This document shows, piece by piece, positions 1 to 37,518 of a stretch of 37,518 bases of DNA. The notes below the pieces were generated by a model. The model saw nothing but the letters and a program-made list of their open reading frames with translations. It had not been told where the DNA came from and did not search any database. Location: the IMG/VR virus record IMGVR_UViG_3300045996_000549, positions 1-37,518 of that record; one strand, written 5' to 3'. Made by a program: the position numbers and the translations under genes. How positions within the stretch are numbered: the stretch's first letter is position 1; every line of letters begins with the position of its first letter. This DNA comes from a virus.

Positions 1-37
1 ATCCCGTGACGACCCCGGCCTGGTCGGGGGCCGCATC

Positions 38-394
38 ATGAGCAAGGGTGGAGCCAAGTGGCAGGACGTTCCTGCCTGCGATGTGGAGCGCGTCTGCGGC
101 TACATCACGGACGACGGATTCATCTCCAGCTACTTCCGCATCAGTCGGGAGGAAGTCCAGGCGATCCGCGCGCGGATAAAGAAGCCCGCCCCGCCATCTG
201 AGCCTGAACCCTCGGACAAATATGCCAAGAACGGTCCGCCCCTCGCTTGCGACACTGGCGCCCAGCACAAGGCGGCGTGTGGAAGCGAGCAGCTAAAGCT
301 CGCCTGCCAGAAACTCTTCTGGAAGTTCGCCCTGCGGCACAGGCTCGATCTGGAGACCGCGCGGGAACTCCAGCTTCGGGGCTATCGGCCGTGA
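38..394 (+). CDS. hypothetical phage early protein, possibly 5'-truncated
   Basis: I do not recognise this 118-residue protein. It has an N-terminal half with a Trp/Cys-containing segment (WQDVPACDVERVCGYI) and a short basic C-terminal helix-rich stretch. It is the first gene of a tightly packed plus-strand early operon and overlaps the DnaA-like gene by GTGA. The ATG at 38 follows a G-rich stretch that could be a weak ribosome binding site. The same frame is open to the window edge (position 2), so the true start may lie upstream. A second frame ends in TGA at 39-41, which would form an ATGA junction with an upstream gene. The place in the operon suggests an early or replication-linked role; this is inference only. 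Confidence 0.6.
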   Translation: MSKGGAKWQDVPACDVERVCGYITDDGFISSYFRISREEVQAIRARIKKPAPPSEPEPSDKYAKNGPPLACDTGAQHKAACGSEQLKLACQKLFWKFALRHRLDLETARELQLRGYRP

Positions 395-819
395 CGGTCA
401 GCATCCCCCTTGAGCCCGGCGAGGTCGCAAAGATCACGCGAACAGGCCCGTACATCTTCGCCGAGCGGATGCAGTATCTCTCGCTTGCTCAGGCTCGGAT
501 TACGAAGCCCAACTGGACCGGGCCAGTAGAAACAATCCAGCGAGCTGTCGCAGGGTTCTACGGAATAGCAGTCGAACACATGCGTTCGCCCTGGCGACAT
601 CGCAGCGTGGCATGGCCGCGGCAACGTGCAATGTGGCTCGCCAGGACGCTGCTCGGTAAGCACTGGGTCGACCTTGGGCGCCTGTTTGGAGATCGCGACC
701 ACTCCACCATCATTCACGCAATCAGGGCCGTCGATCGTCGCATGGCGAATGACCCGCTCGAGCGCGCTCAGATGAAGCAGCTTCTCGCCAGCCTTGAACA
801 TCTGCGGAGGCCGGTGTGA
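391..819 (+). CDS. DnaA C-terminal-domain-like DNA-binding protein
   Basis: This 142-residue protein ends in a region closely resembling domain IV of the replication initiator DnaA, the part that reads DnaA boxes: RQRAMWLARTLLG, then LGRLFGDRDHSTIIHAI. The DHST motif followed by a basic helix is the DnaA signature for base-specific contacts. No AAA+ ATPase domain is present, so it cannot be a full initiator. I chose the GTG at 391 because it overlaps the preceding stop (GTGA) and removes an N-terminal extension that is antisense-like junk. It probably binds an origin or operator in the phage early region, or competes with host DnaA. The family match is strong; the role is inferred. Confidence 0.8.
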   Translation: MTVSIPLEPGEVAKITRTGPYIFAERMQYLSLAQARITKPNWTGPVETIQRAVAGFYGIAVEHMRSPWRHRSVAWPRQRAMWLARTLLGKHWVDLGRLFGDRDHSTIIHAIRAVDRRMANDPLERAQMKQLLASLEHLRRPV

Positions 820-1568
820 GCCGCTGGTATCGCGCATACGAAGGGACTGTTACGGATCCCAAACTCGGCGAGGCGGCGCTGATTGCCGGCGTGTCCCGCT
901 CAGTATCGATCGCCGCTTGGCATTGCCTGCTCGAGAGCGCGGCCGGGCGGAACAACTGCGGTAGCTATGATGCAACGCCCCGTCGGGTGGCTGTTATCCT
1001 CTGCGAACCGCTGGCCCAGGTGGAGGCGCTGTTCGCCGCATATGCCGAGCTTGGGTTGATCGAAGAGTCATCGGTGACGTCGTGGAAGCGGCGCCAGTAC
1101 GAGAGCGACAGCAGCACGGAACGGTCGAGAAAGCACCGGAAGAACAAGCGCAACGTCGATGCAACGTTGCAGCAACATGAAGCAACGCCCCCAGATACAG
1201 AGACAGAGACAGAAGAGACGGAACCTAAAGGTTCCTCGGCACGCCCTTGGGTTTTGCCGGCTGGTGTGAGCCTCGCAATCTGGACCGACTTTCTGACGAA
1301 CAGGAAGCGCAAGCGGCTGGTGAACACGCCGAGCACCTGGAAAAGCTTTCAGGACGATCTTGCCCGTGTCTCATCGCAGACCGGCATCCCACCCCCGCAA
1401 CTGATCGAGCAATGCACCGGCAAAGGCTGGGGTGGAATCTATGACCCGAGGGAACGGAACGATGGACAGCAACGAACCAACGGCATGGGAAGAAATCAAT
1501 CCAGTGACGGCCTCAGCCCCACAACCCGAGCAGCGAAGGCTGTCTTCGGCATTGGCGCCCGCCACTAG
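816..1568 (+). CDS. phage replication initiator-like protein (winged-helix N-terminus)
   Basis: This 250-residue protein has a layout typical of phage replication organisers. Residues about 1-90 form a helix-rich domain resembling winged-helix replication proteins of alphaproteobacterial prophages (starts SRWYRAYEGTVTDPKLGEA). A very basic, low-complexity linker follows (SRKHRKNKR, then a Thr/Glu-rich run). The C-terminal domain has an FLTNRKRKRLVNT motif and ends with GKGWGGIYDPRE. Such proteins bind the phage origin and recruit host helicase factors. The GTG at 816 overlaps the DnaA-like gene by GTGA. It follows a DnaA-like gene, consistent with a replication module. The domain call is by resemblance and the exact mechanism is not shown. 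Confidence 0.65.
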   Translation: MSRWYRAYEGTVTDPKLGEAALIAGVSRSVSIAAWHCLLESAAGRNNCGSYDATPRRVAVILCEPLAQVEALFAAYAELGLIEESSVTSWKRRQYESDSSTERSRKHRKNKRNVDATLQQHEATPPDTETETEETEPKGSSARPWVLPAGVSLAIWTDFLTNRKRKRLVNTPSTWKSFQDDLARVSSQTGIPPPQLIEQCTGKGWGGIYDPRERNDGQQRTNGMGRNQSSDGLSPTTRAAKAVFGIGARH

Positions 1569-1977
1569 CGAGCAGTTTGCTGTCGAGCTGACTGCTTGCC
1601 TTGCCCTCGTCGCACCTGTCGGGATGAGCGAGGAATCGCGCCGTGAATGGCTGTCGGTCGCATGGGCCGAACTCAGGCACCTTCCCGCGGACATCCTCTC
1701 GGCCGGATGCAGCGTGGCTCGGAAGACCTGTGACCACCCCGCGAAGATCGTTCCTGCCATCATCGAAGCGACGGCTCAGGCAATGCGCTGGCGGCGCAAC
1801 TCAACGGAGGATCATCTCGCACTCCCGGCGCCGTCGACCAAGCATGTCCTCGATCGCCGCGGTCAGCCGATGAGCGAAGCCGACACGAACGAACTGAACG
1901 GCATCCTCGAGAACCTTGGAGCAACGGCCCGCTATCGGCCGGACGGCTCCCGATACTCGATTGCTGATGCAGCGTGA
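1462..1977 (+). CDS. hypothetical protein of the replication module
   Basis: This 171-residue protein is not recognised. It is mostly helical and soluble, with a central WLSVAWAEL...ADILSAGC segment and no visible transmembrane segment. Its start lies well inside the preceding gene (about 107 nt overlap in another frame). I prefer the ATG at 1462 because a GAGGGA Shine-Dalgarno-like stretch precedes it at good spacing; a GTG at 1432 and an ATG at 1441 are alternatives. Its place directly after the initiator-like gene is where helicase-loader partners often sit, but there is no P-loop, so that role is not supported. Confidence 0.65.
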   Translation: MDSNEPTAWEEINPVTASAPQPEQRRLSSALAPATSEQFAVELTACLALVAPVGMSEESRREWLSVAWAELRHLPADILSAGCSVARKTCDHPAKIVPAIIEATAQAMRWRRNSTEDHLALPAPSTKHVLDRRGQPMSEADTNELNGILENLGATARYRPDGSRYSIADAA

Positions 1978-2576
1978 GCAGGGGAAAATCCAAAATGCGA
2001 ATGGTAGCGATCGTCGGCCGTAGCGAATATCGGGGCGAGGAAGCGAAGGCGGTCGTGCTGGCGGCGTCCCGCTCGTTTCGTGACAGGGCCGAGGCTCACA
2101 TTGATCGCCGTATCCGTCGCTTCAACGGATGCCCTGAGCGTCTGAGCGTGGCAAAGGCCATGTTTGCGATTGAGCAGCGGATCGTCGAAGCTCTGTGGAC
2201 CCTTGCCCGCCTCCCGAATGACAGGGGCATCGGCTTCGCGCAGAGGAACGGCGTCGGCTACTTTCACGACTATGCGGACAAGGTTGAACAGGCGAAAGCG
2301 GCTGGCTGGCTGACCACGCCGCCGAAGCCGTCACCGCCCGACGCCAGGGCGATCGACGCAATGACTGAACCCCTGGAATGGCTGAGGCTGCTCGAGCGCG
2401 GGAACGCCAAGCTGCTTTCGGAAGGCGCAATGTCTCGCCGCGGCGATATGGCGAACCCTGTCCGCTGGTCGCGGATCCGCAAGTCCCTAGAGATGGAACA
2501 CCTGACCATCCGGACATTGCAGCGCAGATATGAGCAGGCGCTTCGTGATCTGATTGCGGTGGGTGTGAAGGCGTAA
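1974..2576 (+). CDS. hypothetical phage protein with DUF6362-like C-terminus
   Basis: The C-terminal half of this 200-residue protein resembles a family I recall as DUF6362 of alphaproteobacterial phages: PPDARAIDAMTEPLEWLRLL, followed by a helix-turn-helix-looking segment (HLTIRTLQRRYEQALRDL). This suggests a small DNA-binding or late-gene regulatory protein of the sigma/RinA-like type. The N-terminal half is basic and unrecognised. The GTG at 1974 overlaps the previous stop (GTGA). An ATG at 1995 with an AGGGG site ten bases upstream is an equally good start. The next gene follows by a one-base TAATG overlap. Family assignment is from memory and moderate at best. Confidence 0.65.
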   Translation: MSRGKSKMRMVAIVGRSEYRGEEAKAVVLAASRSFRDRAEAHIDRRIRRFNGCPERLSVAKAMFAIEQRIVEALWTLARLPNDRGIGFAQRNGVGYFHDYADKVEQAKAAGWLTTPPKPSPPDARAIDAMTEPLEWLRLLERGNAKLLSEGAMSRRGDMANPVRWSRIRKSLEMEHLTIRTLQRRYEQALRDLIAVGVKA

Positions 2577-3097
2577 TGGGCAAGCGTTCCAACTTTGAGC
2601 GCATACCCCGCGACTTCTACCCTACGCCGCGAGAAGCGGTGCTTCCCTTGCTGCCTCACCTGACCGCGGAAACGTATTACATCGAACCGTGCGCTGGAGA
2701 CGGCGCGCTAGTTTGGGCGCTTCAAGACGCGGGCCATTGCTGCATCGGGATGTTCGACGTTGAAAGTCCGATAACGAACGTCCGCACTGCCGACGCCCGC
2801 GAACACACTTACGATTGGACGGAATGCTTCATCACGAACCCGCCGTGGTCGCGTGACGTGCTGCACCCCATCATCCTGAACCTGTCCAAGCAAGCGCCCA
2901 CTTGGCTGCTGTTCGACGCGGACTGGATGCACACTCGGCAGAGCGCGCCGTTCATGCCGTTCCTGCGGAAGATCGTCAGCGTCGGACGTGTGAAGTGGAT
3001 TCCGGACTCACCATTCACGGGCAAAGACAACTGCTGCTGGTATCTGTTCGATCAGACCACGGATGCGCCAGCTCAGTTCGTCGGACGCGCCGCGTGA
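2576..3097 (+). CDS. SAM-dependent DNA adenine methyltransferase-like protein
   Basis: This 173-residue protein has the two hallmark motifs of class I amino-methyltransferases. EPCAGDG at about residues 37-43 is the SAM-binding motif I. NPPW at about 88-91 is the catalytic motif IV used for N6-adenine (or N4-cytosine) methylation. DFYPTP near the N-terminus is typical of phage members that start just before the catalytic domain. It lacks an obvious separate target-recognition domain, so site specificity cannot be read. It probably methylates phage DNA to evade host restriction, or takes part in regulation. It ends the replication operon and is followed by a terminator-like hairpin. Confidence 0.8.
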   Translation: MGKRSNFERIPRDFYPTPREAVLPLLPHLTAETYYIEPCAGDGALVWALQDAGHCCIGMFDVESPITNVRTADAREHTYDWTECFITNPPWSRDVLHPIILNLSKQAPTWLLFDADWMHTRQSAPFMPFLRKIVSVGRVKWIPDSPFTGKDNCCWYLFDQTTDAPAQFVGRAA

Positions 3098-3111
3098 AAA
3101 TATTCCTTGCA

Positions 3112-3129
3112 AATGTCGCGAATGTCGCG
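3112..3129. repeat. tandem 9-bp direct repeat
   Basis: AATGTCGCG occurs twice in immediate tandem, just after the methyltransferase stop codon in a non-coding stretch. Its place between the early and packaging modules would suit a protein-binding site, but no protein can be assigned. The rest of 3098-3374 holds a terminator-like hairpin and an 8-bp repeat GTCAATCG at 3256-3263 and 3273-3280. Confidence 0.5.
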
Positions 3130-3165
3130 ATTATCCATGTTCAACCCTATATTCTGGACTATCGC

Positions 3166-3197
3166 GCCCGCGCCTCACCCGAGGTCAGCGGGCTTTT
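3166..3197 (+). terminator. rho-independent terminator-like hairpin after the replication operon
   Basis: The outer stem GCCCGC (3166-3171) pairs with GCGGGC (3188-3193). An inner stem CCTC/GAGG closes an ACCC loop. The outer stem is followed directly by TTTT and a CTT. This is the classic intrinsic terminator shape and it lies about 70 bases after the last early gene. Confidence 0.65.
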
Positions 3198-3374
3198 CTT
3201 ATGGGAAGGCGCGTTCTCCCCCGCTCACGCTTTCCCGCCCATCATCGCCGGCAAGGTCAATCGGCGCGGTGCGTCAATCGCTGGTAGCGCGGGTCATGTA
3301 TTCAGGCTGGAGGTGACCACTCCCCTCACCCGGATACTCAGCGAGATACGCACCACTCACATAGGACGCCTGCC

Positions 3375-3503
3375 ATGACCGCCCTCCGCTATGTCGGACG
3401 CAGCGCCGCATCTGCTGCACTTGGCCTGATCGTCATTGGCCTGGGCATGGAGGCGTATCAGTTCGGCTCCGAATGGTATCGTGCCTACACGTCTTCGCGG
3501 TAG
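3375..3503 (+). CDS. small single-span membrane protein
   Basis: This 42-residue ORF starts at ATG 3375. It encodes a short polar N-terminus, a small-residue-rich hydrophobic segment (ASAALGLIVIGLGM, about residues 12-25) and a polar tail with aromatic residues. One inner-membrane span is likely. It overlaps the HNH gene start by 23 nt in another frame, which suggests coupling. It is not similar to anything I recognise. It lies between the methyltransferase and the packaging genes, and with so short a reading frame it could be non-coding. Confidence 0.4.
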   Translation: MTALRYVGRSAASAALGLIVIGLGMEAYQFGSEWYRAYTSSR

Positions 3504-3747
3504 AGCTGGAGTAGCCCAGCGCATACGACGCCTGAAGCGTACCCACGGACTATGCGAGGACTGCCAGGCCGAGGGTCGCACTGAGGTAGCGCATATCGTC
3601 GACCACATTGTCCCGCTTGCTCATGGTGGCGAGGACACAGACGAGAACACACGCAACCTCTGCCACATGCACAATGCGATGAGGACCGCAGAGCAGTTCG
3701 GGTTCAAGCGCAAGCCTAAGACTGGGGAAGATGGATGGCCGATGTGA
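3481..3747 (+). CDS. HNH endonuclease of the terminase-adjacent type
   Basis: This 88-residue nuclease starts at GTG 3481 and gives the usual family beginning (PTRLRGRAGV). A CxxC zinc pair is at about residues 25-28, and the catalytic DH at 41-42 sits in HIVDHIVPLAHGG. DENTRNLC supplies the Asn, and the final zinc-binding Cys/His pair is at about 61-64. Small HNH proteins next to terminase are known to be needed for packaging-linked DNA cleavage in HK97-like, cos-packaging phages. It stands just before terS here, separated only by a small ORF and a non-coding region, which fits that role. A start at 3436 is possible but overlaps the upstream small ORF more deeply. Confidence 0.8.
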   Translation: MPTRLRGRAGVAQRIRRLKRTHGLCEDCQAEGRTEVAHIVDHIVPLAHGGEDTDENTRNLCHMHNAMRTAEQFGFKRKPKTGEDGWPM

Positions 3748-3932
3748 AGCGCAACTGGGCAGAGCAGATGTTTGCTGATGACCCCTCTATGATTGAGGCA
3801 ATGGCGGACTTCGCGGCTTTCATTTGCGATGATCCTGAGAACGGCAGAACAAGTCCGCTCACTGATCGACCCACTGGCACGGGCATCCCCCTCGCGAAGA
3901 TGATCGCACAGTCGGCACGCAAACAACGATAG
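3735..3932 (+). CDS. small hypothetical protein between HNH and terS
   Basis: This 65-residue soluble protein is rich in Asp and Ala, with a basic C-terminus (KMIAQSARKQR). It starts at ATG 3735 inside the end of the HNH gene, with GGGGAAG just upstream. I do not recognise a family. Its place in the packaging region suggests a late-expressed accessory protein, but nothing in the sequence fixes a function. Confidence 0.5.
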   Translation: MADVKRNWAEQMFADDPSMIEAMADFAAFICDDPENGRTSPLTDRPTGTGIPLAKMIAQSARKQR

Positions 3933-4046
3933 GGCGGGGGGAGGTCAAAACCTCAAACCGACCCAAGCGGACACCCGCGCCCCAACACAAAAACTATAAA
4001 TCGTAACTTCACTCGCGCACGCGCGTAACACCACGGAGATTCGTTC
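3933..4046. other. non-coding region upstream of terS; candidate cos site
   Basis: This 114-nt gap contains GGGGGGAGGTCAAAACCTC, in which GAGGT (3941-3945) and ACCTC (3950-3954) form an inverted repeat. It also holds an AT-rich centre (about 3988-4002) and a CGCG-CACG-CGCG inverted repeat at 4014-4025. In phages with an HNH gene next to P27-type terminase, the cohesive-end site usually lies in this interval. That makes cos a reasonable inference, not an observation. GGAG at 4034-4037 is the probable terS ribosome binding site. Confidence 0.4.
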
Positions 4047-4478
4047 ATGGGTCAGCGCGGCCGATCTTCCGGCGCGTCACTCTCGGTTGTTGCCGGAACG
4101 TCGATCGATGGCCGGCCTCCGGCGCCTTCCGACCTGACCCCGTTTCAGCGGGAGGTCTGGGACCGGACTGTTGCCAATGAGTCCGCGGATACGTTCAAGA
4201 CAGCGGCACTTCAGCAGCTATTGCGGGACTATTGCCGGCACGTTGAAACCGCCCATCACCTGAGCGTCCAGATCGACAAGGCAACCTCAGGCGGCCTGAC
4301 GGTCGACATTGACGACCTGACGAAGCTGGTCCGGTTGCGCGATTGCGAGACGAAGGCATCGGCGGACAAGGCGACGAAGCTCCGTCTGACCAATCAGAGC
4401 CGCTACACTCCGCAAGCCGCGGCAACGGCGGCGAAGAATGCGGCGACCGAGCGTAAACCTTGGCAGATGACTGGCTAA
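4047..4478 (+). CDS. terS: terminase small subunit, P27 family
   Basis: The 143-residue product matches the phage P27 small terminase family. It begins GQRGRSSGASLSVV, has a PPAPSDLTPFQREVWDR segment (about residues 24-40), then helices with YCRHVETAHHLS, and a C-terminal Pro/Trp tail (KPWQMTG). TerS oligomers recognise the packaging site and load the large subunit. The gene has its own GGAG ribosome binding site and overlaps the large subunit by 19 nt. The length is a little below the usual size for the family but all expected parts appear present. Confidence 0.88.
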   Translation: MGQRGRSSGASLSVVAGTSIDGRPPAPSDLTPFQREVWDRTVANESADTFKTAALQQLLRDYCRHVETAHHLSVQIDKATSGGLTVDIDDLTKLVRLRDCETKASADKATKLRLTNQSRYTPQAAATAAKNAATERKPWQMTG

Positions 4479-6010
4479 GCGTGCCGAAGAAAGAACTGAC
4501 TCGCGCCGAGAGAAATATAGCCTGGGCGGAACAATACATAATCATTCCGGAGGGAAAGTTCTGGGGCCGGCCGTTGAAGATGGCCGACTTCATGAAGGAT
4601 GATTTCAGGGCGATCTTCGATAACCCGCATGGGACCAGGCGGGCGATAATCACAAGGGGTCGAAAGAACGCCAAGACGGTAGAGACGGCAATCCTAATGC
4701 TGCTGTTTCTGTGTGGACCGGAGGCACAGCCCAATTCTCAGCTATTCTCGGCCGCGCAGAGCCGCGATCAGGCATCGGTCCTGTTCGCACTCGCGGCGAA
4801 AATGGTGAGGCTCAATCCCGACCTACACGCTAACATCGTCATTAGAGATACTGCAAAACAGCTTTTCTGCCCCGACCTTGGAACGCTTTACAGGGCGCTT
4901 TCGGCGGAAGCGGCAACGGCATTCGGGCTAAGCCCCAGATTTGTAGCTCATGACGAACTGGGACAGGTGCGAGGCCCGCGCAGCCCTCTTTATGAGGCGC
5001 TGGAAACAGCCACGGCCGCTCAGGCGGACCCGCTTTCCGTTATCATTTCGACGCAAGCCCCGACCGATTCAGATTTGCTGTCAGTGCTTGTCGATGATGC
5101 AAAGAATGGGCGCGATCCGCGGACAGTGCTGCGGATGCAAACGGCGCCTGAGGACTTAGACCCGTTTTCAGAGGATGCGATCAGGGCTGCGAACCCTGCC
5201 TTCGACCTTTTCATGAATAAAGAAGAAGTCCTCGCGATGGCCGAGGACGCCAAGGCCATGCCTTCCCGCCAAGCCGAATACGAAAACCTCGTACTCAATA
5301 GGCGAATTGAGGCGAACAATCCCTTCATCAGCCGGACCATCTGGCAGGCGAACGGCGGCGATGTTTCAAAGGATTGGGGTCGCGAGCCGGTTTGGTCTGG
5401 CCTAGACCTTTCATCGACGTCCGATCTCACGGCGCACGTTCCGATGTGTTTCATTGACGGGGCATGGGAGGTCAAACCGACCTTCTGGCTTCCGGAAGAA
5501 GGGTTGAGAGAGAAGTCCCGCTCCGATCGCGTCCCCTATGACGTGTGGGCTAAAGACGGCTTCCTGAACACGACGCCCGGCAAGGCCGTCGAATATGAGT
5601 GGGTCGCCAAGCAGCTCTACGAGTTCGACCGGACCCATAATTGGCAGAAGTGCGCGTTCGACCGCTGGGGCATGAAATACCTGAAGCCCTGGCTGCTGAA
5701 GGCCGGGTTCACGGAAGAACGCATCGAGGAGCTGTTCGAAGATTTCGGACAGGGAACCAAGTCGATGTCGCCGGCCCTCAGGGACATGGAAGCGGCGCTT
5801 CTGGGCGAGAGGGTCAGGCACGGCAATCATCCGGTCCTGACGATGTGTGTCGCGAACGCGGTGGTCACGACTGATCCCGCGGGCGGGCGCAAGCTGAACA
5901 AGGCGAAGTCTGCGGGCCGGATCGATGGGGCCGTGTCGATGGCAATGGCTTTCGGCGTGGCACCTTCCGAGGTCGAGCCCGCGCCCGCATTTGAACTCAT
6001 GGTTTTCTAA
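4460..6010 (+). CDS. terL: terminase large subunit (packaging ATPase/nuclease)
   Basis: TerL pumps DNA into the prohead and cuts the concatemer. In this 516-residue protein the Walker A variant is TRGRKNAKT (about 65-73). Walker B is FVAHDE with Asp165/Glu166, and STQAP at about 197-201 is the coupling motif. The nuclease domain shows GLDLSSTSD (Asp316), AFDRWG (Asp401) and GRIDG (Asp489), the three acidic positions expected for an RNase H-like fold. The TTG start at 4460 gives the natural N-terminus and overlaps terS. Neighbours are terS upstream and prohead protease downstream. The portal gene that usually follows terL is not here; it lies about 6 kb away. Confidence 0.93.
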   Translation: MADDWLSVPKKELTRAERNIAWAEQYIIIPEGKFWGRPLKMADFMKDDFRAIFDNPHGTRRAIITRGRKNAKTVETAILMLLFLCGPEAQPNSQLFSAAQSRDQASVLFALAAKMVRLNPDLHANIVIRDTAKQLFCPDLGTLYRALSAEAATAFGLSPRFVAHDELGQVRGPRSPLYEALETATAAQADPLSVIISTQAPTDSDLLSVLVDDAKNGRDPRTVLRMQTAPEDLDPFSEDAIRAANPAFDLFMNKEEVLAMAEDAKAMPSRQAEYENLVLNRRIEANNPFISRTIWQANGGDVSKDWGREPVWSGLDLSSTSDLTAHVPMCFIDGAWEVKPTFWLPEEGLREKSRSDRVPYDVWAKDGFLNTTPGKAVEYEWVAKQLYEFDRTHNWQKCAFDRWGMKYLKPWLLKAGFTEERIEELFEDFGQGTKSMSPALRDMEAALLGERVRHGNHPVLTMCVANAVVTTDPAGGRKLNKAKSAGRIDGAVSMAMAFGVAPSEVEPAPAFELMVF

Positions 6011-6021
6011 GGAGCGATCCT

Positions 6022-6723
6022 ATGGCCGAACCTCTCAAAAAGGTGTTCGTCTCAAAGGCCGGTGACGATCCGCTCGTTTATGTGATGAGCGACGAGACCG
6101 TCGACCGAGTTGGCGACGTGATCAAGGCGGACGGCTGGAATCTTCAGAACTTCGTGAAGAATCCGGTTGCGCTGTTCGGTCACGACCACAAGTTCATCGT
6201 TGGTCATTGGACCGATGTGAAGATTCAGGGAAAGCAACTCATTGGCCGGCTCAATCTGCTGTCCAAGGGCATTTCTGAGCGCCTAGACGAAGTGATCGCG
6301 GCTGTTGAGGCGGGCATCCTTCGCGCCGTGAGCGTCGGTTTCAACATCGACCCTGACGAAGCCGAGCGCAACAAGCACGGCGGCTATTCTTTCGGCGCTG
6401 CGGAACTGCTGGAATGCTCCCTTGTGAGCGTTCCGGCTAACCCGAACGCGCTCCGCAAGGCGCTGGACCTCAACCTTTCCGATGAGGCTAAATCGCTGAT
6501 TTTTAGCGAACCCACCGATCCCGCCGCTTTGTGCAGCCACGCCGGTTCGTGCGCTGACAACTTGCGCGACTTCGACGGCGCGTTTTGCGCCAACACTGAG
6601 ATTCCCAGCGCCCCCGAACAGTCGGCTCCTAAGAGCAAATCGGCGGTCGTGGTGCGGCTGGGTCCGGCAGCCCCCGACCGGGCGCCATTCGTTCCTCGCA
6701 AGATTCATCCTGTGAGGAAGTAA
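6022..6723 (+). CDS. HK97-family prohead protease
   Basis: This 233-residue serine protease matures the capsid by removing scaffold (delta) peptides from the major capsid protein. It has the family pattern: DRVGDVIKADGW (about 28-39), a catalytic His in LFGHDH (His54 or His56), and ECSLVSVPAN (about 131-140) with catalytic Ser133. The C-terminal third (after about 155) is Cys-containing, Pro-rich and less conserved. An AAGGAG site lies just before the ATG. It sits immediately before the capsid gene as usual. Confidence 0.92.
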   Translation: MAEPLKKVFVSKAGDDPLVYVMSDETVDRVGDVIKADGWNLQNFVKNPVALFGHDHKFIVGHWTDVKIQGKQLIGRLNLLSKGISERLDEVIAAVEAGILRAVSVGFNIDPDEAERNKHGGYSFGAAELLECSLVSVPANPNALRKALDLNLSDEAKSLIFSEPTDPAALCSHAGSCADNLRDFDGAFCANTEIPSAPEQSAPKSKSAVVVRLGPAAPDRAPFVPRKIHPVRK

Positions 6724-6736
6724 CCCACCACGGTTC

Positions 6737-6785
6737 GCCCACGTCGCGAGACGTCGGCTTTCCCAGTCCCTCGCTTCGGCGGGGG
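6737..6785 (+). promoter_or_regulatory. structured capsid-gene leader: GNRA hairpin plus UUCG hairpin
   Basis: Two strong hairpins fill the gap before the capsid gene. The first has stem ACGTC/GACGT closing a GCGA (GNRA) tetraloop at 6741-6754, extended by GCC/GGC across a C-C mismatch, and is followed by TTTCCCA. The second has a 7-bp stem, CCCTCGC/GCGGGGG with one T-G pair, closing a TTCG tetraloop (6768-6785). A close relative of the first hairpin stands before the tail tube gene. A likely role is mRNA stability, processing or translation control for an abundant protein; this is inference. Confidence 0.6.
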
Positions 6786-6802
6786 CAAGATGGACATTTT
6801 CA

Positions 6803-8245
6803 ATGGGCTACGAAACGCAAATTGCTGCCTTCAGTGAGCAGCGCGCAGCCAAGGCGGCCGCGCAGAAGACCATCATGGACGACGCCGCTGGCAAGGGCGA
6901 AACGCTCGACGCACAGCAGCAGGAAGACTTCGACACGCTGCAGGGCGAGATCGAGGCAATCGACGCGCACCTGAAGCGCCTCGGCCTCATGGAGAAGGCC
7001 GCTGGCATCTCCGCGACTCCGGTTGCCGGCGACACGGCTGCAAACGCTTCCGCTTCCCGCGGCGGCGAGCGTATCCAGGTCAAGGCAGAGCCCAAGCTGG
7101 ACGGCGGCATCGCGCTTGCCCGTCTTGTGAAGTGCTTCGGCATGGCGAAGGGCAATCTCGACCAGGCCAGCCGTATCGCTCAGAACCGTTACGGCGAGCA
7201 GTCGAATGCGTTCGGCACGCTCAAGAGCCTCGCCGATCGCGGGTTCACCGCAATCGAGAAGGCGGAAGTTCCTGCTGGTTCAACGCAGTCGGGTTCGTGG
7301 GCCGAGGATCTTGTCGGCGACACGACTTCGGCGTTCGCGGACTTCCTCGAGTATCTGCGTCCGCAGACGATCCTGGGCAAGTTCGGCAACAACGGCATTC
7401 CGTCGTTGCGCCGGGTTCCGTTCCGGGTTCCGCTGATCAGCCAAACGGGCGGCGGCGCCGGTTACTGGGTCGGGGAAGGCAAGGCGAAGCCGCTGACCAG
7501 CTTCGACTTCGCTCGCACGACGCTCGAGCCGCTGAAGGTCGCGAACATCGCCGTTCTGACGGATGAGGTCATTCGTGACTCCTCGCCGTCGGCCGAAGCG
7601 ATCGTCCGTGACCAGCTTGTCGAAGCCCTGAAGGCGCGTCTCGACATCGACTTCATCGATCCTGCGAAGGCCGCTTCTGCGGGTGTTTCGCCGGCCTCGA
7701 TCACGAACGCTGCTCCGAATGGCGCGGCCTCGGGAACGGGCGATGCGGACGACGTTCGGGCGGACATCCGTTCGCTGCTGAACGAGTATGTCACGGCGAA
7801 CAACCCGCCGACGACGGGCGTTCTGATCATGCAGTCGGGAACGGCTCTCGCCCTCTCGATGATGGTCAATGCGCTCGGCCAGTCGGAGTTCAACGGCATC
7901 GGAATGAATGGCGGAACCCTTCTGGGAATCCCCGTCATCACGTCCGAGCATGTGCCGGCGGGCATCGTCGTGATGATCAACGCATCCGATGTTTACCTTG
8001 CAGACGAGGGCGGGTTCCGTCTCGACATGAGCCGTGAGGCTTCGGTCGAGATGCTCGACTCTTCGCTGACGGGTGACTCGATCGGCGTTGTCCCGGGAAC
8101 GGCGGCTTCGACCGTCAGCCTGTGGCAGACCAACAGCGTCGGCTTCCTCGCGGAGCGGACGATCAACTGGGCGGCTCGTCGCGCAAGCGCAGTGGCCTAC
8201 TTGAGCGGTGTTGCCTGGGGCGGCGCCGTCAACGACCTGAGCTAG
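6803..8245 (+). CDS. major capsid protein, HK97 fold
   Basis: This 480-residue protein forms the icosahedral shell. Residues about 1-100 are an Ala/Gln/Glu-rich coiled-coil delta (scaffold) domain, removed by the protease upstream. The shell domain follows, with SGSWAEDLVGDTTSAF, a P-loop/spine region with RRVPFRVPLIS, and E-loop-like GGGAGYWVGEGKAKPLTSFDF (around residues 214-234). The C-terminal A-domain includes LLGIPVITSEHVP and WAARRASAVAYLSGVAW. The ATG at 6803 has only a weak GATGGA site; a better-placed GGGGG precedes an out-of-frame ATG at 6790. A terminator-like hairpin follows the gene. Confidence 0.95.
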   Translation: MGYETQIAAFSEQRAAKAAAQKTIMDDAAGKGETLDAQQQEDFDTLQGEIEAIDAHLKRLGLMEKAAGISATPVAGDTAANASASRGGERIQVKAEPKLDGGIALARLVKCFGMAKGNLDQASRIAQNRYGEQSNAFGTLKSLADRGFTAIEKAEVPAGSTQSGSWAEDLVGDTTSAFADFLEYLRPQTILGKFGNNGIPSLRRVPFRVPLISQTGGGAGYWVGEGKAKPLTSFDFARTTLEPLKVANIAVLTDEVIRDSSPSAEAIVRDQLVEALKARLDIDFIDPAKAASAGVSPASITNAAPNGAASGTGDADDVRADIRSLLNEYVTANNPPTTGVLIMQSGTALALSMMVNALGQSEFNGIGMNGGTLLGIPVITSEHVPAGIVVMINASDVYLADEGGFRLDMSREASVEMLDSSLTGDSIGVVPGTAASTVSLWQTNSVGFLAERTINWAARRASAVAYLSGVAWGGAVNDLS

Positions 8246-8284
8246 TTCTCGGGTCACGTCGGCTGCTGCACGCAGGCTGACGAT

Positions 8285-8322
8285 GGGACGGGGCTTCTCC
8301 CGAGGCTCCGTCCCTATTCTTT
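8285..8322 (+). terminator. strong terminator-like hairpin after the capsid gene
   Basis: GGGACGG (8285-8291) pairs with CCGTCCC (8308-8314). An inner stem GCTTC/GAGGC closes a TCCC loop. TATTCTTT follows. This would end or reduce transcription after the capsid gene, before the accessory cassette and the portal gene. Confidence 0.65.
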
Positions 8323-8335
8323 CAAGGAGTGAGGC

Positions 8336-8635
8336 ATGGCTCACAGAACCTTCTACGTGACCCGCGACCAACGGCACCCGCTCTACAAGACGCGGATGCT
8401 GACTGCTGGGCAGGAGATTACCCTGTCCGCCAGCGCGGCTCGTTTGTTCGGCCAGCTCGGCGCCGAACTGAGCGAGGAAGCTCCGAAGCGCGCGGCAAAG
8501 GTCGAAGCGCCTCAGCCGGTTGAGGAAGCCGCGCCGGCTCCCGCTCCTACTCCGAAGGCCGAGGCTCCCGAGCCCACCGCGAAGAAAGCCCCTGCAAAGC
8601 GGAAGGCGACACGCCGCAAGAAGTCTGCGTCGTGA
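8336..8635 (+). CDS. hypothetical protein with Ala/Pro/Lys-rich tail
   Basis: This 99-residue protein has an AAGGAG site just upstream of ATG 8336. Residues 1-45 look folded (HRTFYVTRDQRHPLYKTRML) and the rest is a disordered A/P/E then K-rich tail ending in RRKKSAS, histone-H1-like in composition. Such tails bind nucleic acid non-specifically. Position right after the capsid gene is where head-decoration or head-completion proteins often lie. Function is unknown and the tail is only suggestive. Confidence 0.65.
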   Translation: MAHRTFYVTRDQRHPLYKTRMLTAGQEITLSASAARLFGQLGAELSEEAPKRAAKVEAPQPVEEAAPAPAPTPKAEAPEPTAKKAPAKRKATRRKKSAS

Positions 8636-8781
8636 GGTTCATTCTGTTTCCGCGCGACTGGCGCGTCGAGTTCGGCTTCGGTTGCATCATCGTGTCGGTT
8701 ACGGCGACGTTCTATCGCACCCGTCCGACGCGCGAGTGGTTCAAGCTTCTGCGCTATTGGCCTGCCAAGAAAACTGCGTGA
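8632..8781 (+). CDS. small hypothetical protein, 49 aa
   Basis: A GTG start at 8632 overlaps the previous stop (GTGA). The ORF stop TGA (8779-8781) in turn overlaps the next GTG (8778). The peptide has a hydrophobic patch (FGFGCIIVSVTATF, about residues 14-27) and is otherwise aromatic and basic, with RDWRVEF and REWFKLLRYWP. It may be a short membrane-associated or virion protein. The two perfect coupling junctions are the main evidence that it is translated. Confidence 0.5.
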   Translation: MRFILFPRDWRVEFGFGCIIVSVTATFYRTRPTREWFKLLRYWPAKKTA

Positions 8782-9380
8782 CAGCCTCTCTCGCCTACCG
8801 GAAGAACGAGTCCGCGATCAAACGCGGCGCGATTCCGGAAAAATACACCCGCCTTCTTCCGTACATTCCCGGCGATCGCGTCCTCGAGGTCGGTTCGGCT
8901 GAGGGCGTTCTCGCTCTTTGCCTTGGAAGGGCCGACCTCGGGGCGAAGAAGGAAGTCACGGCGCTAGAGCGCAGGGCGGATCGCCTGTCCCTCGCTAGTG
9001 ACCTCTGCAACGATTGGCTGAAGCGTTACCGCTTTACGGCCGTTCCGCAGTTTGTTCGCGGTGACATCGTGGATTCGCTGGGGTGGCTGGACGGCATGGA
9101 CACATTCGTCGCTATCCGCATGATCTATTACCTCGGCGATCAGCTCGACCCGGTTTTCGAACAGGTCGCGCGCAAGGTTCCGAACGTCGTTCTCTGCGGC
9201 AACGGCAACAGGGCCGGACGCTGGCGTGAGGGCAATCCCGATCCGCCGTTGCTCGAATGGAACAAGTACGCCTCACGCGAAGGCATGACCGAGCTGCTTA
9301 AGCGGCACGGCTACCGGATCGTCCAAGAGGGCAGTGTGAACAAGGGCGACGAAGTTGTTGTCGGCCGGAAGGATGGCTGA
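8778..9380 (+). CDS. class I SAM-dependent methyltransferase
   Basis: This 200-residue protein carries the SAM-binding motif VLEVGSAEGV at about residues 35-44, preceded by PYIPGD. An acidic motif-II position follows in TALERR (about 61-66), then a typical MIYYLGD segment. No DNA-methylase NPP-type motif is present, so it is more likely to act on a small molecule, glycan or protein than on DNA bases. The start is GTG 8778, coupled to the small ORF before it. It belongs to the accessory cassette with a ParB-like protein, a second methyltransferase and a glycosyltransferase. The substrate is unknown. Confidence 0.75.
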   Translation: MTASLAYRKNESAIKRGAIPEKYTRLLPYIPGDRVLEVGSAEGVLALCLGRADLGAKKEVTALERRADRLSLASDLCNDWLKRYRFTAVPQFVRGDIVDSLGWLDGMDTFVAIRMIYYLGDQLDPVFEQVARKVPNVVLCGNGNRAGRWREGNPDPPLLEWNKYASREGMTELLKRHGYRIVQEGSVNKGDEVVVGRKDG

Positions 9381-9867
9381 AGTCCTCTGGACCGACCCGT
9401 CTCAGATCCGGTTCAAGATTTCGCCCACTGAGGATTTGAAGTCGGTCACTGCCGGCGACTGGGACGTTGAACGCCGCCACCCACTCGAGGACGCGGTGAA
9501 GCATCGGTCGATCGCCCAACGCTATGTCGAGTGCTGGCCGTGGGAAGAGACCGACCTCTTTAAAGACGTTTACGCACGGCGGATCGGGCGTGAGTCCGTC
9601 CGCGGATGCCAGACGATGCGCGACTTGCTGAAGCAGTATTACGAGCGCGTCGACGGCATGTTCGAAGAGATGAAGGCCAACGGGTTCCGCGTGGTGGGCT
9701 CAGGCGGGCGCAGATACCCTCTGCCCCGCCTGCTGGTCGGCCGTGACGGCGAAGTCTTCATCGGAAACCAGGGCAATCACCGGCTTGCAATGGCCCGCAT
9801 CCTCGGGCTGAAAGAGATCGCGGGGGAAGTCATTTGTCGTCATCGGATGTGCTTGAGCGCAGCATAA
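9373..9867 (+). CDS. ParB/sulfiredoxin-like domain protein
   Basis: The C-terminal part of this 164-residue protein has GEVFIGNQGNHRLAMARIL (about 127-144), the G-x-HR-x-x-A motif of the ParB N-terminal/sulfiredoxin fold. The N-terminal half (ISPTEDLKSV...DVERRHPLEDAVKHRSIAQRY) resembles proteins found beside methyltransferases and glycan genes, by memory. ParB-fold proteins bind nucleotides (CTP) or act as small kinases or nucleases. No HTH DNA-binding domain is visible, so chromosome partitioning is unlikely. The ATG at 9373 overlaps the first methyltransferase by 8 nt. Confidence 0.6.
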   Translation: MAEVLWTDPSQIRFKISPTEDLKSVTAGDWDVERRHPLEDAVKHRSIAQRYVECWPWEETDLFKDVYARRIGRESVRGCQTMRDLLKQYYERVDGMFEEMKANGFRVVGSGGRRYPLPRLLVGRDGEVFIGNQGNHRLAMARILGLKEIAGEVICRHRMCLSAA

Positions 9868-10781
9868 CGGGAGTCCCGCCGATACCGGCGATGACGACCG
9901 ACGCGGAGCGCGAGTGTTATTTTCGCTTGGCGAAAGAGGCCGGAGAACGCTGGCCTTTAGGCGCGATCATCGAGCTTGGCGCGTGGATGGGTGCGTCGAC
10001 CGCATACATTGCGGCGGGGGCTAGGGCCGCTAGTTCACCTCTACCGGTTCACGTTTACGATCAGTTCATTTCGAAGGCCGGTCACAAAGAGAAGGTGAAA
10101 GCCTTCTATGACAAGCGTGGGATAGATGCTGTCCCGGTTGGTCCGAGCTTGGAAAAGTTCAAGGAAAATCTAGGCGACCTGATGGGCTATGTTCGGCCGC
10201 ATCAGGGCAAGATCGAGCAAATGGAGTGGCCCGACGATCTTCCAATTGCACTGCTCATCACGGATGCACCGAAGCGCGTTCCGGCGATCTCGGCCGTTCT
10301 GACGAAGCTGCGGAATGCCCTGCAGCCCGGCTCAATCATGGCGTGGCAGGACTTCTGCCACTTCCCGTCTTACGAGATCCCGGCGTGTCTCTATCGGCTG
10401 CGACATCATCTGGAGTTCGTTGAGGCGGTTGTGCCGGGAACAACGCTGGTGTTCCGGGTCAAGTCGCAGTGGTCGGCTGACGAGGTTTCGCTTGATGCGC
10501 TGGCGCTGAGCCGGTGGACGTTCGAAGAAATCGTTTTCGGATGGGAGTACTGGAAGGGGATAATCAATCCCGAGAAGCGCGCACTTTTTGCATGTGGTGA
10601 AGCGCTGTTCCTTTGTGACACTGGGCGACCAGCCGAAGCCGTGAAAGCGTTGGAGAGTGTTTACCACTACCAAGCCGAAGCCATCCTTCCAAAGTGGCGC
10701 TACCTCAAGGAAGCCCGTCCGGACTTCCTAACCCGTTATGCCCCTCTGTTTGCGTACCTGGGGAGTCGTGGCGCGATTTAG
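9834..10781 (+). CDS. class I methyltransferase, second of the cassette
   Basis: The SAM motif IIELGAWMGAST at about residues 45-56 resembles the TylF/Methyltransf_24-like group. Further down are ITDAPK and NALQPGSIMAWQDF, as expected for such enzymes. The C-terminal 100 residues form an extra helical region that includes a TPR-like GEALFLCDTGRPAEAVKALES. The TTG start at 9834 is supported by a GGGGGAA site five bases upstream. It lies in the cassette with the glycosyltransferase. Such methyltransferases are common in polysaccharide loci, but the substrate is unknown. The gene converges with the minus-strand gene at 10778 with a 4-nt overlap. Confidence 0.75.
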   Translation: MSSSDVLERSITGVPPIPAMTTDAERECYFRLAKEAGERWPLGAIIELGAWMGASTAYIAAGARAASSPLPVHVYDQFISKAGHKEKVKAFYDKRGIDAVPVGPSLEKFKENLGDLMGYVRPHQGKIEQMEWPDDLPIALLITDAPKRVPAISAVLTKLRNALQPGSIMAWQDFCHFPSYEIPACLYRLRHHLEFVEAVVPGTTLVFRVKSQWSADEVSLDALALSRWTFEEIVFGWEYWKGIINPEKRALFACGEALFLCDTGRPAEAVKALESVYHYQAEAILPKWRYLKEARPDFLTRYAPLFAYLGSRGAI

Positions 10782-11134
10782 GACGCGCTCTTTTCGGCGA
10801 TCTCCAGTGCATCTTGCATGTTATCCGAGATCGTTTTGATCCGCCCCGCGAAGGCGCGCAGAGCATTGATGTCATCGAACCTGATTTGGCCCACCGCCAA
10901 AGCGTCGAGAACATCGAAGGAAATTATGAAGTCTCCGAAGATGGTCACATTGAAAGTGCAATCGTAATCGGAGAACCAGCCGTCGCAGTCCTCTGCGATT
11001 TGGTCGGCTATCACTTTGGCGGTGTCGCGACGAATGTGTTGGAGAAGTGGCGCTAAATCACCGTCGCCCCACTCCCACTCGTCGAACGCTTCAGCCGGGA
11101 CACGCGCGTCAACGATTTTCTTAGGACGGATCAT
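10778..11134 (-). CDS. acidic hypothetical protein on the minus strand
   Basis: This 118-residue protein is strongly acidic (AFDEWEWGDGD, EDCDGWFSDYDC) and begins IRPKKIVDARVP. The ATG at 11134 overlaps the stop of the HNH gene upstream of it (ATGA). Together the two genes form a minus-strand pair embedded in plus-strand virion genes. It may be the partner of the HNH enzyme, a toxin/antitoxin-like or inhibitory protein, or an unrelated passenger. I do not recognise a family. Confidence 0.6.
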   Translation of the reverse strand: MIRPKKIVDARVPAEAFDEWEWGDGDLAPLLQHIRRDTAKVIADQIAEDCDGWFSDYDCTFNVTIFGDFIISFDVLDALAVGQIRFDDINALRAFAGRIKTISDNMQDALEIAEKSAS

Positions 11135-11568
11135 ACGATTTTCTCCGGTTCTTCCGCTCGCCACTTGGCGCGGAGGCGCTTGGTTTTCTCGGCCTGACAC
11201 TTCGAGCAATAGCGCTGCTTTCCGTACTTGCGGTCGAAGGGATGACCCTTCTTACAGTGCGTTTTCTGCGAGTTGAGATACGGCAAGCTGGTGCTGTCCT
11301 TCATCACGTTCTCTGTGACAGTTACCATTTGCAGGTGCTGCGGATTTACGCAGTGCCGGTTTCGGCAGGTGTGGTTCACGACCATGCCCTGCGGGATGGG
11401 GCCATGCTGAAGGAAGTAGCCGACGCGATGAGCCCGGCGCGGCTGGCGACGGAAGTAAAACGAGCCGTAGCCGTCCTTGTCGAGCGGGCCTTGCCATAGC
11501 CAACAGCCAGATGGGGTTTCGACAGTCTTGCTCTTGAAGCGGGCAAGTTCCGCATCGGTCATGTGCAT
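11131..11568 (-). CDS. HNH_3-type homing endonuclease-like protein
   Basis: This 145-residue protein has the phage/homing HNH_3 pattern. It starts with GCWLWQGPLDKDGYGSF (about 21-37), then AHRVGYFLQHGPIP. The catalytic core follows: VNHTCRNRHCVNPQHL (about 64-79), with His66, Cys68, His72, Cys73, Asn75 and His78. A C-terminal zinc finger (HCKKGHPF ... YCSKC) probably binds DNA. It is transcribed opposite to all its neighbours and sits between a methyltransferase and the glycosyltransferase. This is how free-standing homing endonucleases invade phage operons. An ATG at 11562 is a second possible start. Confidence 0.85.
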   Translation of the reverse strand: MHMTDAELARFKSKTVETPSGCWLWQGPLDKDGYGSFYFRRQPRRAHRVGYFLQHGPIPQGMVVNHTCRNRHCVNPQHLQMVTVTENVMKDSTSLPYLNSQKTHCKKGHPFDRKYGKQRYCSKCQAEKTKRLRAKWRAEEPEKIV

Positions 11569-11622
11569 ACAAAAGGTCTAGCGGGAACACATGGCACCAG
11601 CAAGAGAAATCGGGCGCAAAAG

Positions 11623-12336
11623 GTGCTAACGGTCATAAGTTGGCTCTGGACGCAACCGCAAGGACGAACAACCTACAAGCCTGAGCATGTGTGGCTGTGG
11701 GCTGACATGGTGTCGCGCAACCTCGCGATGCCTCACCGGCTGGCCTGCGTAACGACAGAAACGGACCTTCCGCCGAACGTGGAACGGATAGACCCACCGG
11801 GCGAGTTCGAAGACGTTCAACCGAAGTGGGGACCGCGCAAGCCCAACTGCTTCCGCCGCTTGGTCATGTTCCGCAAGGACTCGGCCAAGACATTCGGCAA
11901 GCGGTTCGTGAGTATGGATCTGGACGTCTGCATAGGCGGGCAACTGGACCCGCTGTTCGATCGGCGGGAAGATTTGGTTCTGTTCAAGGGAACGGCGCCG
12001 GAACGGCCTTACAACGGTTCAATGATGCTCTTGTCGGCGGGTTGCCGTCCGGACGTTTACGAGGATTTCGACCAGGCCGGCGCGGACGTCTCGGGCGAAG
12101 CCTTTCACGGCTCCGATCAGGCGTGGCTCGCTCACAAGCTGGGGCCGAACGAAGCGGTCTGGACCGTAGCTGACGGGGTTTATTTCTGGGGTGCCTACCT
12201 GAAGGCAGGAAAGCAGTGCCAGCCGCGGGTTCTGTTCTTCCCCGGCAAACCGAAGCCCTGGGTCTTCGCGCCGATCCGGATTTATCCATTCATTACAGAC
12301 AATTATCGCATCGCAGAGGCGAGGGAGGCCGCATAG
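11623..12336 (+). CDS. phage glycosyltransferase (GT-A fold, DxD)
   Basis: This 237-residue enzyme transfers a sugar from a nucleotide-sugar donor. The DxD metal/nucleotide motif is in FVSMDLDVCIGGQLDPLF (Asp99-Leu-Asp101), followed by RPYNGSMMLL (129-137) and GSDQAWLA (163-170), as in GT8-like phage enzymes. I prefer the GTG at 11623 because it yields the usual family N-terminus (LTVISWLWTQP); a GTG at 11563 overlaps the divergent HNH gene. It couples to the portal gene (TAGTG). The target may be host surface glycan, virion protein or phage DNA; the sequence does not say. Confidence 0.8.
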   Translation: MLTVISWLWTQPQGRTTYKPEHVWLWADMVSRNLAMPHRLACVTTETDLPPNVERIDPPGEFEDVQPKWGPRKPNCFRRLVMFRKDSAKTFGKRFVSMDLDVCIGGQLDPLFDRREDLVLFKGTAPERPYNGSMMLLSAGCRPDVYEDFDQAGADVSGEAFHGSDQAWLAHKLGPNEAVWTVADGVYFWGAYLKAGKQCQPRVLFFPGKPKPWVFAPIRIYPFITDNYRIAEAREAA

Positions 12337-13688
12337 TGAAGCTGTTCGGTCTCGAGATTAGCCGCCCCAAGCCTGAGGAGAAGGCGCTCAACTATCCCGA
12401 CAACCGGGGCGGCTGGTGGCCGATCGTGCGGGAGTCCTTCACCGGGGCATGGCAGCGCAACGTCGTTCTCACCGCGGATCAGGCGATGGCCTTTCACGCG
12501 GTCTTCGCCTGCCACACGCTGATTTGCTCGGACATCGCGAAGCTCGGCCTGCTGCTGGTCGCGAAAAAGGACGGCGTGTGGCAGGAGACCACGAACCCGG
12601 CCTATTCGCCGGTTCTTCGCAAGCCGAACCATTTCCAGAACGCCCCCCAGTTCATTGCGGGCTGGGTCAATTCGAAGCTGGCGCGCGGGAATGCCTACAT
12701 CCTGAAGAAGCGTGACGGCCGCGGTGTTGTCGTGGCGCTGTATGTCCTCAACCCCGATCGAGTTCAGCCGCTCGTTTCCGATGACGGACAGGTCTTCTAC
12801 CGGCTCGACACGGACAACCTTGCGGCGATCCAAGAGACGCAGGTCATTATTCCGGCGCGTGAAATCATTCACGACCGCTTCAACTGCCTGTTCCACCCGC
12901 TTGTCGGGATCTCGCCGCTTTACTCCTCTGCCCTCGCGGCAACGCACGGCACGAACATCCAGAACGCGAGCTCGAACCTTGCGGCCAACGGCGTCCGGCC
13001 AAGTGCTCTAATTGTTTTCCCCAATCGCATCCCGCCTGAAGACGCGGGGCGGATTAAGGAAACGTGGGAGTCGCAGTACGCCGGATCATCTGGCGCGGGC
13101 AAACTCGCTATTCTGGGCGAAGGGGCAAAGTTCGAAGCTCTGACCATGACGTCAGAAGAAGCTGAGCTAATTGAACAGCTTAAATACACCGCGGAAGTCG
13201 TCTGCTCGACCTATCACGTTCCGCCGCACAAGATCGGCCTTCGCGACCCGACATTCAACAACGTCCAAGCCCTTAATGTCCAGTATTTCTCCGAATGCCT
13301 GCAAATCCACTTGCGGGAGATGGAGGCGTGTCTCGACGAGGGGCTCGGCATGGACGGCGTGACGCTCGGCGTCATGTTCGACAAGGACGACCTGCTGTGG
13401 ATGGACAGCCTGGCACAGATGGAAGTTCTCGAGAAGGGCCGGAACTACCTGACGCCGAACGAAGGTCGCCAGCGGCTCAACCTTCCGAAGACCGAGGGCG
13501 GCGACGTCGTTCTCCGGCAGCAGCAGGACTTTAGCCTAGCCGCATTGGCGAAGCGTGATGCGGCTGAAGACCCATTCGGAACGGCCAAGCCGGAACCAGC
13601 CGCGCCGCCTGAACCCGCCAACGATGACGCCGAAACCGAGCGCGAGGCTGCACGCGCTCTCGCCGCAATAGCCAAGGGGCTGCGATAA
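12336..13688 (+). CDS. portal protein, HK97 family
   Basis: The portal is the dodecameric ring at the capsid vertex through which DNA enters and to which the tail attaches. The 450-residue protein has the family features: TADQAMAFHAVFACHTLICSDI near residues 45-66, NPDRVQP, IIHDRFNCLFHPLVGISPL, and the STYHVPPHKIGL...TFNNV segment typical of Phage_portal. The C-terminus is a disordered Ala/Glu/Pro tail. GGGAGG precedes the GTG at 12336. Its position after the capsid and an accessory cassette, not between terL and protease, is unusual. Confidence 0.92.
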   Translation: MKLFGLEISRPKPEEKALNYPDNRGGWWPIVRESFTGAWQRNVVLTADQAMAFHAVFACHTLICSDIAKLGLLLVAKKDGVWQETTNPAYSPVLRKPNHFQNAPQFIAGWVNSKLARGNAYILKKRDGRGVVVALYVLNPDRVQPLVSDDGQVFYRLDTDNLAAIQETQVIIPAREIIHDRFNCLFHPLVGISPLYSSALAATHGTNIQNASSNLAANGVRPSALIVFPNRIPPEDAGRIKETWESQYAGSSGAGKLAILGEGAKFEALTMTSEEAELIEQLKYTAEVVCSTYHVPPHKIGLRDPTFNNVQALNVQYFSECLQIHLREMEACLDEGLGMDGVTLGVMFDKDDLLWMDSLAQMEVLEKGRNYLTPNEGRQRLNLPKTEGGDVVLRQQQDFSLAALAKRDAAEDPFGTAKPEPAAPPEPANDDAETEREAARALAAIAKGLR

Positions 13689-14314
13689 TGTTCGACGGGA
13701 AGTCCTTCGGCGAAGAGATCGTCGGCTTCGTTCGCGAGTATGTCGACAAGGAAGTCGCATCGCTGAAGGCTGAGAACGAGGATCTGAAAGCCCGTCTTAA
13801 GGTGCTCGAGGATCGACCGGCGCCGGAGATCATCAAGGGCGATCCTGGCGAACCCGGCAAGGACGGAACGCCTGGAGCCGACGGGAAGGACGGCGCCGGC
13901 ATCATCGACGCCTTCATCAGCCGCGAAGGTCATCTGATTGCATCGCTCTCGGACGGGTCGACAAAGGATCTCGGCGAGATCGTCGGCAAGGACGGCCGCG
14001 ACGGATCGGACGGCAAAGACGGAGAACCGGGTTTCGGCCTTGACGACTTCGCCATTGAGAAGGGCGCGGACGGCCGGACGTTCGTGTTCAAGTTTGAGCG
14101 CGGCGAGGTTCGCCACGAATACGAGATGACCTTCCCCGTCCCCGTCTATTGCGGGGTGTTCAAGGATGGTGAGCAGTACGTTCCCGGCGATCTCGTGACC
14201 TGGGGCGGCTCGCTCTGGCACTGCAATTCGGAAACGAAGGACAAGCCGGACAGCGGCAAGGAAGCGTGGTCGTGCGCCGTGAAAAAGGGCCGCGATGGAA
14301 AGGATGCTAAGTAA
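13688..14314 (+). CDS. collagen-like, coiled-coil virion protein with CBM5/12-like end
   Basis: This 208-residue protein has a coiled-coil start (VASLKAENEDLKARLKVLE, about 24-42). Gly-X-Y runs follow: GDPGEPGKDGTPGADGKDG, then GKDGRDGSDGKDGEPG, which would form collagen-type triple helices. The C-terminus has GVFKDGEQYVPGDLVTWGGS followed by LWHC (about 155-178), resembling carbohydrate-binding module CBM5/12. It starts one base into the portal stop. A trimeric head fibre or tail-associated adhesin is likely. The portal-adjacent place favours a head fibre; this is inference. Confidence 0.7.
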   Translation: MFDGKSFGEEIVGFVREYVDKEVASLKAENEDLKARLKVLEDRPAPEIIKGDPGEPGKDGTPGADGKDGAGIIDAFISREGHLIASLSDGSTKDLGEIVGKDGRDGSDGKDGEPGFGLDDFAIEKGADGRTFVFKFERGEVRHEYEMTFPVPVYCGVFKDGEQYVPGDLVTWGGSLWHCNSETKDKPDSGKEAWSCAVKKGRDGKDAK

Positions 14315-14692
14315 ATGGCCGTGACCTATTCAACCGCGACCAAGCAGGCGCGGCTTAACGCAGTTATTGCGGCGATCGACGCGGGCGCGGGGCCGGGGAA
14401 GTTGAAAATCCGTGACTCGGGCAACGTCGTTCTGGCAACCCTTACGCTGGCCGATCCGAGTGGAACGGCATCCGGCGGCACGCTGACGTTCGACTTCGAT
14501 CCTGACATCTCGGACACGTTGGCAGACGCTTCGGGCGATGCCGACAACGCGATCATCACGGACAGCGACGACACCACCGTCATCTCCGGACTCACTGTCG
14601 GCCTGTCGGGGACAGACATCATTCTGGACTCGATCGAGATCACGGCGGGCCAGTCCGTGACGCTCACCACCGGCACGATCACGCACGCCTGA
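14315..14692 (+). CDS. conserved phage structural-type protein
   Basis: This 125-residue protein is beta-rich and starts MAVTYSTATKQARLNAVIAA. It carries GPGKLKIRDSGN and ends in AGQSVTLTTGTITHA. I recognise the pattern as a widespread small family in tailed phages, usually annotated as hypothetical and encoded among head or fibre genes. No signal peptide or catalytic motif is seen. It starts directly after the previous stop (TAA-ATG). A head decoration or fibre-base role fits the place but is not proven. Confidence 0.65.
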   Translation: MAVTYSTATKQARLNAVIAAIDAGAGPGKLKIRDSGNVVLATLTLADPSGTASGGTLTFDFDPDISDTLADASGDADNAIITDSDDTTVISGLTVGLSGTDIILDSIEITAGQSVTLTTGTITHA

Positions 14693-15546
14693 TGCTCGCT
14701 GCGCCCGGCCTCTCTTCATACGGCTTCCTCACGGACAACTGGTCGGGTTCCTTTTCGACGACCGAGGGGACCGGCGTCACGCCCGGCGCGTCCAACGCGG
14801 AAGGCTCGTGGACTCAGATTCTCGCTGCCGCAAGCGTCACGAAGGACGTCTACTGGCTGCGCCTCTCGCTGGTGGGCGGCACCACGACCAACCAGGACAA
14901 GTCGCAGTTGATGGACATCGGCGTCGACCCGGCTGGCGGCACGAGCTACACGGCGGTCATCTCCAATATCGTCATGGGCTTCAGCTCGGCGACCTACGCC
15001 ACTCCTGCGCCGAGCTTCATCTTTCCGATACTTGTTCGCGCTGGTTCCAGCATCGCAGTGCGTGTCCAGGGGTCGAACGCGACGGCTGGCACGGTCATAG
15101 TCACCATGACGGCATGGGGCGATCCTTCGCACCCGGAACTGGTGCCGGTTGGTCAGTTCTCGGAAACTATCGGGACAATCACGAACAGCTCGGGCGGTAG
15201 CTTCACCCCAGGTAACGGCGTTTTCGGATCGTGGGCATCTCTTGGCACGACGACACGCGACCTGTGGTGGTGGCAGATGGGAACCCAGGCCAGCAATGCT
15301 GCCTATGCCAGCACGCAGACTGTCGTCGAGCTGGCTTACGGCGACGGATCGAACAAGCATCTCATTACGAAGCAGGCGAACATACAGAGCGGCTCCGAAA
15401 TCATGCTGGCCGGTCCTGACCTGAGCCTTTTCATGCCGTCTGCTTACAGGCCGGTCCCGGCTGGTTCGACCATCTACGTTCGCGCTATCTGTAGCGGCGC
15501 ACCGAGTGCGAACTGGAACGCGACCGCAATCGGAATAGGAGGCTGA
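14692..15546 (+). CDS. hypothetical beta-rich virion protein
   Basis: This 284-residue protein is rich in Ser, Thr, Gly and Ala, with alternating hydrophobic strands and no recognisable catalytic motif. It contains two similar halves in style: VYWLRLSLVGG early and DLWWWQMGTQAS later, which could mean a duplicated jelly-roll or sandwich domain. Its start overlaps the previous stop (TGATG). It lies in the run of head/fibre-type genes after the portal. Function is unknown; a head or neck fibre is the simplest guess. Confidence 0.6.
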   Translation: MLAAPGLSSYGFLTDNWSGSFSTTEGTGVTPGASNAEGSWTQILAAASVTKDVYWLRLSLVGGTTTNQDKSQLMDIGVDPAGGTSYTAVISNIVMGFSSATYATPAPSFIFPILVRAGSSIAVRVQGSNATAGTVIVTMTAWGDPSHPELVPVGQFSETIGTITNSSGGSFTPGNGVFGSWASLGTTTRDLWWWQMGTQASNAAYASTQTVVELAYGDGSNKHLITKQANIQSGSEIMLAGPDLSLFMPSAYRPVPAGSTIYVRAICSGAPSANWNATAIGIGG

Positions 15547-15547
15547 C

Positions 15548-15904
15548 ATGGCTGCATGGACAGTCCTCTACTCCGGCAGCAACTCGATCAGCACGACAGA
15601 GTTTAGCCTGACGCTCAACTCCACGTCGGGCGCGCCCGCATCCAAGACGGACAAGGGTACGATCCAGCTCGTGCTTGATGTGAACGCGATGATCGCGGGC
15701 GACCAGTACGAGCTGAAGCTTTACGATAAGGCGCGTTCGGGCGACACGCAGCGCCTTGCCTCGCGCTGGACAATGACAGGCGCTCAAGCCGAGCCGCTTT
15801 TTATGACGCCGGCACTGATGCTCGGCGAAGGCTGGGACTTCACGCTCACGCGCCTAGCAGGTTCCGACCGGACGATCATATCGTCTATTAGATCTTACGG
15901 ATGA
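15548..15904 (+). CDS. hypothetical beta-rich virion protein
   Basis: This 118-residue protein looks like a small beta-sandwich: WTVLYSGSNSISTTEFSLTL at the start and DFTLTRLAGSDRTIISS near the end. It resembles phage head-fibre-associated proteins in size and composition, but I cannot place it in a named family. It follows the previous gene by one base and overlaps the next by four (ATGA), so it is part of the same translational chain. Confidence 0.6.
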   Translation: MAAWTVLYSGSNSISTTEFSLTLNSTSGAPASKTDKGTIQLVLDVNAMIAGDQYELKLYDKARSGDTQRLASRWTMTGAQAEPLFMTPALMLGEGWDFTLTRLAGSDRTIISSIRSYG

Positions 15905-16530
15905 GCGGCTTTTATTGGGGGCCGCTTCCTGCGGTTCCTAATGCGGCGGCATCGGCGGCTGGCGGCGCGGTCACTGGTACGCTTTCCGCAAGCGAGGGCG
16001 CTGACACCGCTTCGTTTGCGGGCGTCGTACTGATTGACGGCACGCTGGCCGCTTCCGAGGGATCGGATGCTGCCAGCATTGCGGGCGATGTCCTTGTCTC
16101 CGGTTCGCTCAGTGCTTCGGAGGGCGCGGATTCCGCTGCGCTTGCGGGCGATGTTTCGGTTCAGGGCTCGCTCGCCGCCTCGGAAGGGGCCGACAGTGCC
16201 TCTCTGGCGGGCGATGTGCTTGTCCGGGGCGCGCTTGGGGCAACGGAGGGCGCGGACAGTGCCGCGTTCGCTGGCGTCGGCGCTCCAGCGGCCTCCACTG
16301 GCGTTCTGGCGGCGACCGAAGGCGCGGACACTGCCGTGATTGTCGGGCAACTGCTCATACAGGGCAGTCTGTCCGCTACCGAGATTGCCGACATCGCTGC
16401 CATCTCCGGTCACGGGCCACCCAGGCCAGTGTCCGCATGGCATACGACCCACGCCTCAACCACTCCGGAGACGGCGGCGGACGACATTGTAACGACCTAC
16501 GCCTCTCGCTTGACGGGAACGAGTGCATGA
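15901..16530 (+). CDS. tandem-repeat protein with EGADSA motifs
   Basis: The 209-residue product is built around seven copies of a roughly 21-residue unit with the core GSLxASEGADSAxLAGDVLV, at residues 26-170. The unit has strand-turn-strand character. Such repeats occur in virion fibre and neck proteins of alphaproteobacterial phages, where regular strands make elongated or beta-helical rods. The N-terminus (SGFYWGPLPAVP) and the His-rich segment before the C-terminus (SAWHTTHASTTPE) are outside the repeats. It overlaps the next gene by ATGA. Recombination between copies could change repeat number. The function is not known. Confidence 0.65.
   Translation: MSGFYWGPLPAVPNAAASAAGGAVTGTLSASEGADTASFAGVVLIDGTLAASEGSDAASIAGDVLVSGSLSASEGADSAALAGDVSVQGSLAASEGADSASLAGDVLVRGALGATEGADSAAFAGVGAPAASTGVLAATEGADTAVIVGQLLIQGSLSATEIADIAAISGHGPPRPVSAWHTTHASTTPETAADDIVTTYASRLTGTSA
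15976..16410 (+). repeat. array of seven 63-bp-type repeats within a gene
   Basis: Units of 21 codons start at 15976, 16039, 16102, 16165 and 16228. After an 8-codon insertion in the fifth unit, two further copies follow from 16300 and 16363. The units differ at the DNA level but keep the core GGCGxGGACxxxGCC-like spelling, so this is an older protein repeat array. Confidence 0.75.
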
Positions 16531-17345
16531 CCATCAGCCTTCAACCGAAACGCGCGGCAGAAGTCCGGCGCTATCGGCATGACTGGTCGCCGTTCCTCGG
16601 CGTCGACACGATCTCGAGCGAAGTCACTTCGGCGACGGGCGCAACGCTCGTCAGCACGACCATCGAGGCGGGCAATCAGTCGGTTGTCTTCAAGGTCTCT
16701 GGCGGAACGGCCGGGACTCCGGCGACGATCACGCACACGATCACGACTGCGGCTGGCGACGAAGAGACGGAAATCTTCACGCTTCCCATCGGTTACGACG
16801 AGCCGGTCACTCTGAGGGAAGCTAAGGCACAAGTCCGGATGCTGGAGGACGACAGCGAAGACGAGTTTCTGCTGAGCCTCATCTCCCCGGCCCGTGCTTT
16901 TATCGAACGCCGCTCGCGTTACCTGTTCGTCAGTGGCGCCCGCGTCGAGACGTTCCGGCGCTGGGGTGACTATCTCGAGATTTACCGACGCCCGATCGAA
17001 AGCGTGGAAACGGTCACTTATTCGACGTCCGACGATCCGGCAGACGACATTTCGTACACGGGGTTCGTTGCGGACTTCAATTCGTTCCCGCTTCGCATCT
17101 ATCCGGCATTCGGCGGGACTGGATTCCCGACGCTGGTCGAAGGACAGACGATCACGGTCAGCTATACGGCCGGCGCTCTGGCAGTGACCGACGAAGCCTA
17201 TCTTATCGGCAAGCAAGCGATCCTGCTGCTCATCAGTCATTGGTTTGACAATCGGGGAACCGTGGCGATCGGCACAATCTCGACTGAGATTGAGTTTGCT
17301 CTCGGCGAGCTTCTGAAAGAGCTTAGCCCCCTCTCGGCTTACTGA
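16527..17345 (+). CDS. head-tail connector protein with fused Ig-like N-terminal domain
   Basis: Residues from about 95 resemble phage head-tail connectors of the gp6 family: EPVTLREAKAQVRMLEDD, then FLLSLISPARAFIERRS and a C-terminal helix region. This part joins the portal to the tail. Residues about 1-92 form an extra beta-sandwich (VSGGTAGTPATITHTITT), similar to a fibre-tail adaptor (Gp77-like) domain normally found as a separate protein. The ATG at 16527 overlaps the previous stop (ATGA). The following genes are the adaptor, gp10-like and DUF3168 proteins, the standard order. Confidence 0.8.
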   Translation: MTISLQPKRAAEVRRYRHDWSPFLGVDTISSEVTSATGATLVSTTIEAGNQSVVFKVSGGTAGTPATITHTITTAAGDEETEIFTLPIGYDEPVTLREAKAQVRMLEDDSEDEFLLSLISPARAFIERRSRYLFVSGARVETFRRWGDYLEIYRRPIESVETVTYSTSDDPADDISYTGFVADFNSFPLRIYPAFGGTGFPTLVEGQTITVSYTAGALAVTDEAYLIGKQAILLLISHWFDNRGTVAIGTISTEIEFALGELLKELSPLSAY

Positions 17346-17668
17346 TGGCAACGGCAAGCCAGCGGACAGAGCTGATCGTCTTCGAACGGGCGACGGCAGC
17401 GGCGAACGAATATAACGAGGGCGAAGAGACTTGGGCCACGCTGCTCAGTCGCCGCGCCCGCGTTCGGTTTGGAACGGCCCAGGAAAAGCGGGAAGCAGCT
17501 CAGGAGGGCGGCGTCCAGTCGGCAACCTTTGAGTGTGTCCGTTCGGCTGCGCTGGAAGCCGTGACGCTGAAGGACCGCATCTCGTATCTCAGTTCATCTT
17601 GGGATCTGACCGAAATTGCACCGCTCGATCGCGAGACGATCCGTTTCACCGGGACGCGCAACCTCTGA
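17345..17668 (+). CDS. head-tail adaptor/joining protein
   Basis: This 107-residue protein matches the Phage_H_T_join (SPP1 gp16-like) family: an opening beta strand pair, NEYNEGEETWATLLSRRARV around residues 22-41, and the closing DLTEIAPLDRETIRFTGTRNL-like strand (split as DLTEIAPLD and TIRFTG). It builds the head completion ring between connector and tail. Single-base TGATG overlaps join it to both neighbours. The protein is close to the usual length. Confidence 0.85.
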   Translation: MATASQRTELIVFERATAAANEYNEGEETWATLLSRRARVRFGTAQEKREAAQEGGVQSATFECVRSAALEAVTLKDRISYLSSSWDLTEIAPLDRETIRFTGTRNL

Positions 17669-18120
17669 TGCCGGACGTCTCGGCCAAGGTCGAATGGCTG
17701 GTCGGTTCTGACAAGGCGCTGGCGGAAATCGGAACGAAGGCGACACAGAAGAACATTCTCGTCCGGACACTGAAGAAGGCTGCTCAGCCGATCGACGAGC
17801 AGGCTTCGGCGCTGGCTCCAGTCGAAACGGGCAAGCTGCAAATCTCGGTCATCACCGGCACGCAACTGACGCGGCGCCAACGGGGATCGGCGCACAAGGC
17901 CGGCAAGCTGGGAGTGGCCGAGGTTCATGTCGGGACAGCGATGAGCCGCGGACTGTTCCAGGAGTTCGGCACGTACAAGATGCCCGCCTCGCCGTTCATG
18001 CGGCCGGCGTGGGACGCGAACAAGGACAAGGCGCTCAGCATCATCGGAACGGAATTGTGGGTCGAGATCCGCAAGGCCGGTGAACGCGCAGCACGCAAGC
18101 GGGCGAAGGCGGGACTCTAG
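17668..18120 (+). CDS. HK97-gp10-like tail/neck morphogenesis protein
   Basis: The 150-residue product fits the HK97-gp10 putative minor structural family: SALAPVETGKLQISV (about 48-62), then GLFQEFGTYKMPASPFMRPAWD (about 95-116). These are the two signature stretches (the ETG-L motif and E-F/Y-G-T motif). The C-terminus is basic. The ATG at 17668 is coupled to the adaptor stop (TGATG). The protein acts at the head-tail joint or tail tube terminator. Confidence 0.85.
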   Translation: MPDVSAKVEWLVGSDKALAEIGTKATQKNILVRTLKKAAQPIDEQASALAPVETGKLQISVITGTQLTRRQRGSAHKAGKLGVAEVHVGTAMSRGLFQEFGTYKMPASPFMRPAWDANKDKALSIIGTELWVEIRKAGERAARKRAKAGL

Positions 18121-18522
18121 ATGGATTGGTTCGCTGCGATGCTGACCCGTGCAAACGGGGCCGCTGGAGTGACTTCAGCGATCGGGGCGGCAAACAAGGT
18201 CTATCCGGAGAACGCACCGCAGAGCGCGGCACGGCCTTATGTCACGATGCTCGACCTCACGGCGGGCCGGCCACAGCATCTCAAGGGGTTCGATCTCGAA
18301 CCGTCCCGCGTCCAGATCGACGTCTGGGCGAACAGCTACAAGCAGAAGAACGCAATCATGGAAGCCCTGCTCACGGCGCTAGTGCCTGGCGGGACTTTCA
18401 ACGGACACAAGTTCAGCCGGGCCGACGTCGAGTTGGGTCCGCGTGACGTCCCCGAAAGGGACGGCGAAACAATCATTTATCGGAAGTCTGCCGACCTGAT
18501 TGTCCACCATACACCTGCGTAA
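18121..18522 (+). CDS. tail completion protein, DUF3168 family
   Basis: This 133-residue protein resembles DUF3168/gp17-type tail terminators: VYPENAPQSAARPYVTMLDL, with the QIDVWANSYKQKNAIMEAL segment (about 61-79) that is diagnostic for the family. Tail terminators cap the tail tube and stop its growth at the right length. It starts at ATG 18121, immediately after the previous TAG. It is the last gene before the structured leader of the tail tube gene. Confidence 0.85.
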   Translation: MDWFAAMLTRANGAAGVTSAIGAANKVYPENAPQSAARPYVTMLDLTAGRPQHLKGFDLEPSRVQIDVWANSYKQKNAIMEALLTALVPGGTFNGHKFSRADVELGPRDVPERDGETIIYRKSADLIVHHTPA

Positions 18523-18524
18523 TT

Positions 18525-18590
18525 CCCCGCGAGGGGATAGCCCGAACCGACCCTTGGGCAAGGTCGAACCGCAGCGTCGTGAGACGCCGC
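18525..18590 (+). promoter_or_regulatory. structured leader upstream of the tail tube gene
   Basis: The gap 18523-18611 holds three hairpins. The first is CCCC-GCGA-GGGG, a GNRA loop right after the stop codon. The second is CGAC/GTCG with an inner CTT/AAG (around 18548-18566). The third is GCGTC-GTGA-GACGC at 18574-18587, extended by GC/GC across an A-C mismatch and followed by TTTCCCA. The last hairpin copies the form of the one before the capsid gene, with A-T changed to G-C in the stem. GGAG at 18603-18606 is the ribosome binding site. Confidence 0.6.
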
Positions 18591-18611
18591 TTTCCCATGA
18601 TGGAGCCTTAA

Positions 18612-19070
18612 ATGACCGAAGCCCGTATTGGCTGGGGCGGCGAACTGCACGTCTCGACCGACGACACCGAAGCTAATCTCGTTGAACTGCTCGAGGTTCG
18701 CGAGGTCGGATTCCCGAGCAGCGAGGCCGACGAACACGAGGTCACGCATCTCAAGTCGCCGAACCGCCGCAAGGAATACATCGCCGGCCTGATCGACGGA
18801 GGTGAGTTCACGGCAACGCTGAACTATGATCCCGGCAACGCGACCGATCTTCTGCTGACTGCCGCTCAGGACACGGGCGACACCCGCAAGGTCAAGATTG
18901 TCATTCCGGACAACAGCGGCACGGGAACGGCCGACTGGAACATGGTCACGAGCGCCTTCGTCAAGCGTTGGGCGCCGGACAACATGGAAGCGAACGCTCC
19001 CATCACCGCGACGGTCACGTTCCGCGTCACGGGTGCGCTTGAACAGGGTACGGGCACGAGCGGTTCCTAA
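18612..19070 (+). CDS. phage tail tube (major tail) protein
   Basis: This 152-residue, beta-rich acidic protein matches tail tube proteins: a strand-rich N-terminus, a FPSSEADEHEVTHLKS segment (about 34-49), then GEFTATLNYDPGN (about 63-75) and closing strands (ITATVTFRVTGALEQ). Hexamers stack to form the tail tube. It has its own GGAG site and a structured leader, consistent with high expression. The next gene overlaps by one base (TAATG). Position before the tail chaperones and tape measure gene is canonical. Confidence 0.88.
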   Translation: MTEARIGWGGELHVSTDDTEANLVELLEVREVGFPSSEADEHEVTHLKSPNRRKEYIAGLIDGGEFTATLNYDPGNATDLLLTAAQDTGDTRKVKIVIPDNSGTGTADWNMVTSAFVKRWAPDNMEANAPITATVTFRVTGALEQGTGTSGS

Positions 19071-19456
19071 TGGCCCTCGTAGCCTATTCCGAGGAAGAGC
19101 AGGTTGAGGCGTTCGGGCAAGTCTTCACGCTTCGGCTAGACTTCCACTCCATCACCGTAATGGAGGGCGACACTGGTCTGGATATGCCAGATGTTGTCGC
19201 CCTCGTTCGGAGTGGCAGGCCGTCTTACTCGCTTCTCTCTCGCGTCCTTTGGGCTCTTTTCCGCGAACACCACCCTGAAACCACTCTCGGCCAGTGCATG
19301 TCGATCGTGATGGACAAGGGTAAGGACGCGGTGAAGGTCGGGTTTGCGCTGGACGCCCTCCTTAATCGCGCATTCCCTCCGCCAAAGGAGGATAGGAAGC
19401 CAAAAAAGGAACCGACGCGGAATGGTCGGTCGAAGAGTTCCGCCGTCGCTGGATAG
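19070..19456 (+). CDS. tail assembly chaperone, upstream (G-like) frame
   Basis: This 128-residue protein lies between the tail tube and tape measure genes, where phages encode the G/GT chaperones that hold the tape measure protein during tail assembly. It begins with a small beta domain (VEAFGQVFTLRLDFHSI), then helices (LDMPDVVALVRSGRPSYSLL) as in GTA-type chaperones. The basic C-terminus (KEDRKPKKE) is encoded by a slippery site at which the ribosome can shift by -1 into the next frame. Unshifted ribosomes end at 19456. Confidence 0.8.
   Translation: MALVAYSEEEQVEAFGQVFTLRLDFHSITVMEGDTGLDMPDVVALVRSGRPSYSLLSRVLWALFREHHPETTLGQCMSIVMDKGKDAVKVGFALDALLNRAFPPPKEDRKPKKEPTRNGRSKSSAVAG
19384..19430 (+). 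promoter_or_regulatory. predicted -1 programmed ribosomal frameshift signal
   Basis: The slippery heptamer A AAA AAG (19402-19408) is in the correct frame of the upstream gene. An internal Shine-Dalgarno AAAGGAGG (19384-19391) ends 10 nt before it. A stem ACCGAC/GTCGGT (19411-19416 with 19425-19430) follows 2 nt after it. This is the same three-part layout as the E. coli dnaX frameshift, though the spacer to the stem is short. Confidence 0.8.
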
Positions 19457-19749
19457 AGGCGGGGTTCTCTCCTTCTGAGTTCTGGCGTGAGACGCCGCGG
19501 TCCTTCGTCAACGCGATGGAGGGCGCGGCCCTCGCCGCCAGGCGCCAGTTCGACCTCGCTATCACTACGGCGTGGCACACTGAAGCGTTCGCTCGAACGA
19601 AGAAGCTGCCGAAACTGGCATCGCTCATCGGCGACCATGACGGCACGAAGTCCGCATCCGCCCAAGCCCTCGCATTCTTCCACGGGCTGAAGGCTAAGGG
19701 CGTCCCTGTCGAAATCTACAAAACGGAGCGCAAATGGCCGGTGCATTGA
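19408..19749 (+). CDS. tail assembly chaperone, -1 frame extension (T-like)
   Basis: This frame has no good start of its own near its conserved beginning. Coding similarity starts just after the slippery site (GTDAEWSVEEFRRRWIEAG), well upstream of its first ATG at 19516. A -1 shift would make a 226-residue fusion: 113 residues of the upstream chaperone plus 113 from here. The segment FSPSEFWRETPRSFVNAME resembles GTA-linked DUF2376-type tail chaperones. It overlaps the tape measure gene by 16 nt. The T-like part normally binds the tape measure protein. Confidence 0.75.
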   Translation, partial: GTDAEWSVEEFRRRWIEAGFSPSEFWRETPRSFVNAMEGAALAARRQFDLAITTAWHTEAFARTKKLPKLASLIGDHDGTKSASAQALAFFHGLKAKGVPVEIYKTERKWPVH

Positions 19750-22064
19750 TTGGCGCGCTCCGCGTAAGCCTGTCCGCAGAGACGTCCGCATTCGAAGCGG
19801 GGATGAAGCGGTCGCAGCGCACGGCGAAGGCGACCGCGAACTCGATCGTCAGCGACTTCAAGAACGCTGGCGGCGCCATGAACACGCTGAAGGCGGGCGT
19901 GGCGGGCTTCGTCGCGTCACTCTCGGTCGGAACGATCATCGCGGCCGGCAAGGCGGCGCTCGATTATGCGGGCTCGCTTGGCGAGGTTTCGCAGCAGCTC
20001 GGCGTCACGACCAAAGACCTGCAGATCCTTCGTTATGCGGCCGGACAGACGGGCGTCAGTCAGGCAGAGCTTGAGACTGGACTTTCCAAGCTTGCTGTCA
20101 CGCTCGGTCGGGTTGCGGCCGGCGCGAAGCAGCCTATCGCCGCGCTCAATGCCATCGGCGTCAGTGTCGACCAGCTCAAAGGTAAGGACACGGGCGAAGC
20201 CTTCCGCATCATCGCGGATGGGCTCTCGAAGGTTGAGGACAGGTCGCAGCGCGCGGCGATCGAGGTTGCACTGTTCGGTCGCTCCGGCGCCAAGCTCGAC
20301 ACCCTGCTCTCTGGCGGATCTCGGCAAGTCAATGAATTGGCCGACGCCGCAGAGCGGCTTGGCATCGTCCTAAGCGACGAGCAGATCCAGCGCGCCGATG
20401 ACACGGCGGACAAGCTGGACGCGATGAAGACCGTCCTCTCGGCAAGGATCGCGGGCGAAGTCGCCGACAATGCCGACGCGATCCTGAAGCTGGCGGACAC
20501 ACTGTTTGAGCTTGTGAACATGGCGGGCCGCGCGTCCGCCGCGTGGGTTGATTTCACGAACAACCTGTCCCGCAAGTGGTCGCTCCCGGCTCAGTTCAAT
20601 CGGTTGGTTAAGGGCGAAGTCTTCGGCTTCAATACGCCGGGGCAGTCTGTCACCGTTCCCTTGGGTCAGGTTCGCCGTCAGCCACAGGCGCGGGTTCGGC
20701 CGGGCGGCGCGGACATCGGGCAGTTCCTTGCTGGCGGCGGCGGTGGCGGTGGCGGTCGCTCGCGCCGCGGTGGAGCCGATCGCAGCGCAGAGGAAGCCCT
20801 TCGCAAGCAGCTCGACGCCTTGCGGGACGCGAACCGGTTCGATCAGGACATTCTGCGAGCGAAGGCCGATGTTTTGCAGGCGCAACAGAGTCTTGCCCGC
20901 AATGAGGATGACCGCGCGAACATCGCGCTAGAACTGCTCGACCTGGATCGCCGCCAATACGAAAGCCAGTTAGCCTACGAAGTAAAAATCAATGGCCTGA
21001 CGAAAGGCGCTGAAGGCATCACGCAGGCGCAGGCTGACCAGCTTCTCGAGCATTACAACATTACGGACAGCCTCAAGCGTGAGGCGATATACCGAGAGCA
21101 GGACGAAGCAGTTCGTGAGCGGATCGCTCGGCTGGCCGATGTTGATTACGACTTGCAGCGTGAAAAGCTGGATCTCGAAGCCGGCCTAGCCGAAACGGCA
21201 TCCGAACAGCGCGACGTTCAGTTGCGGCTTCTCGATCTTTGGTATCGCCAGGAACGCGCCAAGCTCGACGCCATCATGGCGGAAGAGGAAATCGGCTCGG
21301 TTGCTTGGGAAGAGGCGCGGCGTCGGAAGGCTGCGCTAGATGCTAATCAAGAGGCGCGTCGTGACAACGTAAGAGCCGGAACGCGCGGCCCGCTTGAAGA
21401 CTATTTTGCTACTCTGCCGACCGACGCGGCGAAGATGAACGAGGCGCTAGAGAGCGTCGCCGCGAATGGCCTGCAGAGCCTTGAAGATGGTCTTATGGAC
21501 GTCATTCAGGGTACGAAGTCCGTCAAGGAAGCCTTTCACGACATGGCGGCGCAGATCCTCGCCGAACTTCTCCGCATCGCGATTCAGAAGTATGTGATCG
21601 GCACGATCATGCAGTTGGTCGGGGGCGGCGCGGCGGACGGTGGATACGTCAGTCCTGCCGGTTTCGCTTATGGCGGATTTGTCTCGGGACCGGGTGGACC
21701 TCGCGATGACAAGGTTCCCGCGATGCTCTCCAATGGCGAGTTCGTCATCAACGCCAAGGCCACGCGCAAATTCCTGCCACTGCTCAAGGGCATCAATGAC
21801 GGCGACTTCGCGCGAATGGCCACGGGCGGCTTGGCAATCCCCCGCGCTTCCATGTCTGAGCGGGTGAACCTGTCAAACGACAATGACGCAGGCTGGAGCC
21901 GCGGCGGCCAGTTCGTGATGCACAACGACTTCCGCGGCGCGGACCCTGCGGCGGTCGCAGCGATCAATGTCCGCCTCAATCAAATGCAGGCCGAGCTTCC
22001 GGGCCAGGTTGTTCGAACCATGCACGACGCCCGTGACCGCTTCATCTGGAAGGAAAAAAGGTGA
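19734..22064 (+). CDS. tail tape measure protein
   Basis: The 776-residue protein sets tail length. Its N-terminus (IGALRVSLSAETSAFEAGM followed by helices) is the usual tape measure start. Hydrophobic TLKAGVAGFVASLSVGTII follows at about 44-62. Residues about 130-170 contain the AIGVSV and EAFRIIADGLSKV motifs. A Gly-rich hinge (eight Gly, near residue 340) separates this from a long coiled-coil region (about 355-560). The C-terminus has the typical GGYVSP...GGFVSGPGGPRDD...VPAMLSNGEFVINA block. The length predicts a tail of roughly 110-120 nm by the usual 0.15 nm per residue rule; this is an estimate. Confidence 0.93.
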   Translation: MAGALIGALRVSLSAETSAFEAGMKRSQRTAKATANSIVSDFKNAGGAMNTLKAGVAGFVASLSVGTIIAAGKAALDYAGSLGEVSQQLGVTTKDLQILRYAAGQTGVSQAELETGLSKLAVTLGRVAAGAKQPIAALNAIGVSVDQLKGKDTGEAFRIIADGLSKVEDRSQRAAIEVALFGRSGAKLDTLLSGGSRQVNELADAAERLGIVLSDEQIQRADDTADKLDAMKTVLSARIAGEVADNADAILKLADTLFELVNMAGRASAAWVDFTNNLSRKWSLPAQFNRLVKGEVFGFNTPGQSVTVPLGQVRRQPQARVRPGGADIGQFLAGGGGGGGGRSRRGGADRSAEEALRKQLDALRDANRFDQDILRAKADVLQAQQSLARNEDDRANIALELLDLDRRQYESQLAYEVKINGLTKGAEGITQAQADQLLEHYNITDSLKREAIYREQDEAVRERIARLADVDYDLQREKLDLEAGLAETASEQRDVQLRLLDLWYRQERAKLDAIMAEEEIGSVAWEEARRRKAALDANQEARRDNVRAGTRGPLEDYFATLPTDAAKMNEALESVAANGLQSLEDGLMDVIQGTKSVKEAFHDMAAQILAELLRIAIQKYVIGTIMQLVGGGAADGGYVSPAGFAYGGFVSGPGGPRDDKVPAMLSNGEFVINAKATRKFLPLLKGINDGDFARMATGGLAIPRASMSERVNLSNDNDAGWSRGGQFVMHNDFRGADPAAVAAINVRLNQMQAELPGQVVRTMHDARDRFIWKEKR

Positions 22065-22735
22065 AGGCGCCCGCCGCAATGCCGACGATGTACGTGGCGC
22101 AGCAGCAGTTCGAGATCCAGCGCGTCGATTACGCGGCTCCCGAGGCGAGCGGGCGCATCGGAGGAGTCCAGGCCGGGTTTCCGCTGTGGAGCATGGTTTC
22201 AACGCTCGGCCGGATGCCTGTAGCGAACTCCGACGAATGGCGGGCCTTCTTCTCGTCGATGCGCGGGCAGACGCGGCGGTTCATCGGCTTCCCGCTCGAT
22301 CGTGTCCTTCCCAAGTCCTATCTCGATGCGGGGTTGCCGGGGGGCTTTGCTGGGGATGCTTCCAGTTGGTCGGAAACGATCAATTCGGACGGTGATAGCC
22401 TGTTGACCCTTAATGGCCTGCCAGCGAGCTTCATTCTCTCGCAGGGTGATTATATCGACTTTCGCTACACCGCCACTGAGACCGCCGTCGCAGGCCTTCC
22501 CTGGCGCGCTCTCGTGCGGGTTGTCGTCGGCGCGACCGCGAGCGGAGGCGGCGTTGCGACCGTTACCGTAGAGCCGCCCGTTCCTACTGCGGTTCCAGGT
22601 TCCGCCGTGGCGCATGTGGATAACCCCGGCTGTGTGATGGCGATGGTTCTGGATCAGTCGAATCTCGGTCCCGTCGACAGGCTTTACTCCATCGACGGCG
22701 GGCAGATCATGGCTATTCAGGACATCCGCGAATGA
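22061..22735 (+). CDS. tail protein after the tape measure (distal-tail-like)
   Basis: This 224-residue protein sits where distal tail or baseplate hub genes are found. It has VDYAAPEASGRIGGVQAGFPLW at the start and DEWRAFFSSMRGQTRRFIGF (about 58-77), and beta-rich domains after that. I know the general pattern from alphaproteobacterial phage tails but not a named family. The GTG at 22061 overlaps the tape measure stop. It probably forms part of the tail tip ring with the next protein. Confidence 0.7.
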   Translation: MKAPAAMPTMYVAQQQFEIQRVDYAAPEASGRIGGVQAGFPLWSMVSTLGRMPVANSDEWRAFFSSMRGQTRRFIGFPLDRVLPKSYLDAGLPGGFAGDASSWSETINSDGDSLLTLNGLPASFILSQGDYIDFRYTATETAVAGLPWRALVRVVVGATASGGGVATVTVEPPVPTAVPGSAVAHVDNPGCVMAMVLDQSNLGPVDRLYSIDGGQIMAIQDIRE

Positions 22736-23325
22736 AGTCGATCGCGGCGCCCGCAATGACCGCGATTGAGGCCGGCGAGGCAATAGTAACCGGGGCCGTG
22801 GAAATCGTTCCCCGTGACCCGCTCGGAACGCCGATCCGGGTTTGGGGCGGATACGGGACCGTCACGATCGGCGCAGACGATTATCTCGGCCTTGGCAATA
22901 GCGCCATTGCCCAACAGACGAACGGGGCGATCGGCGGCGTTGCCCAGGGCCTCACGCTAACACTCTCCGGAGTTGAACCCGACGCTCTGGCCTTGCTGGA
23001 TGCCGATGAAGTCAAGGGTGCATCGGTCGTCCTCTATCGGCTGATCTTCGCCAGTGATGGCAAAACCATGCTGGACGCCCATGTGTTCGACCGGGGGCGG
23101 ATAGATACCGTCGAGACGGAAGAAGTCATCGGCGGGCCGGCAGCTATCAATGCCTCTGTCGAAAGCGCGGCTCGAGGGCTTGGCCGAAGCGGCGCCCGAA
23201 TGCGGGCTGACTCGGACCAACGCCTCATCAGCGCGACCGATGGTTACTTCAAGTTCACCGGCTATGCCCCGGAGAAGATGCTTTATTGGGGCGGCAAGAA
23301 ACCGTCTCGGGTCCGAGGCAACTGA
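22732..23325 (+). CDS. tail tip protein, DUF2163-like
   Basis: This 197-residue protein is beta-rich and contains DYLGLGNSAIAQQTNGAIGGVAQG and VKGASVVLYRLIFA. The middle resembles GTA-type tip proteins (DUF2163), and the C-terminus has Gly/Arg/Lys (GGKKPSRVRG). It is joined to its neighbours by ATGA and TGATG overlaps. The order hub protein, DUF2163-like protein, NlpC/P60-like protein and large tip protein matches the tail-tip genes of Rhodobacter GTA-like particles. The family is a moderate guess. Confidence 0.65.
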   Translation: MKSIAAPAMTAIEAGEAIVTGAVEIVPRDPLGTPIRVWGGYGTVTIGADDYLGLGNSAIAQQTNGAIGGVAQGLTLTLSGVEPDALALLDADEVKGASVVLYRLIFASDGKTMLDAHVFDRGRIDTVETEEVIGGPAAINASVESAARGLGRSGARMRADSDQRLISATDGYFKFTGYAPEKMLYWGGKKPSRVRGN

Positions 23326-23723
23326 TGGGATGCAGCCGAGACATCCCCGCCCTGCTCGAGTTCATCAATAGCCGTCAGACAATGCCCTATTGGTGGGGCG
23401 AAAACGATTGCGCTAGCTTCGCCGGGGGAGCCGTCAAGGCAGCAACCGGCAAGGATCCGTTGAAGGGCCTTCGCTGGTCATCTCAGGCAGGCGCGATGCG
23501 CGTTCTGAATCGCGAAGGCGGAATGGAAGCTGCTCTTGATAAGAGGTTCAAGCGCGTCCCCCCATCAATGGCGAAGCGCGGGGATATTGCCGGGGTTCCT
23601 GACCCGATTTTGGGCATCCATCCAATGATTGTCGAGGGTGAAAAGCTCGTCTGTCCAGGCGACGAGGGCAACAAGCGTGCTCCTCGTAAAGCAATGGTCA
23701 TGGCGTGGTCGATTTGTTGCTAA
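23325..23723 (+). CDS. NlpC/P60-like tail tip protein (DUF6950-like)
   Basis: The 132-residue product has WWGENDCASFAGGAVKAATG (about 23-42), the active-site Cys segment of the NlpC/P60 papain-like fold as found in DUF6950 phage tail proteins. A His in GIHPMIV (about 105-111) would be the second catalytic residue. Such proteins cut peptide cross-links in the host cell wall during DNA entry. TGATG couples it to the previous gene. It stands just before the large tip protein, as in lambda gpK and GTA g14 layouts. Confidence 0.8.
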   Translation: MGCSRDIPALLEFINSRQTMPYWWGENDCASFAGGAVKAATGKDPLKGLRWSSQAGAMRVLNREGGMEAALDKRFKRVPPSMAKRGDIAGVPDPILGIHPMIVEGEKLVCPGDEGNKRAPRKAMVMAWSICC

Positions 23724-23736
23724 GGGGTGAGGGCCG

Positions 23737-26520
23737 ATGAGTAAGTTTGTCGGCTTCATCGTCGGCGCGGCGTTGATCACGGCCGGCATCATAACAGGCA
23801 ATGCGGCTCTGATTATTCAGGGCGGATTGATGATCGTCAGCAACGCGATCATGCTGCTGACACAGCCGAAGACCCCGGCGCGCGCCGCGTCGGAAATGGC
23901 TATCCAGCTCGGCGAGCAGCCGCGGGTGCTCCAGCTTGGGGAAACCTACACTGCCGGGTCGTTGGTCGACGGGTTCAACTATGGCGGGAAGTATGGGACC
24001 AAGTTCGAAGTCCTGATCATCCGTCTTGCCGACCACAAGTGCCACAGCCTGACCGGCTTTTATGTTAACGACGAATATTATCCCTACACCGGAGACGGGG
24101 ACGTTCCCGGCTTCGAAGACGGTGACGACGCGGCGCTTCGCATCTACTTCCGCTCCGATACCTCCACGCAGCCCTTGCCTGCTGTCGTCACGGATCATGG
24201 GCCGGGATGGACCGCAACTGACATCGGCGAGTCCGGCTGTGATGTTGTCGTGGTTTATGAAGCGGACAAGCCCGACGAGAAGAAGCCCGAATGGCCTGGC
24301 GGACGTCCCCGCTTCGGCTTCGTTATCAAGGGCGCATTCTGCTACGACCCGAGGCTGGACGACACGGTTACTGGCGGTTCTGGACCCCACCGCATCGACG
24401 ATCCGGACACCTGGGAATGGACGGAGAATGCCGCGATCTGCCGCTACAAGTGGGTTCGCGGCGTCTATGCCAATGACGATGTAACGGATCAGACTGCATT
24501 GCTCATCGGGCGCGGGCTGACAGCCGAGGAAGCCCCTCCCGAAAACGTCTTCGCCGCCGCAAATCTGTGTGACGAAGCTTCTTGTCCTGCCTTTCGTTAT
24601 GCCGCGGAAGATGCCCAAGGCTTCGGGCTTGCGAACGGGCAGTTCACGCCTGATGGCCGATTGCTCGTCATTTCGTCAGGCGGTTTTTACCAGGTTTGGG
24701 ATGTCCTCGGGCATCAGCTTGTCGGCACATATTCCAATCCTGCCGGCAACATCGCGCTCGCCAACGGCGGCTTCTACGGCCTCTCGTCCTTCTTTGGCGG
24801 CACGCTCGTCTTCGTGACGCTCGGCAGTTCGACGCCAACAGTCATTATCGACAATGCTGACTTCCCCGCCACCATGATTGATCTGTGGACGGCGGCGGGG
24901 CGCATCTTCGCGCGCGGCGGCGCGGACGGCTACGAGGTAACGGGCGACCACTTCACGGCATTTGGCCTCAGTTGGCAAGTGCAGCAATATTTTGCCGACG
25001 CGAACGGAGAAGTGTGGGGTATTGGCGAAGACGCTGGCGACCTGCGCATCGCCAATCTCGACACGGGGCTAGAGCTGACGCCTGCAGTGACGGGCGTGTC
25101 AGCGCCTCGCGGCATGTTCAATGGCGGCGGCAACATCTTCGTCGTCGATCAGACCAACATCTATCTGATCGATCCCGCGACGGGCGCCGTGCTCGACTCC
25201 AACCTGGGCGTTTCCACGAACTCCTACGACATAGCCTTCCGCAACGCGCGCGTTGGGGAGCAGAGCATTTGGTTCGTGAATGTCGAATATGACACGACGA
25301 CGCTGCAAGCCCTGCGCACTGTCAATCTGGATTCATGGGCGCCGGCTGGCTCGGTTCAAACAAGCGTTTACAGTTGGTTGGCTCACGCGCTCATCACGAA
25401 GCCGCTCCTCGCCGACGAGTTCCAGTTCCGCTGGCTGGACGGCCATGCCGGTTACAGGGTGGCAGGCCCGGTCTATTCGAACCAGGATTTCATTGACGTC
25501 GAGGGAATGTTCGCAGCGGCGACGGGCGGCACAGTCGTCACTCGCGAAGGCTCGGTTGAGCTAAACCCCGGCCACGCAGAAAGCGTCGTCGCGCCCTTCA
25601 CGGATGCCGATCTTCTCTCGGGAAGCAAAGTCTCCTGCAACCGCGGCATTCTCTCAGAGTCTAGCGAGGAATGGCTTAACACCGTCGTTGCGCGCTACGT
25701 TGAGCCGACACAGAAGTGGCAGGACCACGGGGCGCCCGTTGTAAGGGACACGGCCGACATCACGGCAGACGGAAAGCCGAGAGAAGTAAGCATCCCCCTC
25801 AGGTTGGTTCGGTATCAGGAACAGGCTCTCAGGGTTGCGGAGATCACTCGGAGGCTTGGCAGGCTGTGGTGGCGCGGAACCGTTACGCTTGGGCCGCAAT
25901 TCTGCGAGATCGAAGACGGCGATTGGGTGACGTGGGTTTCATCCCGCTTTCCCTCCGGCTCAATGACATTCCGCGTCGAAGCCTATTCGATCGATGAGAA
26001 GTGGCAAAACACCCTTACGCTCCGTCAAATCCATTCGAGCGTTTATGACTGCGGAACATTCGATCAGGATCTTTCGCGACCGAGCATTCCGCCGCTTATT
26101 CCCGAGATTGGCGCGCCCGACAGTGGCAACTGGACACTATCGGCAGTGTCGCTCGCCAGCGGTGGCGCATCCATTCCGGCGCTTCGCATAGCGGGCTCAG
26201 CAAGCGACGATGACTTAGCTGAATCCATCATCTTCGAATACTGGCAGGACGATGGAGTAACAGATCCGGTCGCCAATCCCGATGCGCCGGCCTGGATCGT
26301 TTACGGCACACTTCCGGCATCGACCACTCAGGTCGACATCAGCAGCGTTACAGGCGGTGCCGTCTACTACGCCGCGGTCACTTACATCGTCGATGGCGAA
26401 CCTGGCGAGCGCCTTGTGCTTGGGCCGGTCACGGTCGGCAATATCAGCATCGGGGTCCGTCGGGCCGATACCACCCTCCTCACGGCAGACACCACCCTTC
26501 AGACAGCGGACATCGGGTAA
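23737..26520 (+). CDS. large tail tip protein with inserted propeller-like domain
   Basis: The 927-residue protein starts with a long hydrophobic Gly/Ala/Ile region (about 5-42), usual for tip proteins of the gpJ/gp15 type that pass through the membrane. A beta-rich hub region follows to about 280. Residues about 290-560 form a repetitive segment (QFTPDGRLLVISSGGFYQVWD, GGNIFVVDQTNIYLID) that looks like a beta-propeller insert. The C-terminal half returns to a hub-like domain (SEEWLNTVVARYVEP, WWRGTVTLGP) and a fibronectin-type end. It determines host adsorption. The insert is likely the receptor-binding or exposed part. Confidence 0.8.
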   Translation: MSKFVGFIVGAALITAGIITGNAALIIQGGLMIVSNAIMLLTQPKTPARAASEMAIQLGEQPRVLQLGETYTAGSLVDGFNYGGKYGTKFEVLIIRLADHKCHSLTGFYVNDEYYPYTGDGDVPGFEDGDDAALRIYFRSDTSTQPLPAVVTDHGPGWTATDIGESGCDVVVVYEADKPDEKKPEWPGGRPRFGFVIKGAFCYDPRLDDTVTGGSGPHRIDDPDTWEWTENAAICRYKWVRGVYANDDVTDQTALLIGRGLTAEEAPPENVFAAANLCDEASCPAFRYAAEDAQGFGLANGQFTPDGRLLVISSGGFYQVWDVLGHQLVGTYSNPAGNIALANGGFYGLSSFFGGTLVFVTLGSSTPTVIIDNADFPATMIDLWTAAGRIFARGGADGYEVTGDHFTAFGLSWQVQQYFADANGEVWGIGEDAGDLRIANLDTGLELTPAVTGVSAPRGMFNGGGNIFVVDQTNIYLIDPATGAVLDSNLGVSTNSYDIAFRNARVGEQSIWFVNVEYDTTTLQALRTVNLDSWAPAGSVQTSVYSWLAHALITKPLLADEFQFRWLDGHAGYRVAGPVYSNQDFIDVEGMFAAATGGTVVTREGSVELNPGHAESVVAPFTDADLLSGSKVSCNRGILSESSEEWLNTVVARYVEPTQKWQDHGAPVVRDTADITADGKPREVSIPLRLVRYQEQALRVAEITRRLGRLWWRGTVTLGPQFCEIEDGDWVTWVSSRFPSGSMTFRVEAYSIDEKWQNTLTLRQIHSSVYDCGTFDQDLSRPSIPPLIPEIGAPDSGNWTLSAVSLASGGASIPALRIAGSASDDDLAESIIFEYWQDDGVTDPVANPDAPAWIVYGTLPASTTQVDISSVTGGAVYYAAVTYIVDGEPGERLVLGPVTVGNISIGVRRADTTLLTADTTLQTADIG

Positions 26521-26904
26521 ATGGCACAACAGACTATCGGCATCGGCTCGGCGCCGAACGACGGCACGGGCGATCCAATCCGGAACGCGTTCATCAAGTG
26601 CAACGACAATTTCACAGAGCTTTATGCCGCCACCTCGGGCAGTCTCGCGCTGGATGCCGAGTGGGCGCCCAACTTCACGGCTGACGGCGACCTCTACATC
26701 CCCGCAGTCGTGGCGATGACCGTCGACCAGGGTAACGCCGAGATCGGAACCGGGACAATCACTTACGAGAAGTCCACCACGGCCGCTCCCAGCACGTTCA
26801 GTTCCACTACCCTTCCCGCAACGCTTGAAGCTGGCGCATGGCTGAAGGTCACTGCCGCCAGCGTGACCGGCTTCGTCGCCACGCATCTCGTCCGGACGGC
26901 CTGA
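26521..26904 (+). CDS. short tail-fibre-associated protein
   Basis: This 127-residue protein begins with a motif common in tailed phages: TIGIGSAPNDGTGDPIRNAF (about 5-24), followed by NDNFTELYAA. It is usually found at the start of tail-fibre or structural proteins and probably trimerises. The C-terminal part is a short beta domain. It starts right after the tip protein stop and couples to the discoidin-like protein by TGATG, suggesting that the two form one fibre complex. Confidence 0.7.
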   Translation: MAQQTIGIGSAPNDGTGDPIRNAFIKCNDNFTELYAATSGSLALDAEWAPNFTADGDLYIPAVVAMTVDQGNAEIGTGTITYEKSTTAAPSTFSSTTLPATLEAGAWLKVTAASVTGFVATHLVRTA

Positions 26905-27812
26905 TGATCGTTCAGTCGATACCCTATCCAGCTTCGGCGGGCGGTGGGGGCGGTCATCGCTACTGGCGCATCAATCAGACCACGAACCACGGCAATGCCA
27001 GCACGCAGTTCATCGAAGTCGAGATGCGCGAGACGCCTGGAGGCTCGGACGTTACCGGCTCCGGCACTGCATCGGGCGGCGGTGGCTTCACGGGCAGCAC
27101 ACCGGCCAACGCCTTCGATAACACGCTGGGCGCCGCCTACGTTCCGACAGGCGCTAGCGGCTGGTTGAAATACGACTTTGGCCTGGGCAACGCCAAGAAC
27201 ATCGTCGAGGTCGCGATCAAGGCGGCTTCAGCGACGGGGTCTCAGACAAACTTCGCCGCCGCGCCAAAAGACTTTACGATTGAATGGTCGGACGACGATT
27301 CCGCATGGACGCAGCTTGGCTCAGCCTGCGCGCTGTACGGCCCGATCCTCGATCACTACCACGTCTTCCCCGAGACGGTGCCGGCTGCTGGTTTTCATCG
27401 CTTCTGGCGCATCCTCTGCACGACGGCCAACGGCGGCACGTTCTACCTCATTGACGAGATCGAGTTCCGTGCCACGTCCGGCGCGGCCGATCAGGTTCCC
27501 GTCCAGTCGGGCGCGAATGGCGATTCCGGTGGCCGTTCGATTATGGGTGCGGGAAGCAATGCTTGGAACGCCTTTGACGGCACGACTGCGGCGTGGAGCA
27601 GTTCAGGAACGACGAACCAATGGGTCGGCTTCATCTTCCCGACTGCGGTAAAGGTCGAAGAGATATTGCTGAGGGCCACGGCCAACACGTCACGCACCGT
27701 TAACACGGGCGCGATCGAATACTCGGACGATCAGGTGACGTGGACGAGCCAGAAGGCGCTTACCGGCCTGACGTGGACGGCGAGCGAGGCGAAGGTTCTA
27801 GCCGCGATCTAG
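26904..27812 (+). CDS. tail adhesin with two discoidin (F5/8 type C)-like domains
   Basis: The 302-residue protein has two galactose-binding-like sandwiches. The first (about 18-180) contains RYWRINQTTNHG, NAFDNTLGAAYVPTG and WLKYDFG, with DFTIEWSDDDSAWTQL as the closing strand. The second (about 190-300) repeats the pattern as NAWNAFDGTTAAWSSSG, WVGFIFP, and GAIEYSDDQVTWTSQ. F5/8 type C folds bind glycans. It is the last plus-strand tail gene and so a good candidate for the receptor-binding protein. A Gly-rich N-terminus (SAGGGGG) may link it to the fibre. It ends 4 bp into the convergent gene. Confidence 0.85.
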   Translation: MIVQSIPYPASAGGGGGHRYWRINQTTNHGNASTQFIEVEMRETPGGSDVTGSGTASGGGGFTGSTPANAFDNTLGAAYVPTGASGWLKYDFGLGNAKNIVEVAIKAASATGSQTNFAAAPKDFTIEWSDDDSAWTQLGSACALYGPILDHYHVFPETVPAAGFHRFWRILCTTANGGTFYLIDEIEFRATSGAADQVPVQSGANGDSGGRSIMGAGSNAWNAFDGTTAAWSSSGTTNQWVGFIFPTAVKVEEILLRATANTSRTVNTGAIEYSDDQVTWTSQKALTGLTWTASEAKVLAAI

Positions 27813-27904
27813 GGCTGCTGTCCGAAGCCGGCGAACATCATCAAGGCCATGAACGCGAGGAACACGGCGGCATCGCGCCAAGTCAGAGGCGAGCGGTCGA
27901 ACAT
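27809..27904 (-). CDS. tiny single-span membrane protein
   Basis: This 31-residue minus-strand ORF (FDRSPLTWRDAAVFLAFM and on) has one hydrophobic span. Its ATG at 27904 overlaps the stop of the next minus-strand gene (TGATG), and its stop overlaps the end of the adhesin gene. Coupled small membrane proteins in opposite orientation to the late operon are typical of morons. Its shortness keeps confidence low. Confidence 0.4.
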   Translation of the reverse strand: MFDRSPLTWRDAAVFLAFMALMMFAGFGQQP

Positions 27905-28188
27905 CAGTAAATCTCCGGCTTGCCCAGTGAGCGTCGGCAAGCGGCCAGTTCCTTGTCGGGCAGGGATTCCTTCCCGCTGCAGGTGTAGGCGTCGAACCGC
28001 TTCATCATCGTATCGTGGCAGACCTCGCACATTTGGTTCGGGTTCTCAAACGCTGCGACTCCCACGCCCGCCAGAACGCCGATGCTCAGGAAGAAGACGA
28101 TCGGGGCCATCATCCACTTGTCCGCTGGATAAGCGGCCAGCGTCGGAAACGTCAGGGCGAACCAATCGCGCACGCCTCTTGATAACAC
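27904..28188 (-). CDS. small membrane protein with CxxCH motif
   Basis: The 94-residue product has a membrane span (MMAPIVFFLSIGVLAGVGVAAF, about 26-47) followed by NPNQMCEVCH at 50-58, an apparent Cys-x-x-Cys-His. Two more Cys residues lie further down (about 70 and 84). The GTG at 28188 is my start, because it avoids overlap with the divergent gene at 28222; an ATG at 28251 is possible. It is transcribed against the late operon, between the adhesin and lysis genes. CxxCH is the haem c motif but a single short motif proves nothing. It may be a membrane moron. Confidence 0.55.
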   Translation of the reverse strand: MLSRGVRDWFALTFPTLAAYPADKWMMAPIVFFLSIGVLAGVGVAAFENPNQMCEVCHDTMMKRFDAYTCSGKESLPDKELAACRRSLGKPEIY

Positions 28189-28221
28189 ATATTTAACAAC
28201 GCCTTCAATGATGGAGCCGCC

Positions 28222-28560
28222 ATGCCAAGCAGAGAAGTGGGCGACGGCCATAACGATGGCGCGTCGACCGATAGGCTCCTCGGAGAGCTGATCGCCGAAG
28301 TGCGAGCCGTAAAGCACAATCAAAACAACTCTTTGCAAAAGCTCGATGCGGTCAACCGGCTGGTCGATCAGGTGAAAGAGCTGAGGGAAGAACAGGGCCG
28401 CCACCATTTTAGAATCACGGTGCTTGAGGCCGACAAGCACCGTCGCGAAGGAGCGGTCGGCCTTGTAGAGTGGTTCGCAAGGCACTGGCCCGTTACCTTC
28501 GTGCTGGCGCTTCTTGCGGGGTTCGTAGCGTGGGCCAACGGCGTGGATGTCGGTCCGTGA
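28222..28560 (+). CDS. coiled-coil membrane protein, lysis-region (XhlA-like architecture)
   Basis: This 112-residue protein has a polar N-terminus, a coiled coil (about residues 18-76: AVNRLVDQVKELREEQ and on) and one C-terminal span (WPVTFVLALLAGFVAWA, about 89-105). This order resembles XhlA-type lysis accessory proteins, though sequence similarity is not claimed. It overlaps the endolysin start by GTGA. An antisense reading covers most of its length, but the coupling to the lysozyme gene supports this frame. A holin partner or anti-holin role is possible. Confidence 0.65.
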   Translation: MPSREVGDGHNDGASTDRLLGELIAEVRAVKHNQNNSLQKLDAVNRLVDQVKELREEQGRHHFRITVLEADKHRREGAVGLVEWFARHWPVTFVLALLAGFVAWANGVDVGP

Positions 28561-29162
28561 GAGACGATCCCCGCGCGCAGTTGTTCGCGTTCCTGCGGCC
28601 GTACCTGAAGCCGCCTGGGTTCAACGACCCGGCCTTGCTCGAGGGTCTGGATCACCATCTCGATCTGTTGGGCGTTCCGCGCGCCAAGGCCGAGCCTGAG
28701 CCGTGCGGCATTCCCGATGATTACTGGCCGATGCTGGCGATGATCGAAAGCGGCAACCGACCCTACATCAAGGCTCCGACCTCCAGCGCATCCGGCCTTT
28801 ACCAGTTCATCAAGTCGACGTGGATCGGCGAAGGCGGGACATGGGGGCCGGACCTGACCCAAGCGTTTGGCGGCCTGCGACCGTCTGAAGCTGAGCAGCT
28901 TCAGCGGGCCAAGAGCTTTACCGCGAAGAACGCCGAATATCTCAAGCGGATGGGCCTGCCTATCAACCGGGCATCGCTCTACGCCTGTCACTTCTTCGGT
29001 GCCGGCACGGCCGCAAAGGTCATCAGCGCGGACGTGGGTGCAAGGGCAGACCTGATCGCCGGACCCGCCGCAACGCGGGCGAACCCATCCATTCTGAAGG
29101 GCAAGACCGTCGGGCAATTCCTGACCTGGCTGCACAAGAAAACCGGGGAGTGGGCGCGATGA
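28557..29162 (+). CDS. endolysin, lytic transglycosylase (SLT fold)
   Basis: This 201-residue enzyme breaks the glycan strands of peptidoglycan. The core motif is MLAMIESGNRPYI (about 61-73), with the catalytic Glu in ESGN, then SSASGLYQFIKSTW (about 78-91), the usual soluble-lytic-transglycosylase signature. The N-terminus is about 60 residues long without a clear signal peptide, so export depends on the holin. GTG 28557 is coupled to the upstream membrane protein. ACHFFGAGTAAKVI later is a conserved helix of the family. Next genes are holin-like and spanin-like. Confidence 0.85.
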   Translation: MRDDPRAQLFAFLRPYLKPPGFNDPALLEGLDHHLDLLGVPRAKAEPEPCGIPDDYWPMLAMIESGNRPYIKAPTSSASGLYQFIKSTWIGEGGTWGPDLTQAFGGLRPSEAEQLQRAKSFTAKNAEYLKRMGLPINRASLYACHFFGAGTAAKVISADVGARADLIAGPAATRANPSILKGKTVGQFLTWLHKKTGEWAR

Positions 29163-29434
29163 CTTCTGCAAAGACGACAAAGGCCGCTCGGCCGATCCCG
29201 GCATCTATCCCGATGCCGGACAGCCCCATTCGGGCAAGCCGCTGGTATCAGATCTATGTGCGCCTCGCGCGCCCGACCCTGGACTGGGTAGGCGTTGCCG
29301 CGGCTGCGTGGTCCCTGTTCATAGGGGATTGGCTGGACAAGCCGATGGCCGAAGGGACGCGCATCATCGTGCTCGGCTTCGTCGCCGCGCTTTACGGCAT
29401 CCGCACTCTCGAAAAGACGCAGGGGGTCGCATGA
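29159..29434 (+). CDS. holin-like membrane protein (GTA holin type)
   Basis: The 91-residue protein has two membrane spans: DWVGVAAAAWSLFIGDWL (about 41-58) and GTRIIVLGFVAALYGIRTL (about 67-85). It ends with EKTQG, a short polar tail typical of the alphaproteobacterial GTA-release holin family. It sits directly after the transglycosylase (ATGA overlap), as holins do. Oligomers would form the membrane lesion that lets the endolysin out. The start is ATG 29159; the ATG ten residues further (in SIPMP) is less likely. Confidence 0.75.
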   Translation: MTSAKTTKAARPIPASIPMPDSPIRASRWYQIYVRLARPTLDWVGVAAAAWSLFIGDWLDKPMAEGTRIIVLGFVAALYGIRTLEKTQGVA

Positions 29435-29616
29435 CCTTCGAAATCTTCCGCCGCATGACCTTCCGCGGCCGGCGCTACTTCTGGCATCTAAAGGCCCGCA
29501 ATAACGAGATCGTCTGCTCGGGTCAGTCCTCAGGCTATGCGAACAAGGGTGACGTCCTGAGGATCATCGACAAGATCGCTGCTGTTGACACGGCGAAGAT
29601 CAAGTTTCTCGACTGA
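29431..29616 (+). CDS. DUF1508 (YegP-like) small protein
   Basis: This 61-residue protein has the DUF1508 pattern: a phage-like N-terminal strand (RRYFWHLKARNNEIVCS, about 14-30), then SGYANKGDVLRIIDKI (about 34-49). The family is small and beta-rich, with unknown function. It couples to the holin (ATGA). It ends just before the structured non-coding region. Inclusion in the lysis module looks like gene-order chance rather than a lysis role. Confidence 0.7.
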   Translation: MTFEIFRRMTFRGRRYFWHLKARNNEIVCSGQSSGYANKGDVLRIIDKIAAVDTAKIKFLD

Positions 29617-29620
29617 GGTT

Positions 29621-29723
29621 GCCCGCTGGACTGGTCAACCGCTCGCTACCCACCCGCCCTGTCGATGCAGGTTCGCTGCATCGCTTTAGGCGGCCTAAGC
29701 CTCGTCCGTTGTATCCAGCGGGC
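29621..29723 (+). ncRNA. candidate structured RNA, about 103 nt
   Basis: The ends GCCCGCTGGA (29621-29630) and TCCAGCGGGC (29714-29723) are perfect 10-bp complements. They close a region with an 8-bp hairpin (CGATGCAG-GTTCG-CTGCATCG, 29663-29683) and a second hairpin TTAGG-CGG-CCTAA (29686-29698). An alternative pairing GGTTG/CAACC (29618-29622 with 29636-29640) competes with the long stem. It does not fold as a tRNA. This could be an sRNA, a leader of the spanin genes or a processing element. Confidence 0.5.
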
Positions 29724-29757
29724 ACAGGCTCGCTAGCATAGATCGAAGGGAAATCCA

Positions 29758-30063
29758 ATGTTCGGACTGCCACGCTGGGGCATCTATGCCCTCGGCGCGC
29801 TTCTGCTCATCGCCGCATTCCTTGCTGAGCGCACCGCCTACGGCAACCGCCGCTTCAATGCTGGCGAGGCCCATGCCGACGAAGCGTGGAAGAAGGCCAG
29901 CGACAAGCTCATCACGAAGGCGGCGAACGCCGGAACCAAGGCCGACACGAAGGCTGCAGCGCGTCAAGCCGACTTCGCTGCGAAACAAGAAGACGAGAAG
30001 GAGAAGATCGATGCGGCCGTACAGCATGGCAGCAGCCCTCTTGACGTCCTGTTTGGCGGTTAG
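29758..30063 (+). CDS. i-spanin (Rz-like) protein
   Basis: This 101-residue protein has a short polar start, a membrane anchor (GIYALGALLLIAAFLAERTAYG, about 8-29) and a long helical, Ala/Lys-rich periplasmic coiled coil (about 30-90), the form of an inner-membrane spanin. It lies after the holin/endolysin genes and its 3' end overlaps an out-of-frame lipoprotein gene by 53 nt, as in Rz/Rz1 pairs. GAAGGG upstream is the ribosome binding site. It works with the lipoprotein to disrupt the outer membrane. Confidence 0.75.
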   Translation: MFGLPRWGIYALGALLLIAAFLAERTAYGNRRFNAGEAHADEAWKKASDKLITKAANAGTKADTKAAARQADFAAKQEDEKEKIDAAVQHGSSPLDVLFGG

Positions 30064-30352
30064 CGCATGCGAACCCAAACGGATTGTCACCGCCCTACCC
30101 ATCCCCGCTGAGCGAACGGACTGCCAAGTCGCAACCGGCAAGCGTCCGCAGCTCAACCCGGAATATCGCATCGACTGGAGCAAGGTCGCGTCCGTCGGTC
30201 AGGCGAAGATCGAGCATGACCGCTTCGTCTCGGTCATCCGGGGGCGTGAGAACACAGTCGCGAATTACGTTCTGTCGCTGGAAGGCGACCTGTTTCAATG
30301 CGCGTCCGACGATGCCTGGATCAGAGAAGTCCAGGCCGAAACCACCCGCTGA
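30011..30352 (+). CDS. o-spanin (Rz1-like) lipoprotein
   Basis: The ATG at 30011 starts a 113-residue protein in a different frame, beginning inside the Rz-like gene. Its start is a lipoprotein signal: a hydrophobic run (MAAALLTSCLAVSAC), with the lipobox ending at the Cys in VSAC (about residue 20), followed by EPKRIV. The mature part (about 90 residues) is larger than most Rz1 proteins and contains VSVIRGRENTVANYVLSLE. Overlap with Rz and the lipobox together support the o-spanin call. A start at the ATG in YSMAAA is an alternative. Confidence 0.7.
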   Translation: MRPYSMAAALLTSCLAVSACEPKRIVTALPIPAERTDCQVATGKRPQLNPEYRIDWSKVASVGQAKIEHDRFVSVIRGRENTVANYVLSLEGDLFQCASDDAWIREVQAETTR

Positions 30353-30368
30353 AAGGAACACCCATCCC

Positions 30369-31754
30369 ATGCGCGCGATCGTTCTCGCGTCCACGGCGCT
30401 CGTCCTCGCAATCCCCGCTTCCGCTCAGACCATAGCCGAGCGGCTGGACAAGGCGCGCACTGAGGTCAACGCAACCCAGAACGCGGCTGCTCGAGCAGAG
30501 TACGCCATCAAGACCGGCAACACGGCCAAGGCGACGACAGAGATCACCGCCACGAAGAACGCTGCCAGCCGCGCGCTGTACGCGATCGACCAGGCGATCA
30601 AGGCCGTGGTCCCTGTCCCGCCGCCGCCTCCCCCGCCTGTGCCGTGTCCGGACGGGTCGACGGTTCCGGCTGGGCAGACTTGCCCGGAACCTCCCCCACC
30701 GCCCCCGCCCCCGCCTCCGACGGACCCGCTGAAGGGTGAGAACCCGATCGCGTCGAACTTCGATGTGAACACTACGCTCGCCGCCGCTGGCATCCCCGGA
30801 TCAGCCGCACCTGATACCGTGGGGGCTTTCCGCTTCATCTGTGGCGCGGGGCAACTCTCCTATGACGACCCGATCCTGTTCCCCGGACAGCCTGGCAAGA
30901 GTCACCTTCATCAGTTCTATGGCAACGTGGCCGCTGACGCGCGCTCGACCTATGCGAGCCTCAGGGCCGCGGGCGATTCGACGTGCAACTGGTCCGGCAA
31001 CGGGACAGCAGCGAATCGTTCCGCCTACTGGATGCCGGCAATGCTCGACGGCAAGGGCAATGTCGTTCGGCCGGACTATGTGAGCATCTATTACAAGCAG
31101 CGGCCGGCCACCGATCCGGTTGTCTCAGACCCGACCAACCCTAAGTACCGCGGCAAGGCGGTCCAGCTTCCCAACGGCCTCAAGTTCATCTTCGGCTGGG
31201 ATCCGACCGGCGTTCAGCAGGGTCGGACTGGCTCGATCAAGTTCAACTGCCAAGGCCCGACGGCGGTTAGCGGCGCCTATGCAACGCTCACGACCGCCCT
31301 TGCGAACTGCCCTGCAGGCAATCAGGTCGGCGCGATCATCCAGGCTCCCGAGTGCTGGGACGGCAAGAACCTCGACAGTCTGGATCACCGAAGCCACGTC
31401 GCTTATGCCAGTTATGGAACCTGGGGCTATCTCAAATGCCCGTCTACCCATCCCTATGACATTCCGACGTTCACGCTCGGTGCGTGGTACACGGTGGCAG
31501 CGGGCGACACGACGAGCCTCTGGGAACTGTCCTCGGACCACATGGCGCCGACGCAGCCGAAGGGCCACACCTTCCACGCGGATTTCTTCATGGCGTGGGA
31601 TCCGACGGTCCACGATATGTGGTGGCAGAACTGCATCAACAAGCTGCTGAACTGTTCGGGCGGCGTGCTCGGCAACGGCAAGCAGCTCAAGGGCGCGGCT
31701 CAGCCTAGCTACGGGTGGAAGCATCCTCAGAGGCTTGTGCCTGTTCCGCAGTAG
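30369..31754 (+). CDS. secreted DUF1996-domain protein
   Basis: The 461-residue protein has a signal peptide (residues 1-19, MRAIVLASTALVLAIPASA, cleavage before Gln20). A helical Ala-rich segment follows (about 21-80). Two polyproline stretches (about 81-120) surround a small Cys-containing loop (PCPDGSTVPAGQTC). The DUF1996 domain covers about 152-460, with KSHLHQFYGN (about 177-186), several conserved Trp/Cys and SYGTWGYLKCPSTHPY late on. DUF1996 is known mostly from secreted fungal and bacterial proteins of unknown function. It is not a standard phage gene; likely a lysogenic-conversion or cargo gene. Confidence 0.8.
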   Translation: MRAIVLASTALVLAIPASAQTIAERLDKARTEVNATQNAAARAEYAIKTGNTAKATTEITATKNAASRALYAIDQAIKAVVPVPPPPPPPVPCPDGSTVPAGQTCPEPPPPPPPPPPTDPLKGENPIASNFDVNTTLAAAGIPGSAAPDTVGAFRFICGAGQLSYDDPILFPGQPGKSHLHQFYGNVAADARSTYASLRAAGDSTCNWSGNGTAANRSAYWMPAMLDGKGNVVRPDYVSIYYKQRPATDPVVSDPTNPKYRGKAVQLPNGLKFIFGWDPTGVQQGRTGSIKFNCQGPTAVSGAYATLTTALANCPAGNQVGAIIQAPECWDGKNLDSLDHRSHVAYASYGTWGYLKCPSTHPYDIPTFTLGAWYTVAAGDTTSLWELSSDHMAPTQPKGHTFHADFFMAWDPTVHDMWWQNCINKLLNCSGGVLGNGKQLKGAAQPSYGWKHPQRLVPVPQ

Positions 31755-31911
31755 CTTCGTTTAGATTACGGGACACGATAGACAGGTTCAGCAGCCCATT
31801 GAAGATGAGCAGGTCGCTGCCGTCCGTGTCATACGTTCCGAAGGAGTCGGGAAACTCATCGCACATTGCGATGATTGCATCTCGGATTTGCTCAGGCTCG
31901 ATCTGTGCCAT
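31705..31911 (-). CDS. small acidic hypothetical protein
   Basis: The ATG at 31911 gives 68 residues (AQIEPEQIRDAIIAMCDEF and on). It overlaps the stop of the upstream minus gene by 20 nt and its 3' end is antisense to the last 50 nt of the DUF1996 gene. Family and role are unknown. Its acidic composition is like other small phage proteins of the early region. Confidence 0.5.
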   Translation of the reverse strand: MAQIEPEQIRDAIIAMCDEFPDSFGTYDTDGSDLLIFNGLLNLSIVSRNLNEATAEQAQASEDASTRS

Positions 31912-32128
31912 CAGTCGTCTCTTTCTTGCAGGGTCGAACGTCTCCGTAAACGCCGTCCTCGTACAGGTCGATTGTCGGCGTTCCGCAGCGAATGCATCTG
32001 TCATGCGCGGTGTTGAACCAGTGTCCGAGGTCCGCATATTCCTTGAACCAATAACCGCGCATAATTTCTTCGCTAAGCACGCCGCCTTCGGTTTTCCTCT
32101 TTTCGGCATTCCCCTTAGGCGAAAGCAT
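31892..32128 (-). CDS. hypothetical zinc-finger-like protein
   Basis: This 78-residue protein has the start MLSPKGNAEKRK and a CIRCG...PC arrangement (about residues 44-67: two Cys in CxxC, then a later Cys), a possible zinc-binding site in a very short domain. ATG 32128 is preceded by an AAGGGA site. It overlaps the next minus-strand gene by 20 nt. It is the first of a two-gene unit with no recognisable relatives and lies downstream of the integrase group. Confidence 0.55.
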   Translation of the reverse strand: MLSPKGNAEKRKTEGGVLSEEIMRGYWFKEYADLGHWFNTAHDRCIRCGTPTIDLYEDGVYGDVRPCKKETTDGTDRA

Positions 32129-32217
32129 GGCGGTTTTCCCTTCTTCTGGGGGTGAATTGGCTGAAATAAGCCAACGGCTGTTTACCTCGTATTAGGTGGC
32201 TACAGACCGGAAACGGC
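32129..32217. other. non-coding gap with inverted repeat; possible attP area
   Basis: The 89-nt gap lies downstream of the integrase transcript. It contains TTGGCT-GAAATA-AGCCAA (32157-32174), a 6-bp stem hairpin without a clear U-run on either strand. Phage attachment sites usually lie next to int, and the neighbouring 12-bp tandem repeat (32221-32244) could be integrase arm sites, but no tRNA-like core is visible. An attP here is an inference. Confidence 0.35.
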
Positions 32218-32451
32218 CTAGTTTTCACTTTCGTTTTCACTTTCACGGTCTGTTCCGCCTAGTTTGCGGAGTGCCGCGACGTCGATGTAGGGCCGGATCG
32301 GAGCCTCCCTGCCGAGCAACGGGAGGGCAGCGTCCATCGCCCGATTCAGCTTTGTGATGTTCCATCCGTAGCCCGCATCTGAGCCGTCTGCGCGGAGCCT
32401 TGCCGCGTGGATGCTTTCCAATGCCGCCCGCAGTGAAGCCTCGTCGCTCAC
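32218..32451 (-). CDS. small hypothetical protein following integrase
   Basis: The GTG at 32451 overlaps the integrase stop (GTGA), giving 77 residues. The protein is helical (SLRAALESIHAARLRADG and on) and ends with ESENESEN, encoded by an exact 12-bp tandem repeat. No family is recognised. An upstream ATG at 32469 lies within the integrase gene and is less likely. Confidence 0.6.
   Translation of the reverse strand: MSDEASLRAALESIHAARLRADGSDAGYGWNITKLNRAMDAALPLLGREAPIRPYIDVAALRKLGGTDRESENESEN
32221..32244 (-). repeat. exact 12-bp tandem repeat at gene end
   Basis: GTTTTCACTTTC occurs twice in a row on the plus strand. It encodes the ESENESEN end of the minus-strand gene and borders the non-coding gap by the integrase. 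It may be replication slippage or a pair of integrase arm-type sites. Confidence 0.6.
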
Positions 32452-33455
32452 GCCTTGGTTCCTTCCCACTTCAATATCGCAGAAGCCCCGAGCGTCTTTC
32501 GATTCCGCCGCTTGGCGTAATGCTCGATCACCTGAAGCGTCTGTCCTGAAATCGCTGCTGTCTCTGCAACGGAGCAGCCCGCCTCCAGCAACGCGATGAC
32601 CGCGTTCTTACGGAGGCCATGCGGGACCACCTTCGCCCCCTCCCCCTTTGCCCATACCTGTAGAGCCTTGCGGAGCAGGTTCGGACGCCACGGCGTTCCG
32701 TCCTCGCGCATGAGGATCTGAAACCCGCCCTTCGGCGTCTGATCGAATAGCTTCTTCAGCTCGGAATGGATCGGGACGGCCAGGTCGAGTCCGGTCTTCT
32801 GCTGTGTAAGCTCGATCGCCCCGCTGCGAATGTCCGTCCACCGCAGCTTGCAGACGTCCCCGATCCGCTGTGCCGTGTAATAGAGCATGGCGACGGGCAG
32901 ACGCACGGCGGGATCGGCCAGGGCGCGCTCGAGCAGCCAATCCGGCCACGGCTCATGCTCCCCCTGATCGAACATCACCACGTCCTTTGTCGGGGCGTTA
33001 GTGACGTGCTGGCTCTTGCGTCCCCAGTTATAGAGAGCGCCGAGCGTGCGGATGAGCATGTTCGCCGCGCCCGGGGTGTCAGCCATCTTGTCGCGGACGA
33101 TGCGGACATCCTTCGATGTAAGCTCGTCGGCCGGCGCAAGGCCCAGCTTCTCGCGGATTTGCTTCAGATAGAGCGTATAGACGGCGCGCGATGCCTCGGC
33201 GAGCTGCTTGAACTCCTGAGACTTCTCGAACAGGTTCGCGAGGCCGGCGACGGTCAGGGAGTCCGGGACGTTCTCACGCCGCTTCCGCATCGCCTGGCAA
33301 GTCGCGAGCGCCCGCCCGAAGGTCGGATCATCAATCGGCGGAAGCTTCTTCAGGATCGGCTTGCCCGCATCATTGCGCTGGCCGATGTCGAAGTAGAGAT
33401 AAACCCTGCCCTTCGCGACCTTCGTTCGGACATACTTGGGGAGCTTGCGTCTCAT
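32448..33455 (-). CDS. int: tyrosine-type phage integrase
   Basis: This 335-residue recombinase integrates and excises the phage genome. The N-terminus (RRKLPKYVRTKV...GRVYLYFD) is an arm-binding-like domain, and SAM-like helices follow (about 65-150). The catalytic set is Arg197 (AQRIGD), Lys220 (QQKTG), His279 and Arg282 (HGLR), Gln305 (SGQT, at the position of His/Trp in most relatives) and Tyr313 (EHYAK). The Gln variant occurs in this phage integrase branch. The ATG at 33455 overlaps the upstream stop (ATGA). A small excisionase-like gene lies upstream. Confidence 0.93.
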   Translation of the reverse strand: MRRKLPKYVRTKVAKGRVYLYFDIGQRNDAGKPILKKLPPIDDPTFGRALATCQAMRKRRENVPDSLTVAGLANLFEKSQEFKQLAEASRAVYTLYLKQIREKLGLAPADELTSKDVRIVRDKMADTPGAANMLIRTLGALYNWGRKSQHVTNAPTKDVVMFDQGEHEPWPDWLLERALADPAVRLPVAMLYYTAQRIGDVCKLRWTDIRSGAIELTQQKTGLDLAVPIHSELKKLFDQTPKGGFQILMREDGTPWRPNLLRKALQVWAKGEGAKVVPHGLRKNAVIALLEAGCSVAETAAISGQTLQVIEHYAKRRNRKTLGASAILKWEGTKA

Positions 33456-33628
33456 TTGGGTGGCTCGGGGAGCGGCATCCAGTGGGTGAGGTCGTCTGCC
33501 GGATCCTCGTCTGCATCCACGTAGCAACGTCCCGCGCTGGCATAACCGCTCATAACGTAGCCGCTCTCGTTGCAGAACAGCACGCGCTTGTCGGGCACGG
33601 TCTCAATGGGTTGCCATTCATGCGGCAT
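33452..33628 (-). CDS. DUF551-like small protein
   Basis: This 58-residue protein starts PHEWQPIETVPDKRVLF and ends DDLTHWMPLPEPPK, matching the W-x-x-I-E-x-x-P and THWMPLPEPP signatures of DUF551. The family is common in phages and of unknown function. The ATG at 33628 overlaps the excisionase-like gene by 11 nt, and its stop overlaps the integrase start (ATGA). Confidence 0.75.
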   Translation of the reverse strand: MPHEWQPIETVPDKRVLFCNESGYVMSGYASAGRCYVDADEDPADDLTHWMPLPEPPK

Positions 33629-33848
33629 CGTGGAGCCCTAGCTTTGTGCGCCAGTCATTAGACCCGCTGGCGATCTTCTCCAACGCCTTGTCGAGCTGCA
33701 GCTTGCTCCAGTGTTCAGAGTTGCCCAGCTTCACCGGCATTGGCAGGCGACCGTCGGCGATCTCGCGCTCGAACTCCGCAACCGACAGGTCGCAATATCT
33801 CGCGGCTAAAGAGCGCTTCATCGCTGCAGGCCAGTGCGGCAAGGTCAT
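33618..33848 (-). CDS. excisionase-like helix-turn-helix protein
   Basis: The 76-residue protein has a MerR/AlpA-type winged helix: AARYCDLSVAEFEREI (about 16-31), then LPMPVKLGNSEHWSKLQLDKAL (about 36-57). Such proteins direct the integrase towards excision. The gene is in the integrase operon, separated from it by a 58-codon gene. The ATG at 33848 overlaps the upstream stop (ATGA); an ATG ten codons later is an alternative. Confidence 0.75.
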   Translation of the reverse strand: MTLPHWPAAMKRSLAARYCDLSVAEFEREIADGRLPMPVKLGNSEHWSKLQLDKALEKIASGSNDWRTKLGLHDAA

Positions 33849-33991
33849 GCGGCTTTGGCCTCGCTCTCACGCTTCCACCGGCTCCGGATTTCCCGGACGG
33901 CGAGCTGTTCATGCGACGGATTGACGCGCCAACGGTAGGAACCGAAGTCGGTCACTCTGAAGCCGTCGTCTCGGATTTCGGGCTGCATCAT
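33845..33991 (-). CDS. 48-aa hypothetical protein
   Basis: The ATG at 33991 overlaps the stop of the ParB-like gene (ATGA) and its own TGA overlaps the excisionase-like start (ATGA). The peptide (QPEIRDDGFRVTDFGSYRW and a basic C-terminus) has no recognised family. The two exact junctions argue that it is a real link in the operon. Confidence 0.6.
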   Translation of the reverse strand: MMQPEIRDDGFRVTDFGSYRWRVNPSHEQLAVREIRSRWKRESEAKAA

Positions 33992-34851
33992 GCTGCCACC
34001 GGCTCTCGTTTATATTGGGGCGTGATGGCGGGCATCGCTGGCAACGATTTCATCACTAGGAGTTTGCTTACTCGGACGCCCTGATAATGGTTAACGAACC
34101 CGCGCAGAACGATTTCAATCTTCGTCTGCGAGGTGGCCTTACCTTCAGAAATCAGACGGTTCCTTGCTGCCAAGGCGCCATCGCCCAGCAGAAGCCCTTC
34201 ACCCGACGCGACCTTCCCCAGATAACTCTCAGCGACGTCAACGCCGTAATGCTGGCCGATCAGCCAGAAACAGAAGCCCATCACCGTCGGGCTTGCTACG
34301 CCCGTAACGCTGTGTCGATGCCCGAACTTGGCCGCGTCTGCTAACGTAGGATCGTCATTGAGCAGGCCCATCACGTCAGCGCGAGAAACGTCATTCATGC
34401 GGCCAATGGAGCGGCCATCTCCCCGCAGCCAGGCAAAGGCTATGCGCCCAATCGCGGCCAGAGTGTTTCCATTTTCGAACCCTGACATTTGGAACACGTC
34501 GCCCGTAGTGCGCGCCACGCCCTGATCTACCGTTGAGCGGGCATCAGTTGGAATGCCGACCACAACCACACTCGAAATGGACTTTCCGCTCGCAGCGCAG
34601 GCGGCCAAGCGGTGCTGTCCGTCCAGAAGAGCGCCGTCTTCAGAAAAGACGATGCTTTCCCCGTTGAGAGTAAACCGCCCGGCATGGACATCGTGGGTCA
34701 GTTGCTCGACCTTCGATTGCTTCAGGGTTCTGTTTGCCTGATTGCGCGTCTCGAGGATGCTCTTCGCCACTGCGGGAGTGATCGTGAAAAACCCTGCGTG
34801 CAGCTTGGGGACGATGAGGTTCTCACGGAAGGGAACAAAGACGGTGGTCAT
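33988..34851 (-). CDS. ParB/DGQHR-like protein of the early minus operon
   Basis: The 287-residue protein begins TTVFVPFRENLIVP. It contains the ParB/sulfiredoxin-fold motif ALLDGQHRLAAC (about 82-93), preceded by a region (QLTHDVHAGRFTLNGESIVF) usual for DGQHR-type phage proteins. No clear DNA-binding helix-turn-helix is present. Such proteins are often found with nucleases or recombination genes; the role is not known. ATG 34851 overlaps the upstream stop (ATGA). An upstream ATG at 34881 would add ten residues. Confidence 0.65.
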   Translation of the reverse strand: MTTVFVPFRENLIVPKLHAGFFTITPAVAKSILETRNQANRTLKQSKVEQLTHDVHAGRFTLNGESIVFSEDGALLDGQHRLAACAASGKSISSVVVVGIPTDARSTVDQGVARTTGDVFQMSGFENGNTLAAIGRIAFAWLRGDGRSIGRMNDVSRADVMGLLNDDPTLADAAKFGHRHSVTGVASPTVMGFCFWLIGQHYGVDVAESYLGKVASGEGLLLGDGALAARNRLISEGKATSQTKIEIVLRGFVNHYQGVRVSKLLVMKSLPAMPAITPQYKREPVAA

Positions 34852-35219
34852 GCTGCATCTCCTTGTTGTTTGGATTCCCATTGACGGCGACTAGGCCAAG
34901 CGTGCCAGAGCCGAGCGGCCGCGATCATCAGTTCCTCACGGGTAACGCCCATCTCAGCCATGAAAGAATCCCAGCCGACGCCGTGCTGGCGAGCGTGATG
35001 GCCCAAGCCGCACATGGGGACCGAGTATCTGTCGGCAACCTTGCTGTTCAGACCCTTCCCGCCCGCGAAATCCAGGTGGCACGCCTGAACCTTGCCCTGA
35101 CAGTCGCCGCTATCGGCGAAGATGCACGGGCGCCCGCGCACAAACTGCAGGAAACCCGGCGCGTCCTTCTGTGGCGGGCGTCCGCGGTTGCGGTGGCGAC
35201 TTCGAAGGTCGAGCTTCAC
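34848..35219 (-). CDS. HNH-like (DUF968/Ref-type) protein
   Basis: The 123-residue product shows a Cys/His pattern of small phage nuclease-like proteins: RPCIFADSGDCQGKVQACHLDFAGG (broken here as RPCIFADSGDC and VQACHLDF), then VPMCGLGHHARQH (about 68-80). It resembles DUF968/Ref-like HNH folds, where the HH and Cys pairs hold zinc and metal. It starts at GTG 35219, overlapping the ATPase stop. With the exonuclease and ATPase it fits a recombination operon. Catalysis is not proven. Confidence 0.6.
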   Translation of the reverse strand: MKLDLRSRHRNRGRPPQKDAPGFLQFVRGRPCIFADSGDCQGKVQACHLDFAGGKGLNSKVADRYSVPMCGLGHHARQHGVGWDSFMAEMGVTREELMIAAARLWHAWPSRRQWESKQQGDAA

Positions 35220-36043
35220 GGCAGCAACTCCGGTTCCTCGGCCGGCTCAGCTTTCTTCGGCCGCTCCGTCCCTGACGCCCATCTCGCGAGTCCCGCCCCG
35301 ACCGCCTCATCCAACGGCTGCTGCTTGTCGCTGAGCCACGTCCGGAACTGCTCTGGCAGCTTGATCATCGTCCGCTCGCCGACTTGCTCTGAGTGCCAGG
35401 TGGGCACACCGCCAGCGCCGGGGAGCAGCAGACAGTTGAGCGTCTGCTCGTACACGAACTCGTCGCCCGCGATCGGCATGAAGCCGAGTTGTTCGACTTC
35501 GGTCTTCCCGTCCTTCTTCACGGGCTTGGACGTCATCTTGGCGCGGAAGCAGCAGATGATGTTGGCGTTCAGCCGGATCATGCCGTTGATAAGCTGCCGT
35601 CTGCGCTGCTTAGGCTCGGACCATGCGAGCATCTGGACGGCTTGGCGCTTCCAGTCCTCGCCTTTTGCCATGCGGGTGACTTCCTGTTCGTGGAAGTCGA
35701 TCATCCCGCCTGGGCCTTCATGCTCGTGGCTCATGCTGTCCACGATGATCGTCTTTGCGCCCTCTTTGACGCAGAACTCCAGCGCTGAGAGATAGTCGAG
35801 CGAACCGAACGGCGGTTGCATGTCGACGTGCTTGAACGTGAAGCGGTCGGCATAGTGCAGGCCGCGCCGGTTCTCCGTGTCGATCATGTAGATGTCGCCG
35901 CCGACAACGGACTGAATGCCCTGCGCTAGACGGTGGGCGCTGTAGGTCTTGCCTGAGCCCGACGGACCCATGAGGCCCACGAGCAGAGGCGTATGCTCTC
36001 GCTTGGCGTCCTGAGCGACGAAGTTGCGGTTAGGGGCGTTCAT
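35216..36043 (-). CDS. RecA-like AAA ATPase, Sak4-like recombinase
   Basis: This 275-residue protein has Walker A GPSGSGKT at about 26-33 and Walker B TIIVDSM at about 98-104, and falls in the AAA_24 phage nucleotide-binding group. Sak4-type proteins of this group promote single-strand annealing and are RecA-like. Neighbouring genes include a 5' exonuclease-like protein, the usual partner. The C-terminus is a disordered Glu/Pro/Lys tail (ERPKKAEPAEEPELLP). ATG 36043 overlaps the upstream stop (ATGA). Confidence 0.8.
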   Translation of the reverse strand: MNAPNRNFVAQDAKREHTPLLVGLMGPSGSGKTYSAHRLAQGIQSVVGGDIYMIDTENRRGLHYADRFTFKHVDMQPPFGSLDYLSALEFCVKEGAKTIIVDSMSHEHEGPGGMIDFHEQEVTRMAKGEDWKRQAVQMLAWSEPKQRRRQLINGMIRLNANIICCFRAKMTSKPVKKDGKTEVEQLGFMPIAGDEFVYEQTLNCLLLPGAGGVPTWHSEQVGERTMIKLPEQFRTWLSDKQQPLDEAVGAGLARWASGTERPKKAEPAEEPELLP

Positions 36044-36294
36044 ACGAGATAGCCCGTCGGAACGTCCAAACCACGCCGCTCTAGTTCCTCGCGTGCTGCC
36101 TTGAGGCCGGGGCGGAACTGCGGAACGAACTTCCAATCGCCACCGTAATCGTCAGCGTTTAGATAGCTGATGTGGCTGGCGTAGGCGTCATAGCACTGGA
36201 TAACCTGCTCATCAGTCAGCTTGTCGACGCCTCCTTCCAGAAGGGGCTTCGCCTCACTGACGCTGATGCGCTTCTCAATGTCTTTGTAGGTCAT
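36040..36294 (-). CDS. hypothetical protein between exonuclease and ATPase
   Basis: This 84-residue protein (TYKDIEKRISVSEAKPLL and on) is soluble and helical, with a Trp-containing segment (GGDWKFVPQFRPG) in the C-terminal half. Its ATG at 36294 overlaps the exonuclease stop (ATGA) and its stop overlaps the ATPase start. It may be a recombination accessory factor. No family is recognised. Confidence 0.65.
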   Translation of the reverse strand: MTYKDIEKRISVSEAKPLLEGGVDKLTDEQVIQCYDAYASHISYLNADDYGGDWKFVPQFRPGLKAAREELERRGLDVPTGYLV

Positions 36295-37202
36295 GCAGCC
36301 TCCGCATGTTCATGCCCACTGCCGAACGAGCGAAACATGCGCTCACGGATCAGCCAATCGGGCGGGGTTAGAAGAACAGGATTGCGCGGATAGCCGGGCC
36401 ACTTCCCCGCCTTCAGGCAGCGGGCGAAGATGTTCACCGCTTCCTCGCACAAGTCCCACGCGCTCGAGCGCCATGCTTCGTCCAGCTCGAACGGCTGCGA
36501 AGCGTGCGGCGCGTCATTCTCGCAGAACAGGTAGGCGAACCGGACCTGTCCCGGCATGTCGAGAATGTGACCGATGCCGCTCGTGTACCAGGCGGCCTGC
36601 GTGTCATAGCCTTCGCGGGCGCATTTGTTCGTGACGGCTCTCAGAGAGGCGTCCGTCGATGATTTCAGGTCGACCGCCAGCTTGAGCGTCGGACACCAGG
36701 CATCCACCATGCCGCGCGCCCAGATGCGCCCATGCTTCGTGTCGATCTGCCATGCGATCACGACTTCAGGTAGGAACGGCTCGCCGAGCAGCATGTCGTC
36801 GAGATGCTGGCGGACGACCTTGGCCTGGGCCTCAGCTTCTTCGAACTTGGCGGCGAGGATCGGCACCTTCCCCGCCGCCTCAGCTTCGGCACGCTGAGCC
36901 TTGGCTTCATTCTTCCTGAAATCGTCGAAGTCAATGACCTGATAATCCTTGCCGGCGCCGAGCGCGAGACGGTGAACGACCGAGCCGCGGTGCATCTGCG
37001 ACGTCGCCTTGCACGCATCGACGCCACCGTTCAGGCGCGGATGGCGAGCGGCCGCATGAGCCGGGGACTGATTGAGCAGCACGCCGATCATGCTGTTCGA
37101 CAGTGAGGGCGTCGGGCATGGATCTGCAAAATACTCGTCGCAGGGGACGTCGAAGAACATGCCAGGTTGAGTGACCGCGAACGACGCGCTTGGCTTGTTC
37201 AC
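36291..37202 (-). CDS. RecE-like PD-(D/E)XK exonuclease (DUF3799-like)
   Basis: The 303-residue enzyme would trim 5' ends of double-stranded DNA to make 3' tails for recombination. Motifs seen are VVHRLAL (His76), RIWARGMVDAW with Asp167, AVDLKSS with Asp178 and Lys180, and DTQAAWY (Gln202-Tyr206, the Q-x-x-x-Y box of RecB/RecE-type nucleases). The GTG at 37202 is the only good start. It pairs with the Sak4-like ATPase downstream. The N-terminal 60 residues are Pro-rich and less typical. Confidence 0.8.
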   Translation of the reverse strand: MNKPSASFAVTQPGMFFDVPCDEYFADPCPTPSLSNSMIGVLLNQSPAHAAARHPRLNGGVDACKATSQMHRGSVVHRLALGAGKDYQVIDFDDFRKNEAKAQRAEAEAAGKVPILAAKFEEAEAQAKVVRQHLDDMLLGEPFLPEVVIAWQIDTKHGRIWARGMVDAWCPTLKLAVDLKSSTDASLRAVTNKCAREGYDTQAAWYTSGIGHILDMPGQVRFAYLFCENDAPHASQPFELDEAWRSSAWDLCEEAVNIFARCLKAGKWPGYPRNPVLLTPPDWLIRERMFRSFGSGHEHAEAA

Positions 37203-37225
37203 CGTTGATCTACGCCGTTCATCGC

Positions 37226-37504
37226 TCAGTCTCCTGTCGTATCGGTGGCGAGTGCGCGGGCGGCGTTCGCTCTCTTGATCGCCGCAAACACCTTGCAGGC
37301 CACATCCGTTGGGATGGACTTGTCGGCGTCGATCTGGTCCATGATCGCGCGACCCAGAGAGAGTGCAGCCTTCACTTGAAGGGCGACCTCCTGAATATCG
37401 TCCGCGTCGATGAAGAACCCTGCCGCGCCCTCTTCATACTGCGCGACAAAGCGACCAAGCATGAAGTGATTGAGCGGCACGGACGGTTCGGTTGGCTTGT
37501 TCAT
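37226..37504 (-). CDS. hypothetical protein, first of the minus-strand operon
   Basis: The 92-residue protein (NKPTEPSVPLNHFMLGRF and on) is helical and acidic, with no recognised family. A strong GGAGGGAG site lies directly before the ATG at 37504, so it is probably the start of the minus-strand recombination operon. Its promoter would lie at or beyond the window end. The divergent start of the plus-strand early operon at the other end hints that the two meet around a missing control region. Confidence 0.6.
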   Translation of the reverse strand: MNKPTEPSVPLNHFMLGRFVAQYEEGAAGFFIDADDIQEVALQVKAALSLGRAIMDQIDADKSIPTDVACKVFAAIKRANAARALATDTTGD

Positions 37505-37518
37505 GCTCCCTCCGATTG

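Follow-up and report, generated by a model that had tools for sequence, protein, structure and literature searches.

Several phage control elements are built on small RNA hairpins. The coat-protein operator of RNA phages (MS2/Qbeta type) consists of a small hairpin close to a start codon, in which one base is unpaired and the loop is fixed. The boxB of phage Lambda has a GNRA-like loop which tolerates versions of 4 or 5 nt. The leader of T7 gene 10 carries a hairpin ahead of the major capsid gene and boosts expression; it is not known to have a homologue family across unrelated capsid genes. In phage T4, the leader pseudoknot of gene 32 and the operator hairpin of gene 43 control translation initiation (PMC3014915).

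The window analysed here, the whole 37,518-nt stretch of the IMG/VR virus record IMGVR_UViG_3300045996_000549, encodes a terminase, a prohead protease, an HK97-type capsid, a lambda-type tail tube, and a tyrosine integrase, and is a temperate tailed-phage record. Its capsid and tail-tube leaders carry a GNRA-loop hairpin that recalls each of these systems in part. With the MS2/Qbeta operator it shares the small hairpin, the unpaired base, and the fixed loop near the start. Unlike that operator, it has a loop of the GNRA class, lies upstream of the Shine-Dalgarno sequence and not over the start codon, belongs to dsDNA tailed phages, and precedes coat and not replicase genes. With Lambda boxB it shares a GNRA-like loop in 4- or 5-nt versions, whereas it does not stand at operon starts but occurs several times per operon before individual ribosome binding sites, and its conserved box, UUUCCC, lies on the 3' side. 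A Lambda-type nut site, with boxA upstream of boxB near the start of an antiterminated transcript, was rejected because the element lies between genes, just before ribosome binding sites. The T7 gene 10 leader is likewise a hairpin-bearing leader ahead of a major capsid gene, but has no sequence relation to it. The inner hairpin also resembles helix 36 of 16S rRNA (UGUC-GUGA-GAUG); by a rough estimate, a chance match among the GNRA hairpins of rRNA is likely. Finally, the T4 operators are similar in being structured RNA just upstream of a phage ribosome binding site, but they are autoregulatory, serve one gene each, and are bound by the product of that gene (PMC3014915), whereas the present element is shared by many unrelated virion genes, and the bearer phages compared showed no protein in common.

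Searches of known families and of the literature returned no counterpart of the element. Rfam 15, scanned at gathering and at permissive thresholds, gave no match at the window leaders. The leaders of eight bearer loci gave nothing either (only a distant tRNA was matched), nor did those of seven two-hairpin loci even at E<=1, where one sub-threshold snoRNA match lay elsewhere in the locus. Among the papers listed, exact-sequence searches of the literature found the strings in unrelated uses only, and topic searches found no description of the element. As a cis-acting leader, the element is of a known kind; its sharing across unrelated virion genes is new. Judged from its sequence relatives, it is very probably a new and widely shared control element for the production of virion proteins.

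The features of both leaders are collected in Table 1. The initial annotation had placed a hairpin with TTTCCC directly behind it in each leader, and this description holds: TTTCCCA occurs exactly twice in the 37.5 kb, both strands included (6759-6765 and 18591-18597), each time abutting one of the two GNRA hairpins. The window has just 16 perfect GNRA hairpins, both strands summed, if 5 or more pairs are required and no more than one G-U pair is allowed. The predicted folds of both leaders include the GNRA hairpin; the stability of the whole leader is not unusual for the capsid gene (z -0.64) and has a z of -1.66 for the tail tube. Beyond what had been described, the leaders contain the GATGGA boxes, a TTCG-capped hairpin ahead of the capsid gene, and a second hairpin ahead of the tail tube gene. 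The tail-tube leader holds both hairpins together with GCCT, and the capsid leader has the GNRA hairpin without the second one. A further hairpin, TCCCC-GCGA-GGGGA (18524-18537), lies right behind the stop codon of the gene preceding the tail tube. A third match of the covariance model in the window (34628-34661, 19.7 bits) is antisense to a gene, has a 9-nt loop, and is probably due to chance.

Table 1. Positions of the leader features and the genes behind them in the window
Feature	Position	Strand	Basis or remark
Capsid-leader GNRA hairpin, GCC-C-ACGTC-GCGA-GACGT-C-GGC	6737..6758	+	covariance model 24.5 bits; predicted fold; covariation in relatives
Parts of the capsid-leader hairpin			outer stem GCC/GGC, C.C mismatch, inner stem ACGTC/GACGT, loop GCGA
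Capsid-leader TTTCCC box, directly 3' of GNRA hairpin	6759..6764	+	kept in relatives
Inserted TTCG-capped hairpin, CCCTCGC-TTCG-GCGGGGG, in the TTTCCC-to-GATGGA gap of the capsid leader	6768..6785	+	optional part of the element
Capsid-leader GATGGA box, presumed Shine-Dalgarno	6789..6794	+	start codon 8 nt downstream
Major capsid protein (HK97 type; PF05065 Phage_capsid, Pfam)	6803..8245	+	ATG at 6803
Second hairpin of the tail-tube leader, GACC-CTTGGGCAA-GGTC, GGGC in loop	18549..18565	+	stem pairing in relatives
Tail-tube-leader GNRA hairpin, GC-A-GCGTC-GTGA-GACGC-C-GC	18571..18590	+	covariance model 47.9 bits; predicted fold
Parts of the tail-tube-leader hairpin			outer stem GC/GC, A.C mismatch, inner stem GCGTC/GACGC, loop GTGA
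Tail-tube-leader TTTCCC box	18591..18596	+	directly after GNRA hairpin
Tail-tube-leader GATGGA box, presumed Shine-Dalgarno	18599..18604	+	start codon 7 nt downstream
GCCT, candidate pseudoknot partner of the GGGC loop in the second hairpin (complementary, one G-U pair)	18605..18608	+	co-occurrence statistics
Tail tube protein (PF16461, Lambda TTP, Pfam)	18612..19070	+	ATG at 18612

The element is widespread in IMG/VR. Relatives were gathered in three ways, namely by capsid homology, by the hairpin plus TTTCCC, and by the 3' half alone (CTTTCCCWTAGATGGA). Capsid homology yielded variant hairpins at the equivalent site of five loci (L002, L003, L016, L032, L048), for instance CGCC-GTGA-GGCG and CGTC-GAGA-GATG. 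The search with the hairpin plus TTTCCC returned 63 viral-contig stretches, nearly all immediately upstream of a structural gene. The third scan uses no letters of the hairpin, so its set is free of ascertainment on it. Here, a GNRA hairpin was present in 24 of 36 distinct upstream sequences, compared with 0.93% of shuffled ones. An ORF start followed 5-12 nt after the GGA in all 24 hairpin-positive cases but in merely 2 of the 12 hairpin-negative ones, and one of these two (L253) has an imperfect hairpin. Thus, the proposal of a conserved RNA element ahead of high-copy structural genes agrees with the related sequences, also in the hairpin-blind set.

The consensus reads from the 5' side as an outer stem of 2-3 bp, one conserved mismatch (C.C, A.C, C.U and similar), an inner stem of 4-5 bp, a GNRA or GNRA+1 loop (GTGA, GCGA, GAGA, GTGAT, GAGAT, GTGAC), and UUUCCC. 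After 2-4 nt or an inserted hairpin, it continues with GAnGGA and, about 8 nt on, the start codon; over 96 distinct elements, the mode of the GGA-to-start spacing is 8-9 nt. The box abutting the stem may also read UUCCC, CUCCC, AUCCC, GUCCC, or UUCUC. Inserts similar to the TTCG hairpin of the capsid leader were seen in L032, L115, L109, and L148. Some leaders contain the GNRA hairpin twice. In one locus (L104, 10-150), a GP7-type capsid gene is preceded by two tandem GNRA elements; its frame seems to start at an ATC that follows GATGGAG. Comparison of these leaders shows the GNRA hairpin, the mismatch, UUUCCC, GAnGGA, and the start codon about 8 nt on to be one unit, recurrent before unrelated capsid, scaffold, and tail-tube genes.

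Covariation had been claimed from the two copies in the window, which by themselves cannot establish it; the survey of relatives does so, as stems are preserved by paired changes where the sequence varies. The inner stem occurs as CGTC/GACG, CGCC/GGCG, CGCT/AGCG, and CGTT/AACG, and the outer stem flips between GC and CG. Among the 24 hairpins of the 3'-half set, the loop-closing pair is CG in 13, TA in 10, and TG in one, the pair next to it is TA in 12 and CG in 12, and the outer pairs are GC/CG/AT in 14/7/1 and GC/CG in 16/6. Nearly all of them have exactly one unpaired place, at position 5 or 6. In a separate alignment, which was fitted to the model, 93.6% of cells were paired, and the covariation score exceeded all 500 shuffles and all slid versions. 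Relatedness was reduced by keeping one leader per downstream-protein cluster (40% identity, 56 clusters); as the detector constrains the inner stem, positions 5-8 are the free ones in this set. The outer pairs at positions 7 and 8 were formed in 49 and 40 of the 56 leaders, where shuffles averaged 25.1 and 27.9. Just one mismatch, at position 5 or 6, was present in 49 of the 56. Inner positions 3 and 4 are nearly invariant and hence uninformative on pairing; similarly, UUUCCC and GGA vary too little for a test of pairing between the two.

The genes served are diverse. The 347 elements with an ORF (a redundant count) fall into 35 single-linkage families of downstream proteins; most are major capsid, scaffold, and tail-tube proteins, and their lineages are unrelated. 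Among the families scanned, capsid types include PF05065, PF20911 GP7, PF11651 P22 coat, PF17236 SU10, phrog_9953, and phrog_1005, and tail tubes include PF16461, PF18906, phrog_13196, phrog_1407, and phrog_158; a tail assembly chaperone was also found. Acidic scaffold-like ORFs, named by reading only, lie downstream of some elements. The single-copy families in the list include probable chance matches such as L172 and L176. Each phage has 1-3 copies, situated between genes and each upstream of its own ribosome binding site. For instance, contig 3300044640_000819 has one copy before the scaffold gene and one before the capsid gene. Contig 3300026095_000034 carries one before the capsid and one before the tail tube, so the pairing of genes noticed in the window recurs in another phage.

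The second hairpin has the covarying form stem-CUUGGGCAA-stem with GGGC in its loop, and precedes the GNRA hairpin in many leaders. A scan for GCCCTTGGGCAAGGC found at least 120 stretches; among the matches listed, 103 are distinct, of which 86 have an ORF with a Shine-Dalgarno-like sequence downstream; in 34, the GNRA hairpin comes next. The joint pattern gave 79 distinct two-hairpin leaders, 75 of them with a start codon. Of these 79, 74 have every pair of the second hairpin's stem formed, where shuffles gave 22.7, and 65 have the outer pairs of the GNRA hairpin, where shuffles gave 21.0. Moreover, the stretch from GGA to the start contains GCC in 86 of 89 leaders that carry the second hairpin compared with 24 of 86 that lack it, and the co-occurrence persists after clustering (19/20 vs 13/36, p 1.3e-5). 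As GCCY in the Shine-Dalgarno-to-start spacer tends to accompany the GGGC loop, pairing of the two in a candidate pseudoknot is suggested; the loop hardly varies, hence the basis in co-occurrence. As a separate observation, the stem-CTTGGGCAA-stem version is very common ahead of the capsid and tail genes of phages, whether the GNRA hairpin is there or not (L319-L437, L439-L504). Rhodobacter phage RcapNL (L547, 5955-6010) has this CTTGGGCAA hairpin and GGAGCCC before its major tail gene, which carries a gene-transfer-agent-like annotation. A host-genome match to the pattern (L548) has no ORF behind it and is probably due to chance.

A conserved RNA structure thus stands at a fixed distance from the Shine-Dalgarno sequence and the start codon, as expected of a structured translation-initiation leader. 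On the whole, we think it probable, with some reserve, that the hairpins are copies of a mobile, cis-acting leader of this type serving high-copy virion genes. The coding-strand GNRA loop, the compensatory changes, and the fixed spacing to the start point to a unit read in the mRNA, where it would act at translation initiation. One or both hairpins may hold the initiation region in a defined shape beside the 30S footprint, the GNRA loop with its mismatch could offer a docking surface for a host factor or the ribosome itself, and the UCC/GGA and GGGC/GCCY contacts might switch the Shine-Dalgarno region between an open and a closed state. As a result, the proteins most abundant in the virion would be made in large amounts, possibly at a set time. 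A comparison of 11 bearer phages (BLAST at E 1e-4, ORFs of at least 60 aa, some contigs incomplete) yielded no protein family present in all of them; the most widespread, an integrase-like family, was present in six. This points to the ribosome or a conserved host protein, and the reader of the element is probably one of the two. A more specific version, in which one or two hairpins and the pseudoknot of the CUUGGGCAA loop with GCCY would form a mobile, gene-independent platform read by the host 30S or a host RNA-binding protein, raising the output of abundant virion proteins within a single operon, is put forward as speculative.

A leader of this kind would matter because phages need hundreds of copies of capsid and tail-tube proteins but few of other parts from one operon. 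If true, a leader that capsid and tail-tube lineages of unrelated origin have in common would be a shared solution to this problem of unequal dosage, as well as a handle on a host RNA-binding partner and a ready, portable expression part. Additionally, the element is a sequence marker of high-copy virion genes in unannotated viral contigs.

The initial annotation had left processing, stability, and translation side by side; the fixed distance to the Shine-Dalgarno sequence and start favours translation initiation, and the other two remain its rivals. As an element of mRNA processing or stability, the hairpin would mark or block a nuclease, with a host RNase such as RNase E cutting at UUUCCC, or would shield capsid mRNA from 5' decay. 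RNase E is reported to prefer RN-WUU, which GC-UUU fits. RNase E processing upstream of the start is described for T4 gene 32 mRNA (PMC3014915). On its 3' side, the hairpin abuts a single strand containing U; it is placed between the genes of a polycistronic operon and is confined to genes that require more mRNA than those around them. The sequence signature of such an element would be largely that of a translation leader. A cut site, however, would not require constant spacing to the start, a GAnGGA box, or preservation of the GNRA fold, and the U run is lost in the variants CTCCC, ATCCC, and GTCCC. This explanation is possible but doubtful.

An operator bound by a phage-encoded protein, comparable to those of RNA-phage coat or T4 gp32/gp43 and governing the timing or autoregulation of virion genes, appears unlikely. 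It would suit a one-mismatch hairpin of constant loop fold immediately ahead of the Shine-Dalgarno sequence, and also the GCC co-occurrence, which hints at a pseudoknot contact with the spacer between that sequence and the start. However, the many unrelated genes downstream, with several unrelated capsid families and tail tubes among the 35 families, rule out autoregulation by the product as a general rule, and the comparison of the 11 bearers with the above settings yielded no shared protein to bind it.

A DNA-level site, that is, a palindromic operator or late promoter element before structural genes, is very improbable: an inverted repeat before genes of a single late operon would agree with it, but the loop is always GNRA on the coding strand, the stem changes are compensatory and of several kinds where a DNA operator would keep its half sites, and the start-codon spacing is fixed. 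Moreover, no sigma-70-like promoter was found at either leader. An intrinsic (rho-independent) terminator was also rejected, as the tail is TTTCCC and not a T run and neither leader has a terminator-like site on the sense strand. A promoter or terminator is also at odds with the service to single genes inside an operon. GC-rich hairpins arisen by chance or convergence, for which the mere two copies in the window and the ordinary stability of the capsid leader might speak, are already refuted by the hairpin-blind scan and the covariation, leaving them a negligible probability.

Even among close relatives, the element is patchy. The initial annotation had asked whether related phages lack the hairpins at these two genes, and the answer is divided: they are absent from the capsid gene in many of the capsid relatives of the window phage fetched and from the tail-tube gene in 22 of 22 tail-tube relatives fetched, but present in other capsid relatives. 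These absences count against the reading as a translation-initiation leader; the element is gained and lost readily. Gammaproteobacterial relatives of one bearer tail-tube family have a short leader only, without the element, and most named alphaproteobacterial phages tested are without it. Weak matches were noticed in Brevundimonas phage Bajun, Sphingomonas phage Birtae, and RHph_X2_26. A strict no-insert pattern gave zero matches in 385 Alphaproteobacteria and 398 Pseudomonadota genomes, but it is blind to insert forms and also gave zero in a known bearer (G001); within the same limit, these genome surveys showed no chromosomal, non-phage use. The examples come mostly from environmental viral contigs; of the isolate genomes, those of Brevundimonas bullata and Alteraurantiacibacter buctensis have the element before capsid genes, the former with a further copy before a tail-fibre-like gene. 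Separately, Rhizobium phages 16-3, RHph_TM3_3_14B, and RHph_Y3_1 (L543, L544, L545) have long capsid leaders which share a different hairpin-rich sequence, CCCGGC..GCCGGAGGGC..GTCCTGCC, possibly another leader RNA.
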